The notes under the pieces: generated by a model | Told to the model about the DNA's origin: nothing | Database searches by the model: none | Seen by the model: the letters and a program-made list of their open reading frames with translations, nothing else | Shown here: positions 1 through 64,000 of the stretch, piece after piece | How the letters are laid out: each line of letters begins with the position of its first letter | Position numbering within the stretch: position 1 is the first letter of the stretch | Made by a program: the position numbers and the translations under genes | Assembly (NCBI GenBank): GCA_017429525.1 | Contig: JAFROT010000017.1 | Coordinates: forward strand, 62,001 to 126,000 | DNA: 64,000 nucleotides | Reading direction: 5' to 3' | Origin: Bacteroidaceae bacterium | GTDB lineage: Bacteria; Bacteroidota; Bacteroidia; Bacteroidales; Bacteroidaceae

Positions 1-1787
1 TGCCGCGTACCAGCGTTGCTCTCGTTGTAGACGAAAGTGACACGTTCGGCACGCTGGATAAGACGATAGAAATAGTAGGCGTAGACGGCAATCTTATGGC
101 GTATCGTGGTTAAGCCGAAAGCGTCCTTCAGGTGGTAGGGAATGAAGCTGTTGTCGGCAACGCTCTTGGGCAGATACCCTTCGCCAACGCTGAGCATGAG
201 CACATGACGGAAATCCAGAGCACGCGTCTCGAGCACGCCCATGACTTGCAGGCCTACGGCGGGTTCGCCATGGAAGGGAACGCTCTGCGTCTGTAGCACG
301 TTCCTAACCAGTCGCATTAGCGTAGCGTTGTTCACCGTGAGCAACGGTTCGTCTCCAGCCATTAAGTCGAGGATGCGATTGATACGCTTGTAGGCTACGA
401 AGACCGCCTCAATATGCAGTACTGTCGTCGAAGAGGACTGCTCCTGCTTAGATAAACGTTTTCCGAGTTGGGACAGTACATCAAGTAAATAATTCATCAG
501 CCCCACTTGCCCCAGCACCTCACGCTTCCACGTTTCCTCGTCCAGAAGTCGGACAAGAGGATGATTTTCGACAGCCGTCAGAAGCGACGGGCGGAAACGG
601 TGATTAACGGTGTCAAGGCCTTCAGTTTGCAGTATCATGAGCGAGTTGACTAAGCCATAAACTGACGTATCGGAGAGGGGGAAACCCATCGTGACATTCA
701 ACGCCTCGACCGAAGATGGCAGTGCGTGCAACACAGGTTGGAGCAATTGTTCGTTGCAGAGTACGACTGCGGTTTGGCTTTCTGTATAGCTCTCTCCCTC
801 AGGTGCACGTTCGGGCAACGTCAGGTTCTCCTGTAACCATTGAGGGACATAACGCGCCTGTGCATTTTCGCTCGACGCTGTAACGAAGGTCAGTTGTTTC
901 TCTTTCCTGAAATTGTCCATTCCGGCAGCTTCAAGTTCGTTGCCGTAACGCTCTATGTTCTGGCGAATGAAATAGCCAGCTTCATGGATTTCCTTGTCAT
1001 GAGGGTTGGCATAGAACAGGTCATAGTCCCAATAGAAGAGCGCCCTCCCTTGGCGTTGAAGTTCATCGAAGAGAGCTTTCTCGACCTCATTCAAGACATT
1101 GAAGCCTACGAATACATATTGACGCTTGTCGTTAGCGAAAGGTGCACTTGCCTCATCCACAGTCGTGGGGTCAGCCAGACGAGCTGCACGCAAGCGCTCG
1201 ATGACATCGCGTTGCAAAGCTCCCTCGTAAAGCATACCCGCTTCCGCTAACTGTCGACGCAAGTCATCGTAGATATCGAACATACGACTCCATAGACGCA
1301 AAAAACGTTCTTTCAGCTGTGAGTTGCCCTCTACCGAAAATTCGCTGAAGAATGACTGCAGCGCCTCTTCCTGCTCAGGAGTGATATAGGAGTTATCCTC
1401 TAATTCTTTGATGTCGTGGATATTGGTAAAGAGCTGCCGCGCATCAACCAAATGCTTGTCAATATCATCGAAGTCGTTGAGAAGAACTTCGCCCCATCCA
1501 TAGAATTGATCGAGCGGCTGAGGGTCTTCAACCAAATCGGCGTAGGAACGATAGAGGCGGCAGACGCTCTCGATTGGGTCGCAGAGCGCGTAGGGTGACT
1601 GTTGCAGAAAGAGATCGCTGATCGTTCGGTAGACTGGGGTCCACACGGGTGTCGGAGATAACTCCGCCAGGCGCTGGTTCAGAAAAAGACTAGCCCGTTT
1701 GCCTGGGAAGACGACCACCACTTGGCTCATGTTGGAGCCAAAATGGCTGAGCAACGAGGTTGCGACTTGATGTAGAAACGTATGCAT
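1..1787 (-). CDS. AddB-like helicase-nuclease subunit, partial (3' end outside window)
   Basis: The reading frame starts at the ATG at 1787 and stays open to the left edge, so about 595 N-terminal codons are visible and the stop lies outside. The start reads MHTFLHQVATSLL and is followed by VVFPGKRASLFLNQRLAE, the degenerate P-loop region typical of Bacteroidetes AddB-like PD-(D/E)XK proteins; near the edge the frame reads RAERVTFVYNE, also typical. In the family this subunit pairs with AddA to resect double-strand breaks and carries a C-terminal nuclease domain, which is not visible here. The gap to the upstream AddA-like gene is only 5 nt, so they are surely co-transcribed. The family call is confident; the presence of an intact nuclease cannot be judged. 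Confidence 0.85.
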   Translation of the reverse strand, partial: MHTFLHQVATSLLSHFGSNMSQVVVVFPGKRASLFLNQRLAELSPTPVWTPVYRTISDLFLQQSPYALCDPIESVCRLYRSYADLVEDPQPLDQFYGWGEVLLNDFDDIDKHLVDARQLFTNIHDIKELEDNSYITPEQEEALQSFFSEFSVEGNSQLKERFLRLWSRMFDIYDDLRRQLAEAGMLYEGALQRDVIERLRAARLADPTTVDEASAPFANDKRQYVFVGFNVLNEVEKALFDELQRQGRALFYWDYDLFYANPHDKEIHEAGYFIRQNIERYGNELEAAGMDNFRKEKQLTFVTASSENAQARYVPQWLQENLTLPERAPEGESYTESQTAVVLCNEQLLQPVLHALPSSVEALNVTMGFPLSDTSVYGLVNSLMILQTEGLDTVNHRFRPSLLTAVENHPLVRLLDEETWKREVLGQVGLMNYLLDVLSQLGKRLSKQEQSSSTTVLHIEAVFVAYKRINRILDLMAGDEPLLTVNNATLMRLVRNVLQTQSVPFHGEPAVGLQVMGVLETRALDFRHVLMLSVGEGYLPKSVADNSFIPYHLKDAFGLTTIRHKIAVYAYYFYRLIQRAERVTFVYNESNAGTR

Positions 1788-1792
1788 GTGTA

Positions 1793-4700
1793 TCAGAAGT
1801 CGAGGGTGAGTTGATTGTTGTCTATTTCACTACGGCCCCGCGAGGAAGTCGCTCTCTTGGATAGTACAGGCTGAACCTTGGCACTATAGACATACCAAAG
1901 GTAGCCTTCGACCGCAGCATTGGGATACATTTGCTTGAGCAGCGAGATGTATTCAAGCACCTGCTCTTCATAATCCTTGTGGGGGCGTCCGAACTTGAAG
2001 TCGACCACCACAACTCGACGTTCGTCAGCACTCACCATCACCCGGTCGGGGCGCTTGACCATAGGTTGATGTGAAATGGTATCAATGCTCGCGATTGAGC
2101 ACTCTGTGAACAGGTGCCATTCGCCATTGAACCATGTAGAAACCGTCGGCTGTTCAAGTCCTTTATGCAACCAGCCCTCGAGATCGTTGCGTCGGACCGA
2201 GATGTAGGAACCGTCAGCCTGCCTACGTGAGATAATACCTTCTCGCTCGAGTGCATCGAGAACATGCGGAATGTCGGCGGTCGTCTCTATTTGCTGTAGC
2301 ACACTATGCAACAGACGTCCGATCTCGATGTACTGTTGCTCTTGCGAACTGATGCTCAAGGAAAAATCATCAAGTTCATTATCAGGCTGAGCTACGAACA
2401 GCTTCGACTGGTTGCTTTGCCGGAATGTTGCCGTGAGCGGGTAGCTGCACATTGTCACATCCGTAGGCTTACGATGCGGTATAAGCCGATTGTCGTCCGT
2501 CGACTTCTCAGCCTTAGCATGAGACACAGGAAGGCCACGCTCATGACCGTTAGGATAAATCTTGGCCAGTAGATCGCCCACTGTGCGTGTCGGATTCTGT
2601 AGGTTGTCGCCATCACCGACAGCCCAAGCATAGAGATTACAGCGCGCGCGGGTGAAGCCAACGTACAAGGCGTTGAACTCATCCAGGCGTTTATATAAAT
2701 GTTCGCGCGCGTAAGGAGAGGCAAAGATGGAGTTTGTCGACATCTTGGAGAGCGTCACAGGTACCAGTTGTAGCTGAGCATAAGGTTCTTCGTCCGGCGT
2801 ACACCAGATAAAACTCTTGTGTTTGGCTCTACGGTCGCTGTCGAAATCCCATGCACAGAATGGCATCAGCACCGTGTGGAACTCCAGACCCTTCGATTTG
2901 TGAATCGTAATGATGCGAATGCCGTCTACTTGACCTGCAGGTATTGACTCTTGATTGAGTTTCTCATCCCAATAGCGCAAGAACGAACGGATGTCCGATG
3001 TCTCTTGATGTACAAAGTCCATGACAGCATCAAAGAAGCCCATTACATAGGCATCCTGTCCTGGTATCTGGTCCAGGTTAAGCCGCTGATAGAGTGTTTC
3101 CAGTAGGTCGTACAACGGGAGCTCTTTCAACCGTTCATCCAAGGGCATGACCTCAGGGCATAGGTTCATGAGATAGTATGTGGCTACAGGATTGTTTGGG
3201 GTATCGAGCAGGCGCAGCGCCGTGATGAGTGCTACCACAGCACTGCTTGACGAGTAATAAAATGCCTCGTCACTCACGATGGATGGCATGTCGTTGACCT
3301 TGCTGAAGGCTTCGATGATGGTTTTAGCTTCATCCTTGAAGCGTACAAGAATCGTCATCTTATCATAAGGCAACCCTGAATCATGCAGCAGCCTGATCTG
3401 TTGCATCATATCGTTGATAACGGCGGCTTCACGCGCTTCACGGCTTTCAAACTCTTTTGCGCTCTGTACACTGATGCGGACAAAGCCCGACGATGTGCGG
3501 TTGGCTGGTATCTTTTGCTTGACATCAGCATAAGCAGAGGCGAACGAGAAGGGTTCGTCAATCAGGGCAACTTCGGCTGCCGAAACATTGTCCAACTCAG
3601 GTACAGCAGCAAGGAAAAACTCATTATTGAATTCAATGACTTGACGGAAACTGCGGTAGTTCGTGTCGAGCGTCTCGATTCGCGGCGCTGGTTCAACGGT
3701 GTGTTCAATATTAGCCAACATGTGCCAGTCGCCGCCACGCCATCGATAGATGCTCTGTTTGACGTCACCCACGAGCAGGTTGCTGCCGCCTTTGGCGAAA
3801 CTCTCCAACAATAGGGTCCTAAAATTCTGCCATTGCAAGCGCGATGTATCCTGGAACTCATCAATCATCACATTCTTCAGTTGAGCACCTATCTTCTCGA
3901 AGATGAAAGGTGCATCGCTCTCTCCTATCATGCGACGAAGCAGGATAGGTGTCTTGGCGAGGTTGAAGCGTGATGTCTCGGAATTGATGGACGTCACCTC
4001 GCGATCAATATCAGCTAATAGACGTAGCAGCTTGATGTGAGCTTGTGTCTGATAACCACTATTGTAGGTATATTGTAGTTTGTCGAAGGTATCGACTATG
4101 TGTGATAGCATATCCGCTACTTGATCGGCAGCCTCAATGAGATCAGGACGACGACGTCGATCACTCATTTTCACTAATGTCAATGGGTCGTTCGCAAACT
4201 TGTGAATGCGATTGCTGATGTTGATTGTCATATCACCAGCCTGCAGCTTCGAAGCTAACTTTCCAAGGTCGCTGCCATTCGAGAAGTCTGTATAGTCGAC
4301 GCTCAACGAGGCCAAAGTTCCTGCCAACTCATTTCCCATTTGGATGGCGGCGGAACGTGCTTGGTTTTGAAGTTGACTGATCTGCGAGATGACTTGGCGA
4401 AGTGCCTTGTCGTCAGTCAGCAACGCTCGCAGTTTGTCGCCGCGCATCAGGTAGTCCTCGTTAAAAATGGTACTGCCATAAGCCTTCACGCTATTTGTGA
4501 CGTCCCACCGTTGATTGTTCATGATCTGATCTTCGACCAGACTCATGACCCAATCCAGCAGAACTTCATCGTCCTGAAGGCGATCGAAGATGCGGTCCAC
4601 GGCTTTCGATAGGACCTCTTTGTCACCAATCTCAACTTGAAGATTGGCCGTAAGTCCCAACTCATGAGCCAGCCCGCGCAGAACGGACTGGAAGAATGCG

Positions 4701-5056
4701 TCGATCGTCTGTACACGGAAACGGTTGTAGTCGTGCAGAATCTGGTGCAATGCCCGACGGCACCTACTACGCAGTTCCTCTTCGCTGGGCACCTCTATGC
4801 CGTCACTCTGAATCGAGCGGCAGAGTGCTTCATAATAGTCGTTGCTTGAAGGTAGCCCATTACCTATACCATAGAGCTGGCAGAGGATTCGGTCTTTCAT
4901 CTCAGTTGTGGCCTTGTTCGTAAAGGTCACAGCCAAAATACGAGCGTACTCTCCTCCTTCAGAAGCAAGCACAAGCAACTTAATATATTGAATGGCCAGC
5001 GTGAAGGTCTTGCCTGATCCCGCAGAGGCCTTAAAGACAGTCAAGGCATTCATCAT
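1793..5056 (-). CDS. AddA-like UvrD-family helicase-nuclease
   Basis: A 1087-residue protein with all superfamily 1A helicase landmarks: Walker A ASAGSGKT at residues 10-17, motif Ia VTFTNKATTEMK around 45, Walker B DEFQDT around 397, motif III GDVKQSIYRWRG around 432, motif V TIHKSKGLEF around 718 and motif VI VGFTRAR. The C-terminus has a PD-(D/E)XK nuclease signature (DRVMVS, then VVDFKFG around 1017, then a YEEQVLEY helix). This is the RecB/AddA helicase-nuclease that unwinds and degrades broken DNA ends for recombination repair. The AddB-like partner starts 5 nt after the stop. Two adjacent Met codons (5056 and 5053) are possible starts. The frame is intact throughout. Confidence 0.92.
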   Translation of the reverse strand: MMNALTVFKASAGSGKTFTLAIQYIKLLVLASEGGEYARILAVTFTNKATTEMKDRILCQLYGIGNGLPSSNDYYEALCRSIQSDGIEVPSEEELRSRCRRALHQILHDYNRFRVQTIDAFFQSVLRGLAHELGLTANLQVEIGDKEVLSKAVDRIFDRLQDDEVLLDWVMSLVEDQIMNNQRWDVTNSVKAYGSTIFNEDYLMRGDKLRALLTDDKALRQVISQISQLQNQARSAAIQMGNELAGTLASLSVDYTDFSNGSDLGKLASKLQAGDMTINISNRIHKFANDPLTLVKMSDRRRRPDLIEAADQVADMLSHIVDTFDKLQYTYNSGYQTQAHIKLLRLLADIDREVTSINSETSRFNLAKTPILLRRMIGESDAPFIFEKIGAQLKNVMIDEFQDTSRLQWQNFRTLLLESFAKGGSNLLVGDVKQSIYRWRGGDWHMLANIEHTVEPAPRIETLDTNYRSFRQVIEFNNEFFLAAVPELDNVSAAEVALIDEPFSFASAYADVKQKIPANRTSSGFVRISVQSAKEFESREAREAAVINDMMQQIRLLHDSGLPYDKMTILVRFKDEAKTIIEAFSKVNDMPSIVSDEAFYYSSSSAVVALITALRLLDTPNNPVATYYLMNLCPEVMPLDERLKELPLYDLLETLYQRLNLDQIPGQDAYVMGFFDAVMDFVHQETSDIRSFLRYWDEKLNQESIPAGQVDGIRIITIHKSKGLEFHTVLMPFCAWDFDSDRRAKHKSFIWCTPDEEPYAQLQLVPVTLSKMSTNSIFASPYAREHLYKRLDEFNALYVGFTRARCNLYAWAVGDGDNLQNPTRTVGDLLAKIYPNGHERGLPVSHAKAEKSTDDNRLIPHRKPTDVTMCSYPLTATFRQSNQSKLFVAQPDNELDDFSLSISSQEQQYIEIGRLLHSVLQQIETTADIPHVLDALEREGIISRRQADGSYISVRRNDLEGWLHKGLEQPTVSTWFNGEWHLFTECSIASIDTISHQPMVKRPDRVMVSADERRVVVVDFKFGRPHKDYEEQVLEYISLLKQMYPNAAVEGYLWYVYSAKVQPVLSKRATSSRGRSEIDNNQLTLDF

Positions 5057-5139
5057 CCAATCCTTATTAGAATTTGAGTTAGTCGTATCTCATGCAACGT
5101 CAGGAACAGTCTGATGAGATTCAATAATAGATTGAATTT
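5057..5139. other. Spacer between ugd and addA with a weak hairpin
   Basis: This 83-bp spacer contains the inverted repeat ATTCAAT-AATAG-ATTGAAT just after the ugd stop. On the minus strand it could act as a weak terminator or processing site between ugd and the addA/addB pair. No promoter consensus was found, so addA may also be read through from ugd. Confidence 0.3.
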
Positions 5140-6453
5140 CTATTGTCCAATGCAATGGTATTCAAACCCTTGTTCGCGTAGTTCCTTGGCGTCGTAGATA
5201 TTTCGCCCGTCGATAATCAGAGGGCGGCGCATGGTTTTCTTGACCACCTTCCATGACGGCAGACGGAAAGCTTTCCACTCCGTAACCATCAGCATGGCAT
5301 CGGCATCGACCAGTGCATCGTACATATCGCGTGCATAACTGACCGTATCGCCAATGCGACGACGGCACTCATCCATCGCGACAGGGTCATAGACACGGAT
5401 GTCGCACCCCTCAGCCTTCAGCAGGTCTATCAGCACCAGCGACGGCGCTTCGCGCATGTCGTCGGTCTCAGGCTTGAACGAGAGCCCCCACAAAGCTATC
5501 GTCTTCCCGCTCAATTCACCTCCCATCGCAGCCTTCAGCTTGCGGAAGAGTATGCTCTTCTGGTTCTGGTTGACATCCTCGACCGCCTGCAGCACACGCA
5601 TCTCGTACCCATTCTGCTGAGCCGTCTTGATGAGTGCCTTCACGTCCTTCGGAAAGCACGAGCCTCCGTAGCCACAGCCCGCATAGAGGAACTTACGGCC
5701 GATTCGCGTATCGGAACCGATGCCTGCACGTACCATATTCACGTCAGCACCAACAAGCTCGCACAGATTGGCGATATCGTTCATAAACGAAATGCGGGTG
5801 GCCAGCATCGAGTTAGCGGCATACTTGGTCATCTCAGCCGATGGAATATCCATGAAGATGACGCGGAAATTCTGAATAAGGAAAGGCTTGTACAGACGGG
5901 TCATCAGCTCGCGAGCTTTCTCGCTCTCAACGCCCACGACGACTCGGTCCGGACTCATGAAATCGTTCACGGCATTACCTTCCTTCAGGAACTCTGGATT
6001 CGAAGCCACGTCAAACGGGATGTCCAGACCTCGGCGGTCCAGTTCTTCCTGAATGGCAGCACGCACTTTACGCGCCGTACCGACGGGGACTGTCGATTTC
6101 GTCACGACCAGTTTGTAGTTATTCATGTGTTGGCCGATGGTACGAGCCACTTGCAGCACGTACTTCAGGTCGGCGCTACCATCCTCATCTGGAGGCGTAC
6201 CCACTGCCGAGAAGATGACTTCCACGTCATCGAGGCACGAGGTCAAGTCGGTAGTAAAATGTAAGCGACCCGCCGTTTTGTTGCGGTTCACCATTTCTTT
6301 CAATCCAGGTTCATAAATGGGGATTTCGTCGTTTTCCAACTTCTTAATCTTTTCCGGGTCGACGTCTACGCAGGTAACGTCAACGCCAATCTCAGCAAAA
6401 CAAGTGCCTGTGACAAGCCCTACATAACCGGTTCCTACAATTGCAATATTCAT
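5140..6453 (-). CDS. ugd: UDP-glucose 6-dehydrogenase
   Basis: A 437-residue protein, the normal length for the bacterial family. The N-terminal Rossmann fold shows GTGYVGLVTG at residues 7-16, and the catalytic cysteine sits in GGSCFPKD around residue 262. The enzyme oxidises UDP-glucose twice to UDP-glucuronate with NAD, supplying precursors for capsule or exopolysaccharide. The C-terminal UDP-binding domain (GLSFKPETDDMREAPS) is present. It is the first gene upstream of the addA/addB pair and lies divergent from the HU-CCDC81/SPOR gene. No clear Bacteroidetes promoter was found in the 235-bp divergent region on this strand. Confidence 0.96.
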   Translation of the reverse strand: MNIAIVGTGYVGLVTGTCFAEIGVDVTCVDVDPEKIKKLENDEIPIYEPGLKEMVNRNKTAGRLHFTTDLTSCLDDVEVIFSAVGTPPDEDGSADLKYVLQVARTIGQHMNNYKLVVTKSTVPVGTARKVRAAIQEELDRRGLDIPFDVASNPEFLKEGNAVNDFMSPDRVVVGVESEKARELMTRLYKPFLIQNFRVIFMDIPSAEMTKYAANSMLATRISFMNDIANLCELVGADVNMVRAGIGSDTRIGRKFLYAGCGYGGSCFPKDVKALIKTAQQNGYEMRVLQAVEDVNQNQKSILFRKLKAAMGGELSGKTIALWGLSFKPETDDMREAPSLVLIDLLKAEGCDIRVYDPVAMDECRRRIGDTVSYARDMYDALVDADAMLMVTEWKAFRLPSWKVVKKTMRRPLIIDGRNIYDAKELREQGFEYHCIGQ

Positions 6454-6648
6454 TTCCTATGTTTTTTTACATTATTTTAACGTGAGTCGATTTGGCGGTC
6501 GAGTTGTCCCTGGATGGTTTCTCGTCGCCGTCCTTCGGGACGTTGTCCAAGGGACGAATGTCATCGCCATGAATCACAAGTGCAAAGGAAATCAAAATAA
6601 CTGAGAAAAACAAGCAGAAATAAAAAATATCGCAAATTTTCACGTTTT

Positions 6649-6682
6649 TTTGTGGCCATTCCAACAGAAAGTCGTACCTTTG
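6649..6682 (+). promoter_or_regulatory. Bacteroidetes housekeeping promoter for the HU/SPOR gene
   Basis: TTTG at 6649-6652 and TACCTTTG at 6675-6682 match the -33/-7 consensus (TTTG and TAnnTTTG), with a 22-nt spacer. Transcription should begin about 4-7 nt after the -7 box, which puts the start practically on the ATG at 6689. Confidence 0.75.
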
Positions 6683-6688
6683 TGGCCG

Positions 6689-7780
6689 ATGAACGACTTA
6701 TCTTACCATATTGAGCATTTGCTCCTGACCCACGACTGCATTGTCGTACCGCTCTTTGGTGCTTTCGTAGCACGTGAGGGCGAGTCGTGTCGTATCGAGC
6801 AGGAAAGCCTTTTCTTCCCGCCCCTGCGCACGGTACGTTTCAACGCCGAGGTCACGGAGGACGATGGGTTGCTCGTTAATGAGATAAGTTCAGCACTTCA
6901 TTGCACCATCCCCGAGGCTAAGCGCCACGTGCAGGCTATGGTGCTGCGTTTGCGCCAACAGCTTCTGGCCGAAGGGCAAGTTGACTTCGGCACTATCGGC
7001 GTTTTCATGCAGGACGAGGACGGTCACCTCACCTTTTCTTCCTGTCAGGCCGGCGTCACTACTCCCGAGTTCTATGGACTTGACGTTTTCTTCATGCCCT
7101 GTCTGAGCACAACGCCTGCTGCAAGCCGCAAGGAGCGTCATCGCCAACAGGTGCGTCAGATGGAAGCCGAAGCCGAACGCGATACTATTATTATCCGTCT
7201 CAGCCGTCGAGCTCTCCATCATACGGCAGTCCTTGCAGCAGCAGCCGTCGTCACAGCCTGCGTACTCTTCACCCTTCCTGCCGATATTCTTCGACAGAAA
7301 CAGTCGCAACTTGCTTCATTGTTCCCCACGGAAAAGGTCGCCAAGACGCCTGCCCCTAAAGCCGAAAAGCCCGTTGCGCCCGTTAACTCCAAGAAGACTT
7401 CTGCAACGACCGACCAGCAGGAGATACCTGCTACCGCTCTACCCACGGCTATGCCTTCGTCCGAAGCCGAGACTCGTGAGCTGCAGGCGGAGACTTCGAA
7501 TGTCCGTCAAGTCACTCCTGCCACACCCACCGCAACCGTTCAAGCCGTCGCGTCCCCTAATTACGCCGTTGTCTTAGCCAGCAGCATCGGACGTCAAAAC
7601 GCAGAGCGATTCATCAGTGAACTTCACGATAAGGGAATTAACGCACGCATCTACGAGAAAGGCAAAATGCTTCGCGTGGTGGTAGATGGTTTTGCCACTG
7701 AAGCAGCAGCCTACAACGAAGCCAAGCAAATCCAAGCCATGGGCGGTGAACTCGAAGCTGCTTGGGTCATGAAACTATGA
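6689..7780 (+). CDS. HU-CCDC81 and SPOR domain membrane protein
   Basis: The ATG at 6689 (MNDLSYHIEHLLLTHDCIVVP) is preferred over a longer frame from 6650 because the promoter -7 box lies at 6675-6682. The 363-residue product has an N-terminal region resembling the Bacteroidetes HU-CCDC81 domains (residues 1 to about 135, PLFGAFVA and VDFGTIGVF), a basic stretch, one membrane helix near residues 185-205, a long Pro/Ala/Lys-rich linker, and a C-terminal SPOR domain (about 290-363: NYAVVLASSIGRQNAERF). SPOR domains bind denuded peptidoglycan at the division septum, so this is probably a single-pass envelope protein with a cytoplasmic DNA-binding-like domain. Its stop overlaps the next start by 4 nt. 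Confidence 0.85.
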   Translation: MNDLSYHIEHLLLTHDCIVVPLFGAFVAREGESCRIEQESLFFPPLRTVRFNAEVTEDDGLLVNEISSALHCTIPEAKRHVQAMVLRLRQQLLAEGQVDFGTIGVFMQDEDGHLTFSSCQAGVTTPEFYGLDVFFMPCLSTTPAASRKERHRQQVRQMEAEAERDTIIIRLSRRALHHTAVLAAAAVVTACVLFTLPADILRQKQSQLASLFPTEKVAKTPAPKAEKPVAPVNSKKTSATTDQQEIPATALPTAMPSSEAETRELQAETSNVRQVTPATPTATVQAVASPNYAVVLASSIGRQNAERFISELHDKGINARIYEKGKMLRVVVDGFATEAAAYNEAKQIQAMGGELEAAWVMKL

Positions 7781-8394
7781 AACGAGTACGTTGCCCCAAG
7801 TGCGATAATTACATCTCTTTCGACGAGACACGCTACACCGAAGGCCAGACCTTGGTCTTTGAGTGTCCCGACTGCCATCGTCAGTTTGGTATCCGCATCG
7901 GGAAGTCGAGACTACTTGCCACACGCAAGGACGAACGCCGCCAATCCGAAGCCGAACTGCAGACTGGCATTGGGCAAGACAATACCTCTGCCTCTTCCCC
8001 ACTCGATGCCAGCGAGCAGAATCATGACTATGGCCACCTTGTCGTCATAGAGAACGTGTTTCATTTCAAGCAAACCCTCCCCTTGCAATTAGGTGACAAT
8101 GTCATCGGTCGCTACGTGCGTGGTACCAATATCAACACTCCCATCGAGACCGTCGACCCCAGCGTAGACACAACCCATTGTGTCATCAACGTGCGTCAGA
8201 ATCGTCAGGGCCAACTCATCTACACGCTCCGTGATGCCCCCTCTGGCACTGGCACCTTCGTCGGCAACACCATTCTTCGTGACAACGACCGCCTCCGCAT
8301 CGACGACGGCACCATCATCACCATCGGAGCCACCACCATGATTCTCCGGGCCGCTGGATGCGAGGATGAAGAGACAACCGCTGAAGCGCGTTGA
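7777..8394 (+). CDS. Zinc-ribbon and FHA domain protein
   Basis: The start at 7777 overlaps the previous stop as ATGA, which implies translational coupling. The 205-residue product begins with a zinc ribbon (CPKCDNYI, later CPDCHRQFG) joined by a polar linker to an FHA domain (about 105-195: NVIGRYVRG, VDTTHCVI, SGTGTFVGN). FHA domains bind phosphothreonine peptides, so the protein may read Ser/Thr phosphorylation on a partner. The pairing with the HU/SPOR gene suggests a joint envelope or division function, but no kinase is encoded nearby. A longer frame from 7762 exists but lies inside the previous gene. Confidence 0.85.
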   Translation: MKRVRCPKCDNYISFDETRYTEGQTLVFECPDCHRQFGIRIGKSRLLATRKDERRQSEAELQTGIGQDNTSASSPLDASEQNHDYGHLVVIENVFHFKQTLPLQLGDNVIGRYVRGTNINTPIETVDPSVDTTHCVINVRQNRQGQLIYTLRDAPSGTGTFVGNTILRDNDRLRIDDGTIITIGATTMILRAAGCEDEETTAEAR

Positions 8395-8575
8395 TGTACA
8401 GACGAACGTCGACGCTGGGGTAATGAGAGCTCTTTCATGACAGTTGCGTCATAGGTGTCAGTCTCTTCATACATATAAAGCGGAGCTTTTGCTGAAATAC
8501 GCTGATTGCTGTAAGGGAGTATAAATTGCTTTTCATAACTTTTTTCGAATCATTACCTAAAAAATGTCCATTCCA

Positions 8576-8607
8576 TTTGGTCATTTCACAGGAAAGGTGT
8601 ACCTTTG
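8576..8607 (+). promoter_or_regulatory. Promoter of tRNA-Pro
   Basis: TTTG at 8576-8579 and TACCTTTG at 8600-8607, separated by 20 nt, give an excellent match to the Bacteroidetes -33/-7 consensus. The predicted start is about 8 nt before the mature tRNA 5' end at 8619. Confidence 0.8.
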
Positions 8608-8618
8608 CAGCCGCTTTC

Positions 8619-8691
8619 CGGGGTGTAGCGCAGTTGGTAGCGCTCCTGGTTTGGGACCAGGCGGTCGCCCGTTCGAGTCGGGTCGCCCCGA
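8619..8691 (+). tRNA. tRNA-Pro (anticodon UGG)
   Basis: A cloverleaf can be folded by hand. The acceptor arm is CGGGGTG (8619-8625) with CGCCCCG (8684-8690) and discriminator A at 8691. The anticodon stem is CCTGG/CCAGG around the loop TTTGGGA, giving anticodon TGG at 8652-8654. The T arm carries the canonical TTCGAGT loop. The CCA end is not encoded. The gene stands alone with its own promoter; the preceding spacer 8395-8575 shows nothing else recognisable. Confidence 0.95.
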
Positions 8692-8798
8692 CGGTAAGGA
8701 AGGAAGTCACTTTTCAGCGGCTTCCTTCTCTCATTCTATGACCAACGTCGTCGCGGGATTTACACATAAATTTGCCATAGTATTGGCGAAGAAATAGC

Positions 8799-8806
8799 TA
8801 TCTTTG
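8799..8806 (+). promoter_or_regulatory. Probable -7 box for the small basic protein
   Basis: TATCTTTG at 8799-8806 matches TAnnTTTG. The nearest TTTG (8771-8774) is 24 nt upstream, slightly too far, so the -33 element is uncertain. The leader to the ATG at 8867 would be about 55 nt. Confidence 0.55.
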
Positions 8807-8866
8807 TGTGTCATTTAGTTGATTGATGCTGATCATATCATAATCAAAATATAAAGGAACGAATCT

Positions 8867-9052
8867 ATGAAAAAGAAGAAGAAGCGGAAGGTTAACCAGG
8901 CAATTTCTAAAGATGTGATCAAAGCCATGAGACGCGGAGGACGTGAAGCCGAACAAGAAATGCTTGGACCTGGATTCCACTCGTTCAAGCGCCTGCATCA
9001 GTCCAAAGTGACCTATACACGCAAGGTGAAGCATAAGAATAGGGAAAGATAA
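8867..9052 (+). CDS. Small highly basic conserved protein
   Basis: A 61-residue product starting MKKKKKRKVNQAISKDVIKA with the start at 8867, preceded by AAAGGAAC as a possible ribosome-binding site and by a -7 box at 8799. The protein is almost entirely charged and strongly basic (Lys/Arg-rich N- and C-termini, central GGREAE). I recognise the MKKKKRKVNQAISKDVIK pattern as a small uncharacterised protein seen across Bacteroidales; a nucleic-acid or ribosome association is a guess from its charge alone. It stands alone between tRNA-Pro and the convergent AraC gene. Confidence 0.75.
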   Translation: MKKKKKRKVNQAISKDVIKAMRRGGREAEQEMLGPGFHSFKRLHQSKVTYTRKVKHKNRER

Positions 9053-9075
9053 ACTAGACGGTAAATGCTTTCTTT

Positions 9076-9885
9076 TCATTCCCTTAAATCAGAGGGATTC
9101 AGCCCTAAATTGTTCAGGACATAGCGGCTGAAGTGCGAGAGCGAGGAGAAATTGAATCGGTCCGCAATATCCTTGATAGAGAGGGACCGATCACGCAGTT
9201 GGCGACTGATGTCAAGCGATGTATAGCGCGTGATCCAATAGTTGGCTGGCAGGCCACTGACCTTCTTGGACACCTCAGAGAGATATTTGGAGGTTACGCA
9301 CAACTTGTCGGCGTAATAACCTATATCACGATGATGGCGGTAGTCACCTCGCTCCAACAACTCAATGAACTGTTGCATCAGCTGGTGATACTGCGACGAT
9401 AATTTGTCGAAGCCGTAGAGTTCGGCATGGAAGTCGAAGAAATCCAGAATCATTGTCTGGATGGCATTCATCATGACCTCACGAAAGAAATGGTGCTGCG
9501 GCTGAGCCAGACGCCGACGTATGACGGCGAAGTTATTGATACACTGGGCTTGCTGATGTTCGTTGAGTCGCATGATAGGATTGTCGAAGAGCGCCAAATG
9601 TCCCTTCATGTCGTAATTGCTCTGCGGCGTGGACATCTCGATGAACGCCTGTGATACGTAGATGACCTCAATGCTGAAGTCGGGGCTTGGCTGGATGTTC
9701 TTGATAAGATCCAGCCGCCGCGAGACAATCATGCAATCGCCTGCCTCAATGCGAAACCGGCGCCCCGAATGTTCGAACGTGCAAGAGCCAGCATGGCAGT
9801 AAGCATGACATAGGTAACCTGCAAACTGCCGGTTGTCGATGCGGTCCAGCGTGTCGTCGATGATGATATGTTGAATGGTCTCCAT
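9076..9885 (-). CDS. AraC-family transcriptional regulator
   Basis: The start at 9885 (METIQHIIIDDTLDR) is chosen because the longer frame from 10041 runs backwards into the thioesterase gene. The 269-residue protein has an N-terminal cupin-like sensor region (FEHSGRRFRIEAGDCMIV) and a C-terminal double helix-turn-helix (about 175-269: KLCVTSKYLSEVSKKV, then SIKDIADRFNFSSLSHFSRY). It binds DNA and responds to an unknown small molecule. It lies 25 nt downstream of the thioesterase on the same strand, so it may be co-transcribed with that gene; its target cannot be read from the sequence. Confidence 0.9.
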   Translation of the reverse strand: METIQHIIIDDTLDRIDNRQFAGYLCHAYCHAGSCTFEHSGRRFRIEAGDCMIVSRRLDLIKNIQPSPDFSIEVIYVSQAFIEMSTPQSNYDMKGHLALFDNPIMRLNEHQQAQCINNFAVIRRRLAQPQHHFFREVMMNAIQTMILDFFDFHAELYGFDKLSSQYHQLMQQFIELLERGDYRHHRDIGYYADKLCVTSKYLSEVSKKVSGLPANYWITRYTSLDISRQLRDRSLSIKDIADRFNFSSLSHFSRYVLNNLGLNPSDLRE

Positions 9886-9910
9886 AGGGCATGCCGCTAT
9901 AGTGTTTGCC

Positions 9911-10627
9911 TCAACTCTCCTTAGCTGGTGTGAACTCCATGATGGCGCACGTCTCACCCTCGGCAGCGAGTGCGATGACGATTGCATCGGCGGAAGTGAA
10001 CATCGTGGGTATGAGAACATCTCCCCGTTTAGCTGCCACACGGTACTCCACGCGCAATCCCTTCACCTCGAAGCCATCGGGCAGCAACTCCATGGCCATG
10101 CGGATGTAGTTGGCATTGTTCATGTGGCGATTGTAGTCGATATCAGCACGCAGGACCTGAACAGGCGCCAGCTCACAGCCACCCTCTCGAGGGAGAATAA
10201 TGCGACGGTCGCGATAGTTCATCTCCAACTGCGGCTCCAGGGTCAGCGTGGCAATCGTGGCATCGTCGACGCGCTTCAACTTGCCTGTCGTCTTATCAAC
10301 GAAGGCTCCCATGCTCCAGGTCCGATAACAGGGCTTGCCTGTAGCATCATAGATGAAAGTGTTGCGGAAACCGAACATCGGTTTCATACCATACACAGAG
10401 GTCGTGACGGTGAGTTCTTCCTTATACTCGGGCACACGGATAACCTCTACTTGTCGCGACGCCAGCAACTGGGTCATTCCTTGTTGTTCGAAGAAGGTTT
10501 TCACGCCAGGCTCCGAATCAATCCACATCTCCGAGCAATCCTGCATCATCTGCAGGGCCGAGTAGAGCTTCAACCGACCATTTTGATCGCACGTGCTTGT
10601 CGTCACTTTATACTTTAAACTATACAT
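9911..10627 (-). CDS. Acyl-ACP thioesterase
   Basis: A 238-residue protein with two hotdog-like halves. The first opens with YSLKYKVTTSTCDQNGRLKL and contains WSMGAFVDKTTGK; the second contains DIDYNRHMNNANYIRMAME, the characteristic pattern of bacterial FatA/FatB-type acyl-ACP thioesterases. The enzyme releases fatty acids from acyl carrier protein in the cytoplasm, ending chain elongation. It is followed by the AraC gene and lies divergent from tolC, and its -7 promoter box is at 10708-10715. Confidence 0.9.
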   Translation of the reverse strand: MYSLKYKVTTSTCDQNGRLKLYSALQMMQDCSEMWIDSEPGVKTFFEQQGMTQLLASRQVEVIRVPEYKEELTVTTSVYGMKPMFGFRNTFIYDATGKPCYRTWSMGAFVDKTTGKLKRVDDATIATLTLEPQLEMNYRDRRIILPREGGCELAPVQVLRADIDYNRHMNNANYIRMAMELLPDGFEVKGLRVEYRVAAKRGDVLIPTMFTSADAIVIALAAEGETCAIMEFTPAKES

Positions 10628-10707
10628 GATTGAATCTGAAAATCGTTAGCTGTTTTTTTTCGAGATTGGTTCGACCACACTCTCATGACCGAGCCGAATG
10701 ACGAGTG

Positions 10708-10715
10708 CAAAGATA
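10708..10715 (-). promoter_or_regulatory. Probable -7 box of the thioesterase gene
   Basis: On the minus strand this reads TATCTTTG, a match to TAnnTTTG, about 80 nt upstream of the thioesterase start. No TTTG sits at the expected distance, so the -33 element is weak or absent. The rest of the divergent spacer 10628-10868 shows nothing else clear. Confidence 0.5.
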
Positions 10716-10868
10716 AAGAATTTCTTCAAAACGCATGTACTTAATGTTGTGAAAAGGCGGATTTATATTGTTATTTAACACTTATGTCGTGGTTAACGAG
10801 TTGTTGATGCAGAATGGGTTTATGGCAATAGAAGTTTTCGTGTTCTCTCATTCGTTTGCGTCATGGGC

Positions 10869-10906
10869 TGTCCATTTCTGGACATCAGTGTGTCCATAAT
10901 CGGACA
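10869..10906 (+). promoter_or_regulatory. Tandem enhancer-like dyads upstream of tolC
   Basis: Two inverted repeats of the form TGTCC-N6-GGACA lie at 10869-10884 and 10891-10906; the second extends to GTGTCC-N6-GGACAC at 10890-10907. Their centres are 22 bp apart (two helical turns). The proximal centre is 51.5 bp from the first base of the sigma-54 promoter at 10950. The same arrangement is repeated exactly at 16935-17030, so these are probably binding sites of the NtrC-type regulator encoded at 13950. Confidence 0.8.
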
Positions 10907-10949
10907 CTCCGTTCAGACGCGTTTGCTGATTATGAACGAGTTATGGAAC

Positions 10950-10964
10950 TGGCACTCTTTTTGC
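10950..10964 (+). promoter_or_regulatory. Sigma-54 (-24/-12) promoter of tolC-hlyD
   Basis: TGGCAC-TCTTT-TTGC is a full match to the sigma-54 consensus TGGCAC-N5-TTGC. The predicted transcription start is near 10976, leaving only about 4 nt before the ATG at 10980. An upstream octamer GAGTTATG at 10938-10945 recurs at the same offset before the other sigma-54 promoter. Confidence 0.85.
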
Positions 10965-10979
10965 GAATACAAAGGTGTC

Positions 10980-12530
10980 ATGATTAAGCATTGTTTATTC
11001 CCTATTTTCCTCTCGATGTGTGGCTGTTCGTCCACTTCGGCAGCCCTTTCGGCTACATCATTACAAGCCAATTCTTTGCCGGCTACGAGATCCGCAAAGT
11101 CCGACTCCGTTTTGCATCTTACGCTCTCAGAGTGCATTCTCATGGCGCGTCGTCAGAGTGTGGACGCTGCAGTAGCCCTTGGTGAGTTGAAATCAGCCTA
11201 CTGGCAATGGCGCAGCTATCGTGCAGATCTCTTACCAGAGGTGTCGTTCTCGGCCACCACGCCAAGCTATAACAAACGTTACACCAGCTATCAGCAGGCT
11301 GACGGCGGTCTCTCCTTCGTTCGCAACGACTACATTGGTCTGAGCGGTTCGCTCTATGTGACACAGAAGATATGGCCCACAGGCGGAACGCTCTCCGTTG
11401 AATCCTCCCTTGAATTCCTGCATCAGTCGGTCAATGCCCCGACTGTTGGCGGGCGTAACGGTACGAATCAGCTGATGTCTCTTCCAGTAGCTGTAACGCT
11501 CTCACAACCGCTATTCGGCGTCAACCATGTCAAATGGAACAGACGAATAGAGCCTCTTCGTTATCGCGAGGCTAAGGCTCGTTTCCTAACAGAAACAGAG
11601 CAAGTTGCTATGCAAGCCATCAACCACTACTTCAACCTCTTGTTGGCAGGCGAGCAAGTAGGTATTGCCGAGCAGAACCTACAGACAGCTGAGAAACTCT
11701 ATGAGGTGGCGCTAGCCAAGCGTGAGATGGGCGCCATCAGCGAGAACGACGTCTTGCAGATGCGACTCAACATGCTCTCCGCCCGTAGCACCCTGACTGA
11801 TGCCAGGAGCGCTCATCAAGCACAACAATTTGCCCTGCGCTCGTTTCTTGATGTCGAGACAGATATCGAACCTGAGGTGCCTGATGAATTGCCAGACCTC
11901 CACATAACCTATGAGGAAGTGCTGTCTCATGCCTTGAACAACAATGCTTTCGCTACAACCATGCGACGCCGCCAGTTGGAGGCCGACTATTCAGTGGCTT
12001 CTGCCCGTGCTGCCCGACAGAGCATCAATCTCTACGCACAAGTGGGCTACACGGGAACTGGCAATAGCGTGGGCGGTGCCTATCGCGACCTGCTGAGCAA
12101 GGAGGTGGTGCAAGTAGGGTTCTCGGTGCCTCTGCTGGATTGGGGCAAACGCAAGGGGCAACGCCGCATGGCCGAAAGCAACCGTGAGATCGTTCAGGGG
12201 CAGCTGCGCCAGCAGGCACAGGAGTTCCGACAGAACATCTTCGTCTTGACAGAACAGTTCAATAACCAGGCGCAGCAGCTGCACATCGCCTGCGAAGCTG
12301 ACACCATCGCCCAGCGGCGTTACCACACGAATGTCGAGACGTTCAAGATTGGAAGCATCTCTACGCTCGAACTCTCCGACGCCCAGACGGCAAAGGATGA
12401 AGCTCGCCGCAGTCGGATCCGGCAGCTCTTCAACTACTGGTACTACTACTACCAACTCCGCAGTATTACCCTTTGGGATTTTGAGCGGAAAGAGAACATC
12501 AATGTAGATTTCGAGAAAATAATAAAATAA
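10980..12530 (+). CDS. TolC-family outer membrane efflux protein
   Basis: The start at 10980 (MIKHCLFPIFLSMCGCSS) gives a signal peptide, perhaps a lipoprotein signal with Cys at residue 14 or 16, and it follows the sigma-54 promoter. A longer frame from 10863 would run through the enhancer sites and promoter and is rejected. The 516-residue product shows the repeated outer membrane factor halves with long amphipathic helices (MQAINHYFNLLLAGEQVGIAEQ; ISENDVLQMRLNMLSARS) and ends with WDFERKENIN. It should form the trimeric outer membrane channel of a tripartite exporter with the HlyD protein that starts 4 nt after its stop and with the ABC permeases encoded further on. Confidence 0.92.
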   Translation: MIKHCLFPIFLSMCGCSSTSAALSATSLQANSLPATRSAKSDSVLHLTLSECILMARRQSVDAAVALGELKSAYWQWRSYRADLLPEVSFSATTPSYNKRYTSYQQADGGLSFVRNDYIGLSGSLYVTQKIWPTGGTLSVESSLEFLHQSVNAPTVGGRNGTNQLMSLPVAVTLSQPLFGVNHVKWNRRIEPLRYREAKARFLTETEQVAMQAINHYFNLLLAGEQVGIAEQNLQTAEKLYEVALAKREMGAISENDVLQMRLNMLSARSTLTDARSAHQAQQFALRSFLDVETDIEPEVPDELPDLHITYEEVLSHALNNNAFATTMRRRQLEADYSVASARAARQSINLYAQVGYTGTGNSVGGAYRDLLSKEVVQVGFSVPLLDWGKRKGQRRMAESNREIVQGQLRQQAQEFRQNIFVLTEQFNNQAQQLHIACEADTIAQRRYHTNVETFKIGSISTLELSDAQTAKDEARRSRIRQLFNYWYYYYQLRSITLWDFERKENINVDFEKIIK

Positions 12531-12534
12531 GAAG

Positions 12535-13812
12535 ATGATAGCAGATAATCAGACAATGGACAGACAGATACCTGTCAGCGTCCAGCGAAAGAGAAAATTG
12601 ATCCGTTCAGGGAAATGGTTGTGCGCCTTCCTTGTGGTGATGGGCGTCGGTGCCTGGTTGGGCTCGCAAATGTTGACGACCATAGACCGCAAGACGTTGG
12701 TCGTCTCAGAGGTCGATCGCGGTACGATTGATGTGAGCGTCACGGCAACTGGACGCATCGTGCCCGCTTTCGAGGAAGTCATCACTTCGCCCATCAGCTC
12801 ACGTATATTGGAAGTCTATGCCCAAAGTGGCGACAGCGTGGACGTGGGCACTCCATTATTGCGACTGGACCTGCAATCGGCCGAGACGGAGTTGTCCAAG
12901 GCGTTGGACGAACGCGAGATACGTCATCATCAGATGGATCAGTTGCGGGCCAACATCGAGACACAACTCGCAGACCGACGCATGCAGATTGAGGTGGAAG
13001 AGATGAGACTCTCGCAGTTGGAAGCTCAACTGCGCAACGAACTCTATCTCGACAGCCTCGGCTCCGGCACTCGCGACCGTGTGCGTAGTGCCGAGACTAC
13101 CCTCCGCACCGCTCAACTGCAATTGGCACAGTTGCGTCAGCAATACGCAAACGAAGTGCGGGTGAAGCAGGCTGATCTACGCATGCAGCAGCTGCAAAAC
13201 GACATCTTCGAGAAAGGATTGAATGAGCAACAACGCACGCTGACCGATGCTGCCATCCGTTCGTCGCGCCGCGCCACGCTGACTTATATCACGACTGAAA
13301 TAGGCACCACCGTAGGGGCTGGGCAGAAGTTAGCCATCGTCAGCGACCTCAGTCATTTCAAGGCAGAGTGTGAGATATCAGACACCTATAGCGACCGCGT
13401 CCTCGTCGGTGGCGAGGCCCTACTGCGTATAGGCAAGGAACGTCTGCCCGCCACCATAGCCACAGTCACTCCCCTCAGTCAGGGCGGAGCCATTTCCTTC
13501 ACCGTGCAGCCACAGAATCCCAGTCATCCGCGCTTACGTTCAGGGTTGAAGGCAGAGGTTTACGTCATCACCAGCATTCGCGACGACGTCCTCCGCATAC
13601 GCAACGGCTCGTTCTATGCAGGGCCTGGCAAGTACACCTTATTTATATTTAAGGACGACCGCACCCTCGTGCCTCGTGAGGTACAGCTGGGCGAGTGCAA
13701 CTATGATTACATTGAAGTGCTCAGCGGCCTCTCTGAAGGCGAGGAACTCGTGGTCAGCGATATGACGAAATACAAAGGAAAGGAGAAGTTGAAAGTGAGA
13801 AGTGAGAAATGA
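12535..13812 (+). CDS. HlyD/MacA-type periplasmic adaptor
   Basis: A 425-residue membrane fusion protein. It has one N-terminal membrane helix (about residues 28-47, LCAFLVVMGVGAWLGSQM), a lipoyl-like half-motif (TATGRIVPAFEEVITSPIS), a long coiled-coil hairpin (about 110-240, rich in Glu/Gln/Arg/Leu), the second lipoyl half (GTTVGAGQKLAIVSDL) and a beta-barrel domain (FTVQPQNPSHPRLRSGLKAEVY). It would connect the inner-membrane permeases to TolC across the periplasm. The gene starts 4 nt after the tolC stop; an alternative start is the ATG at 12556. It shares the sigma-54 promoter at 10950. Confidence 0.92.
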   Translation: MIADNQTMDRQIPVSVQRKRKLIRSGKWLCAFLVVMGVGAWLGSQMLTTIDRKTLVVSEVDRGTIDVSVTATGRIVPAFEEVITSPISSRILEVYAQSGDSVDVGTPLLRLDLQSAETELSKALDEREIRHHQMDQLRANIETQLADRRMQIEVEEMRLSQLEAQLRNELYLDSLGSGTRDRVRSAETTLRTAQLQLAQLRQQYANEVRVKQADLRMQQLQNDIFEKGLNEQQRTLTDAAIRSSRRATLTYITTEIGTTVGAGQKLAIVSDLSHFKAECEISDTYSDRVLVGGEALLRIGKERLPATIATVTPLSQGGAISFTVQPQNPSHPRLRSGLKAEVYVITSIRDDVLRIRNGSFYAGPGKYTLFIFKDDRTLVPREVQLGECNYDYIEVLSGLSEGEELVVSDMTKYKGKEKLKVRSEK

Positions 13813-13850
13813 AAAGTGAAAAAATGTCGGACGAGGCGTTAAAGTAGATA

Positions 13851-13932
13851 AAATCGTTAATCGTTAATCGTCGAATCCGTAATTTTTTACTACCTTTGCC
13901 CTCGCAACAAAGAATAAATCGTTAATCGTTAA
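13851..13932 (+). repeat. Pair of 17-bp direct repeats around a promoter
   Basis: The 17-mer AAATCGTTAATCGTTAA occurs at 13851-13867 and again at 13916-13932, 65 bp apart, flanking the -7 box at 13891-13898. Each copy contains a further internal TCGTTAA repeat. They could be operator sites or chance AT-rich repeats. Confidence 0.6.
13891..13898 (+). promoter_or_regulatory. Housekeeping -7 box of the regulator-kinase operon
   Basis: TACCTTTG matches TAnnTTTG and lies about 50 nt before the regulator start. No clear TTTG is seen 19-22 nt upstream. It implies that the regulator and kinase are made by the vegetative polymerase and not by sigma-54. Confidence 0.65.
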
Positions 13933-13949
13933 ATCATAAATCATTATAG

Positions 13950-15335
13950 ATGCTTCTCATTGTTGATGACGATAGCACCATCCGTCTTTCGCTGAAGCTC
14001 ATCCTGGAGCGCAACGAATACACCGTTGTGCTGGCCGAGACGCCCAAAGCGGCCGTCTCCATTGTTCGTGACCATCCTGAAGTGGAGTTAGTACTGATGG
14101 ATATGAACTACGACTACTCCACGACAGGCGATGAGGGCCTGACACTACTCAGGCAGATCAAGTTGTTCCGCCCTAACCTACCCTGTATTCTCATGACGGC
14201 ATGGGGAACCATCGACCTGGCGGTCCAGGGAATGCGTGCCGGAGCATTCGACTTCATCACCAAGCCCTGGAATAATGGCGTGCTTCTGGATAGGATTGAG
14301 ACGGCGATAAAGTTGGGAGCGGCGCCCGCTTCGACCCCCGAAGAGGACACAATACCCTTAAAAACAAACGCCAGAGGTAAAGGAGTTCCCTCGGGAGGCA
14401 GTTCCTATGCTATCCTACCCTCCCTCTCTTCCATCTACGCCACCATCTCACGCATCGCTCCGACCAATGCCACCGTCCTCATCACAGGCGAAAGCGGAAC
14501 GGGCAAGGAACTCATTGCCGAGGCAATCCACCGACAGAGCTGTCGCGCGGCAGGTCCTTTCGTAAAGGTGAACCTTGGCGGCATCTCCACGTCACTCTTC
14601 GAGAGCGAGATGTTCGGTCACAAGAAAGGTTCTTTCACCGATGCCAAAGAAGACCGCATAGGCAGATTTGAGCTTGCAAAAGGGGGCACGATCTTCCTCG
14701 ATGAGATAGGAGAGCTGGACCTCGCCAGCCAGGTGAAGCTGCTGCGTGTGCTGCAGGATCAGACCTACGAAATACTGGGCGACAGCAAAACCCGACACAC
14801 AGATGTCCGTGTGGTCTGTGCCACTAATGCCGACCTTCAGACGATGGTAGAGGAACACACCTTCCGCGAGGACCTTTACTACCGCATCAACCTCATCCAT
14901 CTGCACCTACCGCCTTTGCGCGAGCGGCCAGAGGACATCCCTCTGCTCGTCGACCATTTCCTATGCCATTCCCGTTCGTTAAGCGGCAATTCTAGAGCCA
15001 AGACCATCACTCCCGATGCCATACGCTTCCTCCAATCTCTGCCCTTCCCTGGCAACATCCGCGAACTGAAGAATCTGGTCGAGAGGACGGTGCTGATGAC
15101 GGAGAAAGACGAGATCACAGCTGACGACTTCGCCCTTTCCCCCTCGCCTTCGTCTCCTGATTCCGCCTGGACGGCGGTCTCTTCGACGGGGAGTGCCCCT
15201 ACACTTGAGGAACTCGAGCGCTCTGCCATAGCGGCCTCTATCCAGAAGCATGCCGGCAACCTCTCCCTCGTAGCCAAAGAACTTGGTATCAGCCGCGGTG
15301 CTCTCTATCGAAAAATTGAGAAGCACGGACTCTAA
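13950..15335 (+). CDS. NtrC-family sigma-54-dependent response regulator
   Basis: The 461-residue protein has three domains in order. A receiver domain spans residues 1 to about 122, with the acidic pocket DDD at 6-8 and the phospho-acceptor Asp51 in LVLMDMNY. A sigma-54 activator AAA+ domain (about 148-385) has Walker A GESGTGKE, Walker [10 protein letters not shown] and R-finger region [12 protein letters not shown]-terminal Fis-type helix-turn-helix follows (about 420-461, [20 protein letters not shown]). The loop that contacts sigma-54, normally GAFTGA, reads GSFTDA here. The gene lies between two sigma-54 promoters with shared enhancer dyads, which it very likely controls. Confidence 0.95.
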
Positions 15336-15358
15336 TCCTCACTCTTCACAATCCTCAC

Positions 15359-16684
15359 TTGAAGCTCCTTCACTACTATCTCATCCTCGTGCTGTTCATC
15401 CTGCTGCTGGTAGGGGCAACGCTTTATGCCACGTTTGGCAGCCATTCCGTGCTATTCTACGGAACCGAGGTGTTCCTTGTCGTTTTGGTCTTCTATCTTT
15501 GGTTCTTCTACCAGAAGACGATACGTCCCTACGACACTCTTATCGGTGGAATGGAGCTGGTGCGCGACCTCGATCTCACCACTCGACTTGCTTCGTCCGG
15601 ACAGTATGAGACTGATGTCATCGTACGCACTTTCAACGACTTGCTTACCCGTCTGCGCAGCGAGCACCTCAGCCTCGAAGAACAATACAACTTTCTTAGC
15701 CTGCTCATCGAAGCATCACCGATGGGGGTCATTCAGTGTGACCTCAACGGAAACACGACCTCTATGAATCCTGCAGCCCGTCAGATGATGACGCCCGTCA
15801 TCTCTGAGGCCATGCAACGCCTGCCCATCGGCAGCGAGACAACTGTACGTCTCTCCACGGAGCCCGGAATCTATCGCATCAGCCATCTCTCCTTCCTCGA
15901 CCGCGGCTATCAGCACCCTTTCTACCTCATTGAATCCCTTACCTCCGAGGTGCGCCTGGCAGAGAAAGCAGCATACGAACGCGTCATCCGCATGATCGGT
16001 CACGAGGTCAACAATAGTGTTGCGGGAATCGTTAGCGCATTGGACAACGCTGCTCTACGCGACCGCTTGCTCGCCATGTCCGCATTCGTAACTCGTTTCG
16101 CAGAAGTCGTTAAGATTCCTTCGCCTAAACTCCAGCTTTGCGATCTCAGCGAGGAGGTCGAGGCCTGCCGTCCCTTCCTCGAGAATCTCTGCCTTGCTGC
16201 CAACGTCCGTCTCGACTTCCATCTCACCGACGAAGCTATCCCCGTACATCTCGACCCCATCCTCTTCCAGCAAGTGCTGGTGAATATCGTCAAGAACAGC
16301 GTAGAGAGTATAGGACCCAGCAGACCCACCCCCAACCCCTCCCGTAAGGGAGGGGAGTCCTCCGATTTGCTTCCTTTTTCTAATGCTAAGTCATCCGGCA
16401 TCATTACTATCACCGCGCAGCTTCTCCCCTCCCTGACGGGAGGGGTTGGGGGTGGGTCTTTATGTATCACCGACAACGGGCGCGGCATCTCCCCAGAAGC
16501 AGCTCAACATCTCTTCACCCCATTCTATTCTACCAAGCCCCAAGGTCAAGGCCTCGGACTCCTACTCATCCGTGACATCCTAACCGCTCATGGGTGCACC
16601 TTCACCTTGCAGACAGATCCCGACGACCAGCTAACCCGATTCACCATCCAGTTCCCTCCTGCAGCTATTAAAGTAGAATCTTAG
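15359..16684 (+). CDS. Sensor histidine kinase, partner of the sigma-54 regulator
   Basis: The frame opens with a TTG at 15359, 23 nt after the regulator stop; no ATG or GTG is available before the first membrane segment, so TTG is the best start. The 441-residue protein has two membrane helices (about 4-25 and 32-52) with only a few residues between them and hence no periplasmic sensor domain. A HAMP-like and a PAS-like segment follow, then the phospho-acceptor box RMIGHEVNNS (about residue 218), the N box VNIVKNSVES, the G1 box ITDNGRGIS and FTPFYSTKPQGQGLGL. Between the N and G1 boxes two inverted copies of a palindromic repeat are translated in frame (about 322-333 and 356-367). Confidence 0.92.
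   Translation: MKLLHYYLILVLFILLLVGATLYATFGSHSVLFYGTEVFLVVLVFYLWFFYQKTIRPYDTLIGGMELVRDLDLTTRLASSGQYETDVIVRTFNDLLTRLRSEHLSLEEQYNFLSLLIEASPMGVIQCDLNGNTTSMNPAARQMMTPVISEAMQRLPIGSETTVRLSTEPGIYRISHLSFLDRGYQHPFYLIESLTSEVRLAEKAAYERVIRMIGHEVNNSVAGIVSALDNAALRDRLLAMSAFVTRFAEVVKIPSPKLQLCDLSEEVEACRPFLENLCLAANVRLDFHLTDEAIPVHLDPILFQQVLVNIVKNSVESIGPSRPTPNPSRKGGESSDLLPFSNAKSSGIITITAQLLPSLTGGVGGGSLCITDNGRGISPEAAQHLFTPFYSTKPQGQGLGLLLIRDILTAHGCTFTLQTDPDDQLTRFTIQFPPAAIKVES
16322..16459 (+). repeat. Inverted pair of GC-rich palindromic repeats inside the kinase gene
   Basis: The 36-bp copy at 16322-16357 is nearly the exact reverse complement of the copy at 16424-16459. Each copy itself contains a hairpin built on CTCCC and GGGAG arms. 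They are read in frame as PTPNPSRKGGE and [12 protein letters not shown]. The same element recurs many times in the ABC genes downstream. Confidence 0.9.
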
Positions 16685-16750
16685 TTCCCTGCAGTCGCTA
16701 TTTAAGTTGAATCTTAGTCTCCTTTAGCCGCTATTCAGGTCGGCTTCTCC
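16652..16750 (+). repeat. 33-bp tandem repeat at the end of the kinase gene
   Basis: Two 33-bp units at 16652-16684 and 16685-16717 share most bases (TTCCCT near the start, GAATCTTAG at the end), with a degenerate third unit to about 16750. The first unit encodes the last kinase residues and its stop codon, so a duplication pushed copies into the spacer. Confidence 0.7.
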
Positions 16751-16791
16751 CCCGTTTTACCTTAATTCGTTTCACATCATGGTAGGCGAAC

Positions 16792-16914
16792 GCTTACACA
16801 TATATTCGCTCAGGCTTACACATATATTCGCTCAGGCTTACACGTATAGACGCTCAGGCTTACACCTATATTCGCTCAGGCTTACACCTATATTCGCTCA
16901 GGCTTACTCGTATA
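16792..16914 (+). repeat. 22-bp tandem array, five units plus a partial sixth
   Basis: Five consecutive 22-bp units (16792-16813, 16814-16835, 16836-16857, 16858-16879, 16880-16901) and a partial sixth each contain GCTTACAC, then an AT-rich core close to ATATATTCGC, then CTCAG. A second array with the same period and core lies at 45691-45820. There are no spacers, so it is not a CRISPR. The array occupies the kinase-permease spacer just upstream of the enhancer dyads. Confidence 0.9.
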
Positions 16915-16934
16915 AATGTTTACTTTTGTGTAGT

Positions 16935-16972
16935 TGTCCACTTCCGAACAACCGAGTGTCCATAAATGGACA
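16935..16972 (+). promoter_or_regulatory. Tandem enhancer-like dyads upstream of the permease operon
   Basis: TGTCC-N6-GAACA at 16935-16950 (one mismatch) and TGTCC-N6-GGACA at 16957-16972. The centres are 22 bp apart and the proximal one is 51.5 bp from the sigma-54 promoter at 17016, exactly as before tolC. Confidence 0.8.
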
Positions 16973-17015
16973 GTTGATTCACATGGTTATATTCAATATC
17001 AATGAGTTATGCGTT

Positions 17016-17030
17016 TGGCACGGAAATTGC
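17016..17030 (+). promoter_or_regulatory. Sigma-54 (-24/-12) promoter of the permease operon
   Basis: TGGCAC-GGAAA-TTGC followed by A is a full consensus match. The predicted start is near 17042, leaving a leader of about 34 nt before the first permease at 17076. The octamer GAGTTATG at 17004-17011 is placed as at the tolC promoter. Confidence 0.88.
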
Positions 17031-17075
17031 ATAGGAAAAGGGTGAATATTCATTTGTATAATTCGTTATAGAAAG

Positions 17076-18428
17076 ATGAAAGTGTTTATGTACATCCGCC
17101 AAGCTCTGGCCATGATGCGCGAGGAGAAACTCTTTTCCGGTATCTACATCGCAGGAACTACGATGGCGTTAGCCTTCACGATGGTGATGGCGGTGGTCTA
17201 TTACATCAAGCTCGCTCCCATCTACCCCGAGGTGAACCGCGCACGAACGGTCTATTTCGAAGGCATTTACATCGAGGCCGAGAACGGCGGGATGGGAAAG
17301 ATAGGCTTTAGCCCGAAGGCGTTCGAGGAGTGGTTCGCAGCCAGCCCGAACATCGAGTACTGTGCCCCCACGCTGCTCGCCGCTGGCACGGGAAAGTCTG
17401 AAAGCCGCAGCCACGAATATGCTAAGTTCGACAATGAGTACTTCGACGTCGTCAGGAATTGGACCAACGCCGACTTCTTCAAGATCTACGAGTACGACTT
17501 CGTGAGCGGACGGCCCTTCACGAAACAAGAAGTGGATGGGCATGAGTCAGTCTGTGTCATCTCCGATGCGCTGGCTGAGCGGCTGTTCGGCAAGGGCGTG
17601 GACGCCGTGGGGCAAATGGTCGGCGTGGAAAACTTCAACGAGGCGCGTGTGGTGGGCGTGGTGCGCAGCGGCAGTCAGCTCACGCCCGACAGCTATGCCG
17701 ATTTCATCGTACCCTATAACCTCGTGGATTTCTGTGGCGGCTCGCCTTACCAAGGCATATTCTCCATCGTGGCTACCGTGAAAGACAACGAGCACTTACA
17801 AGCGCTGAAGACTGAACTCGATGGAGTGGCGGCACGTATTCAGCAAGCGAATCCCGACATCTGCTCGAATTTCGGTTTCGGCGAAGGAGTGAAAATGAAG
17901 ATGGTACTGACAAGGAATATGGCGACGCACCCGATGCACGTGCTGCGCGCAGAGAACCGCGATGGCGAGTTCGAGGTGCCTTCGGGTTGGCTGCTCTTTC
18001 GGCACTACGCGGGCATCCTCTTCGTGTTGCTCTTCGTGCCGGCGTTGAACCTCTGCGGCATTGTGGCGGGACGCATGGAGCGACGGTCGGCAGAGATGGC
18101 TGTGCGCAAGACCTTCGGAGCATGTCGCAGCACGCTCTTACATCAGGTGGTGTGGGAGAATCTGGTGATGACAACCATCGGAGGCATCATCGGACTTGTA
18201 CTCGCTTGGCTGGCCATCTATGGTTTCCGCCGTGAAATTCTCGGTATGTTCTTCGATAACAGCACCCTCAGCTCAGCACCCCTCGTCTCGGGTGAGATGC
18301 TCTTTGCTCCCGCACTCTTCCTCGGCGCCTTTGCAGCCATTCTCCTCCTCAACCTCCTCGCCGCCGTCGTGCCTGCGTGGTGGTGCTTGCGTAAACCTAT
18401 TGTCCAATCAATGATGGAAAAACAATGA
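17076..18428 (+). CDS. FtsX/MacB-type ABC permease, A-type subunit 1
   Basis: A 450-residue permease without its own ATPase. The topology is that of MacB: a first helix near residues 21-45 (FSGIYIAGTTMALAFTMVM), a large periplasmic domain of about 250 residues, then three helices at roughly 305-330, 360-390 and 410-435, with the coupling segment MERRSAEMAVRKTFGACRST between the second and third. The family uses cytoplasmic ATP hydrolysis to drive periplasmic shape changes. Its stop overlaps the next gene by 4 nt (ATGA), and the two together correspond to one A/B pair. It is the first gene after the sigma-54 promoter at 17016. Confidence 0.9.
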   Translation: MKVFMYIRQALAMMREEKLFSGIYIAGTTMALAFTMVMAVVYYIKLAPIYPEVNRARTVYFEGIYIEAENGGMGKIGFSPKAFEEWFAASPNIEYCAPTLLAAGTGKSESRSHEYAKFDNEYFDVVRNWTNADFFKIYEYDFVSGRPFTKQEVDGHESVCVISDALAERLFGKGVDAVGQMVGVENFNEARVVGVVRSGSQLTPDSYADFIVPYNLVDFCGGSPYQGIFSIVATVKDNEHLQALKTELDGVAARIQQANPDICSNFGFGEGVKMKMVLTRNMATHPMHVLRAENRDGEFEVPSGWLLFRHYAGILFVLLFVPALNLCGIVAGRMERRSAEMAVRKTFGACRSTLLHQVVWENLVMTTIGGIIGLVLAWLAIYGFRREILGMFFDNSTLSSAPLVSGEMLFAPALFLGAFAAILLLNLLAAVVPAWWCLRKPIVQSMMEKQ

Positions 18429-19726
18429 ATATGAAACTAAATATTCTCAATGCCAACGGTTGGCTATTTATCGAGCTCGTCATCATTACCGTCGTTGCCT
18501 GGGTGGTCTTCGACCCTGCCGTCGTCAACCTCTACTATCGCAGTCTGCCCCTTGGCTACGACACCAACCGCCTGCTCTATGGCGAATGTACCGTGAGCCC
18601 ATCAGAGGAGGCATCGGAAGAGGAGATGAGCGATCCGTACAACATTACCGAGGAACGGCGGCAGCAGATGACGCGCCAGCTCACGACCGTGGAGGGCGTG
18701 GAATCAGCCTATCTCTACGACCAGGACCTTTGGTCTATCGGTCATACCAACGAGACTTATTCCCCATGTCGCCACGAGGCCGATACGCTTTATATGGGCT
18801 GGCTCGCCTTCATCCCCGACTCCCACTTCTTCGAGACCTACGGCCTGCAGCCCCTGCCTGGCAGCCCGTCGGCCGAGGAACTCTCGTGCATCAAAAGGTC
18901 GGAGCAGAAGGTGGTGCTGACACGTACCAGTGCCATGGCGCTGTTTGGCTCCGCAGATGTGGTGGGGCGTCGCCTCACGTTCTGCTACAACCCAGAGCTT
19001 GAGGTGACGGTGGCAGGCGTGGTGGAGGACATCCGCAAGTCGTTGGGCTACAACATGCGTTCGCTCATCTTCCAGCCCGAGAACCTGACCACCACCCGCT
19101 GCCGCTTCGTCATCCGTCTGAAGCAGGGCGTGGACGCCCGACGCTTCGTGGAGGAGCACGGCCGCGACCTCATCCGCAACGCACGCACCAACTACACCCG
19201 TGTCAGCAGCCTCATGACCTACGACGACCACCTGCAGCAATTGGAGCTCGACGACGGCCGCATACAGGAGGTAAACCGCAGTCTGGCCCTCGCCCTCTTC
19301 TTCCTCGTCAACCTCTGCCTGGCCGTCATCGGCACCGTGTGGTTTCACGCCAAGCGCCGCACAGAGGAGTGTGGCGTCCGCCGCGCCTTCGGAGCTACGA
19401 AACTGCGTCTGCTCTGCGAGATGTTACTGCGCAACGCCGCCCTCGCAACCGCCGCTGTTGCCGTCGGGCTCGTCATTTACCTGAACTACGCCCACAGCGG
19501 TTACTCCACCCTCGAGAACGGCTTCACCTACAACGAAAAGCTCTATGTTCCGCGACTCGTCGACATCCCCTCGGACATGACCTGGCCCGACCACTTCTGG
19601 CCCCACTTCCTCATCGTCTCCGCGTGCGTGTACCTTATTATATTAGTCACCGTCCTCATCGGAACCGCAATACCCGCATGGAGGATTACGCGGACACACA
19701 TTACGGAGGCGTTGAGGGAAGAGTAG
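18425..19726 (+). CDS. FtsX/MacB-type ABC permease, B-type subunit 1
   Basis: The start overlaps the A1 stop by 4 nt. The 433-residue protein has the same four-helix layout, but its first helix is of the B type (GWLFIELVIITVVAWVVF, about 12-30), followed by a LPLGYDTNRLL motif shared with the second half of the next gene. The coupling segment is RRTEECGVRRAFGATKLRLL, and the end reads IPAWRITRTHITEALREE. It should form a heterodimer with A1, served by the LolD-type ATPase at 22415. The spacer to the next gene is 37 nt. Confidence 0.9.
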   Translation: MNMKLNILNANGWLFIELVIITVVAWVVFDPAVVNLYYRSLPLGYDTNRLLYGECTVSPSEEASEEEMSDPYNITEERRQQMTRQLTTVEGVESAYLYDQDLWSIGHTNETYSPCRHEADTLYMGWLAFIPDSHFFETYGLQPLPGSPSAEELSCIKRSEQKVVLTRTSAMALFGSADVVGRRLTFCYNPELEVTVAGVVEDIRKSLGYNMRSLIFQPENLTTTRCRFVIRLKQGVDARRFVEEHGRDLIRNARTNYTRVSSLMTYDDHLQQLELDDGRIQEVNRSLALALFFLVNLCLAVIGTVWFHAKRRTEECGVRRAFGATKLRLLCEMLLRNAALATAAVAVGLVIYLNYAHSGYSTLENGFTYNEKLYVPRLVDIPSDMTWPDHFWPHFLIVSACVYLIILVTVLIGTAIPAWRITRTHITEALREE

Positions 19727-19763
19727 GGAAATGAAGAGTGAAAAATGAAATAAACCTATAAGA

Positions 19764-22328
19764 ATGTCGAAGATTGTAATGTATTTGCGTCAGGCTCTCG
19801 CCACGATGCGCGAGGAACCGCTTTATTCCGCCATGTACATCGCGGGTACGGCGCTGGCTATCGCTTTCACAATGATTATTGCTGAAATCTACTATGTGAA
19901 GGTGGCGGATATCGCGCCGGAGGTGAACAGAAGCAAGACTTACTATATGGAATACATGGGCAGGAAGAACGAATCCGATAAGGTGGAAGCCATACGGCCA
20001 GATGTGTTCCACGACTTGTTTCAGACGATGCAGACGCCTACGTGCATTACCGCATTGATGAATTTTTGGGGCGCCAATGAGTTCTATATGAAGTTGGCCG
20101 ATGGCCTGCACGACCGCCAAGTGAACGTAAAGCTGACGGAACCGGGCTTCTTCCGTTTCTTCCAGTTTCACTTCCTTCAAGGCGCTCCGTTCACGCAGGA
20201 CGACTTCGATGCCCATCGTCCTGTGGTCGTGGTGACGGAGGAGGTGGCGAAGGATGCAAATGTAGCCGTGGGTCAAACCATCATCGTCAACCATCGTCCC
20301 TATCGCATCGTTGGCGTGGTACAGACGCCGAGCGTGCTGACAGAAGAATGTGTGGCTGATGTGTGGATTCCTTATACAGCCGAAGGCATTTTAGAAGACT
20401 GGAATGCTGATTTCCATGAGATTCCGTTAAAGGTAAGCTTTGTGGTTCCGTACGGTCAACGCGATGCTTTCATGCAAGAACTGAAGGAAGTGGAATCACG
20501 CTACAACGCCGTGCATGGCGACAGACCTGTGGATATGCATGCCGAACTCAAATCGCATTACGCCGCCGTCTGGCAAGACCTCGGCTCGGTGTTCAGTGCA
20601 TGGGGTTCTAACCTGACGTGGTACGTTGCTCCTGCCATCTTGCTCCTGTTGCTGGTGCCTGCGCTGAACCTCAGCGGAATGGTGGCAGCACGTATGCAAC
20701 GCCGCCTGCCGGAGATGGCGGTGCGCAAAGCCTTTGGTGCCAAGCGGCGCACGCTGCTCTGGCAGGTCATACGTGAGAACCTGACGCTGACACTTATCGG
20801 AGGGCTCCTGGGACTTTGTTTCGCTTGGTTAGCACTCTACGCCTGGCGCGACTGGGTGTTCTACATATTCTCTGGAATCTATGGCCAGTCGCCCGTTGTG
20901 CCTATTCTTCGCGGCGAGATGTTCCTTGCCCCTGCCATCTTCCTCATTGCCCTCGTTATCTGCTGTACGTTGAATGTATTGGCAGCAACTTTGCCTGCGT
21001 GGCTCAGCCTGCGTAAGCCGATTGTGGAAGGCATGATGAATGAAGAGCAGGGCGAGGGTGGGGGATGGCGCTCGAAGATATGGATAGCTGCAGAACTCAT
21101 CCTCGTCACCTTCGTCCTCTGGTGGACCTTAGACCCCGTACTCGTCACCTCCTACGTCACGCACCTTCCCCTTGGCTACGACCCTGACCGCCTTGTGAAG
21201 TTGGAAGTGGCAAGTTCCGTGACGCGACAAGAGCAGCATAAAGACTTGTACAAATCCATGCAGGAGGCGGAGGTGCTGCTGCAGAAGGCGCAGGAGATGG
21301 ATGGCGTGGAGATGGCCTATACGGCACACGGCACTCCGATGGGCTTTGGCGTGGTGGTGCCAGGTCGCAGCTATTTCCTCGACGGCGACACCATCACGGG
21401 TTGGAACTGGGATTTCAGCCCCGACTCCCGGATGTTTGAAGTCTATGGTTTCCAATCGCTGACGCCCAGTGTACCCACCAACGAACTCACCCACGATTGC
21501 GTAGATGGCGAGACCGTTATCATCACTCGTTCCGCCGCCATGGGGCTTTTCGGCACTATCGATGTGGCAGGCAGGAAGATAGGAGGAACGAAGTTTGGTT
21601 ACAAGGAAGAGACAGGAAATGTAGGATGGATAGAAACGGAATACCGGATCCGTGCCGTGGTGGAAGATATGCGCTACAGCAGCTACGACCGCGACTTCTC
21701 CTGTGTCTTTGAATGTGACAACGGCTATCTCCCGAACGCACCCATCATCCTGCGGCTGCGCGAGGGCGTGGATGCAGAGCAGTTCATCCAGAGTCATCAG
21801 CGGCAGATGGAGACAGACCTGACAATGGAACATTGCTTCGTGCGCCGTATGCAGTCGAGCCGGGAAGCCACGGCAGAAAGAGATCGACGAACGGGGCCAG
21901 ACCGTCGCGTCCGTCGAAACTCACTCATTGCCGCCTTCTTCGCTTCGAACCTGGCTTTCGGCGTCTTCGGCACCCTATTGATGTACACGCGGCAGCGTCG
22001 CGAGGAGGCCGGCATCCGTCGTGCCTTCGGCGCCACGAAGTGGAGCGTCTTTCTCGGCTTCCTGCGCGAGGCGTGGCTGCTCACCACCGTCAGCGTCGTC
22101 ATCGGCTGCATCATCTACTTCCAGTTCGCCGCTGCGCGTGGCCTCGGCGACGACTACGGCACTCATAACCCCGCCGTCCATTTCTGGTTCGACAGCTTCG
22201 GCACCCACTTCCTCGTCGTCTCCGCGTGCGTGTACCTTATTATATTAGGCACCGTACTCGTCGGAACGGCCATCCCGGCGTGGAGGATTAGCAGGACGAG
22301 GATAACGGAGGCGATAAAGGAAGAGTAG
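19764..22328 (+). CDS. Fused A-B FtsX/MacB-type ABC permease, pair 2
   Basis: The 854-residue protein is an A-type permease (residues 1 to about 425, MSKIVMYLRQALATMREEPLY, ending LRKPIVEGMMNEEQ) joined in one frame to a B-type permease (about 432-854, WIAAELILVTFVLWW, LPLGYDPDRLV, ending ISRTRITEAIKEE). It is the single-chain counterpart of the split pairs at 17076/18425 and 23301/24910. Eight membrane helices are expected. No frameshift or internal stop is seen, and the join is a short Gly/Glu-rich linker (EEQGEGGGWRS). It should act as a complete transmembrane unit with the ATPase encoded next. Confidence 0.9.
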   Translation: MSKIVMYLRQALATMREEPLYSAMYIAGTALAIAFTMIIAEIYYVKVADIAPEVNRSKTYYMEYMGRKNESDKVEAIRPDVFHDLFQTMQTPTCITALMNFWGANEFYMKLADGLHDRQVNVKLTEPGFFRFFQFHFLQGAPFTQDDFDAHRPVVVVTEEVAKDANVAVGQTIIVNHRPYRIVGVVQTPSVLTEECVADVWIPYTAEGILEDWNADFHEIPLKVSFVVPYGQRDAFMQELKEVESRYNAVHGDRPVDMHAELKSHYAAVWQDLGSVFSAWGSNLTWYVAPAILLLLLVPALNLSGMVAARMQRRLPEMAVRKAFGAKRRTLLWQVIRENLTLTLIGGLLGLCFAWLALYAWRDWVFYIFSGIYGQSPVVPILRGEMFLAPAIFLIALVICCTLNVLAATLPAWLSLRKPIVEGMMNEEQGEGGGWRSKIWIAAELILVTFVLWWTLDPVLVTSYVTHLPLGYDPDRLVKLEVASSVTRQEQHKDLYKSMQEAEVLLQKAQEMDGVEMAYTAHGTPMGFGVVVPGRSYFLDGDTITGWNWDFSPDSRMFEVYGFQSLTPSVPTNELTHDCVDGETVIITRSAAMGLFGTIDVAGRKIGGTKFGYKEETGNVGWIETEYRIRAVVEDMRYSSYDRDFSCVFECDNGYLPNAPIILRLREGVDAEQFIQSHQRQMETDLTMEHCFVRRMQSSREATAERDRRTGPDRRVRRNSLIAAFFASNLAFGVFGTLLMYTRQRREEAGIRRAFGATKWSVFLGFLREAWLLTTVSVVIGCIIYFQFAAARGLGDDYGTHNPAVHFWFDSFGTHFLVVSACVYLIILGTVLVGTAIPAWRISRTRITEAIKEE

Positions 22329-22330
22329 AG

Positions 22331-22537
22331 GACCCTCCCCCCAGCCCCTCCCTTGTAGGGAGGGGAGTAATTACCTTCAAGAAATGAATATATTAACAAC
22401 AATAGAAAACAATTATGAGTACACAAGTTTTTCCAAACAACCAAACGAGTCAAGTAACCCAAAATGAGCAAAGCACTTTAACCAATCAAATGGTATCTAC
22501 TCCCCTCCCTACAAGGGAGGGGCAGGGAGGAGGGTCT
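22331..22537 (+). repeat. Palindromic repeat pair flanking the start of the ABC ATPase
   Basis: One copy at 22331-22366 lies in the untranslated spacer; a second, inverted copy at 22499-22537 lies inside the N-terminal codons of the ATPase and reads [15 protein letters not shown]. The arms CCCCTCCCT and AGGGAGGGG are the same family as inside the kinase gene. Confidence 0.85.
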
Positions 22538-23206
22538 TCCATTAAGCTCACTGAAATCAACAAAATCTACCGCACCGACGAAGTGGAGACACAGGCGTTG
22601 GAGAACGTGAACATCGAAGTGCAGAAGGGTGAGTTCCTGAGCATTATGGGACCTTCGGGCTGCGGCAAATCGACCCTGCTGAACATCATGGGACTCCTGG
22701 ACGAACCCACCAGCGGACAGATAGAGCTGTGCGGACAGCGCATCGACCCACACATGAGCGACAACCGTCTGGCCGAAATCCGCAACCGCACGCTGGGCTT
22801 CGTCTTCCAGTCGTTCCACCTCATCCCGACGCTGAACGTCCTGGACAACGTGATGCTGCCCCTCATCTATCGGGGCGTAGGCCGCAGCGAGCGCACGCGG
22901 CTGGCCAAGGAGGTCATTGCCCGCGTAGGCCTCTCGCATCGCATGAAGCACCGCCCAACGCAGCTCTCTGGCGGACAATGCCAGCGCGTAGCCATCGCCC
23001 GCGCCATCATCGGCAACCCCGAAATCCTCCTCGCCGACGAGCCCACAGGTAACCTCGACTCGAAGATGGGTGCCGAAATCATGGAGCTGCTGCATAAGCT
23101 GAATAAGGAGGACGGCCGCACCATCGTCATGGTGACGCACAACGAGAAGCAGGCTGCGCAGACGGACCGCATCATCAAGTTCTTGGATGGTCGGCAGATT
23201 TCATAG
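22415..23206 (+). CDS. LolD/MacB-type ABC transporter ATPase
   Basis: The 263-residue protein has Walker [10 protein letters not shown] (about residue 74), Q-loop [12 protein letters not shown], signature [10 protein letters not shown], Walker [13 protein letters not shown] and H-loop VTHNE, as in the LolD/MacB class that energises FtsX-like permeases. It is the only ATPase in the locus and would have to serve all three permease pairs. The first 45 residues ([16 protein letters not shown] and a repeat-coded [14 protein letters not shown]) precede the usual family start at [11 protein letters not shown], so a repeat insertion has lengthened the N-terminus; an internal start is possible but none is obvious. 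Confidence 0.95.
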
Positions 23207-23221
23207 AGAAGACCCCCTCCC

Positions 23222-23444
23222 CGAAAGACCCACCCCCAACCCCTCCCGTGAGGGAGGGGAGAATAGTTACCTTTCAAGAATAGTTTATAACCCAATAATA
23301 ATGGAAATGTCTACAACGAATAATAAAGGAAGTAACCCAACATCGCGCCAGCCACTCCCCTCCCTGACGGGAGGGGTCGGGGGTGGGTCTGTTTCATCGC
23401 GCCAGCCACTCCCCTCCCTGACGGGAGGGGTCGGGGGTGGGTCT
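23222..23444 (+). repeat. Palindromic repeats around the start of permease A3
   Basis: A forward copy at 23226-23261 sits in the spacer, and two inverted copies at 23355-23390 and 23409-23444 are translated in tandem as [13 protein letters not shown] near the N-terminus of the permease. The stretch 23222-23353 is also a near-perfect duplicate of 24831-24962. Confidence 0.9.
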
Positions 23445-24803
23445 GCTGGGTCTGCTGGGGCTGCTGTGGCCTTCCTCTCCCACGCCTTCTCCCTTATCCG
23501 CGAGGACAAGCTCTTCTCCGCCATCTACATCGCAGGCACGGCGGTGGCCATAGCGTCCGCCATGGTCGTAGCCATCATGCTAAACATCAAGATGGCGAAC
23601 ATCTACCCAGAGACGCACCGCGACCGCACGCTGTATGTCACCGCCTTGCAATACAAGGACAACGAAGTGGGCGGTCCGATGTACACGGGCTGCAGCACCC
23701 TCGCCGTGGATGAATTGTTCAGCAAACTGGAGAGTGTGGAGGTGGCAACGGGGCTCTTTAGAAATAACTATGAGTTCTTCCGGATGGATTCGGTTCCGTT
23801 GGCTCCTCTTCCGCTGGAAGGAAATCTGCGTGCCTTGTACTGCGATCCCCGTTTCTTCCAATTCTATGACTTCCAGTTCCTCGAGGGTCGCCCTTTCAAC
23901 GAACAAGAGTTCCGCAACGGGGAGCCTGTGTGTGTGGTGACGGATAAGTTCTTGGAGAAGGCAGGGATAACCCATCCCAATCCCCAACAGCCCACCCCCG
24001 TGCCCACCCTTTACATCAACTCCATCCCCTACCGCATCATCGGCATCGTCAAGAGTGCCAGCCCAATGATGGACGCCTCCTACGCCGAGTTCTATGCCCC
24101 TTACCTTGGCAAGGAGGTAAGCCATACTGAGGCTAAGCCTACCAGCTATAAAGGTAACCTCAGCGTGCGCTTGCTGCTGAAGAATGGTTACACGCGCAAT
24201 GATTTCATGAAAGAGGCGGAACCGTTGTGCCGACGCTACGAGGCAGCGCAGAGTTCTGCCGAAGGCGAGCCCGTACACTTCACGGTGGATGCTAAGTCGC
24301 ATTTTTTTGTGTGCTTCAGCTTCTTCCGCTCCGATGACGAGTCCACGACCGACAAGGCCAAAAACCTGATGCCACCTGCTATCTTGATGCTTATCTTCCT
24401 GCTGCTGCCTGCCCTGAATCTCAGCGGTCTCGTTAGCAACCGCATGGAAGCGCGGCGGGCAGAGATGGGAATCCGCAAGGCCTTCGGCGCCAAGCGGCGC
24501 ACGCTGCTGCGCGAGGTCATTCGCGAAAACCTCGTCCTGACGTGCTGCGGCGGACTTGTAGGTTGGGTGCTATCATGGCTGTTCTACCTGGCCATCCGTC
24601 ACACGGCCATGTTCCAGGCGCTCATCCTCCACGAAGGCAATCTCACAGGCGAAATCACGTTGAATCTCAAGATGTTCGTAACGCCCACCCTCTTTCTCAT
24701 CGTCTTCCTCTGCTGTGTCGTCCTCAACCTCATGGTCGCCCTCATACCGTCATGGACCTCACTACGCAAACCTATTGTCGAATCGCTAAATCAGAAGAAG
24801 TAA
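23301..24803 (+). CDS. FtsX/MacB-type ABC permease, A-type subunit 3
   Basis: The start at 23301 ([13 protein letters not shown]) is chosen because the next permease gene begins with the same sequence after the same leader. The longer frame from 23187 overlaps the ATPase gene. The 500-residue protein begins with about 55 non-family residues, including two copies of [13 protein letters not shown], before the A-type core ([23 protein letters not shown]). The large periplasmic domain and the remaining three helices match A1 and A2, with coupling segment [20 protein letters not shown]. It pairs with the B-type gene at 24910. The N-terminal repeats should lie in the cytoplasm. Confidence 0.88.
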
Positions 24804-24830
24804 AGACCCACCCCCCGAAAGACCCACCCC

Positions 24831-25126
24831 CGAAAGACCCACCCCCAACCCCTCCCGTGAGGGAGGGGAGAATAGTTACCTTTCAAGAATAGTTTATAAC
24901 CCGATAATAATGGAAATGTCTACAACGAATAATAAAGGAAGTAACCCAACATCGCGCCAGCCTCTCCCCTCCCTCACGGGTAGTGAGGGAAATAGCGAAT
25001 TGACTGAATGTCAATCCGCCCCTTACGACCGAAGCAGAACTCCTCTGCTGAGGACGGGGCAGGTCGGGGGTGGGTCTTCCTCATCGCGCCAGCCTCTCCC
25101 CTCCCTTCACGGGAGGGGCTGGGGGT
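24831..25126 (+). repeat. Palindromic repeats around the start of permease B3
   Basis: A forward copy lies at 24835-24870 within the duplicated leader 24831-24962. A second copy begins at 24964, is interrupted by a 78-bp segment between two ACGGG pentamers (24976-24980 and 25054-25058) and resumes to 25079. A third copy lies at 25090-25126. The last two are translated. Confidence 0.85.
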
Positions 25127-26496
25127 GGGTCTTCCTCTGGTCCCACCGCCGTCAGAACGGTTGGATCTTTGCCGAGATTATCCTCATCACCGTCCTCAGC
25201 TTTTTCTTCATCGACCAAATCGCCGTTTCCACCTACGACAAGTATTTCTGCCGCCCCGCTGGCGACTTCGAACGTGAGCATTTGTTGGTGGCACAGACAG
25301 GGCAGACCCCTTCTCCACTCCCCCTTAAAGGGGAGGATGTTCACCTTCCAGAAGCAAAAAACGACAGCCAGCAAAACACTTCACTCTCCCCCTCTGAAGG
25401 GGAGCGGGGAGGGGGGCTCTCCTCCCTCTACGCCCTTCGCGACAGAATCCGTGCCCTGCCCGAGGTACAGTATGCTGGACTCACCAACTACATCGTTGGC
25501 CAAGGCTCCTATCACATCAGTTCCTATGCTTCTGAGGGTGATTCAACCCGCCGCTGCGGAGCCTACATGCAGTATTATCCACTGCATGAACAGTTCATCG
25601 AGGCGTTGGGACTGACACCCGTCGAGGGCAGCCCTTCGGCGAGAGTACTTTCCGAAGAATGTCCGGAGGGCGGCGTGGTCATCACCCGCAGTCTGGCACA
25701 GGCCATCTTTGATACCGATCAAGTAGTGGGACGCCGCATGGTGGAATGGGACTTCAGCGACCGTGCATTGCAAGAGCATGGCGAGCCGGTGATCGTTAAC
25801 CGCTACACCATCGCGGGTGTTGTTGAGGATTTCCGCTTGCAGGAGAATGACCGCTATGCCTATTCCATCTTGTGTCCCATGATCGAAGAGTATGCAACCC
25901 CGATGATGCTCATTCGCCTACATCCCGAAGTTGATGCACAGGCATTTCTGAACCAGCTTACAAGTCCCGCATCCCAAGCGCTTAGAAAAGTCGGCGACCG
26001 CATCCTCGTCTCTGTGCATACCTATAAAGATTGGCAGCAGAAGATGAGTGGCAACAGAGAGTACACCTTGACCAACACCCTCCTCGGCATCCTTCTTGCC
26101 CTGTTCCTGCTGAACGTGGTGCTGGGCACCCTCGGCACCTTCTGGCTGCAACTGCGCAAGCGCACGGAGGACATCGGCATCATGCGCAGCTTCGGTGCCA
26201 AGCGACGCGACATCTTCTGGATGATATGGTCGGAAGCAGCCCTGCTTACCCTCTTAGCCTGCATCGTGGGACAGCTCATCTGGTTCCAGTTCGCCATCAA
26301 TATGGACCTCTCCCCCGGCCTGAGCCTTAGCGGCACGGGGCGGGAGCGCAACTGGGTAGAGATATTCTGGCTCCACTACCTCGTTATCTGCGTCATCCAG
26401 TACCTGCTGATGCTCGCCGTTGTCACCCTCGCCATCCTCGTGCCCACTTGGCGTGCAGCACACCTGCGCCCCGTGGATGCGTTGCGGCATGAATAG
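24910..26496 (+). CDS. FtsX/MacB-type ABC permease, B-type subunit 3
   Basis: A 528-residue protein whose first 80 or so residues come from repeats and the duplicated 5' segment ([20 protein letters not shown]). The B-type core starts at GWIFAEIILITVLSFFF, about residue 83. Two further in-frame repeat-derived stretches lie in the periplasmic domain at about 132-146 (SPLPLKGED) and 158-172 (SLSPSEGERGGG). The rest follows the family: helices near 395-420, 445-470 and 495-520, coupling segment RTEDIGIMRSFGAKRRDIF, and the end LVPTWRAAHLRPVDALRHE. It is the last gene of the run and converges on the lipoprotein gene 20 nt away. Confidence 0.87.
   Translation: MEMSTTNNKGSNPTSRQPLPSLTGSEGNSELTECQSAPYDRSRTPLLRTGQVGGGSSSSRQPLPSLHGRGWGWVFLWSHRRQNGWIFAEIILITVLSFFFIDQIAVSTYDKYFCRPAGDFEREHLLVAQTGQTPSPLPLKGEDVHLPEAKNDSQQNTSLSPSEGERGGGLSSLYALRDRIRALPEVQYAGLTNYIVGQGSYHISSYASEGDSTRRCGAYMQYYPLHEQFIEALGLTPVEGSPSARVLSEECPEGGVVITRSLAQAIFDTDQVVGRRMVEWDFSDRALQEHGEPVIVNRYTIAGVVEDFRLQENDRYAYSILCPMIEEYATPMMLIRLHPEVDAQAFLNQLTSPASQALRKVGDRILVSVHTYKDWQQKMSGNREYTLTNTLLGILLALFLLNVVLGTLGTFWLQLRKRTEDIGIMRSFGAKRRDIFWMIWSEAALLTLLACIVGQLIWFQFAINMDLSPGLSLSGTGRERNWVEIFWLHYLVICVIQYLLMLAVVTLAILVPTWRAAHLRPVDALRHE
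25305..25420 (+). repeat. Second type of GC-rich palindromic repeat, two copies in permease B3
   Basis: Two copies built on CTCCCCCTT/AAGGGGAG-like arms lie at about 25305-25346 and 25382-25420 and are translated as SPLPLKGED and LSPSEGERGGG. A related sequence occurs in the first codons of glnS near 44668-44705 (LQQEGERGAG). Confidence 0.7.
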
Positions 26497-26516
26497 CGTG
26501 AAGAACCAGATGTGTG

Positions 26517-28031
26517 CTATTTCGATGAAGTAGCTACGAACTCATAGCAACCCGCATCAGGGGCATTGTCGGCAGTACGACTGTGGCCGAGGCGGTCGAC
26601 AGGGAATGCTGAAGCAGCTGATGGTGCGATTCCACGAATCGGAGATTCCTCGACAGGCGTGAAGTCATAAAGGAAAGCATGGGTATCGAGGAGACGGAAA
26701 TGGTGCTCGCGGTTGAGATTGGCCTCAAGATCATCGAGCACGCAAGCCGTGAAACGGCGGGAATAATCCTGTTCGGGCGTCGAGCCTTCGGGGATCACGG
26801 TAGTGAGGAAGCATTGGTTGAACGAGAACTCGATGACAGGACTGACTACGCTCGTGGGCCAATGGTCGCTGTTAAGGTCGGGGATGATTATGACATCATC
26901 TGCATAACCAGTGACAACGCACCCTTCGAAGTGTGCTCGATGGAGCGGATGGTAGTAGGCCGTGGAATCGCTACCGAAAGCGTTGATGTCGAGCGCATTG
27001 CCCCGCTGAGCGCTAAGCGGATAGAATTGTGCAAGCGTACAATAGGTGAAGGTGGCATCTCCTCCAAGAAGGGTCACACAATGGCCAAGGGTATTAGAAA
27101 TCTCAGTATTAGAGACCTCGATGAGCGCGTCGGTAGCGTCAAGGCCATTGCCCTGGATGTTATGTAGGCGTGAACCCGCAAGGGTGAGTGAGCGCTCAAC
27201 GCCTTTTGCCGGGGTATCAACAAGGATGCCATACGTGCTACCGTGCAAGTCGAGACCAGAAAGTCGGTTATCATGGCTCTCAGGATAAAGATGCAAGCCC
27301 CCCCAACGTCCGGGCAGGCGGTCGTAGGGTAAGTAGTCGAAGATATGGTCGGTGCGGTCGGTACGCATCACGACAGGCTGTTCGACGGTACCATCGGCCA
27401 CGAGGCTGCCATGCACGCAGAGGCTGGCGCCGTCGTGAAAGAGCAACTGAGTGCCAGAAGCTAAGGTTAACGTGGCGCCCGTTCCGACTACTAAACTGTC
27501 ATAGACAACAATAGGACGTTGCTGCGTAAAGGTTGTGTCGGACAACAGGGTGTGAGCACGAAGGAAAAATGCATTACGCCCCACGACCACGAGCGGAACG
27601 CGCTGTTCGACGCCACTCTCAAGACGCAGGACAAGAGCATCGCTGACCTCGCTTGGCTCGTCGGTGGCGAATTCGGGAAGAGTAACCTCGGCACGAACGA
27701 TGATGCTATCACGACGGAGAATGTCGAAATCGCCGATACGGTTTGCGGCGGAACGGCTCATGTCCTGACCATCGATGTTCAAGCGAAAGGGACTATTGGC
27801 ACCACCTTCGAGCCATGCCTCGCTGATGCGCACGCCACGATCGCCACGATTGTAAATGGCCAAGGTCTTCGTGCTGGAAGGTACCGTTGTCAGAAGGGTG
27901 TCGAAGATAATGGAGTCCGAGCTGAACTGCAGCGTGGCAGAGGTGTCGGTTGTGAACGAATCGTAGTCGTCGCACGCCGTGAGCCAACAGCTCACGGCGG
28001 CAACTAATACTATGATACATTTTTTAAACAT
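26517..28031 (-). CDS. Secreted beta-helix lipoprotein
   Basis: The start at 28031 (MFKKCIIVLVAAVSCWLTACDDYD) gives a signal peptide with lipobox LTAC; a longer frame to 28229 reads backwards through pepD and is rejected. The 504-residue protein has an N-terminal all-beta region (LQFSSDSIIFDTLLTTVPSST, a pattern common in Bacteroidetes surface lipoproteins) and a C-terminal right-handed beta-helix with repeated short rungs (GSRLHNIQGNGLDATDALIEVSNTEI). I know no defined enzymatic role; such folds often bind or cut polysaccharides. The start overlaps the end of pepD by 8 nt, so the two are co-transcribed. Confidence 0.8.
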   Translation of the reverse strand: MFKKCIIVLVAAVSCWLTACDDYDSFTTDTSATLQFSSDSIIFDTLLTTVPSSTKTLAIYNRGDRGVRISEAWLEGGANSPFRLNIDGQDMSRSAANRIGDFDILRRDSIIVRAEVTLPEFATDEPSEVSDALVLRLESGVEQRVPLVVVGRNAFFLRAHTLLSDTTFTQQRPIVVYDSLVVGTGATLTLASGTQLLFHDGASLCVHGSLVADGTVEQPVVMRTDRTDHIFDYLPYDRLPGRWGGLHLYPESHDNRLSGLDLHGSTYGILVDTPAKGVERSLTLAGSRLHNIQGNGLDATDALIEVSNTEISNTLGHCVTLLGGDATFTYCTLAQFYPLSAQRGNALDINAFGSDSTAYYHPLHRAHFEGCVVTGYADDVIIIPDLNSDHWPTSVVSPVIEFSFNQCFLTTVIPEGSTPEQDYSRRFTACVLDDLEANLNREHHFRLLDTHAFLYDFTPVEESPIRGIAPSAASAFPVDRLGHSRTADNAPDAGCYEFVATSSK

Positions 28032-29469
28032 TCTCGACAATGGCAAGTAGATGACGCCAAACCATGTCGACGGTAGGAATGAGCAGGCGCTCGTCGGGCG
28101 AGTGGACGCCACGGAGCGTAGGACCGAAGCTGACCATGTCAAGGCCTGGATACTTCTCGGAGAAAAGACCACATTCAAGACCTGCATGGATGCCGCGTAC
28201 AACAGGTTCCTTGTGGAAGAGACGGACATACTGCTCGCGACTGATGCGAAGGAGTTCGCTCTTGGGGTTCATGGCCCATCCAGGGTAACCCTCACCGATC
28301 TCGACCTCAGCACCTGCGAGCTCAAAGACTGCAGCAACAGTGTGAGCCATATTCAGACGATTGGAAAGGAAAGAACTGCGCTGACTGCTGTTGACGAAGA
28401 TGACGCCAGGTTCTGTCTGGCGAATGCTGGCCAGGTTGCTACTGGTCTCGACGAGGGGGATGTCCTGACTCATCGCGTAGACACCATTGTCAACACCCTG
28501 TAAAGCAAGGATGAGGCGACGGTTGACATCCTCGGGGAGGACGGTAGCGGCAGCATCGGCACTCTCAAGCAGGAACTCCATCGTGGGCTCGGTCGTGCTG
28601 AATTCTTCCTGAGCTGCAGCGGCAAGGAGGTTCCATTGCACGCGCGCCTGTTCCTTATATTTAAATGGGATGCAGACGAGGCAGGAAGCTTCACGCGGGA
28701 TGGCGTTGTGCAGACCGCCAGCCTGAATATCGCTCAGGCGGAGCCCCCAAGCTTTAAGGCCATCGTAGAGATAGCGTGCAAGGAGCTTGTTGGCATTGGC
28801 ACGCTTCTTGTCGATATCGTCGCCACTATGACCACCTGTGAGGCCCTTGACGGTAAGACGGAGGAAGAAAGCATCGGCAGGAGCAGCCTCAGGAGTAAAA
28901 CGGAACGTAGCCGTCGTGCGGCATCCGCCGGCACAGCTGACGAAGATTTCGCCCTCGTCCTCGGAATCGAGGTTGATGAGCATCTGTCCGGTCATGAAGC
29001 CAGGCTGCATCCCTTCGGCACCCGTGAGACCCGTTTCCTCGTCGCGGGTGAAGACACATTCGAGCGGACCATGCTTGATGGTATCGTCCGTGAGGATTGC
29101 CATCTCCATAGCACAACCTATGCCGTCGTCAGCTCCGAGCGTAGTGCCACGGGCACGCATCCATTCGCCGTCGATGTACGTTTGGATGGCATCGCGGTCG
29201 AAATCGAAGTCGACGTCGGCATTCTTCTCGCATACCATATCCATGTGGCTTTGCAGAATGACTGTGGGGCGGCTTTCCATTCCTGGAGTCGCTGGCTTGC
29301 GGATGAGGACGTTGCCAGTTGCGTCTACTATGGTCTCAAGTCCTAAGCTTTCGCCGAATTCCTTAAGGAAGGCTATCATTTTCTCTTCGCGCTTTGAGGG
29401 GCGCGGAACAGCGTTAATACGTGCGAACATCTCGAAGACGTGAGCAGGACGAAGTTCTGTTTTTTCCAT
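28024..29469 (-). CDS. pepD: Aminoacyl-histidine dipeptidase (M20C family)
   Basis: A 481-residue cytosolic metallopeptidase, close to the family length. The metal-binding residues are visible in ILQSHMDMVCEK (about 78-84), GADDGIG (about 119) and DEETGLTGA (about 149-157), and the C-terminal lid region keeps RGIHAGLECGLF. The enzyme hydrolyses dipeptides such as Xaa-His (carnosine-like) and other unspecific dipeptides. It is transcribed leftward together with the lipoprotein gene; no clear promoter on this strand was found in 29470-29569. Confidence 0.95.
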   Translation of the reverse strand: MEKTELRPAHVFEMFARINAVPRPSKREEKMIAFLKEFGESLGLETIVDATGNVLIRKPATPGMESRPTVILQSHMDMVCEKNADVDFDFDRDAIQTYIDGEWMRARGTTLGADDGIGCAMEMAILTDDTIKHGPLECVFTRDEETGLTGAEGMQPGFMTGQMLINLDSEDEGEIFVSCAGGCRTTATFRFTPEAAPADAFFLRLTVKGLTGGHSGDDIDKKRANANKLLARYLYDGLKAWGLRLSDIQAGGLHNAIPREASCLVCIPFKYKEQARVQWNLLAAAAQEEFSTTEPTMEFLLESADAAATVLPEDVNRRLILALQGVDNGVYAMSQDIPLVETSSNLASIRQTEPGVIFVNSSQRSSFLSNRLNMAHTVAAVFELAGAEVEIGEGYPGWAMNPKSELLRISREQYVRLFHKEPVVRGIHAGLECGLFSEKYPGLDMVSFGPTLRGVHSPDERLLIPTVDMVWRHLLAIVENV

Positions 29470-29509
29470 TGAAGTAGTGTTATTTTAGGTTAAAGTCGGT
29501 CGAAAAGGG

Positions 29510-29539
29510 TTGTCAGCTTGAAAGAATACACTATCTTTG
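29510..29539 (+). promoter_or_regulatory. Promoter of the small membrane protein
   Basis: TATCTTTG at 29532-29539 matches the -7 consensus; a TTG at 29510-29512 with a 19-nt spacer is an acceptable -33. The leader to the ATG at 29570 is about 25-30 nt. Confidence 0.65.
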
Positions 29540-29569
29540 CAAAACATTTACTACAATATAACGCACGAA

Positions 29570-29791
29570 ATGCTGAAATTATTGCTTTTGACCGCAGGAA
29601 TTATTGCAATCGCCATCGCTTTGTTGGCGCTTAAGTTGCTTGTCCGTGGCGATGCCCGTGGACCGATGACTCACATCGGAGCCTCGAAAGCTATGCGCGA
29701 ACGGGGCATACATTGCGTCGAGAGTATGGATGCTATCGAACGCCACCAACTGAAGACCCGAAAGCATGCGCGGGAGATGGTGGAAAATTGA
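29570..29791 (+). CDS. Small single-pass membrane protein
   Basis: The ATG at 29570 (MLKLLLLTAGIIAIAIALLALKLLV) is preferred over an in-frame TTG at 29537 that overlaps the promoter. The 73-residue product has one N-terminal membrane helix (about 3-25) and a short basic tail with RGPMTHIGASKAMRERGIHC. I recognise this pattern (helix, then a THxxxxxAMRERGIHC-like tail) as a small uncharacterised Bacteroidales protein; no function is known to me. It is followed after an 89-nt spacer by the Skp-like lipoprotein. Confidence 0.7.
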   Translation: MLKLLLLTAGIIAIAIALLALKLLVRGDARGPMTHIGASKAMRERGIHCVESMDAIERHQLKTRKHAREMVEN

Positions 29792-29880
29792 TGGGGTGAA
29801 AGCTCTTTCGGTCCTGTCCAAGCATGAAGTAGCGGGCAGAATCCTGCCAAATAACTGAAATCTCAAATTCGACACATAAA

Positions 29881-30513
29881 ATGATTATGAAAAAGTTCTT
29901 TATCCTTGCGCTCGGAGTGATCGCTCTGACCGCTTGCAACAGCAACAAAGAGGGCGATGTGCCCGAGAACACAGCAGCCACCGAGGTGAATCCTGCAGGA
30001 CTTAAAATCGCCTATGTTGAGGTGGACAGCCTCATGAGTCAGTACCAGTTCTGCAAGGACCACAACCTGTTGCTCAATCAGAAAGGCGAGAATGCTCAGA
30101 AGACGTTGGCTGAGAAGCAGCGTACTCTTCAGAACCATGCTAATGCCCTCCAGAAGAAGTACGAGAGCAACGGCTTCACCACTCGCGACGAGCTGGAGCG
30201 CGCTCAGAACGCATTAGCCCGTGAGCAACAGGATCTGGCCGAACTGGAGCAGCGACTGATGAACGAGCTGGGCAACGAACAGGCACAGCTGACCTTGGAG
30301 ATGCGCGACTCCATTCAGGCTTTCCTCAAGACTTACAACAAGGGCAAGAAATTCGACTACATCCTCTCGCGCTCGGGTGACAACATTCTGCTGGCCAACC
30401 CCAAGTACGACATCACGAAGGAAGTGGTGGCTGGATTGAACAAGCGCTACAAAGCTAAGCCCGAAGTGAAGAAGGCAACTACCGACAAAACTACTGAAGA
30501 GAAGAACAAATAA
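29881..30513 (+). CDS. Skp/OmpH-like lipoprotein
   Basis: A 210-residue protein with signal peptide and lipobox LTAC (start MIMKKFFILALGVIALTAC; the ATG at 29887 is equally possible). The mature protein begins with a Skp-like strand LKIAYVEVDSLMSQYQF and continues as a long Gln/Glu/Leu-rich coiled coil (about 60-150), then KKFDYILSRSGDNILLANPKYDIT, the standard ending of the OmpH/Skp family. Skp is a periplasmic chaperone for outer membrane proteins; the lipoprotein form is common in Bacteroidetes. The gene precedes prmA by 54 nt and may share its transcript. Confidence 0.85.
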   Translation: MIMKKFFILALGVIALTACNSNKEGDVPENTAATEVNPAGLKIAYVEVDSLMSQYQFCKDHNLLLNQKGENAQKTLAEKQRTLQNHANALQKKYESNGFTTRDELERAQNALAREQQDLAELEQRLMNELGNEQAQLTLEMRDSIQAFLKTYNKGKKFDYILSRSGDNILLANPKYDITKEVVAGLNKRYKAKPEVKKATTDKTTEEKNK

Positions 30514-30567
30514 TAAGCCTGCTCCTGAATCCTGAGCAAGGGCTAATCTATTGAACCATTGTAAACA

Positions 30568-31407
30568 ATGAAGTATTTCGAAGTTCGATTCGAAATCACG
30601 CCTTATATCGAGGCGGCTGGCGATCTGCTGGCCGCCTCGTTGGCTGACATCGGGTTTGAGACGTTCGAGCCCACAGAGACGGGGATAACGGCTTACGTAC
30701 AGCAATCAACCTACGACGAGAGTGCCGTGCGCGATGCCATTCTCGATGTGTGCACGACCTTCGAAGCCTCGCATCTGGCCGTCACCTTCAGTTGCCAACC
30801 TGCGCCCGATGAGAATTGGAATGCCACGTGGGAAGCTGAACACCACTTCGAGCCCATACACATCCGCGAGGGGCTGGACATTCAGATCATTCCACGTCAG
30901 GCCTTCGGTAGCGGCGAACACGCGACAACGCGCATGATCCTCGGAGTATTGACGGCTACGCAGGCTGATGGCACTCCCCTACTCCCTCTGCAAGGCGCAA
31001 CGGTCATCGATGCTGGCTGTGGAACAGGCGTACTGGGCATAGCTGCCTTAAAATTGGATGCCGCACGCTTGTTTGCCTACGACATCGATGAATGGAGTGT
31101 ACGCAATACGCTGGACAACATGGCGTTGAACGGCGTCGACGGAACTGTCGTGGAAGGCGATGCCAGCGTTCTGGCAGCCGCCCCCCAGGCTGACATCCTA
31201 CTTGCGAATATCAACCGCAACATACTTTTGAATGATATGTCAGCATTCGTCGGTAGCCTCAAGTGTGGCGGGCATCTCATCCTGAGCGGTTTCCTCGAAG
31301 CCGATATCGAACCGTTGAAAGCGTGTGCCACCTCACTCGGGCTGACCCTGCATGACCAACGCAGCGATGAAGGATGGCAAGCTCTTTATTTCATCAAGAA
31401 TAACTAA
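30568..31407 (+). CDS. prmA: Ribosomal protein L11 methyltransferase
   Basis: A 279-residue class I SAM-dependent methyltransferase. Motif I VIDAGCGTGVLGIAALKL lies near residues 150-167, preceded by the PrmA-specific FGSGEHATTRMIL (about 116) and followed by DILLANINRNILLNDM. PrmA trimethylates ribosomal protein L11 in the cytoplasm. It sits 6 nt before fbp, so the two are co-transcribed. Confidence 0.95.
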   Translation: MKYFEVRFEITPYIEAAGDLLAASLADIGFETFEPTETGITAYVQQSTYDESAVRDAILDVCTTFEASHLAVTFSCQPAPDENWNATWEAEHHFEPIHIREGLDIQIIPRQAFGSGEHATTRMILGVLTATQADGTPLLPLQGATVIDAGCGTGVLGIAALKLDAARLFAYDIDEWSVRNTLDNMALNGVDGTVVEGDASVLAAAPQADILLANINRNILLNDMSAFVGSLKCGGHLILSGFLEADIEPLKACATSLGLTLHDQRSDEGWQALYFIKNN

Positions 31408-31413
31408 ATCACC

Positions 31414-33402
31414 ATGGATCAACGAATTGAAACTGATCTGCGCGTACTGCAGTTGCTCGCACAGAGTTTCCCTAATATTGCCGCCGCCTCGACCGAGATC
31501 ATCAATCTCGAAGCTATCCTGAATCTGCCCAAGGGGACCGAACATTTCATGGCAGACATTCATGGCGAATATGAGGCTTTCCTGCACATCCTCAAGAACG
31601 CCTCGGGACGCATCAAACGAAAGATTAAAGAACTCTTCGGCGATACGCTTAGCGACGAGGAAGTGCGCGAACTGTGCACCCTCATCTACTATCCCGAACA
31701 GAAACTGGAGATCATCCGGAATCAGACCGAGCGCTCGGAGGTGGATGAGACATTCTACGCTACAACGCTCCAGCGACTGGTGAAGGTATGCCAGACGATA
31801 TCATCTAAATACACTCGCTCGAAAGTCCGTAAGGCCTTGCCCGCCGAGTTCGCCTATATCATTGAGGAGTTGCTGCACGAGTCGCCATCTGACATCAACA
31901 AGCAGGCCTACTTCGACGGCATCATCGAGAGCATTGTGGCGACGGGACGGGCCGACGCATTCATTATCGCCATTTCCGACGTCATACAGCGACTGGCTGT
32001 CGACCAGTTGCACATCCTCGGCGATATCTTCGATCGAGGCCCTGGCGCCCACATCATCATGGACCGCCTATGTGAGCACCACAACTTCGACATTCAATGG
32101 GGCAACCACGATGCTTTGTGGATGGGTGCTGCCGCTGGCAACGATTGCTGCATCGCCAACGTGCTTCGCCTCTCGTTGCGTTACGGCAACCTGCAGACTC
32201 TCGAGGACGGCTATGGCATCAACCTCGTGCCATTGGCCACATTCGCCATGGAGACTTACGCCAACGATCCTTGCGACCTCTTCGGCCCTCGCCTTGACAA
32301 AGACGATACGACCCACAACGAGAAGACACGCCGACTCATCGCCCAGATGCACAAGGCCATCAGTATTATCCAGTTCAAACTGGAGGCTCAAATGATCCTG
32401 CGCCGACCTGAATGGAAGATGAATGACCGCTTAGTGCTACAGAACATCAACACGCGCAGAGGCGTTTACGTTCGCGACGGTGTTGACTACGAGATGACCG
32501 ACACCTTCTTCCCCACCCTTGATGCCGCACATCCCTACGACCTCACGCCTGAAGAGGCGGAGCTTGTCAAACAGTTGCACCACTCGTTCCGCATTAGCGA
32601 CAAACTGCAGAAACATATCCAATGCCTGTTCACGCATGGATGCATGTATGCCATCTATAACGGTAATCTGCTTTTCCATGCCAGCGTTCCCCTAAACGCT
32701 GACGGTTCACTCAAAGAGGTGGAACTCAACGGCAAGCGATACAGCGGCCGCGACTTGTTGCATCACATCGGGATGACGATGCGTGCAGCCTTCAACGCCG
32801 ACACGCCCCATGACGAGCAGCAGTTTGCCAAGGACTACTTCTGGTACCTCTGGTGCGGACAAGATTCTCCGCTCTTCGACAAAGACCGCATGGCCACCTT
32901 CGAGCGCTATTTCCTTCGCGACAAACAGACGCATGAGGAGAAGAAAGGCTACTACTATCAGTTGCGCAATAATGCCGAAGTGTGCGACCGGATTCTCGAT
33001 GCGTTCGGCGTCGAAGGCAGCCACCGACACATCATCAACGGTCACGTGCCCGTGCGTGTGGCTGGCGGCGAAAGCCCCATCAAGGCTGACGGCCGACTGA
33101 TGGTCATCGATGGTGGCTTGTCAAAGGCCTATCATGACACCACGGGCATCGCAGGCTACACACTCGTCTACCACAGCCGTGGCTTCGAACTCATTCAGCA
33201 CGAGCCGTTCACGAGCGCCAAGGAGGCTATTCGCCAGGGAACTGACATTCGCAGCTCTAAGCAGATTGTCGAACTCAGCGGGCGACGACTGCGCGTTCGC
33301 GATACCGACAAAGGGCACGAACTCATGGCACAGATCGAAGAACTTAAGGAATTACTCTACGCCTATCGACATGGCATCCTGAAGGAGCGTGCACGCAAAT
33401 AA
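31414..33402 (+). CDS. fbp: Fructose-1,6-bisphosphatase, class III
   Basis: A 662-residue protein of the large class III type found in Bacteroidetes and Firmicutes. The calcineurin-like phosphoesterase motifs are clear: MADIHGEY (about 48-55), LGDIFDRG (about 203) and WGNHDALWMG (about 229). It converts fructose-1,6-bisphosphate to fructose-6-phosphate in gluconeogenesis. It follows prmA by 6 nt. The frame is intact. Confidence 0.97.
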   Translation: MDQRIETDLRVLQLLAQSFPNIAAASTEIINLEAILNLPKGTEHFMADIHGEYEAFLHILKNASGRIKRKIKELFGDTLSDEEVRELCTLIYYPEQKLEIIRNQTERSEVDETFYATTLQRLVKVCQTISSKYTRSKVRKALPAEFAYIIEELLHESPSDINKQAYFDGIIESIVATGRADAFIIAISDVIQRLAVDQLHILGDIFDRGPGAHIIMDRLCEHHNFDIQWGNHDALWMGAAAGNDCCIANVLRLSLRYGNLQTLEDGYGINLVPLATFAMETYANDPCDLFGPRLDKDDTTHNEKTRRLIAQMHKAISIIQFKLEAQMILRRPEWKMNDRLVLQNINTRRGVYVRDGVDYEMTDTFFPTLDAAHPYDLTPEEAELVKQLHHSFRISDKLQKHIQCLFTHGCMYAIYNGNLLFHASVPLNADGSLKEVELNGKRYSGRDLLHHIGMTMRAAFNADTPHDEQQFAKDYFWYLWCGQDSPLFDKDRMATFERYFLRDKQTHEEKKGYYYQLRNNAEVCDRILDAFGVEGSHRHIINGHVPVRVAGGESPIKADGRLMVIDGGLSKAYHDTTGIAGYTLVYHSRGFELIQHEPFTSAKEAIRQGTDIRSSKQIVELSGRRLRVRDTDKGHELMAQIEELKELLYAYRHGILKERARK

Positions 33403-33471
33403 CAACAACAATAATATAGTGGCCTCCGTTTAGCATAATGCCAAGACTTCAAGCATCTATAGGCTAACAGC

Positions 33472-33580
33472 TTTCCAACCGGTTGGAAAACCGATTTCAT
33501 ATAGATGTTTGCAGTTTTCCAACCGGTTGGAAAACCGATTCCATATAGAGGTTAGCAGTTCCTCCACTATAGACAAAACC
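33472..33580 (+). repeat. 44-bp tandem repeat carrying an 18-bp perfect palindrome
   Basis: TTTCCAACCGGTTGGAAA, a perfect palindrome, occurs at 33472-33489 and 33516-33533, each followed by ACCGATT, CATATAGA and a TT(A/T)GCAGT tail, giving a period of 44 bp. A degenerate third unit follows (to about 33580). The array fills most of the spacer between fbp and the rplU promoter; apart from it the spacer 33403-33629 shows nothing. Confidence 0.85.
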
Positions 33581-33629
33581 TAATTCGTATAGTGAATTGA
33601 CAAAAAAGATTTAAAAACAACTCAAAAAC

Positions 33630-33661
33630 TTTGGCCATTTCAAAAGAAAGTTGTATTTTTG
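33630..33661 (+). promoter_or_regulatory. Promoter of rplU-rpmA
   Basis: TTTG at 33630-33633 and TATTTTTG at 33654-33661 with a 20-nt spacer are a full match to the Bacteroidetes consensus. Confidence 0.8.
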
Positions 33662-33664
33662 CGC

Positions 33665-33753
33665 CCGATTTGAGACCGAAGGGGCTCGGTAAAGAGGCAC
33701 CACGACGGATGTCCGCCTCCCGGTAAAACCCGTTAAATACATCACAACTAACA
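33665..33753 (+). promoter_or_regulatory. Structured leader of rplU-rpmA
   Basis: The roughly 90-nt leader can form two hairpins: ACCGA (33675-33679) with TCGGT (33686-33690), and GAGGC (33694-33698) with GCCTC (33715-33719) enclosing GAC-GGAT-GTC. Ribosomal protein leaders are often autoregulatory, so it may bind L21, but no known Rfam family was identified by eye. Confidence 0.45.
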
Positions 33754-34071
33754 ATGTACGCAATCGTAGAGATTAACGGTCAACAGTTCAAGGCCGAAGC
33801 CGGCAAGAAGCTGTTTGTGTACCACATCCAGGGTGCCGAAGCTCAGCAGACTGTTGAATTTGAGAGAGTGTTATTGGTAGACAACGAAGGCGCAATCACA
33901 GTGGGTGTTCCCACCGTCGAGGGTGCAAAGGTCGTCTGCGAAGTCGTTTCGCCGCTCGTCAAGGGCGATAAGGTCCTCGTCTTCCACAAGAAGCGTCGCA
34001 AGGGCTATCGCAAGCTGAACGGTCATCGCCAGCAGTTCACCGAGTTGAATATCAAAGAAGTTATTGCTTAA
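33754..34071 (+). CDS. rplU: 50S ribosomal protein L21
   Basis: A 105-residue protein with the family opening [20 protein letters not shown] and the C-terminal RNA-binding stretch [18 protein letters not shown]. It binds 23S rRNA in the large subunit. The start follows a structured leader and a strong promoter, and rpmA follows after 21 nt as in most bacteria. Confidence 0.98.
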
Positions 34072-34092
34072 CCACTAAAACCCCTAAGAAAC

Positions 34093-34356
34093 ATGGCACA
34101 TAAAAAAGGTGTAGGTAGTTCTAAGAACGGCCGCGAGTCAGCAGCACAACGACTCGGTGTGAAGATTTTTGGTGGTCAGCATTGCGTGGCCGGCAACATT
34201 ATCGTTCGCCAGCGTGGCACGCAGCACTATCCCGGCAAGAATGTCGGTATGGGCAGCGATCACACCCTCTATGCCCTCATCGACGGCGTGGTCACCTTCA
34301 AGAAGGGTCGTCTCGACCGTTCCACGGTGTCCGTAGAGCCCGTTGCAGAAGCATAA
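34093..34356 (+). CDS. rpmA: 50S ribosomal protein L27
   Basis: An 87-residue protein starting [20 protein letters not shown] with the typical [20 protein letters not shown] core. The N-terminus is the short form that reaches the peptidyl transferase centre without a cleaved extension. It is the second gene of the rplU operon and is closed by a terminator at 34386. Confidence 0.98.
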
Positions 34357-34385
34357 AGGAACACATTCTTTTCAAACAAAATTAC

Positions 34386-34425
34386 ATCCCTTCAGGCTAC
34401 GGCTTGAGGGGATTTTCTTTTTTTT
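34386..34425 (+). terminator. Rho-independent terminator of rplU-rpmA
   Basis: A 12-bp stem (34386-34397 with 34402-34413, two G-U pairs, loop TACG) is followed by a long T tract. Confidence 0.88.
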
Positions 34426-34491
34426 CAATTAATGTGAGCGTCATAACTCAAAAAAAGTAGCATCAAGCCATCATGTCTCGCATTTTTTCTG

Positions 34492-34499
34492 TATATTTG
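34492..34499 (+). promoter_or_regulatory. Probable -7 box of serS
   Basis: TATATTTG matches TAnnTTTG and lies about 45 nt before the serS start. No TTTG is seen at the -33 position. Confidence 0.55.
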
Positions 34500-34545
34500 C
34501 AGCGAATTAGACACAACTGAGACAGATAATCACTCAAAAATACTC

Positions 34546-35862
34546 ATGCTCACACTTAAATTAATCAACGAAGAGACCGAACGAGTCATCCGCGGTCTCG
34601 AAAAAAAACACTTTCACGGTGCCGCCGAGGCTATTGCCGCCGTACAGGCTACCGACAAACAGCGTCGTGAGGCACAACAGCAACTGGACCAACTGCTCTC
34701 CGAGAGCAAGAAGAAGGCAGCCGAGATTGGTGCCCTCATGAAGCAAGGCCTGCGCGATGAAGCCGACAAAGCCAAAGCAGCTGTGGCCGAACTCAAAGAG
34801 CGTGCCAAAGAGCTCGAAGCGGCTATGGACGAGGCTCAGAAGCAACTCATCGAACAGCTCTGCCAAATCCCTAATATTCCTTATGACGAAGTGCCCGAAG
34901 GCGCAGCTGCCGAGGACAACCTGGTCGTGAAGAGCAATCTGCGCGAGTGCCAGCCTGGCGATACCGTAGGCAACTGGACGACCAATCCCGTTGTTGAAGA
35001 AGCGCGTCTCCCCCATTGGGAACTGGCTAAGAAATACAACCTCATCGACTTTGACCTCGGCGTGAAGATTACGGGCGCAGGCTTCCCTGTCTACATCGGC
35101 AAGGGCGCTCAGCTGCAACGTGCGCTCATCAACTTCTTCCTCGACGAGGCCCGCAAGGCAGGCTATACTGAGATCATGCCGCCTACTGTCGTTAACGCAG
35201 CCAGCGGCTATGGAACAGGCCAATTGCCCGACAAGGAGGGCCAGATGTACCACGCTGAGGTCGACGACTTCTATCTCATCCCGACTGCCGAGGTGCCCGT
35301 GACCAACATCTACCGCGACGTTATTCTCGACGAAAAGGACCTGCCCATCAAGAACTGTGCCTATACCCAATGCTTCCGTCGCGAAGCTGGTAGCTACGGC
35401 AAGGACGTTCGCGGACTGAACCGCCTGCATGAGTTCTCGAAGATAGAGATCGTGCGCATCGATACGCCCGAGCACTCACGTGAGAGCCACAAGGAGATGC
35501 TGGCTCACGTCGAGGGTCTGCTGCAGAAACTGGAACTCCCCTATCGCATCCTGCGCCTGTGCGGTGGCGACCAATCGTTCACTTCGGCCATCTGCTACGA
35601 CTTCGAGGTCTACAGCGAGGCTCAGAAGCGCTGGCTCGAAGTCTCGAGCGTCTCCAATTTCGACACCTATCAGGCCAATCGTCTCAAGTGCCGCTATCGT
35701 CCTGAAGGCTCAAAGAAGCCCGAGCTCTGCCACACCCTCAACGGCTCTGCGCTTGCCTTGCCGCGAATCGTTGCCGCCTTGCTCGAGAACAACCAGAGTG
35801 AAGCGGGCATCCGTATCCCCAAGGCCCTGCAGCCCTACACAGGCTTTGACATCATTGATTGA
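34546..35862 (+). CDS. serS: Serine--tRNA ligase
   Basis: A 438-residue class II synthetase. The N-terminal antiparallel coiled coil that holds the tRNA long arm spans about 30-110. The catalytic core shows motif 2 FRREAGSYGKDVRGLNRLHE (about 279-298) and motif 3 NGSALALPRIVAALLEN (about 403-419), with TAEVPVTNIYRD before them. It charges tRNA-Ser with serine in the cytoplasm. The frame is complete and of normal length. Confidence 0.98.
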   Translation: MLTLKLINEETERVIRGLEKKHFHGAAEAIAAVQATDKQRREAQQQLDQLLSESKKKAAEIGALMKQGLRDEADKAKAAVAELKERAKELEAAMDEAQKQLIEQLCQIPNIPYDEVPEGAAAEDNLVVKSNLRECQPGDTVGNWTTNPVVEEARLPHWELAKKYNLIDFDLGVKITGAGFPVYIGKGAQLQRALINFFLDEARKAGYTEIMPPTVVNAASGYGTGQLPDKEGQMYHAEVDDFYLIPTAEVPVTNIYRDVILDEKDLPIKNCAYTQCFRREAGSYGKDVRGLNRLHEFSKIEIVRIDTPEHSRESHKEMLAHVEGLLQKLELPYRILRLCGGDQSFTSAICYDFEVYSEAQKRWLEVSSVSNFDTYQANRLKCRYRPEGSKKPELCHTLNGSALALPRIVAALLENNQSEAGIRIPKALQPYTGFDIID

Positions 35863-35899
35863 GACTAACTATTTATGAATCTTATAAACATTCACTTAC

Positions 35900-37915
35900 A
35901 TGAACGACATTAAAGTACTGAATCATGCAGCGGACAACATTCGTATCCTGGCTGCATCCATGGTCGAGAAGGCCAAGAGCGGACACCCCGGCGGCGCTAT
36001 GGGTGGTGCTGATTTTATCAACGTGCTCTATAGCGAATACCTGAACTATGATCCGGCAGACCCCACGTGGGTTGGTCGTGACCGTTTCTTCCTCGACCCC
36101 GGTCATATGGCTCCTATGCTCTACTCTCAGCTCGCCCTTATCGGCAAGTTCTCGCTCGAAGAGTTGCAGCAGCTCCGCCAATGGGGCTCCCCCACCCCCG
36201 GTCACCCCGAAGCCGACCCGAAGCGCGGCATCGAGAACACCAGCGGCCCCCTCGGTCAAGGTCACACCTTTGGTATTGGTGCTGCTATTGCTGCCAAGTT
36301 CCTTGCCGCCCATACAGGTAACCCCACCTTCGACAAGGAGACCATCTACATCTACATTTCCGACGGCGGCGTACAGGAAGAGATCTCACAAGGTGCTGCT
36401 CGTATCGCTGGCATCCTGGGCCTGGACAACGTAGTGATGTTCTATGACTCCAATGACATTCAGCTCTCAACCGAGACGGCTGAGGTGATGAACGAAGACA
36501 CAGCTGCCAAGTACCGCGCTCTCGGATGGGAAGTGTTCGAGATTAACGGCAACGATGCTGCTCAGATTCGCGCAGCAATCGAGAAAGCTAAGGCAGTCAA
36601 GGGAAAGCCCGCACTCATTATCGGTAAGACCGTCATGGGTAAGGGAGCTCTGAAGGAGGACGGCTCCAGCTACGAGCGCAACTGCAAGACGCATGGTGCT
36701 CCTCTCGGCGGCGACGCTTACAAGAATACGATCGCCAACCTCGGCGGTGATGCTGAGAATCCGTTCGTCATCTTCGACGATGTCAAGGAACTCTATGCCC
36801 GTCGTGCCGAAGAGCTGAAGGCTATCGTGGCTGAGCGCAAGGCTGAAGAAGCTGCTTGGGCCGCCAAGAATCCCGAGTGCGCAGCTGCTCAGGCTGAGTG
36901 GTTCAGCGGCAAGGCTCCGAAGGTGGATTGGACCAAAGTGGCTCAGAAGAGCGGCGACGCTACACGTAACGCCAGCGCAGCCGTCCTGGGCGTGCTCGCC
37001 GAGCAAGTGCCCAATATGATTTGCGCTTCTGCCGACCTTAGCAACTCCGACAAGACCGACGGATTCCTCAAGAAGACCCATGCCCTCAAGGCAGGCGACT
37101 TCAGCGGTGCTTTCTTCCAGGCTGGTGTGGCTGAACTGACGATGGCATGCTGCTGCATCGGTATGGCCCTGCATGGCGGCGTCATCCCCGCCTGCGGCAC
37201 GTTCTTTGTCTTCTCCGACTATATGAAGCCAGCTGTTCGTATGGCAGCCTTGATGGAGCTGCCCGTCAAGTTCATCTGGACGCACGACGCATTCCGCGTT
37301 GGCGAGGACGGTCCTACCCACGAGCCCGTCGAACAGGAAGCTCAGATCCGTCTGATGGAGAAGCTGAAGAACCATCACGGCAAGAACTCCACCCTCGTGC
37401 TGCGTCCTGCCGACGCTCAGGAGACCACCGAAGCCTGGCGCCTGGCCATGGAGAACGTCGACAGTCCCACAGCCCTCATCCTCAGCCGTCAGAACATCGC
37501 TGACCTGCCCGCAGGCAACGACTACCGTCAGGCCGAGAAAGGCGCTTACATCGTAGCCGGAAGCGACGAGAATCCCGATGTCATCCTGCTTGCCAGCGGT
37601 TCTGAGGTCAGCACACTCGTGGCAGGTACGGAGCTCCTGCGCAAGGATGGCGTGAAGGTGCGCATCGTCAGCGTTCCCTCCGAGGGCTTGTTCCGCAGCC
37701 AGCCGAAGGAGTACCAGCAGGCCATCCTGCCCGCAGGCGTGAAGAAGTTCGGCCTCACAGCCGGACTGCCCGTCAACCTCGAGGGCCTCGTGGGTGCCGA
37801 TGGTTGCGTTTGGGGACTCCAGAGCTTCGGCTTCTCTGCTCCTTACAAGGTGCTCGATGAAAAGCTGGGCTTCACGGCTGAGAATGTGTACAAGCAAGTT
37901 AAAGCTATCCTTTGA
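35900..37915 (+). CDS. tkt: Transketolase
   Basis: A 671-residue thiamine diphosphate enzyme. The N-terminal domain shows KSGHPGGAMGGADF and GPLGQGHTFGIGAA; the cofactor region includes DGGVQEEISQGAA and FYDSNDIQLS; the pyrimidine domain has TMACCCIGMALHGGVIP and FIWTHDAFRVGEDGPTHEP. It transfers two-carbon units between sugar phosphates in the pentose phosphate pathway. It precedes rpiB, another enzyme of the pathway, with stop and start only a few bases apart. Confidence 0.97.
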   Translation: MNDIKVLNHAADNIRILAASMVEKAKSGHPGGAMGGADFINVLYSEYLNYDPADPTWVGRDRFFLDPGHMAPMLYSQLALIGKFSLEELQQLRQWGSPTPGHPEADPKRGIENTSGPLGQGHTFGIGAAIAAKFLAAHTGNPTFDKETIYIYISDGGVQEEISQGAARIAGILGLDNVVMFYDSNDIQLSTETAEVMNEDTAAKYRALGWEVFEINGNDAAQIRAAIEKAKAVKGKPALIIGKTVMGKGALKEDGSSYERNCKTHGAPLGGDAYKNTIANLGGDAENPFVIFDDVKELYARRAEELKAIVAERKAEEAAWAAKNPECAAAQAEWFSGKAPKVDWTKVAQKSGDATRNASAAVLGVLAEQVPNMICASADLSNSDKTDGFLKKTHALKAGDFSGAFFQAGVAELTMACCCIGMALHGGVIPACGTFFVFSDYMKPAVRMAALMELPVKFIWTHDAFRVGEDGPTHEPVEQEAQIRLMEKLKNHHGKNSTLVLRPADAQETTEAWRLAMENVDSPTALILSRQNIADLPAGNDYRQAEKGAYIVAGSDENPDVILLASGSEVSTLVAGTELLRKDGVKVRIVSVPSEGLFRSQPKEYQQAILPAGVKKFGLTAGLPVNLEGLVGADGCVWGLQSFGFSAPYKVLDEKLGFTAENVYKQVKAIL

Positions 37916-37917
37916 TT

Positions 37918-38358
37918 ATGGATGTCAAGACAGTAGGGTTAGCCAGCGATCATGCTGGCTACCCGCTTAAGCAATTCGTCAAGCAGTACCTCGATGAGCG
38001 GGGTATTGTTTGGAAGGACTATGGCACCTACACCGAGGAAAGCTGCGACTACTCAGATTTCGGTCATGCGCTGGCTCGCGGCATTGAGGCTGGTGAAGTC
38101 TATCCTGGCATCGCCATTTGCGGTTCGGGCGAAGGCATCAATATGACCCTGAATAAGCACCAAAGCATTCGTGCGGGCCTCTGCTGGATACCCGAGATAG
38201 CCCACCTCATTCGTCAGCACAATAATGCCAACGTTCTTGTCATGCCTGGTCGTTTTATAGATAACGAGATGGCTACTAAGATCATGGATGAGTTCTTCGC
38301 TACTGAGTTCGAAGGCGGCCGCCACCAGAAGCGTATCGACAAGATTCCCGTAGCTTGA
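37918..38358 (+). CDS. rpiB: Ribose-5-phosphate isomerase B
   Basis: A 146-residue protein read from the ATG just after the transketolase stop (MDVKTVGLASDHAGYPLKQF); an in-frame TTG six bases earlier overlaps that stop and is less likely. The active-site region GIAICGSGEGINM with the catalytic cysteine, and HNNANVLVMPGRF, are conserved. It interconverts ribose-5-phosphate and ribulose-5-phosphate. Its position directly behind tkt makes a two-gene non-oxidative pentose phosphate operon. Confidence 0.95.
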   Translation: MDVKTVGLASDHAGYPLKQFVKQYLDERGIVWKDYGTYTEESCDYSDFGHALARGIEAGEVYPGIAICGSGEGINMTLNKHQSIRAGLCWIPEIAHLIRQHNNANVLVMPGRFIDNEMATKIMDEFFATEFEGGRHQKRIDKIPVA

Positions 38359-38378
38359 ACGCCCTCTTCTTGAGGGAA

Positions 38379-38386
38379 TATCTTTG
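38379..38386 (+). promoter_or_regulatory. Possible -7 box just after rpiB
   Basis: TATCTTTG follows a small CCCTC/GAGGG hairpin; a TTG about 21 nt upstream could be the -33. The only thing downstream before the next gene is the terminator at 38404, so any transcript would be about 75 nt. Confidence 0.35.
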
Positions 38387-38403
38387 ATAGACGAAACTTT
38401 AGC

Positions 38404-38466
38404 AAATGGCAGGGAAGTAGGCAGCATGGCACTTGGCCATGAACTTTCTCCCTGCCATTTTTATTT
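38404..38466 (+). terminator. Strong terminator after rpiB
   Basis: A perfect 12-bp stem AAATGGCAGGGA (38404-38415) / TCCCTGCCATTT (38449-38460), with an inner CATGGC/GCCATG stem, is followed by a T-rich tract. It ends the tkt-rpiB transcript or the putative short RNA started at 38379. Confidence 0.85.
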
Positions 38467-38529
38467 TCCCCTTGGGCTAACGCCCGAAGAATCTATCCTT
38501 AATGACACATCATTAACGCGTTATTGGTA

Positions 38530-39087
38530 ATGAAAAGAATCTTTGTTGTAGCGACGCTCCTACTCGGAACCCTGGCGGTTCACGCACAGGAGAAGGTCAT
38601 GAACGTCCAAAAGAAGGATGGTACAAGCGCCCAGACCCGCGTCGCCGATCTGTCGCAAATCAATTTCCTTACGGTCGATGCAGGCGATCAAGGTCTGCAG
38701 GTGAAGACCATTGGCGGAGAGACTGCAGCCGTACGCTTTGAGTCTCATCCCATTGTGACAGTCTCACACGGCAAGTTAGTCATTATGTCGGAACCGGCTG
38801 ATACGCTGGAGTTCGAGATTACCGATATTGCCGAGATCTTATTCGGTAAAGCCGGCGATCAGACGGCCATCACCCCAGCCGAAGGCTTTGCCTATGTCAT
38901 GCAGAAGGATTGTTTGCTGCTTAGGAGCATACCTAAAGGAGTCAATCCTTACGTCTACACGATTGACGGACGTCGCCTTCCTACACCTCCCCTCCAGGGC
39001 AATGAATTGCGGCTAAGCCGCGCCACGCTTGGGAAAGGCATCTTCATCGTGAAGGTAGGCTCGTTCTCTGCCAAGATACGTCTATAA
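38530..39087 (+). CDS. Secreted protein of unknown function
   Basis: The ATG at 38530 (MKRIFVVATLLLGTLAVHAQ) gives a clean signal peptide with cleavage after AHA; an in-frame TTG at 38524 is less likely. The mature part of the 185-residue protein starts with a KVMNVQKKDGTSAQTRVADLS stretch like that opening the next gene's mature product (MIMKLMNGAVVRTDVNEVEK). It ends with YVYTIDGRRLP and GKGIFIVKVGSFSAKIRL, which resembles the C-terminal beta domains of Bacteroidetes secreted proteins. I do not recognise a family with a known function. The GxGYxYP gene follows after 34 nt, so the two form an operon. Confidence 0.75.
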   Translation: MKRIFVVATLLLGTLAVHAQEKVMNVQKKDGTSAQTRVADLSQINFLTVDAGDQGLQVKTIGGETAAVRFESHPIVTVSHGKLVIMSEPADTLEFEITDIAEILFGKAGDQTAITPAEGFAYVMQKDCLLLRSIPKGVNPYVYTIDGRRLPTPPLQGNELRLSRATLGKGIFIVKVGSFSAKIRL

Positions 39088-39121
39088 TCTCTCCATTCGC
39101 TCAAACACAAATGATTACAAG

Positions 39122-41272
39122 ATGAGAAAGCTATTCCTTTTGGCTATTGCCTTTCTGGGAGGCCATCCGTTTATGGCCCAGCAACCCGCCACGATGATCA
39201 TGAAACTCATGAATGGTGCCGTCGTTCGTACCGACGTGAACGAGGTGGAGAAGATAACCTTTGCCGACACGCTTTATAACCTCAACAGCGAGGGCTATCG
39301 TATCCTTGAAGCCAACGAACTCTGCTGGCCCGAGGATTGTCTGCTGCCTAGCCTGCTCCCTCCTGCTACCCTCCATTCGCTCGACATGAATGCCGCCTCG
39401 CTCAGCGAGGAAGAGCGCGTCATGTTCTGCACGCTACAGGGAATCATCAATCGTACACGCCCGCGCATACTCCTCTATAATCATAACGAGGAGCCTCAAA
39501 GCATGTGGCCAACGGCCCACAACCTTCGCATTACGAACGTCTCTGCATCAAAGCCTTATTCGCTGGTGCAACTCTTCGAGGAGGAAATCAAGGGCCTTGT
39601 GCTCTACAGTAACCAGCTCTCCAACCACTATTCTAATCTTGCCGTCACCATCGCCGGGCTCGACCGCCTGCTCCCCGTAACGGAGGAGATAAGAGCCAAG
39701 CTCATTGCAGCCGGCATGGACTTTCCTGTTGTAGAGGACCTTACTCAGCTGAAGATGACAACGGCCTACGATATCTACAACCATCTCTACACCCATTATT
39801 GGAGCCGTTGCAATCATCGTCTGCTCATCAGCGAGCGTCCCAACATCCCGTATGTGCACGACATCGGAGCGGCCTGCGGTTCGGCATGTGTATGGCTGGA
39901 CCCTCGCACGCAGGCCGAGCGCCTGCTGCTCGACAAGATGCTTAAAGACATGACTCCCGGTCGCGACATCGTTCTGGGCTGGTACCCCGAGGAGCGCTCC
40001 GGCGTGGGCGAAGCTACCAAGTATGGACTGTCGACCGTACCTGCCGACTTCTTCGAGAACGCCACGGTCTACTCGGCAGTCAAAGCATCCATCAAGATTC
40101 CCGCCGTTCCTAAGCGTCCGAAGTTGGAGAACAAGATCTACGCAACAGTTTATATCAGCGATGGCGATAACATCCAGTATTGCCAACACGCAATGGCCAA
40201 GGTCTTCCAGCAAAGCGGGCGTGGCAAGATGCCTTTGAACTGGACCATCAGCCCCGCCTTGGCCGATTTCTCGCCATCGATGTTGAACTACTATTATGGC
40301 AAGTCGTCGACCAATGATTGTTTTGTATGCGGACCGTCGGGCGTGGGCTACGCCATGCCTTACGATGCGCACAACGCCCGCTACTATGCACCCTCCACGT
40401 CCATCAAGACGATAACCCCTTACACGCAACTCACGCAGCGCTACCTCGAGAAGACGGGCTTGCGCGTCATCACCATTTGGGACGACATCAGCGCTACGCA
40501 ACGCGAGGCCTTTGCCGCTAACTGCCCCTATCTCTACGGACTTACCATCAACGACTGGGAACGGCAGAGCACACGACTGAGCGCAAAGATACAGTCCAAC
40601 TGGCTGCCGATCACCCCACTCTACCCTTGCTATGCCAACGGCGTAGATGTCATTACGGGCTTCTTCAATCGCGATATCAGGAACTTCTCGGGCAAGAAGC
40701 CGATGTTCGTCACTGGTCAGGCTACCGTCTGGGATGCAGGCCCTGACAAGCTTGTCGCCCTGAAAGACAAGCTGGATGCACTCTCGCCGGGGAATGTCAG
40801 CATCGTTCGTGCCGACCATTGGTTCAGCTACTATTGTGAGGCCAACCACCTGCCGTTCAATCTTACCATGCTTCAGGATATGGAGATTACGTCATCTCCG
40901 TACAAGACGAGACCGAAGTTTGCGGCCGATGGGTCACCATCGTCGGGTTATATCTGGATTTCGAAGGAGGAGAACGGAACGGGATGGGTGCAGATGGACT
41001 TCAAAGAGCCATTTGAGATCAGCCGCTACGTCGTGCGTCACGCTGAAGCAGGTGGCCTTGGCCCAGAACTCAACAGCCGCGATTTCACCATCGAAGTCAG
41101 CCTTGATGGCGAGACATGGACAACTGTTGGGACTCATGTAGGCAATACTGCCCCTGTGACAGACACCTCTATCACGCCCGTCGAAGCTCGCTACGTGCGC
41201 GTGAACGTCACCAATAGCGGCATTGACGGCATCGTACGCATCGGCGACATCGAGGTCTACGGCTCACATTAA
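39122..41272 (+). CDS. GxGYxYP-family secreted protein with C-terminal discoidin domain
   Basis: A 716-residue secreted protein with signal peptide 1-19 (MRKLFLLAIAFLGGHPFMA). Residues 70 to about 560 match the GxGYxYP family (IINRTRPRILLYN near the start, VYISDGDNIQYCQH, and the signature region GPSGVGYAMPYDAHN about 406-420). The C-terminal 120 residues form an F5/8 type C (discoidin) domain (WVQMDFKEPFEISRYVVRH, ending ARYVRVNVTNSGIDGI). GxGYxYP proteins are predicted glycoside hydrolases, and a discoidin domain usually binds sugar, so a glycan-acting enzyme is plausible but not shown. The signature Tyr-Pro is Met-Pro here. Confidence 0.85.
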   Translation: MRKLFLLAIAFLGGHPFMAQQPATMIMKLMNGAVVRTDVNEVEKITFADTLYNLNSEGYRILEANELCWPEDCLLPSLLPPATLHSLDMNAASLSEEERVMFCTLQGIINRTRPRILLYNHNEEPQSMWPTAHNLRITNVSASKPYSLVQLFEEEIKGLVLYSNQLSNHYSNLAVTIAGLDRLLPVTEEIRAKLIAAGMDFPVVEDLTQLKMTTAYDIYNHLYTHYWSRCNHRLLISERPNIPYVHDIGAACGSACVWLDPRTQAERLLLDKMLKDMTPGRDIVLGWYPEERSGVGEATKYGLSTVPADFFENATVYSAVKASIKIPAVPKRPKLENKIYATVYISDGDNIQYCQHAMAKVFQQSGRGKMPLNWTISPALADFSPSMLNYYYGKSSTNDCFVCGPSGVGYAMPYDAHNARYYAPSTSIKTITPYTQLTQRYLEKTGLRVITIWDDISATQREAFAANCPYLYGLTINDWERQSTRLSAKIQSNWLPITPLYPCYANGVDVITGFFNRDIRNFSGKKPMFVTGQATVWDAGPDKLVALKDKLDALSPGNVSIVRADHWFSYYCEANHLPFNLTMLQDMEITSSPYKTRPKFAADGSPSSGYIWISKEENGTGWVQMDFKEPFEISRYVVRHAEAGGLGPELNSRDFTIEVSLDGETWTTVGTHVGNTAPVTDTSITPVEARYVRVNVTNSGIDGIVRIGDIEVYGSH

Positions 41273-41297
41273 TTTCAAGTTGATCATTCTTCCCTAT

Positions 41298-41330
41298 AGC
41301 CCTTCGCATCATAATGGTGCGAGGGGCTTT
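41298..41330. terminator. Terminator between the convergent GxGYxYP and TPR genes
   Basis: A 13-bp stem (41298-41310 with 41316-41328, G-U pairs included) is followed by TTTAATT. It could serve the rightward GxGYxYP gene and, less well, the leftward TPR gene. Confidence 0.7.
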
Positions 41331-41381
41331 AATTCATATGGTAATAAGGATGCTGGTCAAAGCACCGCTATATTCCTTCAT

Positions 41382-42842
41382 TCATTCGGGCCAACGACCA
41401 TTAAGCTGGTAGTAGACGTAGTCGTAGAGCTCATCGACGCGCACGTTCGGGAATTTCTCGGCAAAAAGTTCCTGAAGGTGAGCATCACCTGCATCAATCG
41501 ACTTGCGGAGATAATATAACGCCTCATCGTTATGGCCTATCTCCAAAGCGGAATATGCCAGATAAGAGAACAATTCCAAGCCGGCAGCCTGCAAGTCCTC
41601 TGGCCGTTCATCGGTTCCGAAGTGCTCCAGAGAGCAGAACGTGCGTTCGTAGTAGCCGTAATCGAACAAGATGAGGGCTGCCTGATAATAGATACGTATG
41701 TCCTTATCGGGATACAGGTTCATCTGCCGCTCTACTTCCTGGTCGAAGCTTGTCATATCGCCATTCTCGGCATAGACACGAGCTCTGAGCATGCGCTCGT
41801 CCCATTCGCTGTCCTCATGGCAGGATTCGGCCAGATCGAGCTGACGGAGTGCGCCATTGGCATCGCCCATTCGACTGAGTACTTGGGCGTATTGCTCGTA
41901 GATAGCCTGTTGGTCCACACTGTTGCCATCAGCCAGCTCCATGGCACGCTCGATGAGTGCCCGCGACTGCTCGACCTGTTCGGCATCCAAGAGGCAGTAG
42001 GAATCGTAGAGCCAATGAGACTCGCAATCAGGGTTCATCTCTTCCAGGCGTTGATACAGATGGTGTGCTTCGGACGTATTGCCTTGCTGCATCAGCACCC
42101 ATGCCTTCAGCTGTAGTGCCCGTTCGTTGTGAGGCTCGATGGCAAGCGCATACTCCGTGCTTTCGAAGGCTTTCTCGTAGGTGCCAAGGGCTGAGTAGGC
42201 CTCGGCACGCCAGTTCCAGTTCTCCACGTCAAACGGGTCGACGTCCAGCATCTTCTCGATATAGTCCAGCGCCACGCGATTGTTGCCAAGGCCAAGGTTG
42301 ACGTCGGCCTGTAGCTGCCACGTCTTGTACCAGTCGGGGGCCATCTCTGCCAATTTGTTGGCAAGGGTCAAAGCTAAGTCATACAGGTGGTAGTCGACGA
42401 AAATGTAGGCCGAATCGTAGATGAAAAAATCACGGTCCTCGTCGATTTCCTCTATCCGTTGGTCAAGGAACGAGAAGGCTTCCTTCTCATTTCCCCGCCT
42501 CAGCATCAGTTCGGCATGGAGGAACAGGACTTCGCGATTCGCCTGTTCCTCTATCGCATTACAGATTTCCTGCGCCTTGTCTAAATCGCCTTGCATCATA
42601 AACCTACGAGCCAGAAACACTTGCGGGTCAACTGCCGAAGGGTGAATCTCCAGAGCCAATTCGATGGCTTCGCTGGCTCGGTCTTCGTCGTGCATGACCA
42701 GCGAATAGTATTCAGCCACATCCGTCAGCTCGTCAGCACCCATATACATGGGCGTACCCGCCTCGCGTGCCGCCTCGTATTTAGCCAGGATATCCTTGAA
42801 CTCTGGTTCCTCGAAGTATTTAAGATCGTCGTCTATGCGCAT
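41382..42842 (-). CDS. Tetratricopeptide repeat protein
   Basis: A 486-residue, acidic, soluble protein without signal peptide. From about residue 60 to the end it consists of degenerate TPR units (for example ALDYIEKMLDVDPFDVENWNWRAEAYSALGTYEKAFEST and the units around it). TPR domains bind partner proteins; no catalytic motif is visible. It lies downstream of glnS with a 91-bp AT-rich spacer, so it may be transcribed with glnS or from its own promoter. Confidence 0.9.
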   Translation of the reverse strand: MRIDDDLKYFEEPEFKDILAKYEAAREAGTPMYMGADELTDVAEYYSLVMHDEDRASEAIELALEIHPSAVDPQVFLARRFMMQGDLDKAQEICNAIEEQANREVLFLHAELMLRRGNEKEAFSFLDQRIEEIDEDRDFFIYDSAYIFVDYHLYDLALTLANKLAEMAPDWYKTWQLQADVNLGLGNNRVALDYIEKMLDVDPFDVENWNWRAEAYSALGTYEKAFESTEYALAIEPHNERALQLKAWVLMQQGNTSEAHHLYQRLEEMNPDCESHWLYDSYCLLDAEQVEQSRALIERAMELADGNSVDQQAIYEQYAQVLSRMGDANGALRQLDLAESCHEDSEWDERMLRARVYAENGDMTSFDQEVERQMNLYPDKDIRIYYQAALILFDYGYYERTFCSLEHFGTDERPEDLQAAGLELFSYLAYSALEIGHNDEALYYLRKSIDAGDAHLQELFAEKFPNVRVDELYDYVYYQLNGRWPE

Positions 42843-42933
42843 AGGGTCATGTTAACCCGTTAACGGATTATCAGATTAACATATTAGCATATTAACATAT
42901 TAACCGATAAACAAATTAATGGGTTAACAGCAA
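42843..42933. repeat. AT-rich spacer with inverted and direct repeats
   Basis: GTTAACCC at 42851-42858 and GGGTTAAC at 42921-42928 form an inverted pair around several ATTAACATATTA-like direct repeats. It separates the TPR gene from glnS. No promoter consensus stands out. Confidence 0.5.
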
Positions 42934-44727
<1,794 letters not shown>

Positions 44728-44748
44728 ATCAATTGATTTTTTTAATCT

Positions 44749-45360
44749 CTACAATTCCTGCATTCTTGTCTGATACTGGGCGATATACTTGCCCAGGATG
44801 TCAAACTCGATGTTCACCACCGTCCCCTCCTTGATGGAGTGGAAGTTGGTGTTCTCGAACGTGTAGGGGATGATGCAGACGGCGAACGTGTTCTTCGTCG
44901 GGCGGCATACTGTCAGCGAGACGCCGTTGACCGTCACCGAACCTTTGTCGACCGTGAAATAGCCACGACGGACCATCTCAGGGTCCACGTCGTACTGGAA
45001 CGTGAACTCATGGCTGCCTTCTTGGTCCTCCACGCGAATGCAGCGCGCCGTCTGATCCACGTGCCCTTGGACGATGTGCCCGTCTAATCGACCGCCCATC
45101 TGCATCGAACGCTCCACATTAACCTCGTCGCCCACCGTGAGCAGGCCGAGGTTGGAGCGTTCCAACGTCTCCCGCATGGCAGTTACCGTATAAGTATCAC
45201 CTTCGATGCGTACTACCGTGAGACACACTCCGTTATGCGCGATGCTCTGGTCAATCTTCAGTTCGTCCGTGAACCCGCATCGTAGTGTGAAGTGCATATT
45301 ATCCAGTTCGTGCTCTATCGCCACAACCGTGGCTGTCGCTTCAACGATTCCTGAGAACAT
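44749..45360 (-). CDS. ribE: Riboflavin synthase, alpha chain
   Basis: A 203-residue protein of normal length with the duplicated lumazine-binding fold: MFSGIVEATATV and GHIVQGHVDQTA in the first half, and the matching KGSVTVNGVSLTV in the second. It converts two lumazine molecules into riboflavin and a pyrimidinedione. The leader upstream of its ATG carries an unusual 17-bp tandem array (45387-45488) below a -7 box at 45489. Confidence 0.96.
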   Translation of the reverse strand: MFSGIVEATATVVAIEHELDNMHFTLRCGFTDELKIDQSIAHNGVCLTVVRIEGDTYTVTAMRETLERSNLGLLTVGDEVNVERSMQMGGRLDGHIVQGHVDQTARCIRVEDQEGSHEFTFQYDVDPEMVRRGYFTVDKGSVTVNGVSLTVCRPTKNTFAVCIIPYTFENTNFHSIKEGTVVNIEFDILGKYIAQYQTRMQEL

Positions 45361-45386
45361 ATTCTTATTCCTTTAGTTTTAAGTCT

Positions 45387-45488
45387 GCTTTCAAACAGCG
45401 CAAGCTTTCAAATAGCACCTACTTCGCATAGCTCCTACGTTCATTTTGCTCCTACGTTCATTTTGCGCCTACATTCATTTTGCGCCTG
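45387..45488 (-). repeat. 17-bp tandem array in the riboflavin synthase leader
   Basis: Six contiguous 17-bp units run from 45387 to 45488 and end exactly at the promoter -7 box. On the minus strand the best-conserved unit reads TAGGAGCAAAATGAACG, joining a ribosome-binding-like AGGAG to an ATG. Successive units create mini-ORFs MNVGAK-stop (45478-45458 and 45461-45441) whose stop overlaps the next start as ATGA, then a 17-codon ORF (45444-45391) ending before the ribE ATG at 45360. Confidence 0.8.
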
Positions 45489-45496
45489 CAAAGGTA
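45489..45496 (-). promoter_or_regulatory. -7 box of the ribE-glnS operon
   Basis: On the minus strand it reads TACCTTTG, a perfect TAnnTTTG match. No TTTG appears at the -33 distance. The leader to the ribE start is about 125 nt. Confidence 0.65.
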
Positions 45497-45690
45497 CAAA
45501 GAAATCTCGACTTTCCGATTGTCATTAGCCCTTTTCTTTCGTTTACGTGCAAAATTCTTCACTTTCGCCACTTACACGGGCATCTATTGCTTTCCTACAG
45601 CGCCCCTTGCCACACGCGCGCCTTGAGCGCCACCATGACAATGGCGTCAACCGCAGGGCTCCCCTCCTCCATCCCTTCCCTTAATCCCGT

Positions 45691-45820
45691 ACATATATAC
45701 GTGCAGCCTTTTACATATATACGCGTAGCCCTACACATATATTCGCGTAGCCCGTTACATATATATGCATAGCCCTATACATATATATGCGTAGCTCCCC
45801 ACATATATACGCACCCTACC
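45691..45820. repeat. 22-bp tandem array, six units
   Basis: Five exact 22-bp steps and a partial sixth (unit starts at 45691, 45713, 45735, 45757, 45779 and 45801) each begin with ACATATAT followed by (A/T)(C/T)GCnnAGC or a variant. The period and the core ACATATAT(A/T)CGC match the array at 16792-16914. There are no spacers between units. Confidence 0.9.
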
Positions 45821-45995
45821 CTCTCTCCGTTCGCCTTGTTGCTTCTTAGGATTACTGAAGTTCTTGTAGTATAGGGACAGACTTCCGCGTTGTTTTCGTT
45901 TATTCTGCACAACCATCCATGACAGAAGTTAGGTATTTGCCTTCGTTGGTACTCTCCCGCTCTCAGCAGAGAAGCAGATAAGCAAAATCAAACGG
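45821..45995. other. Non-coding spacer remainder
   Basis: Together with 45497-45690 this completes the 699-bp spacer between ribE and the second SusD gene. I see no convincing reading frame, promoter or RNA structure here beyond the arrays listed separately; an open frame at 45446-45772 is made of repeat sequence. Confidence 0.5.
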
Positions 45996-46040
45996 AAACC
46001 GCCAACCCGAAGATACGAGCTGGCGGCTTGAATTATAAGG
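45996..46040 (-). terminator. Probable terminator of the fasciclin/SusCD operon
   Basis: On the minus strand an AAG(C)CGCCA / TGGCGGTTT stem with one bulge encloses a loop of about 16 nt and is followed by a T-rich stretch, about 20-60 nt after the second SusD stop. Confidence 0.6.
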
Positions 46041-46059
46041 TGATTTTGCAAGAGTGCAG

Positions 46060-48285
46060 TTACTTGCCTATCTGCCCCTTCCAACTGATGAACCAGTTGC
46101 GGCGGTCGCTTAGGACACCGAGAAGCGATGGATCGCGCTTGGCTACGCGTTTGGCGAGGACTGTGGGATCGCCCTTACGATAAGCCTCGCGCATGAGTTC
46201 ACCGAAGCGGAAGCCCTCGAACGGAGTCTCCAGAGCGGACTCGATATCGAGGAGGCTATCGACGACGACGAGCTGGCGCTGTTTGACCTGAGGCACGGCG
46301 TAGTCGCGGTACCAAATGCTGGCATCATAAATAAACTTAGTGAACAGGGCATAGCTGTATTCGCGGATTTCGACCACGAAGGAGTCGATGGCAGCAAGGC
46401 GCTCGCGGTTGGTTGCGAAGTCATCGAGGTTAGGCACTACGGTCCAGCTGTCCTCAACGGCCTTGTCAACGAGGTCAGCATTGTTGGCAAGGAATTCTTC
46501 GAGGCGGTTGGCAGCCACGGTGCTGGGGTTCTGCTCGGGGACGTATGAGGGCGGTGTGTCGGGATAGCCTGTGGAGTCGGCAGGCGTATCAGTGTCAGCA
46601 GGATAGTAGAAGGGATTCTCGATGCTATAGCCACTACCACGGCTGTGCAGGCCAATCTGATTGATGCGGAACTGCTCTTGACCATTATCTGTAGGACGCG
46701 CGTAGTTGATGATGTAAGAGCCACCCGTGAGCGACGAGTACTGATAGCCTTGGACGCGTGTCTGATAGTAGATGGGGTTGAACTCAAAGTAGTTGACGAA
46801 AGCGGAGTCGGCAGCAGTGGTGCACTGTGAGAGGACGTCGTAGCGGATGACGTTCTCGTCGAGACCTGTGCGCAGGATGGCAAGTGCGAACTTGGGGAAA
46901 CCAGCATAGTTGAGGGCCTCGGCCAGACGCAGATAGACATCGCCAGTACGGTAGATGATGACGTCCTGAGGATTGTAGGTCTTGGTGATCGACTGGAGGG
47001 TGTAGTCAGAGACTTTGTTGATCGAATAGTTCGAGCCGAGACGCATATCGCCGATGAGGTGGCCTGAAATCTGTTCCTGATTGAGCAGGCTGGCGGGCAC
47101 GGTGACGAAGGTGCGTGTGCCACCATTGGTGTAGTAGTCGTAGAAGATCTGACTGTCGCTATAGTCAATACAGGGCTGCGAGGGAGCCAGACAAGCGGAA
47201 ATCTCGAGGTCGTCGTGGTTGTAGTTGTAGAGGTAGCGAAGCTCATTGAAGTGGCCTTCAGCCGAAGCGGAGTCCATGGCAATGGCCGCGATGACCTCGC
47301 TGTTGGCCGTACCGAAGGCGCGGTCGCCCTTGGTGTTGTACCAGTTGTAATCGCCTGTCTGGTAGCCGTTGTAGTTGCCTGAGGCATAGCTGTTCGGCAA
47401 CCACGCATCTTGCTGGTAGCCCGTGGTGTTCTTGACCTTATAGCCCGTGTTGTCGTTGATGGTCGGCGTCCAGTCGATGTAGTCGTAGTAGCACTTGGCA
47501 GCCTCGCGTGCGAGCAATGGGTCTTGGTTGATGCTGGCGAGCCAGAGGTAGAGGTCACCAAGGACGAGCGAGATAGGCAGCACGCTCATGCGCGAGGGCA
47601 TGGACGAGTTGTAGCCGAAGTAGCCGGGGTTGCCGTGGAACGGATAGGAGAACCAGGCGACATAAGGCTTGAGGTCGTCGATGAAGTAGCGGCAGATGCC
47701 AGCGAGGTCGGTATGGGTGGCATTCTCGAGGGCGAGATCGGCCTCGTCGAGCTTAAGGATAGGCTCGGTGACGAGGGGGATGTTCTCGCCATAGATCTGT
47801 CCCAACTGCAGGTAGACCCATGCACGGATGGCTTTCACGGCGACATACTCGGCACGGAAGACATAGAAGTCGGACATGGCGCCATCGGTGTAACGATACT
47901 CACGCAGCGCCGTGTCGGCATTGGCGATGAAGTAGTTGCAGTTGTTGATGATGGCGTAGTAGTCTCGAGGATTGTTGTAGATATTGTCATCGTCGACGGT
48001 GAAGTTGGCGATGGCTTTGATGTTGGCATTTGCATTGTCAAGGACTTTGGTGAGGTCGCCACGCAACTCACCGAAGAGGTTGGTGCGAATGGCCACCTTC
48101 TGCAACTGTGCCAGAATGCCGACGAAGGAGTTGACGGTGTCGTTGGCTGTCGTCAGGTGGTTCTGGTCGGCATAGAGGACATCGTCGTTGCCCATGTCAA
48201 GCATGTCATCGCAGGAGCTGAGTGCGGCTGTAAGACAGCAGCAAACGCAACAGATTGCGGGCAGGATATATTTAAGCTTTTTCAT
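46060..48285 (-). CDS. SusD/RagB-family surface lipoprotein, second pair
   Basis: A 741-residue lipoprotein (lipobox LSSC after MKKLKYILPAICCVCCCLTAA). The SusD fold is recognisable from ANTVNSFVG-like N-terminal helices, RAEYVAVKAIRAWVYLQLGQIYGE (about 143-166) and VYLRLAEALNYAGFP (about 450), the TPR-like helices that pack against SusC. It is longer than the usual 500-600 residues, with extra C-terminal sequence (about 590-741) rich in charged helices. It would act as the lid or ligand-capturing partner of the SusC protein that ends 13 nt before its start. It is the last gene of the seven-gene operon. Confidence 0.9.
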   Translation of the reverse strand: MKKLKYILPAICCVCCCLTAALSSCDDMLDMGNDDVLYADQNHLTTANDTVNSFVGILAQLQKVAIRTNLFGELRGDLTKVLDNANANIKAIANFTVDDDNIYNNPRDYYAIINNCNYFIANADTALREYRYTDGAMSDFYVFRAEYVAVKAIRAWVYLQLGQIYGENIPLVTEPILKLDEADLALENATHTDLAGICRYFIDDLKPYVAWFSYPFHGNPGYFGYNSSMPSRMSVLPISLVLGDLYLWLASINQDPLLAREAAKCYYDYIDWTPTINDNTGYKVKNTTGYQQDAWLPNSYASGNYNGYQTGDYNWYNTKGDRAFGTANSEVIAAIAMDSASAEGHFNELRYLYNYNHDDLEISACLAPSQPCIDYSDSQIFYDYYTNGGTRTFVTVPASLLNQEQISGHLIGDMRLGSNYSINKVSDYTLQSITKTYNPQDVIIYRTGDVYLRLAEALNYAGFPKFALAILRTGLDENVIRYDVLSQCTTAADSAFVNYFEFNPIYYQTRVQGYQYSSLTGGSYIINYARPTDNGQEQFRINQIGLHSRGSGYSIENPFYYPADTDTPADSTGYPDTPPSYVPEQNPSTVAANRLEEFLANNADLVDKAVEDSWTVVPNLDDFATNRERLAAIDSFVVEIREYSYALFTKFIYDASIWYRDYAVPQVKQRQLVVVDSLLDIESALETPFEGFRFGELMREAYRKGDPTVLAKRVAKRDPSLLGVLSDRRNWFISWKGQIGK

Positions 48286-48297
48286 GATTCGTAGGAA

Positions 48298-51200
48298 TTA
48301 GAGATTGATCTTAACACCGAGGTTGAACGAACGTCCTGAAGTGAGGTAACCACGGTCGATGCCCTGCATGAGGACGCTGTTGCCCATGGAGAACTCGGGG
48401 TCGTTGCCCAGGTACTTGGTGAAGGTGAGAAGGTTAGTGCCACGTGCCCAGACGGTGATACCCTGGATGTAGGTGTTGTTGATGGGCAGCTTGTAGCTGA
48501 GGGTGACATTCTTTAGACGGAGGTAGCTGCCATCCTCAATCCAGCGATCGCTGAATGCGCTGTTGCCCATGGGGTCGCCATAGCTGACAGCGGGGATGTC
48601 GGTGACTTGACCTTCGTAGGCCCAGCGGTTGAGGAGGGCTGTGGTCTGGTTCATGAAGCGGCTGCCCGACTCGAGCTGCTGGCGCATGTAGTTGTAGACA
48701 TCACCGCCAAGGCTGTAGTTGAAGCCTACGTCGAGCGTGAGGCGACGGTAGCTGAGCGTGGTCCAGATGTTACCATAGATGTCGGGGTTGGCATCGCCGA
48801 TGACCGTGCGATCAGCATCGTTGATCTCGCCATTGCCGTCGAGGTCGAGGTATTTGACATCACCTGCGGTCAGATAGTCCTTGGTGATACCATCCTCGCG
48901 CAGACGATAGAGACCATCGCGAGCGGCTTCCTCGCTGGTAGCGTAGACGATAGTTCCATTCTCGGTGGGCAGAGTCTTGAGACCGTAGAAAGTGTTGATG
49001 GACTGTCCGACCTGGCTACGGATGGTGGCGCCGAGGATCTGGTGGTCATCATAGAGTGCACCGTCGGGCAGCTCCGTGAGCTTGTTGACATAGTGTCCCA
49101 TACTTGCACCTACGCTCCAGTTCCACTTGTTGCCTGAGATGAGGTGGGCCGTGACGTTGACGTCGAAGCCTTGGTTCTCGAGGCTACCGCCATTGCTCCA
49201 GTTCTGCTGAATACCGGAGAGGAAGTTGAGCGAACGGAGGGTGAGCAGGTTGTCGGTCCAACTCTTGAAGTAGTTGAAGCCAGCAGCCAGACGGTTGTTG
49301 AGGAAGCGAGCCTCGATGCCGGCGTTGAAGCGGCGTGTGGTCTCCCACTTGAGCTCGGAGTTACCGATGTTCTCGAGGCTGAGACCTGGAATCTGACCGA
49401 GGAAGAGGGTGCTCTTGAAATAGCTGTGCGAAGCGTCATAGGGCAGGTTGTCGTTGCCACTTAGGCCATAGCCAGCTGTAAGCTTCAGGTAGTCGATGCC
49501 TTTGACATCAAACCATTTCTCGTTGGTGATGAGCCAGCCAGCCTGGATGCTTGGGAAGATGCCCCAGACGACGCCACCGAGCTTGAGACCGCCCTTGGCA
49601 TCGTGGCCGAACTGCGAGTTGGTCTCCATGGCGAGGTCGCCCTGCAGGTAGTAGCGGTTGGCGTAGTTGTACTTGGCCTGACCGTACCAGGTGAGCGTAG
49701 CCCATTTCTCGATGCTACCGCCAATCTGCTTCTGGTCGGTACCCGCAATAAGCGGGGTCTTATCGTTACCGGTGTTGTAACCATTCTGACGGGTGATCGT
49801 GTAGCTCTGGTTGTAGAAACGGAAGCCACCCATGAGGTCAATCTTGTGGGCATTGTAGCGGTTGTTCCACTCGACCTTCGTGTCGCTGATGACATCGTTC
49901 TGCTTGCTGTAGAGCGAACCGATCATGTTGTCCATCTTCTGGTGGAAGGCGGCAACGTAGAAGCGAGGTACACCGTTCATGGGGATGTAACGTTTCTCGT
50001 TGGTGTTGACCAGGTTGTAGCTGAAGAGCGAGCTGAACCTCAGGTGGTCATTGGGATGCCATGAGGGCGTGATGGCCAGTGAGAGGTAGGAGTTATCGAA
50101 ATAGTTCTTGTTCTGAGCCGTACCATACTCGAGGATGGCCATGGGGTTGGCCAGCTCCCAGTTGTCGTTGTTGAGCTGACTGACCTCAGCAAGGTAGTCC
50201 TCATCGTCGATGTCCAAGTGAGCAGTGCTGATGGTGCCGGGGCCGAGTGAGCTGGCTACGAAGCTGTAGGGACTGAGCATCGGCGACTTGGCGTAGCTGA
50301 GGAAGTTCAGCGAGGTGACGGTGGAGTTGTCATAGTCCTCGGGAGCACCTGTATCGTAGACCTTACGGGTGGTGTTGCTGAACGAAGCATCGAAACGGAA
50401 GTCAATCCAGTCGGTAATCTTGACGTCAGTGTTGAAACGGACGTTGAGACGATTGAAGTTGCCCTCTTCGATGGTCTCACCGGCATGAGTAAAGCCCAGC
50501 GAGAGCATGTAGTTGGCCACGTCGCCACCACCTTGCACGCTCAGACCATAGTTCTGAGTGATCGCCTCGCGATGGATGAGATCAGCCCAGTTGGTGTTGT
50601 TGTTGAACTTGTTGATCCAATAGTTGTAGTTGTAGGGATCAGAAGGATTGTAGGGACGCTCATCGAGGAACTTGAAGCTCTGCAACTTGGTGCCGGTGGA
50701 ACCGAGGAGGCTGCTGGCATAGGTCTTGTACTGCCCACCGTTCATCATGTCGTAGTGACGAGGAACGAGTTCGATGCCTACGGTAGCCGTAGCGTCGATG
50801 CGTGTAGCGAGCGATGAGTTACGCTTGGTCTTGATGAGGATGACGCCGTTGGCACCCTTGGCACCATAGATGGCGGTTCCGTTCTTCATGACCTCTACGC
50901 TCTCGATATCGTTGACATTGAGGTTGGCCAAGACATCGTTGTAGAAGCCCTGATGGAGCATCTCCCGTCCATACTGCATCTCGGTGATGACACCATCGAT
51001 GACGATGAGGGGCTGTGCGTTGACCATATAGGACCCTACTCCACTGATCTGCATATAGCTACCAAGAGCGGTGAGGCCGCTGCGCTGGTTGGTGAGCACA
51101 TCAGCTCCGAGACGGCTCTGAATCTCCGATGCGATGTTCGTGGAAGTGGAGAGTGTGAAGTCCGAGGTCTTAGATGTGTTCAGAATATTGTCGTCGGCGC

Positions 51201-51597
51201 CATAGAGGGCACGTGCAGCATCGCTCTGCATGACGATGTCGCGCAGATGACCGCTTTCGTTCAGGCCTACACGAACGGTATTATAACCAGGGATTGTCAC
51301 CTCGACAGCTGAGCTGTAGAGGGGCACGTTCAGGGTGAAGCGACCCTCCTCGTCGGTCAGGGCTGAATAGCCCTCACCTGCAATAGACTTGACGAGCACA
51401 CCAGCCAAGGGAGCATGGTCCTGCTGACTGACGACACGCCCGACAATCTCACGGGTGGGTTCGGTCTTCTTGACCGCCTTGCGGACTTTCTTGACGAGAG
51501 CTGTGTCTACCTCCTCGAAGTCAGTCTCGTCTTGCGCATAGGTGGCAAGAGGCAGCGCCAGAAGCGCTGTGAGGAATAATAAGCTCACGTTTTTCAT
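48298..51597 (-). CDS. SusC/RagA-family TonB-dependent transporter, second pair
   Basis: A 1099-residue outer membrane protein with signal peptide 1-21 (ending ATYAQ), a carboxypeptidase-D-like domain (about 50-125, REIVGRVVSQQDHAPLAGVLV), a plug (about 150-270, PLIVIDGVITE and VEVMKNGTAIYGAKGANGVILIKTK) and a 22-strand barrel ending GRSFNLGVKINL. A 28-residue charged segment (ETDFEEVDTALVKKVRK) separates the signal peptide from the first domain. The plug is degenerate: the usual QGR(V/I)xG is replaced by a RLGADVL-like stretch. Its start overlaps the preceding fasciclin gene by 4 nt. It should import an unknown ligand with the SusD partner. Confidence 0.92.
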   Translation of the reverse strand: MKNVSLLFLTALLALPLATYAQDETDFEEVDTALVKKVRKAVKKTEPTREIVGRVVSQQDHAPLAGVLVKSIAGEGYSALTDEEGRFTLNVPLYSSAVEVTIPGYNTVRVGLNESGHLRDIVMQSDAARALYGADDNILNTSKTSDFTLSTSTNIASEIQSRLGADVLTNQRSGLTALGSYMQISGVGSYMVNAQPLIVIDGVITEMQYGREMLHQGFYNDVLANLNVNDIESVEVMKNGTAIYGAKGANGVILIKTKRNSSLATRIDATATVGIELVPRHYDMMNGGQYKTYASSLLGSTGTKLQSFKFLDERPYNPSDPYNYNYWINKFNNNTNWADLIHREAITQNYGLSVQGGGDVANYMLSLGFTHAGETIEEGNFNRLNVRFNTDVKITDWIDFRFDASFSNTTRKVYDTGAPEDYDNSTVTSLNFLSYAKSPMLSPYSFVASSLGPGTISTAHLDIDDEDYLAEVSQLNNDNWELANPMAILEYGTAQNKNYFDNSYLSLAITPSWHPNDHLRFSSLFSYNLVNTNEKRYIPMNGVPRFYVAAFHQKMDNMIGSLYSKQNDVISDTKVEWNNRYNAHKIDLMGGFRFYNQSYTITRQNGYNTGNDKTPLIAGTDQKQIGGSIEKWATLTWYGQAKYNYANRYYLQGDLAMETNSQFGHDAKGGLKLGGVVWGIFPSIQAGWLITNEKWFDVKGIDYLKLTAGYGLSGNDNLPYDASHSYFKSTLFLGQIPGLSLENIGNSELKWETTRRFNAGIEARFLNNRLAAGFNYFKSWTDNLLTLRSLNFLSGIQQNWSNGGSLENQGFDVNVTAHLISGNKWNWSVGASMGHYVNKLTELPDGALYDDHQILGATIRSQVGQSINTFYGLKTLPTENGTIVYATSEEAARDGLYRLREDGITKDYLTAGDVKYLDLDGNGEINDADRTVIGDANPDIYGNIWTTLSYRRLTLDVGFNYSLGGDVYNYMRQQLESGSRFMNQTTALLNRWAYEGQVTDIPAVSYGDPMGNSAFSDRWIEDGSYLRLKNVTLSYKLPINNTYIQGITVWARGTNLLTFTKYLGNDPEFSMGNSVLMQGIDRGYLTSGRSFNLGVKINL

Positions 51598-53477
51598 TCT
51601 CTGTATTCTTTAATGTTAGACAAATCGAGTTCGTAGGCTTTAGCCTCTTCCTCCGTCTCGAAGCCTACGTAGATGATGCGGTTGATGCGCATGACGTTGG
51701 TTCGAGTGTTGTTGTTGATTTCAGACTGACGGACGTCGGTCGTAATGCGATAGCGCAAGGCGGGGTCTACAGCGCCGAAGTTGTTGTAGCCGGATACCGA
51801 TGTGCGGAACGCTTTATCGATGCAGATGACATCGACTTGGTCGCCCGTGGTCTCGAAGTTGGTGCCACTTCCATGAGTCTCGCCATCGGGAACATTGAGC
51901 GCGCGGTCAAGGTTAGGACGCTCGAATTCGAAATCTTCGTTGGGGTCGGTAGTGCCATTGGTGCGGACGTCCATGAGGCGCTCGTTGCGATAGACGTGGA
52001 AACGCGTCGGACGAACCTGCGTGTCGGTGTAGCCATCGGCTGCGCAGAAGGCGGGAACCATCACGACATATACATTATAGTAGAGGTTCGAGAACGTGTT
52101 GGGCAGGAAGAAGTACATCGAGCTGTTGCGGTTGACCACGTTCTGATACGTGAGCGGAGCAATCTCGAGGAAGTTACCATCCTTGAGCATCGAGAAGTCA
52201 TACTTCTGACCATTGTAGGTGATCGAGTCGAGATAGGTGCGTGCAACGGTGCTCACCTGAGGCTGCGGTTCGGCGTTGACGGTCAAACGAGGCATCGTGG
52301 TGTGACGCATGTTGGATGCGAGGATGTAGCGATCCTGGCGGAAAGTAGACTTCGGGTTGATGCGTCCCTCGTTGTCAATGTAGACAAGGCCGTTGGAGCA
52401 GGTCACAGGCTGCAGGCCACCGAGGATGCCTTCGCCCGTCTCAGGGTTGTAGGCTGCCTTCGGGTTCATGAACACGTTCAGACCGTAGTAAGCGCTCTGA
52501 TTGATGTAGGACGTGTTGATGAGCGAGTCCTCGTAGTTGTTGTGCTGCTGGTGGAGGTTGAACACGCGACCACGGATGATGGCCATGTCGGCGTTCAGGT
52601 TGGCCACGGAGTCGCGGTTCTCCATCTTGTTGACATAGTTGAAGTAAGGAGCATACTTAGCGTACTCGCGCTTCCACACCTCTGTGCTGGGAGCCAAGAA
52701 CATATAGGAGCTGTCCTCACGCTGGATATAACCCAACGAGTTGTAGAGGCGGTTGTTGAGCGTGGTGACGGAGTCGGCATAGACGATTTCGCCATCGACG
52801 ACACCCATCTGCACGGACGAACTCTCATCAAGCTCATACTGGTCGAAGAGACGATAGTAGGCAGCGATGCTGTCGAGAGTCGTCTGTAGAGCCAGTGCCT
52901 CGCGCACGTTGGGGAAGAAGGTCTCCTTGCTGCCCAACTTGTACATGATACCGTTGGAGGCAACGATGTTCTTCTTGAGGAAGGGAACGCCGTTGAGGTC
53001 GTTGGCACGGAGCATCATGTATTTGCCATTCATCATGCGGATGCTGTCCTCGTAGGTGGTGCTTACGGAGCGTCCGAAGAGCGCCATGTGGTTCTGCATG
53101 AACTGAGTGATGGCGGTGTTGTCCTTGTCCTTGGTGTTACGCTGCGAACCATCGGGCATGGTCACGAGGGTGCGTTTCTGTTCATCATAGAGGTTGATGA
53201 CACTGTCGGCCTGTGCCGAGGTGATGACGGGAGCCCAGAGGGTGAGCGTCTGCGGCGAACCAAGGACCTTATCGTAGCCTACGTGTTGAGCCACACGCAG
53301 GAAGTTGGCCAGGTCGGGGTCGGCCTTGACATGCTCCAGCAGCGAAGGGGCATTGGTCATCGTGCCCTGACCATCACCTTGGTAATGGTCGTCCCACTCA
53401 TCGGCACACGACATCATCATGAATGTCGTGCCGACAAGGGCGAAGGCTAAAGATGTAATATAATGATAAGTCTTCAT
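51594..53477 (-). CDS. Fasciclin-domain lipoprotein 3
   Basis: A 627-residue lipoprotein (MMMSCADEW lipobox) exported to the cell surface or periplasm. At least two fasciclin-like units are visible: LTLWAPVITSAQADSVI (about 80-96) with a following helix block, and SYMFLAPSTEVWKREY (about 258-273). The C-terminal half has beta-rich segments (YDFSMLKDGNFLEIAPLTYQ, then NNNTRTNVMRINRIIYVGFE) that I cannot assign. Fasciclin domains mediate adhesion in other bacteria and eukaryotes; a role in ligand binding together with SusCD is inference from the operon. Its stop overlaps the SusC start by 4 nt, implying coupled translation. Confidence 0.85.
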   Translation of the reverse strand: MKTYHYITSLAFALVGTTFMMMSCADEWDDHYQGDGQGTMTNAPSLLEHVKADPDLANFLRVAQHVGYDKVLGSPQTLTLWAPVITSAQADSVINLYDEQKRTLVTMPDGSQRNTKDKDNTAITQFMQNHMALFGRSVSTTYEDSIRMMNGKYMMLRANDLNGVPFLKKNIVASNGIMYKLGSKETFFPNVREALALQTTLDSIAAYYRLFDQYELDESSSVQMGVVDGEIVYADSVTTLNNRLYNSLGYIQREDSSYMFLAPSTEVWKREYAKYAPYFNYVNKMENRDSVANLNADMAIIRGRVFNLHQQHNNYEDSLINTSYINQSAYYGLNVFMNPKAAYNPETGEGILGGLQPVTCSNGLVYIDNEGRINPKSTFRQDRYILASNMRHTTMPRLTVNAEPQPQVSTVARTYLDSITYNGQKYDFSMLKDGNFLEIAPLTYQNVVNRNSSMYFFLPNTFSNLYYNVYVVMVPAFCAADGYTDTQVRPTRFHVYRNERLMDVRTNGTTDPNEDFEFERPNLDRALNVPDGETHGSGTNFETTGDQVDVICIDKAFRTSVSGYNNFGAVDPALRYRITTDVRQSEINNNTRTNVMRINRIIYVGFETEEEAKAYELDLSNIKEYRE

Positions 53478-53515
53478 AGAGTTGAATTCTATAGGGTTGA
53501 TGTGGATACTATGTG

Positions 53516-55597
53516 TTAGAGGTCGTCCTCACCCTTTCCTTCGCCCTCGATGCCATAGACACTCTTCGGGACAATCTCCAGGTAGTCGAACATGAGCTCG
53601 GCACCGCCCACAGCGTAGGTGGAGCGTATGCGCATGGTGTGCTGTACGCCACCATCGAGCGGTCCGGTGTAGATGAGGCGACGCACCGTGCCATTGTTGT
53701 TGCAGAACGGCGAGGAGTTGGAGGCACTCAGCAGGTTGTCGTCCTTGACAGAACCACCACCGGTGCTGATGTTACGGACGCTCTTAGGTCCGTAGTACCA
53801 ACCTTGGTTGGCCAATTCCTTACGAGTCTGCTCCTTGGCTTCATCAGAGAGACTGGTGTAGTTGCTCTTCCAACCGACGCGGGCTTCCCAGACGCCAGTG
53901 AAGTTGCCACCGTTGCCGCGCATGTCGAGAGGAATACCCTGAGGCAGACCATCGACATAGAACTGACCGATACCTCGAGTCGGGATCAGGCAGAAGCCGA
54001 GACGGATCTGATACTGACCCGTAGGCACGCTGGGCAGGTTGAAGGTGATGTCATACACATTGTTGTCGGAACGGAGGTTGAACTCATCGCCCTCATAGCT
54101 CCAGTAGTAGTTGCGGCAACCCTGATAGATGAAGTCACCATCCTCATTGGTCTCAACATTCTCGAAATAGCCCTGCGGGAAGATGTAGTTGCGTGCAGCG
54201 GCATCCTTCGATGTGGTTGCATCGGCTTCACCGGTACGAGAAGTGCGGATATCGTTGGTCATCAGCTCCGGCCAGATGTCGTAGAAGTCGATACGCATAC
54301 GGGTGTTGAAGACCGTGTTGTGCGTGTTCTCACCATAGTCGACTAGACGGTCAATATAGTAGTAGACGCCGTTGACGGCTTCCTGAGTAAGCCCCTCGCC
54401 TATCGTCTGGCTGACGATAGCACCGCGGTTCGTGAGGTTCGGACGGTTGGGGTCGTACATACGGTTAAGATAGAGCGTCTTCACCTGCGAATTGCCACGG
54501 AACTTATTGGTACCATAGACGTATTCCACCTTCATCGTAGAGAGCGGGAGCATGGTGGCGTACCACTCAGTCGGGTTGATCTCGTTGCGGTAGATGGTGC
54601 AGTTGGTGTAGAGCTTGCTGTAGAGAGCCTTACGGTTGAGGATGTGGTAGGCAATCAGCTTGTAAAGCGGGTTGCGGGGGTCTTGCAGGGCTTCGGCCGA
54701 CTTGCCATAGTAGTCCTGACCAGCACCTTCGGGATAGATGGTGCAAGCGTAGTCATACATATCCTCCCAGTTATTGATGCCGTATTCGGCCGAGAGGATG
54801 CTGTCGGGAACCACAAAGGCGGTGTAGCCATAGTTGCGGCTCTGGGGAACCCAGCAATAGTTGTTATGCTCGTGCGAGCGATAGAGACCTTCCATGTACT
54901 CCCAGTCGCGCGGATCATAGGAAGCATCCTTGATGCGTTGCATCTGCTGGTCGAGTTTGGTCATCTCCAGGCAGAGGTTGAAGAGGCTGATGGAGGGGTC
55001 CTCGCGCATGATGGTGGGGAGCGTCTGGTTGGACGACTCGGCCACGCTGCTGATGGGGTGAACGATACCGTTGTCGACCGAGTCGTTGGCCAGTTCATAG
55101 ATGACCATGGCCGAGCGGTTGATACGGTAGGTGGTCACGGAGTCTTCGCCGATAAGCACCTTCACGGGCTCGCAAGCGAGAGGACGACCCAGCATGTTCT
55201 GGTCTTCGATGAAGCCCTGCAGGTCGGAAAGGTCAGCCATCGAGTACATCTTATCTACGAGAAGTGTGCTGGCGATGGTGTCGCAGTCTTCAGGTGAGAG
55301 GGCATCGATGCCGCTGAGACCATTTGCAGAGAGATAGTTCCGGATGGCCTCGTTGGTAGGAGCAAAACAAGTGTACGTGCCGTAGGTGGAGAGGAGTTCC
55401 ATCTTACCAGCCTTCTCAACGATAGCCGCAAAATCTGAGAAATCTGCGTTGTTGCGAAGGAAGTCGCTGAGCATTTCCGGCTTGTACGTATACAGATCCT
55501 CGTCGGCAATATTATCGTTGCAAGCGACGAGTGCCATTGTCGCACACACAGCAAGCATGAACGACAGGCGGGTGATATACTGATTAATCTTTTTCAT
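53516..55597 (-). CDS. Fasciclin-domain lipoprotein 2
   Basis: A 693-residue lipoprotein (lipobox ALVAC after MKKINQYITRLSFMLAVCATM). The first fasciclin unit spans about 40-190 (YTCFAPTNEAIRNYLSANGL, ending with SAMVIYELANDSVDNGIVHPI), the second about 200-420 (YTAFVVPDSILSAEYGINNW, LYKLIAYHILNRKALYSKLY). The C-terminal 220 residues form a beta-rich domain (YDITFNLPSVPTGQYQIRLG, RNGNG-type turns), of a kind seen with fasciclin proteins in Bacteroidetes SusCD loci. It lies 16 nt after the first SusD gene and 38 nt before fasciclin 3. Confidence 0.87.
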   Translation of the reverse strand: MKKINQYITRLSFMLAVCATMALVACNDNIADEDLYTYKPEMLSDFLRNNADFSDFAAIVEKAGKMELLSTYGTYTCFAPTNEAIRNYLSANGLSGIDALSPEDCDTIASTLLVDKMYSMADLSDLQGFIEDQNMLGRPLACEPVKVLIGEDSVTTYRINRSAMVIYELANDSVDNGIVHPISSVAESSNQTLPTIMREDPSISLFNLCLEMTKLDQQMQRIKDASYDPRDWEYMEGLYRSHEHNNYCWVPQSRNYGYTAFVVPDSILSAEYGINNWEDMYDYACTIYPEGAGQDYYGKSAEALQDPRNPLYKLIAYHILNRKALYSKLYTNCTIYRNEINPTEWYATMLPLSTMKVEYVYGTNKFRGNSQVKTLYLNRMYDPNRPNLTNRGAIVSQTIGEGLTQEAVNGVYYYIDRLVDYGENTHNTVFNTRMRIDFYDIWPELMTNDIRTSRTGEADATTSKDAAARNYIFPQGYFENVETNEDGDFIYQGCRNYYWSYEGDEFNLRSDNNVYDITFNLPSVPTGQYQIRLGFCLIPTRGIGQFYVDGLPQGIPLDMRGNGGNFTGVWEARVGWKSNYTSLSDEAKEQTRKELANQGWYYGPKSVRNISTGGGSVKDDNLLSASNSSPFCNNNGTVRRLIYTGPLDGGVQHTMRIRSTYAVGGAELMFDYLEIVPKSVYGIEGEGKGEDDL

Positions 55598-55613
55598 AAT
55601 GCACTACAAGACG

Positions 55614-57404
55614 TTATTCGTTGATATCATAAGTTGAACGGCCCTCGCCATAGATGCTCTTCTGCACCAGGTAGGGGTTCACCTGGCATTCTTCCTTAGC
55701 GTATGGCCAGAACAGGTAAGGCATGCTGGGGAAGAGATCGGAACCACCGCTGCTGAGCTTGGATGTGACCGTGTTGCGAACGACATCGGTCTTGCCATCG
55801 AAGCGTGCATAGCGGACGAGGTCGAAGAAGCGCTTACCCTCGAACATCAGTTCGGCATTGCGTTCCTTGCGCAGACGCTGAATGAGCAGACCGCGTGTGG
55901 TAGCTTCGGCGCTGGTGGGCGACATGTAGCGCGTACGGTCGGTGACCGAACGGGCATTGACAAGGTAGATGAGGTCGAATGCCTTCTCGAGGAGGGCAGT
56001 ATTCTCCTCGCTCTCATCGTCGGTAGCCTTCATGAGCAGAGCTTCAGCCTCAAGGAGCATCACGTCGGTGAGGCGATAGAAGATCCAATTGCGATTGAGG
56101 TCGGTCTGGATAGAGAAAGCGTTTTGACTGGAGCTGTTGAACTGAATATTGTTCTTCACCTGTTGCTGCAGGTTGAAGCTGTGAGCTACGCCCTTGCGGA
56201 TGTTGCCTTCGCCGTAGTTCTCATCGACGGGCTGGAAACTGGTGTAGTAGCGGGTGTCATAGTTGTTGGCAAAGTAATCGTACGTACCATTGAAGACATC
56301 CGATACGATAGCCGAGTTGACGGCCAGGAAACCGGCACCATTGTTGCCGCCTTCTTTCTCTGGCAGATTGTTGCCATAGAGGGCAGAGAGCGCAGAGCTG
56401 CCGACATAACTCGTCTGAGATGACGTGCGATTGAACGACAGCTCGAAGATGCTCTCGAAGCTATTGCCCGTACCGAAGATAGCATCGGCAACGACAGCAG
56501 GATTAGACTGCGTGCACTGATACATCGGGACGATCAGTCCGTGAGGAGCGGTCAACAGTTGAGGTGCGCTGAGTGACAACGTCGTCTGACGGCTGAAGTC
56601 GCGTTCGTAATCATCACGCTTGGCCTGAATAACCTCTTCGGCACAATCGATAGCGCGGTCGAAATTGCGCTGCCACAGGTACATCTCAGCCAACATGGCA
56701 TTGATGGCGGGACGAGTGATGCGGTTGCAGTTGCTGTTGTACGCACGACCTACGCCATCAAGCGTCTGACCAATGGAAGCATGGTGCTCGAGGGCATTGC
56801 CCTTGACGCTCTCCAGGTCCTTGATGATCTCGCCGAGCACATAGTCAAATGAGCTGGCAGGAAGGTACTGCACTTGGTCCTCCTGCGTGACGGCATCACG
56901 CGTGAAGGGAACCTCGTCGAAAGCACGAATCAGGTAGAAGTAGCAGAGTGAACGCAGGGCGGTCATCTCAGCAATCGTAGCCTGAACGTCGCTGGAGCGG
57001 TAGGACGGGTCCTTCTGGCTGACCTCAGGCGCATAGCGGATGACGGTGTTGCACTTGTTGATGACGTCATAGAAGGCATTCCATTTGCAATATTCATTCG
57101 TCGTGAGCAGATTCTCGCGAAGAGCCTGATAGAGGTCTTCCTGGTCCTGCACTTTTGAGCCGGGATAGATGTTCTCGCTGCGGAGCTCACCCCAAACGAT
57201 GCATCGACGGATGAAGTTGTCTGATTGCATCGAGGCATAGCATCCCGCGACCATCTGGTCGATATCAGCTTTCTCGTTCCAGAAGTTGTCCTCTGTGACG
57301 ATGTCTCGGGGCGTGATTTGCAGGAAGTCACTGCACCCCAATAAGGCGAGGCTGAGCAATCCCAGCGCTGCACCATTTCTTATTGTTTGATATAGCTGTT
57401 TCAT
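55614..57404 (-). CDS. SusD/RagB-family surface lipoprotein, first pair
   Basis: A 596-residue lipoprotein (lipobox LLGC after MKQLYQTIRNGAALGLLSLA). The classical SusD features are present: CSDFLQITPRDIVTEDNFW at the mature N-terminus, the TPR-like helices (AEMTALRSLCYFYLIRAFDEVPF about 150-172), VMLLEAEALLMKA (about 480), and the C-terminal RLRKERNAELMFEGKRFFDLVRY block. It binds ligand above the SusC barrel encoded immediately upstream (22 nt gap). Its length is typical, unlike the oversized second SusD. Confidence 0.95.
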   Translation of the reverse strand: MKQLYQTIRNGAALGLLSLALLGCSDFLQITPRDIVTEDNFWNEKADIDQMVAGCYASMQSDNFIRRCIVWGELRSENIYPGSKVQDQEDLYQALRENLLTTNEYCKWNAFYDVINKCNTVIRYAPEVSQKDPSYRSSDVQATIAEMTALRSLCYFYLIRAFDEVPFTRDAVTQEDQVQYLPASSFDYVLGEIIKDLESVKGNALEHHASIGQTLDGVGRAYNSNCNRITRPAINAMLAEMYLWQRNFDRAIDCAEEVIQAKRDDYERDFSRQTTLSLSAPQLLTAPHGLIVPMYQCTQSNPAVVADAIFGTGNSFESIFELSFNRTSSQTSYVGSSALSALYGNNLPEKEGGNNGAGFLAVNSAIVSDVFNGTYDYFANNYDTRYYTSFQPVDENYGEGNIRKGVAHSFNLQQQVKNNIQFNSSSQNAFSIQTDLNRNWIFYRLTDVMLLEAEALLMKATDDESEENTALLEKAFDLIYLVNARSVTDRTRYMSPTSAEATTRGLLIQRLRKERNAELMFEGKRFFDLVRYARFDGKTDVVRNTVTSKLSSGGSDLFPSMPYLFWPYAKEECQVNPYLVQKSIYGEGRSTYDINE

Positions 57405-57426
57405 ATTAGAATAGGATTGCTAAGTG

Positions 57427-60400
57427 TTAGAAACCAATTGTTACGCCAACGGTGTAGGACTTCGAGCGCGGGGTCTTGGAGGAGTCGGTGGTCACACCAT
57501 AGCCGCCATAACCGATTTCGGGGTCAACACCGGAATACTTGGTGAGGCAGAAGAGGTTGTTGGCGCTTGCATAGAAGTTCAAGGTCTTCATGTGCCAATT
57601 TTTCAACACCTTGGGATCGAAGCTGTAGTTGAGCTGCAGATAGTTCAGACGGAGGAACGAACCATCCTCGACGAAGCGGTCGCTGATGAGGGTGTTGTAG
57701 TTCGTGCCGTTACCGAACATAGCACGTGGAATCGAGGTGATATCACCTTCCTTACGCCAACGATAGTTGACGGCCTGGCTCTGGTTGTTGTTGCTGACCA
57801 TGCTCTCCATGTCCAGACGGGCCATATTCAGGATATCGTAGTCGATACGATAGTTGAAGTTGGCACGCAGGGCCCAGCGGTCGTAGTGGAGCGTGAAACC
57901 GAAACCACCCGTGAGGCGTGGCAGTGAGTTGCCCAGGTAGACGAGGTCGCTCTGGTTGATGTTACCATCGTTGTTGATATCCTCGTAGATGGCATCACCA
58001 CCCTTGAAGTAGTAACCGGAGTTGGTCTCGGGCTTGTAGCAGAAGCGCATCTGCACGGGATCGCCTTTGGCATCCTTGACATAGTTGCCGGAAGCGCCGA
58101 TGGCAATCGGATAGGTGATACCGGCATTGATGTTCTCCTGAAGTTTGTTCGTGCCGTTGGCCTGATCCTCACGAGCTAAATCGCGAGCCGTATCATAATT
58201 ATATTGGTAGACACCCTTGCTGCGGAAACCGTAGATCGAACCGAACGGGTTGTTGAGCTGTACGCGCTGCAGGACAGAGCGGTTGCCTTCATTCCAGTCG
58301 ATGTTGAGGGTCTTCAGCACGAGGGGATCCATCTTGGTGATGACGTTGCGGTTGTTGGCGAAGTTGACATAAGCATCCATCGAGAACTTTCCTTTCTTCA
58401 GCAGACGGTCACCCATGAACTGAATCTCCCAACCTTCGTTCTTCATGTCGCCAACGTTCTTGAAGCGCAGGCTGTTCCAACCATTGGATGTCGGGATGAG
58501 CGCCGTAGGCATCAGCATGTCTTTGGTCATACGACGATAGAGGTCAACGACAATCTTCAGGCGATCATCGAAGAAGTTCAAGTCGATACCGAGGTTCCAG
58601 GTGTAGATGTTCTCCCATTTGAACTCAGTCAGCTTCAGACCGCTGGGGTTCATTGAAGTGGTGTTCAAGTAACGGATGCCGGGAGCGTAGGTGTTCAGAT
58701 AGAGGTAGTCAGCTGTCGGGGGATTACCGACGCGGCCCCAACCTGGACGCAGAGCGAATTGGCTGACCTTAGCTTTCTCACGAACGGCCTTCATCCAAGG
58801 CTCATCGATGATGATCCACTTACCGGAAACGGCAGGGAAGATACCCCAACGGCTGTTCTCGCCGAACTTGGTCGTGGCATCAGCACGCATCGAGAAGTCG
58901 AAGATATAGCGGCCCTTGAAAGCGTAGTGCGTAGAGAAGGTATAGTAGAGTGAACGCCACTCGCTGAAGCCACTGCCCATGCCCGTGACATTACCACCTG
59001 CCGTGACAGACTCGAGGCGGTTGGGCAGACGGTTAATGTTGGTGCTCTGGTTGCTGGAGCTACCGCTGACGAGCTGGAAGCGACCGAGGGCCAGCACTTG
59101 ATGATCTTCATTCTTGAAGTGAGGCTGGAAGGTCAGCGTGTGGGTGGTCGTGAAGGCCAGGTTCTTACGGCTGTAGCTGTAGGCATTACCGATGTCGTGA
59201 TAGTTGTTGCTGAGCAGCGAGCGGGGGAAGCTCTGGTCGGTATAGTCGTTGTAGACATTCATCACGACACGACCGTTGTAACGCAGCTGTGTGCTCTCGT
59301 TATCCAGGCCGAGCAGCTTGTACTCCAGTTCCAACTCAGGCGAGATATCATAGGTCGTCTGGGTGTTCTTGGCATACTCAGCGCTGGCCAACGGGTTGTG
59401 TGAGTTGCGCTGGTCGCTGAAGTTGTTGGACTGATCTGTCGTGAGGCGACCATAGTTGGTGAAAGCGTACTGCGGAATGATGTAGTACTCGCCTGTGTTG
59501 TACTCGTTGCCATTCTCGTCGCGCAGGTAGCGGTAGGGCGAGAGGTTAGGCATCTTCGTGTAGGCGATACCGAGCAGGCCATCGTAGTTACGGTCGTTCT
59601 TCGTGTAGGTCAGCGAGAAGTTGGACATAATCTTGATGCGGTCGTTGACATAGTAGTCAAGGGCCATACGCGTTGAGAAGCGGTTCAGCTTCTGCTTGAT
59701 GATCGTACCCGTCTCGTGGTCATAACCTCCAGAGATGCGGAAGAGGGTCTTCTCGTCACCACCCGAAACGCTGACGTAGTGGTTCTGGCGCAGACCGTTC
59801 TGCTTGACGAGGTCCACCCAGTCGGTGTTCTTGTTGAACATCAGGAAGTCGGAGTAGTTCTCATCGTAGTTCAGCTCTTGGATCTGACCCACGTAGGTCT
59901 GTTGCTGTGGATTGAAGTAGCTCTCCTTGAGCAGCATCGTGTACTGGTCACCATTGAGGAGCTTGATGCCCTCGGGCTGGTGGGTCATGGTCATCTTCAG
60001 TGAATAGGTCACCTGCGGAGCACCGCGACGACCGCGCTTGGTCTTGATCTCGATGACACCGTTAGCACCCTGCGAACCCCATATAGCGGTGGCTGCAGCA
60101 TCTTTCAGCACTTGGATGTCCTCGATATCCTCGGTGTTCACGTTCAGCAACTGTGCGAACTTCTCGTCGTTGGCCGTAGCGGTATCGAAGTCTGAGAGGT
60201 CAACGTTCCACACGTTGCCATTGACGACGATAAGAGGTTCGTTGGAGGTGAGGGTCGAAACGGTGGAAGCACCACGCAGACGCATGCTCGTACCAGCACC
60301 GAGGTCACCCGAGTTGGCCACAATGTCAAGACCTGCGATACGACCTTGCAGCGCCTCGTCGACAGAGGTGATACCGAGACCTTCAAACTCCTTGGCCGAG

Positions 60401-60801
60401 ATACCCTGTGCCGAGAAGCTGACCTCGCGCTCGGGAATTTCCAGACCAGAGGTCTTGATCTTCTTCTTCGCCTTGACTTCGAGGGTCTGCAACGTCTTGG
60501 TTGCATCTTCCATCTTCACTTTGTAGACAGTCTTGTTGATGGGCAGCGTCTGGGTCTTAAAGCCCATGAAGCTGATTTGGAGCCTGTTTTTCGCGCTCTT
60601 GATCGGAAGCACGAAGTTACCATTCATATCGGTGACAGTAGCGTTAACGATACGATTAGACGCATCCACCTCACGTACGCTGGCTCCGGGCAGCACGTCG
60701 AAATCATCGCTAACCGTACCGCTGATGCGTGAGATCTGTGCCATGGCCAGTGACGACACCAGCATCAGGCAGAGTGTTAAGAAATATCTGATTGTTTTCA
60801 T
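57427..60801 (-). CDS. SusC/RagA-family TonB-dependent transporter, first pair
   Basis: A 1124-residue outer membrane protein with signal peptide 1-22, a carboxypeptidase-D-like domain (about 24-105, ISGTVSDDFDVLPGASVREV), the SusC plug with the classical LQGRIAGLDIVANSGDLGAG (about 147-166) and DIQVLKDAAATAIWGSQGANG (about 229-249), and a barrel ending RSKSYTVGVTIGF. It is an unbroken TonB-dependent importer paired with the SusD 22 nt downstream. Its start overlaps the stop of fasciclin 1 by 4 nt. Confidence 0.96.
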   Translation of the reverse strand: MKTIRYFLTLCLMLVSSLAMAQISRISGTVSDDFDVLPGASVREVDASNRIVNATVTDMNGNFVLPIKSAKNRLQISFMGFKTQTLPINKTVYKVKMEDATKTLQTLEVKAKKKIKTSGLEIPEREVSFSAQGISAKEFEGLGITSVDEALQGRIAGLDIVANSGDLGAGTSMRLRGASTVSTLTSNEPLIVVNGNVWNVDLSDFDTATANDEKFAQLLNVNTEDIEDIQVLKDAAATAIWGSQGANGVIEIKTKRGRRGAPQVTYSLKMTMTHQPEGIKLLNGDQYTMLLKESYFNPQQQTYVGQIQELNYDENYSDFLMFNKNTDWVDLVKQNGLRQNHYVSVSGGDEKTLFRISGGYDHETGTIIKQKLNRFSTRMALDYYVNDRIKIMSNFSLTYTKNDRNYDGLLGIAYTKMPNLSPYRYLRDENGNEYNTGEYYIIPQYAFTNYGRLTTDQSNNFSDQRNSHNPLASAEYAKNTQTTYDISPELELEYKLLGLDNESTQLRYNGRVVMNVYNDYTDQSFPRSLLSNNYHDIGNAYSYSRKNLAFTTTHTLTFQPHFKNEDHQVLALGRFQLVSGSSSNQSTNINRLPNRLESVTAGGNVTGMGSGFSEWRSLYYTFSTHYAFKGRYIFDFSMRADATTKFGENSRWGIFPAVSGKWIIIDEPWMKAVREKAKVSQFALRPGWGRVGNPPTADYLYLNTYAPGIRYLNTTSMNPSGLKLTEFKWENIYTWNLGIDLNFFDDRLKIVVDLYRRMTKDMLMPTALIPTSNGWNSLRFKNVGDMKNEGWEIQFMGDRLLKKGKFSMDAYVNFANNRNVITKMDPLVLKTLNIDWNEGNRSVLQRVQLNNPFGSIYGFRSKGVYQYNYDTARDLAREDQANGTNKLQENINAGITYPIAIGASGNYVKDAKGDPVQMRFCYKPETNSGYYFKGGDAIYEDINNDGNINQSDLVYLGNSLPRLTGGFGFTLHYDRWALRANFNYRIDYDILNMARLDMESMVSNNNQSQAVNYRWRKEGDITSIPRAMFGNGTNYNTLISDRFVEDGSFLRLNYLQLNYSFDPKVLKNWHMKTLNFYASANNLFCLTKYSGVDPEIGYGGYGVTTDSSKTPRSKSYTVGVTIGF

Positions 60802-63614
60802 CTTCTTCTGGGCTTGTTAGAGGGATCTTCAGTGACAATCCATTCCGGAAGAACGGGCTTGGGGAAGTCGGAGGGCAGGAACTGCGTCTCGTCATACATA
60901 AGGGCTCTGTCGATCTGGTGGACGACAGCATAGGACGAACCGTAGATGGTACGGTTGCTTGTAGTGAAATAGTATTGGCGAGCCATGATGTTGCTGTGGG
61001 CACCATCAATCACGCTGGCCGTATTACCCATCGCATCGCTCACGCGGATGACGCGTTGATTGTTCGAGACTGTCAAGCGGCGGAAACGGTTGAGGGTCGT
61101 ATCGATGGCTGCGGTCTCGTAGACACCAGTCGAATCGGCACCACCGAGGAACACCGAACCGTCCTGAATATGATAGCGTACGAAGTTGTCGATGACGTCC
61201 TGAATCTTGGCCTTGTAGTTCGTGGCTTCGACAGTCAGGCGGTCAATCTCGTCCTTCTGGGCATCAGTCAGTTCGTTCTCGTGCTGATTCAGGAAGAACG
61301 TGAGGGCATCGAGATAGTCGTCCCATTCATCAGACTGTGTCTCAGTCGGCAACTTACCAGCTTTGACAAGCGCATCGATAGACTCGTTCGAGGGAACATA
61401 GATGGTGTAGTGGAAGTTGTTCATCGTCGTGATGGCACGGTCAATGGTCGTGTGACCATCTACTTGCGTGCCTTCTGCCGTGACGAAGGAGCTCGTACCC
61501 AGCAGACGGCTGAATTCCTTGAACTCGGGATGGCGAATCGTATCGGCAACGGCTTTGTATGGACTTAGGAGTGTGCTCTGCGGAATCGTGTCGAGCACGT
61601 AGGCAACACCGTTACCCGACTCCGTCTGGTCGAAGATCTGGTCCTCAGCCACAGGGATGAACACGCCCTGCTCGGCCTGGCGTGAACCGGCGATACCTGT
61701 CACCTTGTCACCATTGAACTGGACGACGACGGGACCGCCGGCCTTGTTCAGGTAGATGTTCTGACCCGGGTGGAACGTGCGTGCACCACGCTGGCCATGA
61801 ACGATGATGATGTTGTCGAGGATGTCGCGCAGACGGTTGTTGATGACAGCCATCGTAGGAGCGTTCGTGGCTCTTTCCTCAGTAATATTTCCGAGCGAGT
61901 CGATCTTGTAAGCCTCGGCATAAACGGGAAGCGTGCTCTGATCGGGCTTGAGGAAGAACTTCAGTGCCTGGTGCTCCGACTGGCCATTGGCGTAGGAATA
62001 GGGATCAATATAATAGAAGAAAGCGCCATCATTGGGAATGAGGAAGCTGTAGGAGCTGCTCATGGAGTTCAGATAAGAACTGTACTCACCGGCGATGGTC
62101 CAAGTGGCATGGTTCTCATAGCGCTTATCGTTGACCGCTGTGAAGATGACGCTGAGGTCCTCGTCAGAGCGAAGCACAGCGGGGAAGAAGACGCTCTGGT
62201 GCTCGGGAGCCACAAACACCTTGTTCAGCTGATAGACGACACCGTTACAGGCCATGAAGCAGCTGTCGATGTCTTCGGTCACGATGCCCATGTTCTCGGC
62301 AACGGTATTCTTCAACGACTTGAACTTGCTGGGAACCGTACCACGGAAGCTGACCTGCATGCAGTTGTTCAGGAACGGGAGCACCACATTATCGGGCACG
62401 TTGCGCCAGTCATAGCCGTATTTCTGACCGATGGCAGCACCATCGTGGTGGAGGTAGTAGTCCATCCACTCGTTGGTCGGGACGAACATGGCAGCGCCAT
62501 CCTCAGCCATCGTGTAGCGGTTGCCGCTGGTGTAGAGGACGTACTGGTTCCATCCGGGATCAAAGGAGAGGCCGTTGACGGTGCGGCGGGTCTCTACGAC
62601 TTGGTTCAGGGTGTGATTACCAGCCGTGTTGAAATAACGCTTGGCAAACAGTGAGTCCTCCTTGCCATCCAGGCTCTGAACAGAAAGGAAATACGGATAG
62701 CTGTAGCGGTCGAGCAATTCGCTGAAGACGCTGAACTGAGGCTTCTCCGAGATAATCTCAGCCATGTTGCTGAGGGGCTCAGGCACCTCCGTGAGGATGT
62801 GGATGTAACCATTCTGGCAGGTGATGTCCTGAAGGTAGGTCTTGCCTTCATCCTTCGACCATTTTCCTTCGTTCAAGGCAATGGGGTGTCCGTTGATATA
62901 GCTGCGGTCGGTGGTCTTCGAGGCACCGTTGGTCAGCATGTCAAGGTCGAGGTCGGTGATGTTGTTCTGCTGCATGTAATCGGGCAGGAAGTGCACCATC
63001 GGCGATGCGGTGTTGTCCTTGTACAGCTTGATGCTGGCACGATCACGGACCTCTGCCCAATAGTCGATCTGCATGCCGTCAGACTCCGTACGGACAGGAT
63101 TGACTGCGGGGAAATCGGCATTCATCACAACTGGAATGGAGTCTGTGATGTCCATACGCGATGTACGACGCAGGCAGGCACCTTCCGTTGGTGGGTCGCC
63201 AGCGGTGTTACTGAGCAATTCGATCAGGTAAGCACTGTTGACCATCGCTGACTTTAGCAGGTTCTTTTTCTCTGCCTTAGGCAGTTGGGTTACCGATGTG
63301 AGGCCTCGCTTCGAGAGGAAACGCTGCCATGCAGCATCGTCCGCCACGAAGAGTGTCATACTGCCCGTCCTTCGCAAAAGGTCGGGGTAATTCGTCTCCG
63401 AGAGGTCGGGATCGTTGATGAGAGCCAAGGTCTGCGTGAACGAACCTCGACTCTCCAGCTCTTCGTAGATGCTGCTACCGAGCCACGAAGGAGTACCCGT
63501 GAGCAGGTCGTCCTGACATGACGACAAGCCCGCCGTACCTCCAAGAAGCAGAAGAGCAGCACATGCGCAACTCGCACCTCGGGCGAGTCTCCGCTTGAGA
63601 ATACTGTTTTCCAT
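60798..63614 (-). CDS. Fasciclin-domain lipoprotein 1, large multidomain
   Basis: A 938-residue lipoprotein (lipobox LSSC after a signal peptide MENSILKRRLARGASCACAA) and the first gene of the operon. Fasciclin-like motifs appear at least four times: MTLFVADDAAWQRFL (about 87), MFVPTNEWMDYYL (about 378), YSFLIPNDGAFFYYI (about 523) and YTIYVPSNESIDALV (about 728), the last with VRYHIQDGSVFLGG. That makes it a string of adhesive domains, probably exposed on the cell surface. No catalytic motif is visible. It overlaps the SusC start by 4 nt and lies about 100 nt below its promoter. Its frame is open throughout, so the unusual length is real. Confidence 0.88.
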   Translation of the reverse strand: MENSILKRRLARGASCACAALLLLGGTAGLSSCQDDLLTGTPSWLGSSIYEELESRGSFTQTLALINDPDLSETNYPDLLRRTGSMTLFVADDAAWQRFLSKRGLTSVTQLPKAEKKNLLKSAMVNSAYLIELLSNTAGDPPTEGACLRRTSRMDITDSIPVVMNADFPAVNPVRTESDGMQIDYWAEVRDRASIKLYKDNTASPMVHFLPDYMQQNNITDLDLDMLTNGASKTTDRSYINGHPIALNEGKWSKDEGKTYLQDITCQNGYIHILTEVPEPLSNMAEIISEKPQFSVFSELLDRYSYPYFLSVQSLDGKEDSLFAKRYFNTAGNHTLNQVVETRRTVNGLSFDPGWNQYVLYTSGNRYTMAEDGAAMFVPTNEWMDYYLHHDGAAIGQKYGYDWRNVPDNVVLPFLNNCMQVSFRGTVPSKFKSLKNTVAENMGIVTEDIDSCFMACNGVVYQLNKVFVAPEHQSVFFPAVLRSDEDLSVIFTAVNDKRYENHATWTIAGEYSSYLNSMSSSYSFLIPNDGAFFYYIDPYSYANGQSEHQALKFFLKPDQSTLPVYAEAYKIDSLGNITEERATNAPTMAVINNRLRDILDNIIIVHGQRGARTFHPGQNIYLNKAGGPVVVQFNGDKVTGIAGSRQAEQGVFIPVAEDQIFDQTESGNGVAYVLDTIPQSTLLSPYKAVADTIRHPEFKEFSRLLGTSSFVTAEGTQVDGHTTIDRAITTMNNFHYTIYVPSNESIDALVKAGKLPTETQSDEWDDYLDALTFFLNQHENELTDAQKDEIDRLTVEATNYKAKIQDVIDNFVRYHIQDGSVFLGGADSTGVYETAAIDTTLNRFRRLTVSNNQRVIRVSDAMGNTASVIDGAHSNIMARQYYFTTSNRTIYGSSYAVVHQIDRALMYDETQFLPSDFPKPVLPEWIVTEDPSNKPRRR

Positions 63615-63717
63615 TGTTAATATAAATGTTGATTACTTGATTTCCTTTTGGTTAAGTGTAATTTTTAGCTCCATTTGTTAGTTAGTAAGAGACTCTGAGC
63701 AAGCCTCTATTGAACGC

Positions 63718-63725
63718 CAAAGTTA
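63718..63725 (-). promoter_or_regulatory. -7 box of the fasciclin/SusCD operon
   Basis: On the minus strand it reads TAACTTTG, matching TAnnTTTG. At the correct 20-nt distance (63746-63749) the strand reads TTTC, one base off the -33 consensus TTTG. The leader to the first fasciclin gene is about 100 nt; the spacer 63615-63869 holds nothing else except the terminator at 63792. All seven genes run without a further promoter being evident. Confidence 0.6.
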
Positions 63726-63791
63726 TAACTATATTTTAATAAACCGAAATATATTTTGCAAAATATTGTTGCTCTTGTGTTGAACAACATA

Positions 63792-63820
63792 AAAAGAGGC
63801 CGAAAACCTCGGCCTCTTTT
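63792..63820. terminator. Bidirectional terminator between panB and the fasciclin operon
   Basis: A perfect 12-bp inverted repeat AAAAGAGGCCGA / TCGGCCTCTTTT with a 5-nt loop, AT-rich on both sides, about 50 nt after the panB stop. Confidence 0.9.
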
Positions 63821-63869
63821 ACAAAAATACACATTTTTAGTGTCAAATTTACCCTAAAAAATATCTTTT

Positions 63870-64000
63870 TCAGTATTGCTCATTTTCGTTAGGGAAATCA
63901 CCGCTTTTCACGTCGGCAACATATTGCCCGATAGCATCGGTCATGATGTCATAAAGGTTGGCATAGCGGCGCAGGAATTTGGGCGAGAAACCTTTGTTCA
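63870..64000 (-). CDS. panB: 3-methyl-2-oxobutanoate hydroxymethyltransferase, C-terminal fragment
   Basis: The last 42 residues are in the window, ending at a stop at 63870-63872; the start lies beyond the right edge. The visible tail reads NKGFSPKFLRRYANLYDIM, then DAIGQYVADVKSGDFP and NENEQY, the recognisable C-terminus of PanB. The enzyme makes ketopantoate for pantothenate and coenzyme A synthesis. It ends before a strong terminator, so it is not part of the fasciclin operon. Confidence 0.85.
   Translation of the reverse strand, partial: NKGFSPKFLRRYANLYDIMTDAIGQYVADVKSGDFPNENEQY

Follow-up and report, generated by a model that had tools for sequence, protein, structure and literature searches.

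What controls exporter genes that flank the genes of a putative regulator, and through which DNA elements would such control act? In the window, the whole 64,000-nucleotide stretch of a Bacteroidaceae genome that was analyzed, the genes of an NtrC-type activator and a histidine kinase lie between two predicted sigma-54 promoters. The original prediction described a self-contained sigma-54 regulon, in which this activator binds paired TGTCC-N6-GGACA dyads. The analysis that followed suggests that this sensor and activator turn on their own export pump by way of DNA elements set at precise distances, a likely DNA-bending site among them.

Genes of the locus

The genes and the box assigned to the regulator genes are as follows:
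10980..12530, + strand: TolC-like outer-membrane efflux protein (Pfam OEP, 6e-38)
12535..13812, + strand: HlyD/MacA-type periplasmic adaptor (Pfam HlyD_3; NCBIfam)
13891..13898, + strand: TAnnTTTG (-7-type) box for the regulator genes, 59 bp before the activator start codon
13950..15335, + strand: NtrC-type response regulator / sigma-54 activator (receiver, AAA+ and Fis-type HTH by Pfam; relatives; motifs)
15359..16684, + strand: histidine kinase (HATPase by Pfam; hydropathy)
17076..18428, + strand: MacB/FtsX-type permease 1 (Pfam MacB_PCD and FtsX)
18425..19726, + strand: MacB/FtsX-type permease 2 (Pfam)
19764..22328, + strand: duplicated MacB/FtsX-type permease 3 (Pfam)
22415..23206, + strand: ABC ATPase (Pfam; best NCBIfam matches DarD/LolD, both under cut-off)
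23223..24803, + strand: MacB/FtsX-type permease 4, start uncertain (Pfam; relatives)

All parts of a MacB-type tripartite exporter are present by Pfam, namely a MacB_PCD/FtsX permease, an ABC ATPase, an adaptor and TolC. Unlike in MacB proper, the ATPase and the permeases reside on separate chains, and the ATPase reaches 228 of the 966 bits set by the MacB model. For tolC, an ATG that follows the T of TGGCAC by 30 nt was used as the start; the open reading frame called mechanically from 10863 crosses the enhancer. The kinase N-terminus contains two hydrophobic segments with a short loop, as judged by hydropathy, and its PAS_8 match falls under the Pfam cut-off. The TAnnTTTG box named in the original prediction was located at 13891. 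The regulator genes thus have a box of their own, and the sensor can be supplied at a basal level ahead of induction. Of the 60 rows scanned, which include a paralogue (contig C2) and three distant loci, 39 have one or more such boxes in the 150 bp upstream of the activator.

The activator combines a receiver, an AAA+ sigma-54 domain and a Fis-type HTH, all over their Pfam cut-offs, with Walker A, Walker B and arginine fingers. These features are widely kept in the aligned rows of relatives: Walker A GESGTGKE in 64/64, Walker B IFLDEIG in 66/67 and FREDL[FY]YR in 62/67. The sigma-54 contact loop is GSFTDA rather than GAFTGA, with the FT core retained; 64 aligned rows of relatives have GSFTDA (50) or GAFTDA (14). 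The protein scores under every curated NCBIfam equivalog cut-off (NtrC, 368 of 558.6 bits; NifA, 326 of 529; GlrR, 279 of 763; PspF, 250 of 444). Its genome encodes one sigma-54 factor (PF04552 at C26:88101) and three clear activators, including one on contig C30 without a receiver domain.

Promoter architecture in the window

The control elements upstream of the exporter genes are as follows:
10869..10884, + strand: distal enhancer dyad (putative), tolC promoter; TGTCCATTTCTGGACA, exact TGTCC-N6-GGACA
10891..10906, + strand: proximal enhancer dyad (putative), tolC promoter; TGTCCATAATCGGACA, exact TGTCC-N6-GGACA
10931..10943, + strand: IHF-consensus-like box, tolC promoter; TATGAACGAGTTA, 8 of 9, 19 nt before TGGCAC
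10950..10964, + strand: predicted sigma-54 (-24/-12) promoter, tolC; TGGCACTCTTTTTGC, TGGCAC-N5-TTGC
16792..16914, + strand: 22-bp tandem repeat, 5.6 copies, upstream of the permease enhancer
16935..16950, + strand: distal enhancer dyad (putative), permease promoter; TGTCCACTTCCGAACA, one base off
16957..16972, + strand: proximal enhancer dyad (putative), permease promoter; TGTCCATAAATGGACA, exact
16997..17009, + strand: IHF-consensus box, permease promoter; TATCAATGAGTTA, 9 of 9, 19 nt before TGGCAC
17016..17030, + strand: predicted sigma-54 promoter, permease operon; TGGCACGGAAATTGC, TGGCAC-N5-TTGC

The sequence elements of the original prediction were all recovered. The two TGGCAC-N5-TTGC sites, at 10950 and 17016, are the only exact matches in the window, and each is preceded by two dyads that are exact except for the single base at 16935. 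At both promoters the dyad centers are 22 bp apart and the proximal center lies 51.5 bp from the T of TGGCAC. Both have GG at -24 and GC at -12 with ten bases between, an arrangement kept in relatives. Single dyads with at most one mismatch are mildly above chance in the window (6 against 2.44 expected, a count reached by 4 of 100 shuffles), and the paired, phased arrangement is far above chance. Coincidence as the source of the pair is ruled out by the scans of the own genome, of 139 genomes of the genus and of 393 genomes of the order. The 22-bp tandem repeat was not found in the compared loci from elsewhere. A second TAnnTTTG box occurs at 16921, directly ahead of the permease enhancer.

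Further promoters in the same genome

A search of the 3.3-Mb genome for TGTYC-N6-GRACA twice at 22 bp returned four places without mismatch, comprising the two window promoters, C40:35951 and C40:41934, and a fifth with one mismatch; the reversed control gave one place at up to three mismatches. The promoter at C40:41934, on another contig, repeats the same design, 51.5 bp included, ahead of a thioredoxin-like gene. With at least this one promoter elsewhere in the genome, the regulon is not self-contained, and that part of the original prediction was not supported. At C40:35951 the dyads are present, but the spacing is 64.5 bp and the IHF box is missing (4 of 9). The thioredoxin assignment draws on a Pfam match of 45.8 bits in a relative (L164; cut-off 27), with the genome's own copies below the cut-off at 22.7 and 25.3 bits. 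The match is absent in L130 and L134, whose frames end at the locus edge; a full-length gene of the L130 type, in L157, contains WGTWCGPC. A candidate promoter at C45:8284 (one mismatch) was set aside: by eye, a larger inverted repeat encloses its pair, and the stretch read shows no sigma-54 site. Near mirror-image dyads, missed by the original prediction, occur in most relatives; the arrangement is weak in this genome (3, 3, 1 and 2 of 6 core positions).

Conservation among relatives

When relatives were searched, as the original prediction had proposed, 29 of the 139 genomes of the genus proved to carry the dyad pair, with none in the reversed control. The kinase likewise occurs in 29 of the 139, and the two coincide in 22 (Fisher p 7e-14, kinship ignored). 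Seven of the kinase genomes have no pair pattern, three of these having kinases only 42-45% identical; seven pair genomes have no kinase, and many assemblies are incomplete. Of the 18 genus genomes that combine a completeness of 90% or more with little contamination, only 4 carry the pair. The carriers form a group of gut bacteria, many of them from ruminants.

Among the 393 genomes of the order, the pair was found in eight others. Six of these pairs adjoin MacB/FtsX permease or HlyD genes, and four of the six, from other families and tested with Pfam, stand between a MacB/FtsX permease and a receiver-AAA+-Fis activator. The pair in G347 and G420 (one genus; TGTCCCAAGTAGGACA-like) resembles a tandem repeat of another kind and was left out of the supporting evidence. 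In the distant relatives L123, L124 (Pontibacter) and L126, activator and kinase are present, but a search for a TGTYC pair accompanied by a sigma-54 site found none. A first scan of 80 loci with the spacer fixed at 6 bp identified 13, and a looser one (21-23 bp, any palindrome) yielded 38 places spread over 23 of the 80 loci, at least one of them plainly chance (L053). Many of the remaining loci are short contigs or have a different gene order, and no convincing sigma-54 site was seen in the 15 inspected.

From 126 loci, 64 candidate promoters were obtained and 61 distinct ones kept; three were left out of the profile because their sigma-54 sites have two mismatches. The dyad-to-promoter distance is 50.5-52.5 bp in 60 of the 61 and 64.5 bp in the other, counts that are conditional because the search for the sigma-54 site was confined to 48-67 bp. 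A fairer test used loci chosen solely for their dyad pattern, with a site allowed at about 23-88 bp and no distance assumed: TGGCAY-N5-TTGY (at most one mismatch) lies at 50.5-52.5 bp in 28 of 30. The two misses are L129, whose site is on the opposite strand at 71.5 bp, and L153, whose dyad is at the end of the available stretch. The promoters are related by descent, and their counts are thus not independent. They precede genes for permeases (32), TolC (16), ATPase (6), HlyD (1) and others (6). That the dyads behave as the enhancer of a sigma-54 system, the part of the original prediction that stood, is supported by comparative evidence, the same geometry recurring at tolC, hlyD, permease and ATPase genes.

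Two other explanations bear on this geometry. The window promoters, only 6 kb apart and both followed by exporter genes, could be copies of one duplicated cassette, alike by ancestry rather than by shared control. This is extremely unlikely, given that conservation outside the dyads, the WATCAA box and the -24/-12 element is mostly low, whereas the elements and their spacing persist in 61 promoters with varied genes. Alternatively, the paired dyads could mainly be an operator, for repression or for another DNA-binding family, with sigma-54 control incidental; at C2:64491, a TGTGC pair of the paralogous system precedes that system's activator gene with no sigma-54 site in range, and paired dyads can thus serve other uses. 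A sigma-54 promoter at 50.5-52.5 bp, a usual place for activation, in 28 of 30 loci makes an operator very unlikely here.

A conserved box between enhancer and promoter

At both window promoters, a box of the type WATCAANNNNTTR, the IHF consensus given in the relevant part of PMC8942017, sits between enhancer and promoter; the original prediction had missed it. Each of the 60 promoters scored has its best promoter-strand match to WATCAA-N4-TTR at the same distance, exactly 19 nt before TGGC, and 49 of them match at 8 or more of 9 positions; shuffled spacers do so in 3.6% of cases anywhere and in 0.13% at the -19 place. Nevertheless, the box might be an upstream contact of sigma-54 polymerase or the site of another regulator, the spacing then following from direct contacts rather than bending. 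The genome encodes four HU/IHF-family proteins (PF00216), none over the NCBIfam IHF cut-offs. Moreover, the box is very close to the -24 element, conservation reaches upstream of it beyond what the consensus needs (about CTSAT before WATCAA, profile positions 21-25), and matches are poor, with scores of 2-5, at 5 of 14 promoters of the paralogous system. Against this, the conserved positions are those of the published consensus, its middle four bases being poorly conserved; the placement is that of IHF at the psp and CbrB promoters in the sections of PMC3709507 and PMC6296734 that describe them; and three of the four proteins score higher with IHF than with HU models, though far below cut-off. 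A non-IHF box is possible, somewhat short of an even chance. Read as an IHF consensus at one fixed place, the box predicts a sequence-specific bending protein, with four candidates.

Activator specificity and a paralogous system

With three clear activators in the genome, the dyads could be read by a different one, such as the C30 protein without a receiver domain, the neighboring NtrC-type protein regulating something else. However, dyads and kinase co-occur and are physically linked in relatives, other families included, and the C2 paralogue comes with dyads of a distinct type, which stand at two promoters and also ahead of the gene for that activator. The recognition helix also goes with the dyad type. 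SRGALYRK is invariant in the 64 of 64 orthologues whose match reaches the C-terminus, four other-family activators beside TGTCC dyads have TRGALYRR (contact loops GAFTGA in one, GAFTDA in two, GSFTDA in one), and the TGTGC paralogue has TRYALYRK. The TGTCC activators, the four included, have Gly where the TGTGC activator has Tyr. A different reader is very unlikely.

The paralogous system has the same design with a different code, TGTGC dyads spaced by 20 bp with 63.5 bp (about 63-65 bp) to the promoter. Fourteen of its 21 pair loci have a sigma-54 site, one at 73.5 bp, and seven have none in range. It offers a natural experiment in how activator specificity can change under a constant promoter architecture. 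Bacteroidales may harbor a family of two-component exporter systems that run in parallel and differ in enhancer code, every one with a rigid geometry, with paralogous activators whose Gly/Tyr in the recognition helix follows the code and a bend at the same place, made by a Bacteroidota protein of IHF-like sequence specificity. This proposal is evenly balanced between right and wrong. If true, enhancers of sigma-54 promoters in this phylum depend on a fixed bend instead of looping freely, and the change from TGTCC to TGTGC is traceable at the protein level.

Proposed mechanism

Elements, geometry, conservation and co-occurrence were observed directly. Together they suggest that the locus is very probably a two-component sigma-54-dependent regulon, formed by the NtrC-type activator and kinase, a MacB/FtsX-TolC-HlyD exporter and sigma-54 promoters with a bent spacer. 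The kinase (15359-16684) would presumably phosphorylate the activator (13950-15335), whose dimers may bind the two dyads of the TGTCC-N6-GGACA type, with about 22 bp from one to the other. The activator would touch sigma-54 RNA polymerase at TGGCAC-N5-TTGC over a short, almost constant spacer, probably bent by an IHF/HU-type protein at WATCAA-N4-TTR. Assuming read-through along the operons, tolC-hlyD, the MacB/FtsX permease-ATPase operon and at least one thioredoxin-like gene elsewhere would be turned on, the signal possibly being envelope or antimicrobial stress.

Comparison with known systems

No description of a TGTCC enhancer was found among the matches listed for literature on Bacteroides/Bacteroidota sigma-54 and exporters, Bacteroides IHF and rumen Prevotella. 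PspF lacks a receiver domain, and the pspA dyads have a sequence other than the TGTCC type. PspF is held by PspA, whereas here a two-component pair accompanies exporter genes. Nonetheless, the passages on the pspA promoter of E. coli describe, likewise, two upstream activating sequences and IHF at a sigma-54 promoter, one that answers membrane stress (PMC3709507).

QseF (GlrR) at enterobacterial glmY is likewise a two-component NtrC-type regulator with sigma-54 and putative IHF sites, and its dyad is given as TGTC-N10-GACA in the relevant part of PMC8745638. Here the half-sites are two bases closer (TGTC-N8-GACA), there are two dyads rather than three, the distance is near-constant, the targets differ and the activator scores 279 bits against the GlrR cut-off of 763. 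CbrB at the PP2810 efflux operon of Pseudomonas putida, as outlined in sections of PMC6296734, shares an NtrC-type regulator, subsites, IHF, sigma-54 and an efflux pump; unlike here, the pump is of the RND type, CbrB recognition is relaxed and the phylum is another. TGTCC-N6-GGACA also fits the NifA consensus TGT-N10-ACA cited there (PMC6296734), but the present motif is narrower, paired and fixed in place, and the activator has a receiver domain and reaches 326 of 529 bits.

Closest in targets is the predicted sigma-54 control of FtsX/COG0577 permeases in Bacteroidia (PLoS One 2025, PMC12316311), a link its authors call first evidence. That study, which shares target class and sigma factor with this locus, scores promoters, catalogues activators and states that not all of its organisms have an activator specificity on record; its passages concern predicted promoters and no enhancer code, and neither 'IHF' nor 'UAS' was found in its main text. 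The present locus pairs a regulator with a likely DNA code and target genes in Bacteroidota, and adds a new, well-conserved example to a known class of bacterial gene switches.

Promoter Architecture of the Exporter Locus

The two sigma-54 promoters of the window, which precede the tolC-hlyD and permease operons, share one geometry. Two TGTCC-N6-GGACA dyads, the predicted enhancer, stand 22 bp apart, and the centre of the proximal dyad lies 51.5 bp from the T of TGGCAC. This arrangement was found exactly as the original prediction described it, the exact motif TGGCAC-N5-TTGC occurring at these two places only within the window, and the TAnnTTTG box that had been assigned to the regulator genes is likewise present. 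The elements are ordered as follows.

10869 and 10891: dyads of the first enhancer
10950: first TGGCAC-N5-TTGC promoter, followed 3' by genes for a TolC-like protein, an HlyD-like adaptor, an NtrC-type response regulator and a histidine kinase
13891: TAnnTTTG box of the regulator genes
16935 (one base off) and 16957: dyads of the second enhancer
17016: second TGGCAC-N5-TTGC promoter, followed 3' by three MacB/FtsX-type permease genes, an ABC ATPase gene and a fourth permease gene

Of 60 rows examined, 39 have at least one TAnnTTTG box 5' of the activator. The mechanically called frame for TolC, the longest one open, begins at 10863; the start of the protein was set at the ATG at 10980. Because the longer frame begins 5' of the enhancer, automatic start calls may swallow 10863-10980, and a gene caller could thereby hide a sigma-54 promoter. 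Directly 5' of the permease enhancer lies a 22-bp tandem repeat (16792-16914; GCTTACACATATATTCGCTCAG, 5.6 copies), whose period equals the dyad spacing; no such repeat was found in the loci examined from elsewhere. By eye, several genes, that of the kinase among them, seem to contain in-frame insertions of short G+C-rich repeat elements (reading PTPNPSRxGGE ...); repeated 14-mers were found, and the apparent insertions lie at 15359-16684 and 22415-24803 of the window and in L044, a locus on contig C2.

Distribution of the Enhancer Code

The own genome (3.3 Mb, 86% complete) holds TGTYC-N6-GRACA pairs at 22 bp without mismatch in four places: the two window promoters and two sites on another contig, C40:35951 and C40:41934. 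A fifth place appears at one mismatch, and the reversed control yields one place at up to three mismatches. At C40:41934, TGGCAC stands at the same 51.5 bp as in the window. The core reading of a sigma-54 regulon built on paired dyads stands; the description of that regulon as self-contained does not. The outlying pair at C40:35951 has its sigma-54 site at 64.5 bp and is followed 3' by an ECF-sigma-like gene (L036, 3382-3963; Sigma70_r2 and r4), through which a second regulator layer is possible. A near-perfect pair on contig C45 (L035, 8284-8321; one mismatch) was set aside; it sits within a larger inverted repeat near the contig end and looks like another element.

Across the genus, the dyad pair with variable spacer occurs in 29 of 139 genomes (reversed control, 0). 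Among 30 loci picked on the dyads alone, 28 have TGGCAY-N5-TTGY, with no more than one mismatch, at 50.5-52.5 bp. Of the two exceptions, one is an order relative whose site is on the other strand, 71.5 bp away, and one is a locus whose dyad lies at the edge of the sequence examined. The kinase is encoded in 29 of the 139 genomes (E <= 1e-50), and kinase and pair occur together in 22 (Fisher p 7e-14, not allowing for kinship). The kinase occurs without the pair in seven genomes, three of them at only 42-45% identity, and the pair without the kinase in another seven. The genomes behind all these counts are related to one another, and many are incomplete.

A kinase scan gave 80 loci, the best 80 of 89 encoding a relative, with titles mostly naming uncultured Prevotella, Prevotellaceae, Bacteroidaceae or Bacteroidales; ruminant stomachs are the source of many. 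Together with 42 genome loci and a further 4 from the own genome, these gave 64 distinct candidate promoters, of which 61 were kept. Their dyads are spaced 21-24 bp apart, and the distance to the promoter is 51.5 bp in 41, 50.5 bp in 12, 52.5 bp in 7 and 64.5 bp in 1. The first frame 3' of the promoter (blastp against window proteins) encodes a permease in 32 cases, TolC in 16, the ATPase in 6 and HlyD in 1; in the other 6 it matches none of them. Among the last six, one is the ECF-sigma-like frame after C40:35951, one lies at a locus end, and four start with a stretch resembling a signal peptide (by eye). Two of these four have a thioredoxin-like Pfam match, above the cut-off in L164 and below it in the own copy; the remaining two are truncated.

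In the order, 9 of 393 genomes contain the pair, the own genome included (control, 0). It adjoins MacB/FtsX permease or HlyD genes in six of the eight others; in the remaining two it is apparently an unrelated tandem repeat. In four of the six (L129, L185, L186 and L187), the pair lies between a MacB/FtsX permease gene and a receiver-AAA+-Fis activator gene, all above Pfam cut-offs. Three of these have a weak sigma-54-like site (1-2 mismatches) on the permease side at 71.5-73.5 bp, about two helical turns beyond the distance in the window's genus, and the sole such site found in the fourth is at 136.5 bp.

IHF-Consensus Box and Mirror-Image Dyads

Two features had escaped the original prediction: a box between enhancer and promoter and a mirror-image relation between the dyads. 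The box corresponds to WATCAA-N4-TTR, which PMC8942017 quotes as the IHF consensus. Its best promoter-strand match lies exactly 19 nt 5' of TGGC in all 60 standard-spacing promoters, scoring at least 8/9 in 49 and perfectly in 29. Shuffled spacers reach 8/9 anywhere in 3.6% of cases and at the 19-nt place in 0.13%. The own copies score 8 (10931), 9 (16997), 9 (C40:41934) and 4 (C40:35951, which has no IHF box). In most relatives the dyads are near mirror images, the distal core typically being ATTTCC and the proximal a form of GGAAAT. With the distal core reversed, 4-6 of 6 positions agree with the proximal core in 44 of 60 promoters; read in direct orientation, they do so in 4 of 60. The match is poor in the four own-genome pairs (3, 3, 1 and 2 of 6).

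The own genome encodes four HU/IHF-family proteins, on contigs C26 and C42 and as a pair on C5. Three of them score better with IHF than with HU models, yet far below the cut-off, and none counts as an established IHF. The two adjacent genes on C5 lie in L171 (C5:175496-176064), and one has a long extension fused at its C-terminus; for both products, IHF-alpha models outscore HU models. The near-constant enhancer-promoter distance fits a bend at a fixed position better than free looping.

A Paralogous System and the Activator Family

The own genome encodes three clear sigma-54 activators, with three weak further matches. One, on contig C2, neighbors its own kinase, permeases and an ATPase. A genome scan for an IHF box combined with a sigma-54 site returned 12 places at up to three mismatches (control, 1). 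The six best, with no more than two mismatches, include the two window promoters, C40:41934 and a pair of promoters on C2. The latter precede another TolC-like gene and an FtsX-type permease gene adjoining the C2 kinase (Pfam). Both have TGTGC-N6-GCACA dyads 20 bp apart and 63.5 bp from the promoter, with a single-base deviation in one arm of each. TGTGC pairs (at most one mismatch) occur in 19 of 139 genus genomes (control, 0). A sigma-54 site lies in range at 14 of the 21 such loci that were examined; in 13 of these 14 it stands at 62.5-65.5 bp, and 9 of the 14 reach an IHF score of 7 or more.

In the 64 orthologues of the window activator matched as far as the C-terminus, the recognition helix is SRGALYRK; it is TRGALYRR in four other-family activators adjoining TGTCC pairs, and TRYALYRK in the C2 protein, which goes with TGTGC pairs. 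One helix residue, Gly or Tyr, thus seems to track the dyad code in the cases seen. From the C2 promoters, their dyads and these residues, the genome therefore seems to hold two parallel systems of one common design, differing in code and geometry. A perfect TGTGC pair also lies 5' of the C2 activator's own gene (L044, 5492-5527; C2:64491-64526), where no sigma-54 site was found in range; autoregulation from a TAnnTTTG promoter through this pair is possible.

The sigma-54 contact loop of the window activator (residues 227-232) is GSFTDA, versus the canonical GAFTGA. GAFTGA mutants are in most cases unable to activate transcription, according to a review (PMC7175178). Among 64 rows of relatives, the loop is GSFTDA in 50 and GAFTDA in 14, and a third own-genome activator (contig C30, L045) has GAFTGA. 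Judged from sequence, the variant seems natural in this activator group, because the four other-family activators show GAFTGA once (L186), GAFTDA twice and GSFTDA once.

Proposed Mechanism and Relation to Known Systems

The elements, their geometry, their conservation and their genomic linkage are established. Activators of this type occupy sites 5' of the promoter and use ATP hydrolysis to drive the sigma-54 polymerase, and IHF bends the DNA between enhancer and promoter (PMC3709507, PMC6296734). In the window, the kinase would signal to the activator, which would bind the dyads and from there turn on the exporter. In the kinase, a short loop links two hydrophobic segments, and a periplasmic domain is not obvious. 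Bce-type systems offer a model for kinase sensing through permeases, and by analogy we would guess that this kinase could sense through the permeases.

A study of 2025 predicted that sigma-54 controls FtsX permeases in Bacteroidia (PMC12316311). Literature on sigma-54 and exporters in Bacteroidota, IHF in Bacteroides and rumen Prevotella yielded no TGTCC enhancer code or its pairing with a regulator, nor the IHF-consensus box in this group or the paralogous second code. As described in the literature, the psp, glmY and CbrB promoters share the design of the window promoters.
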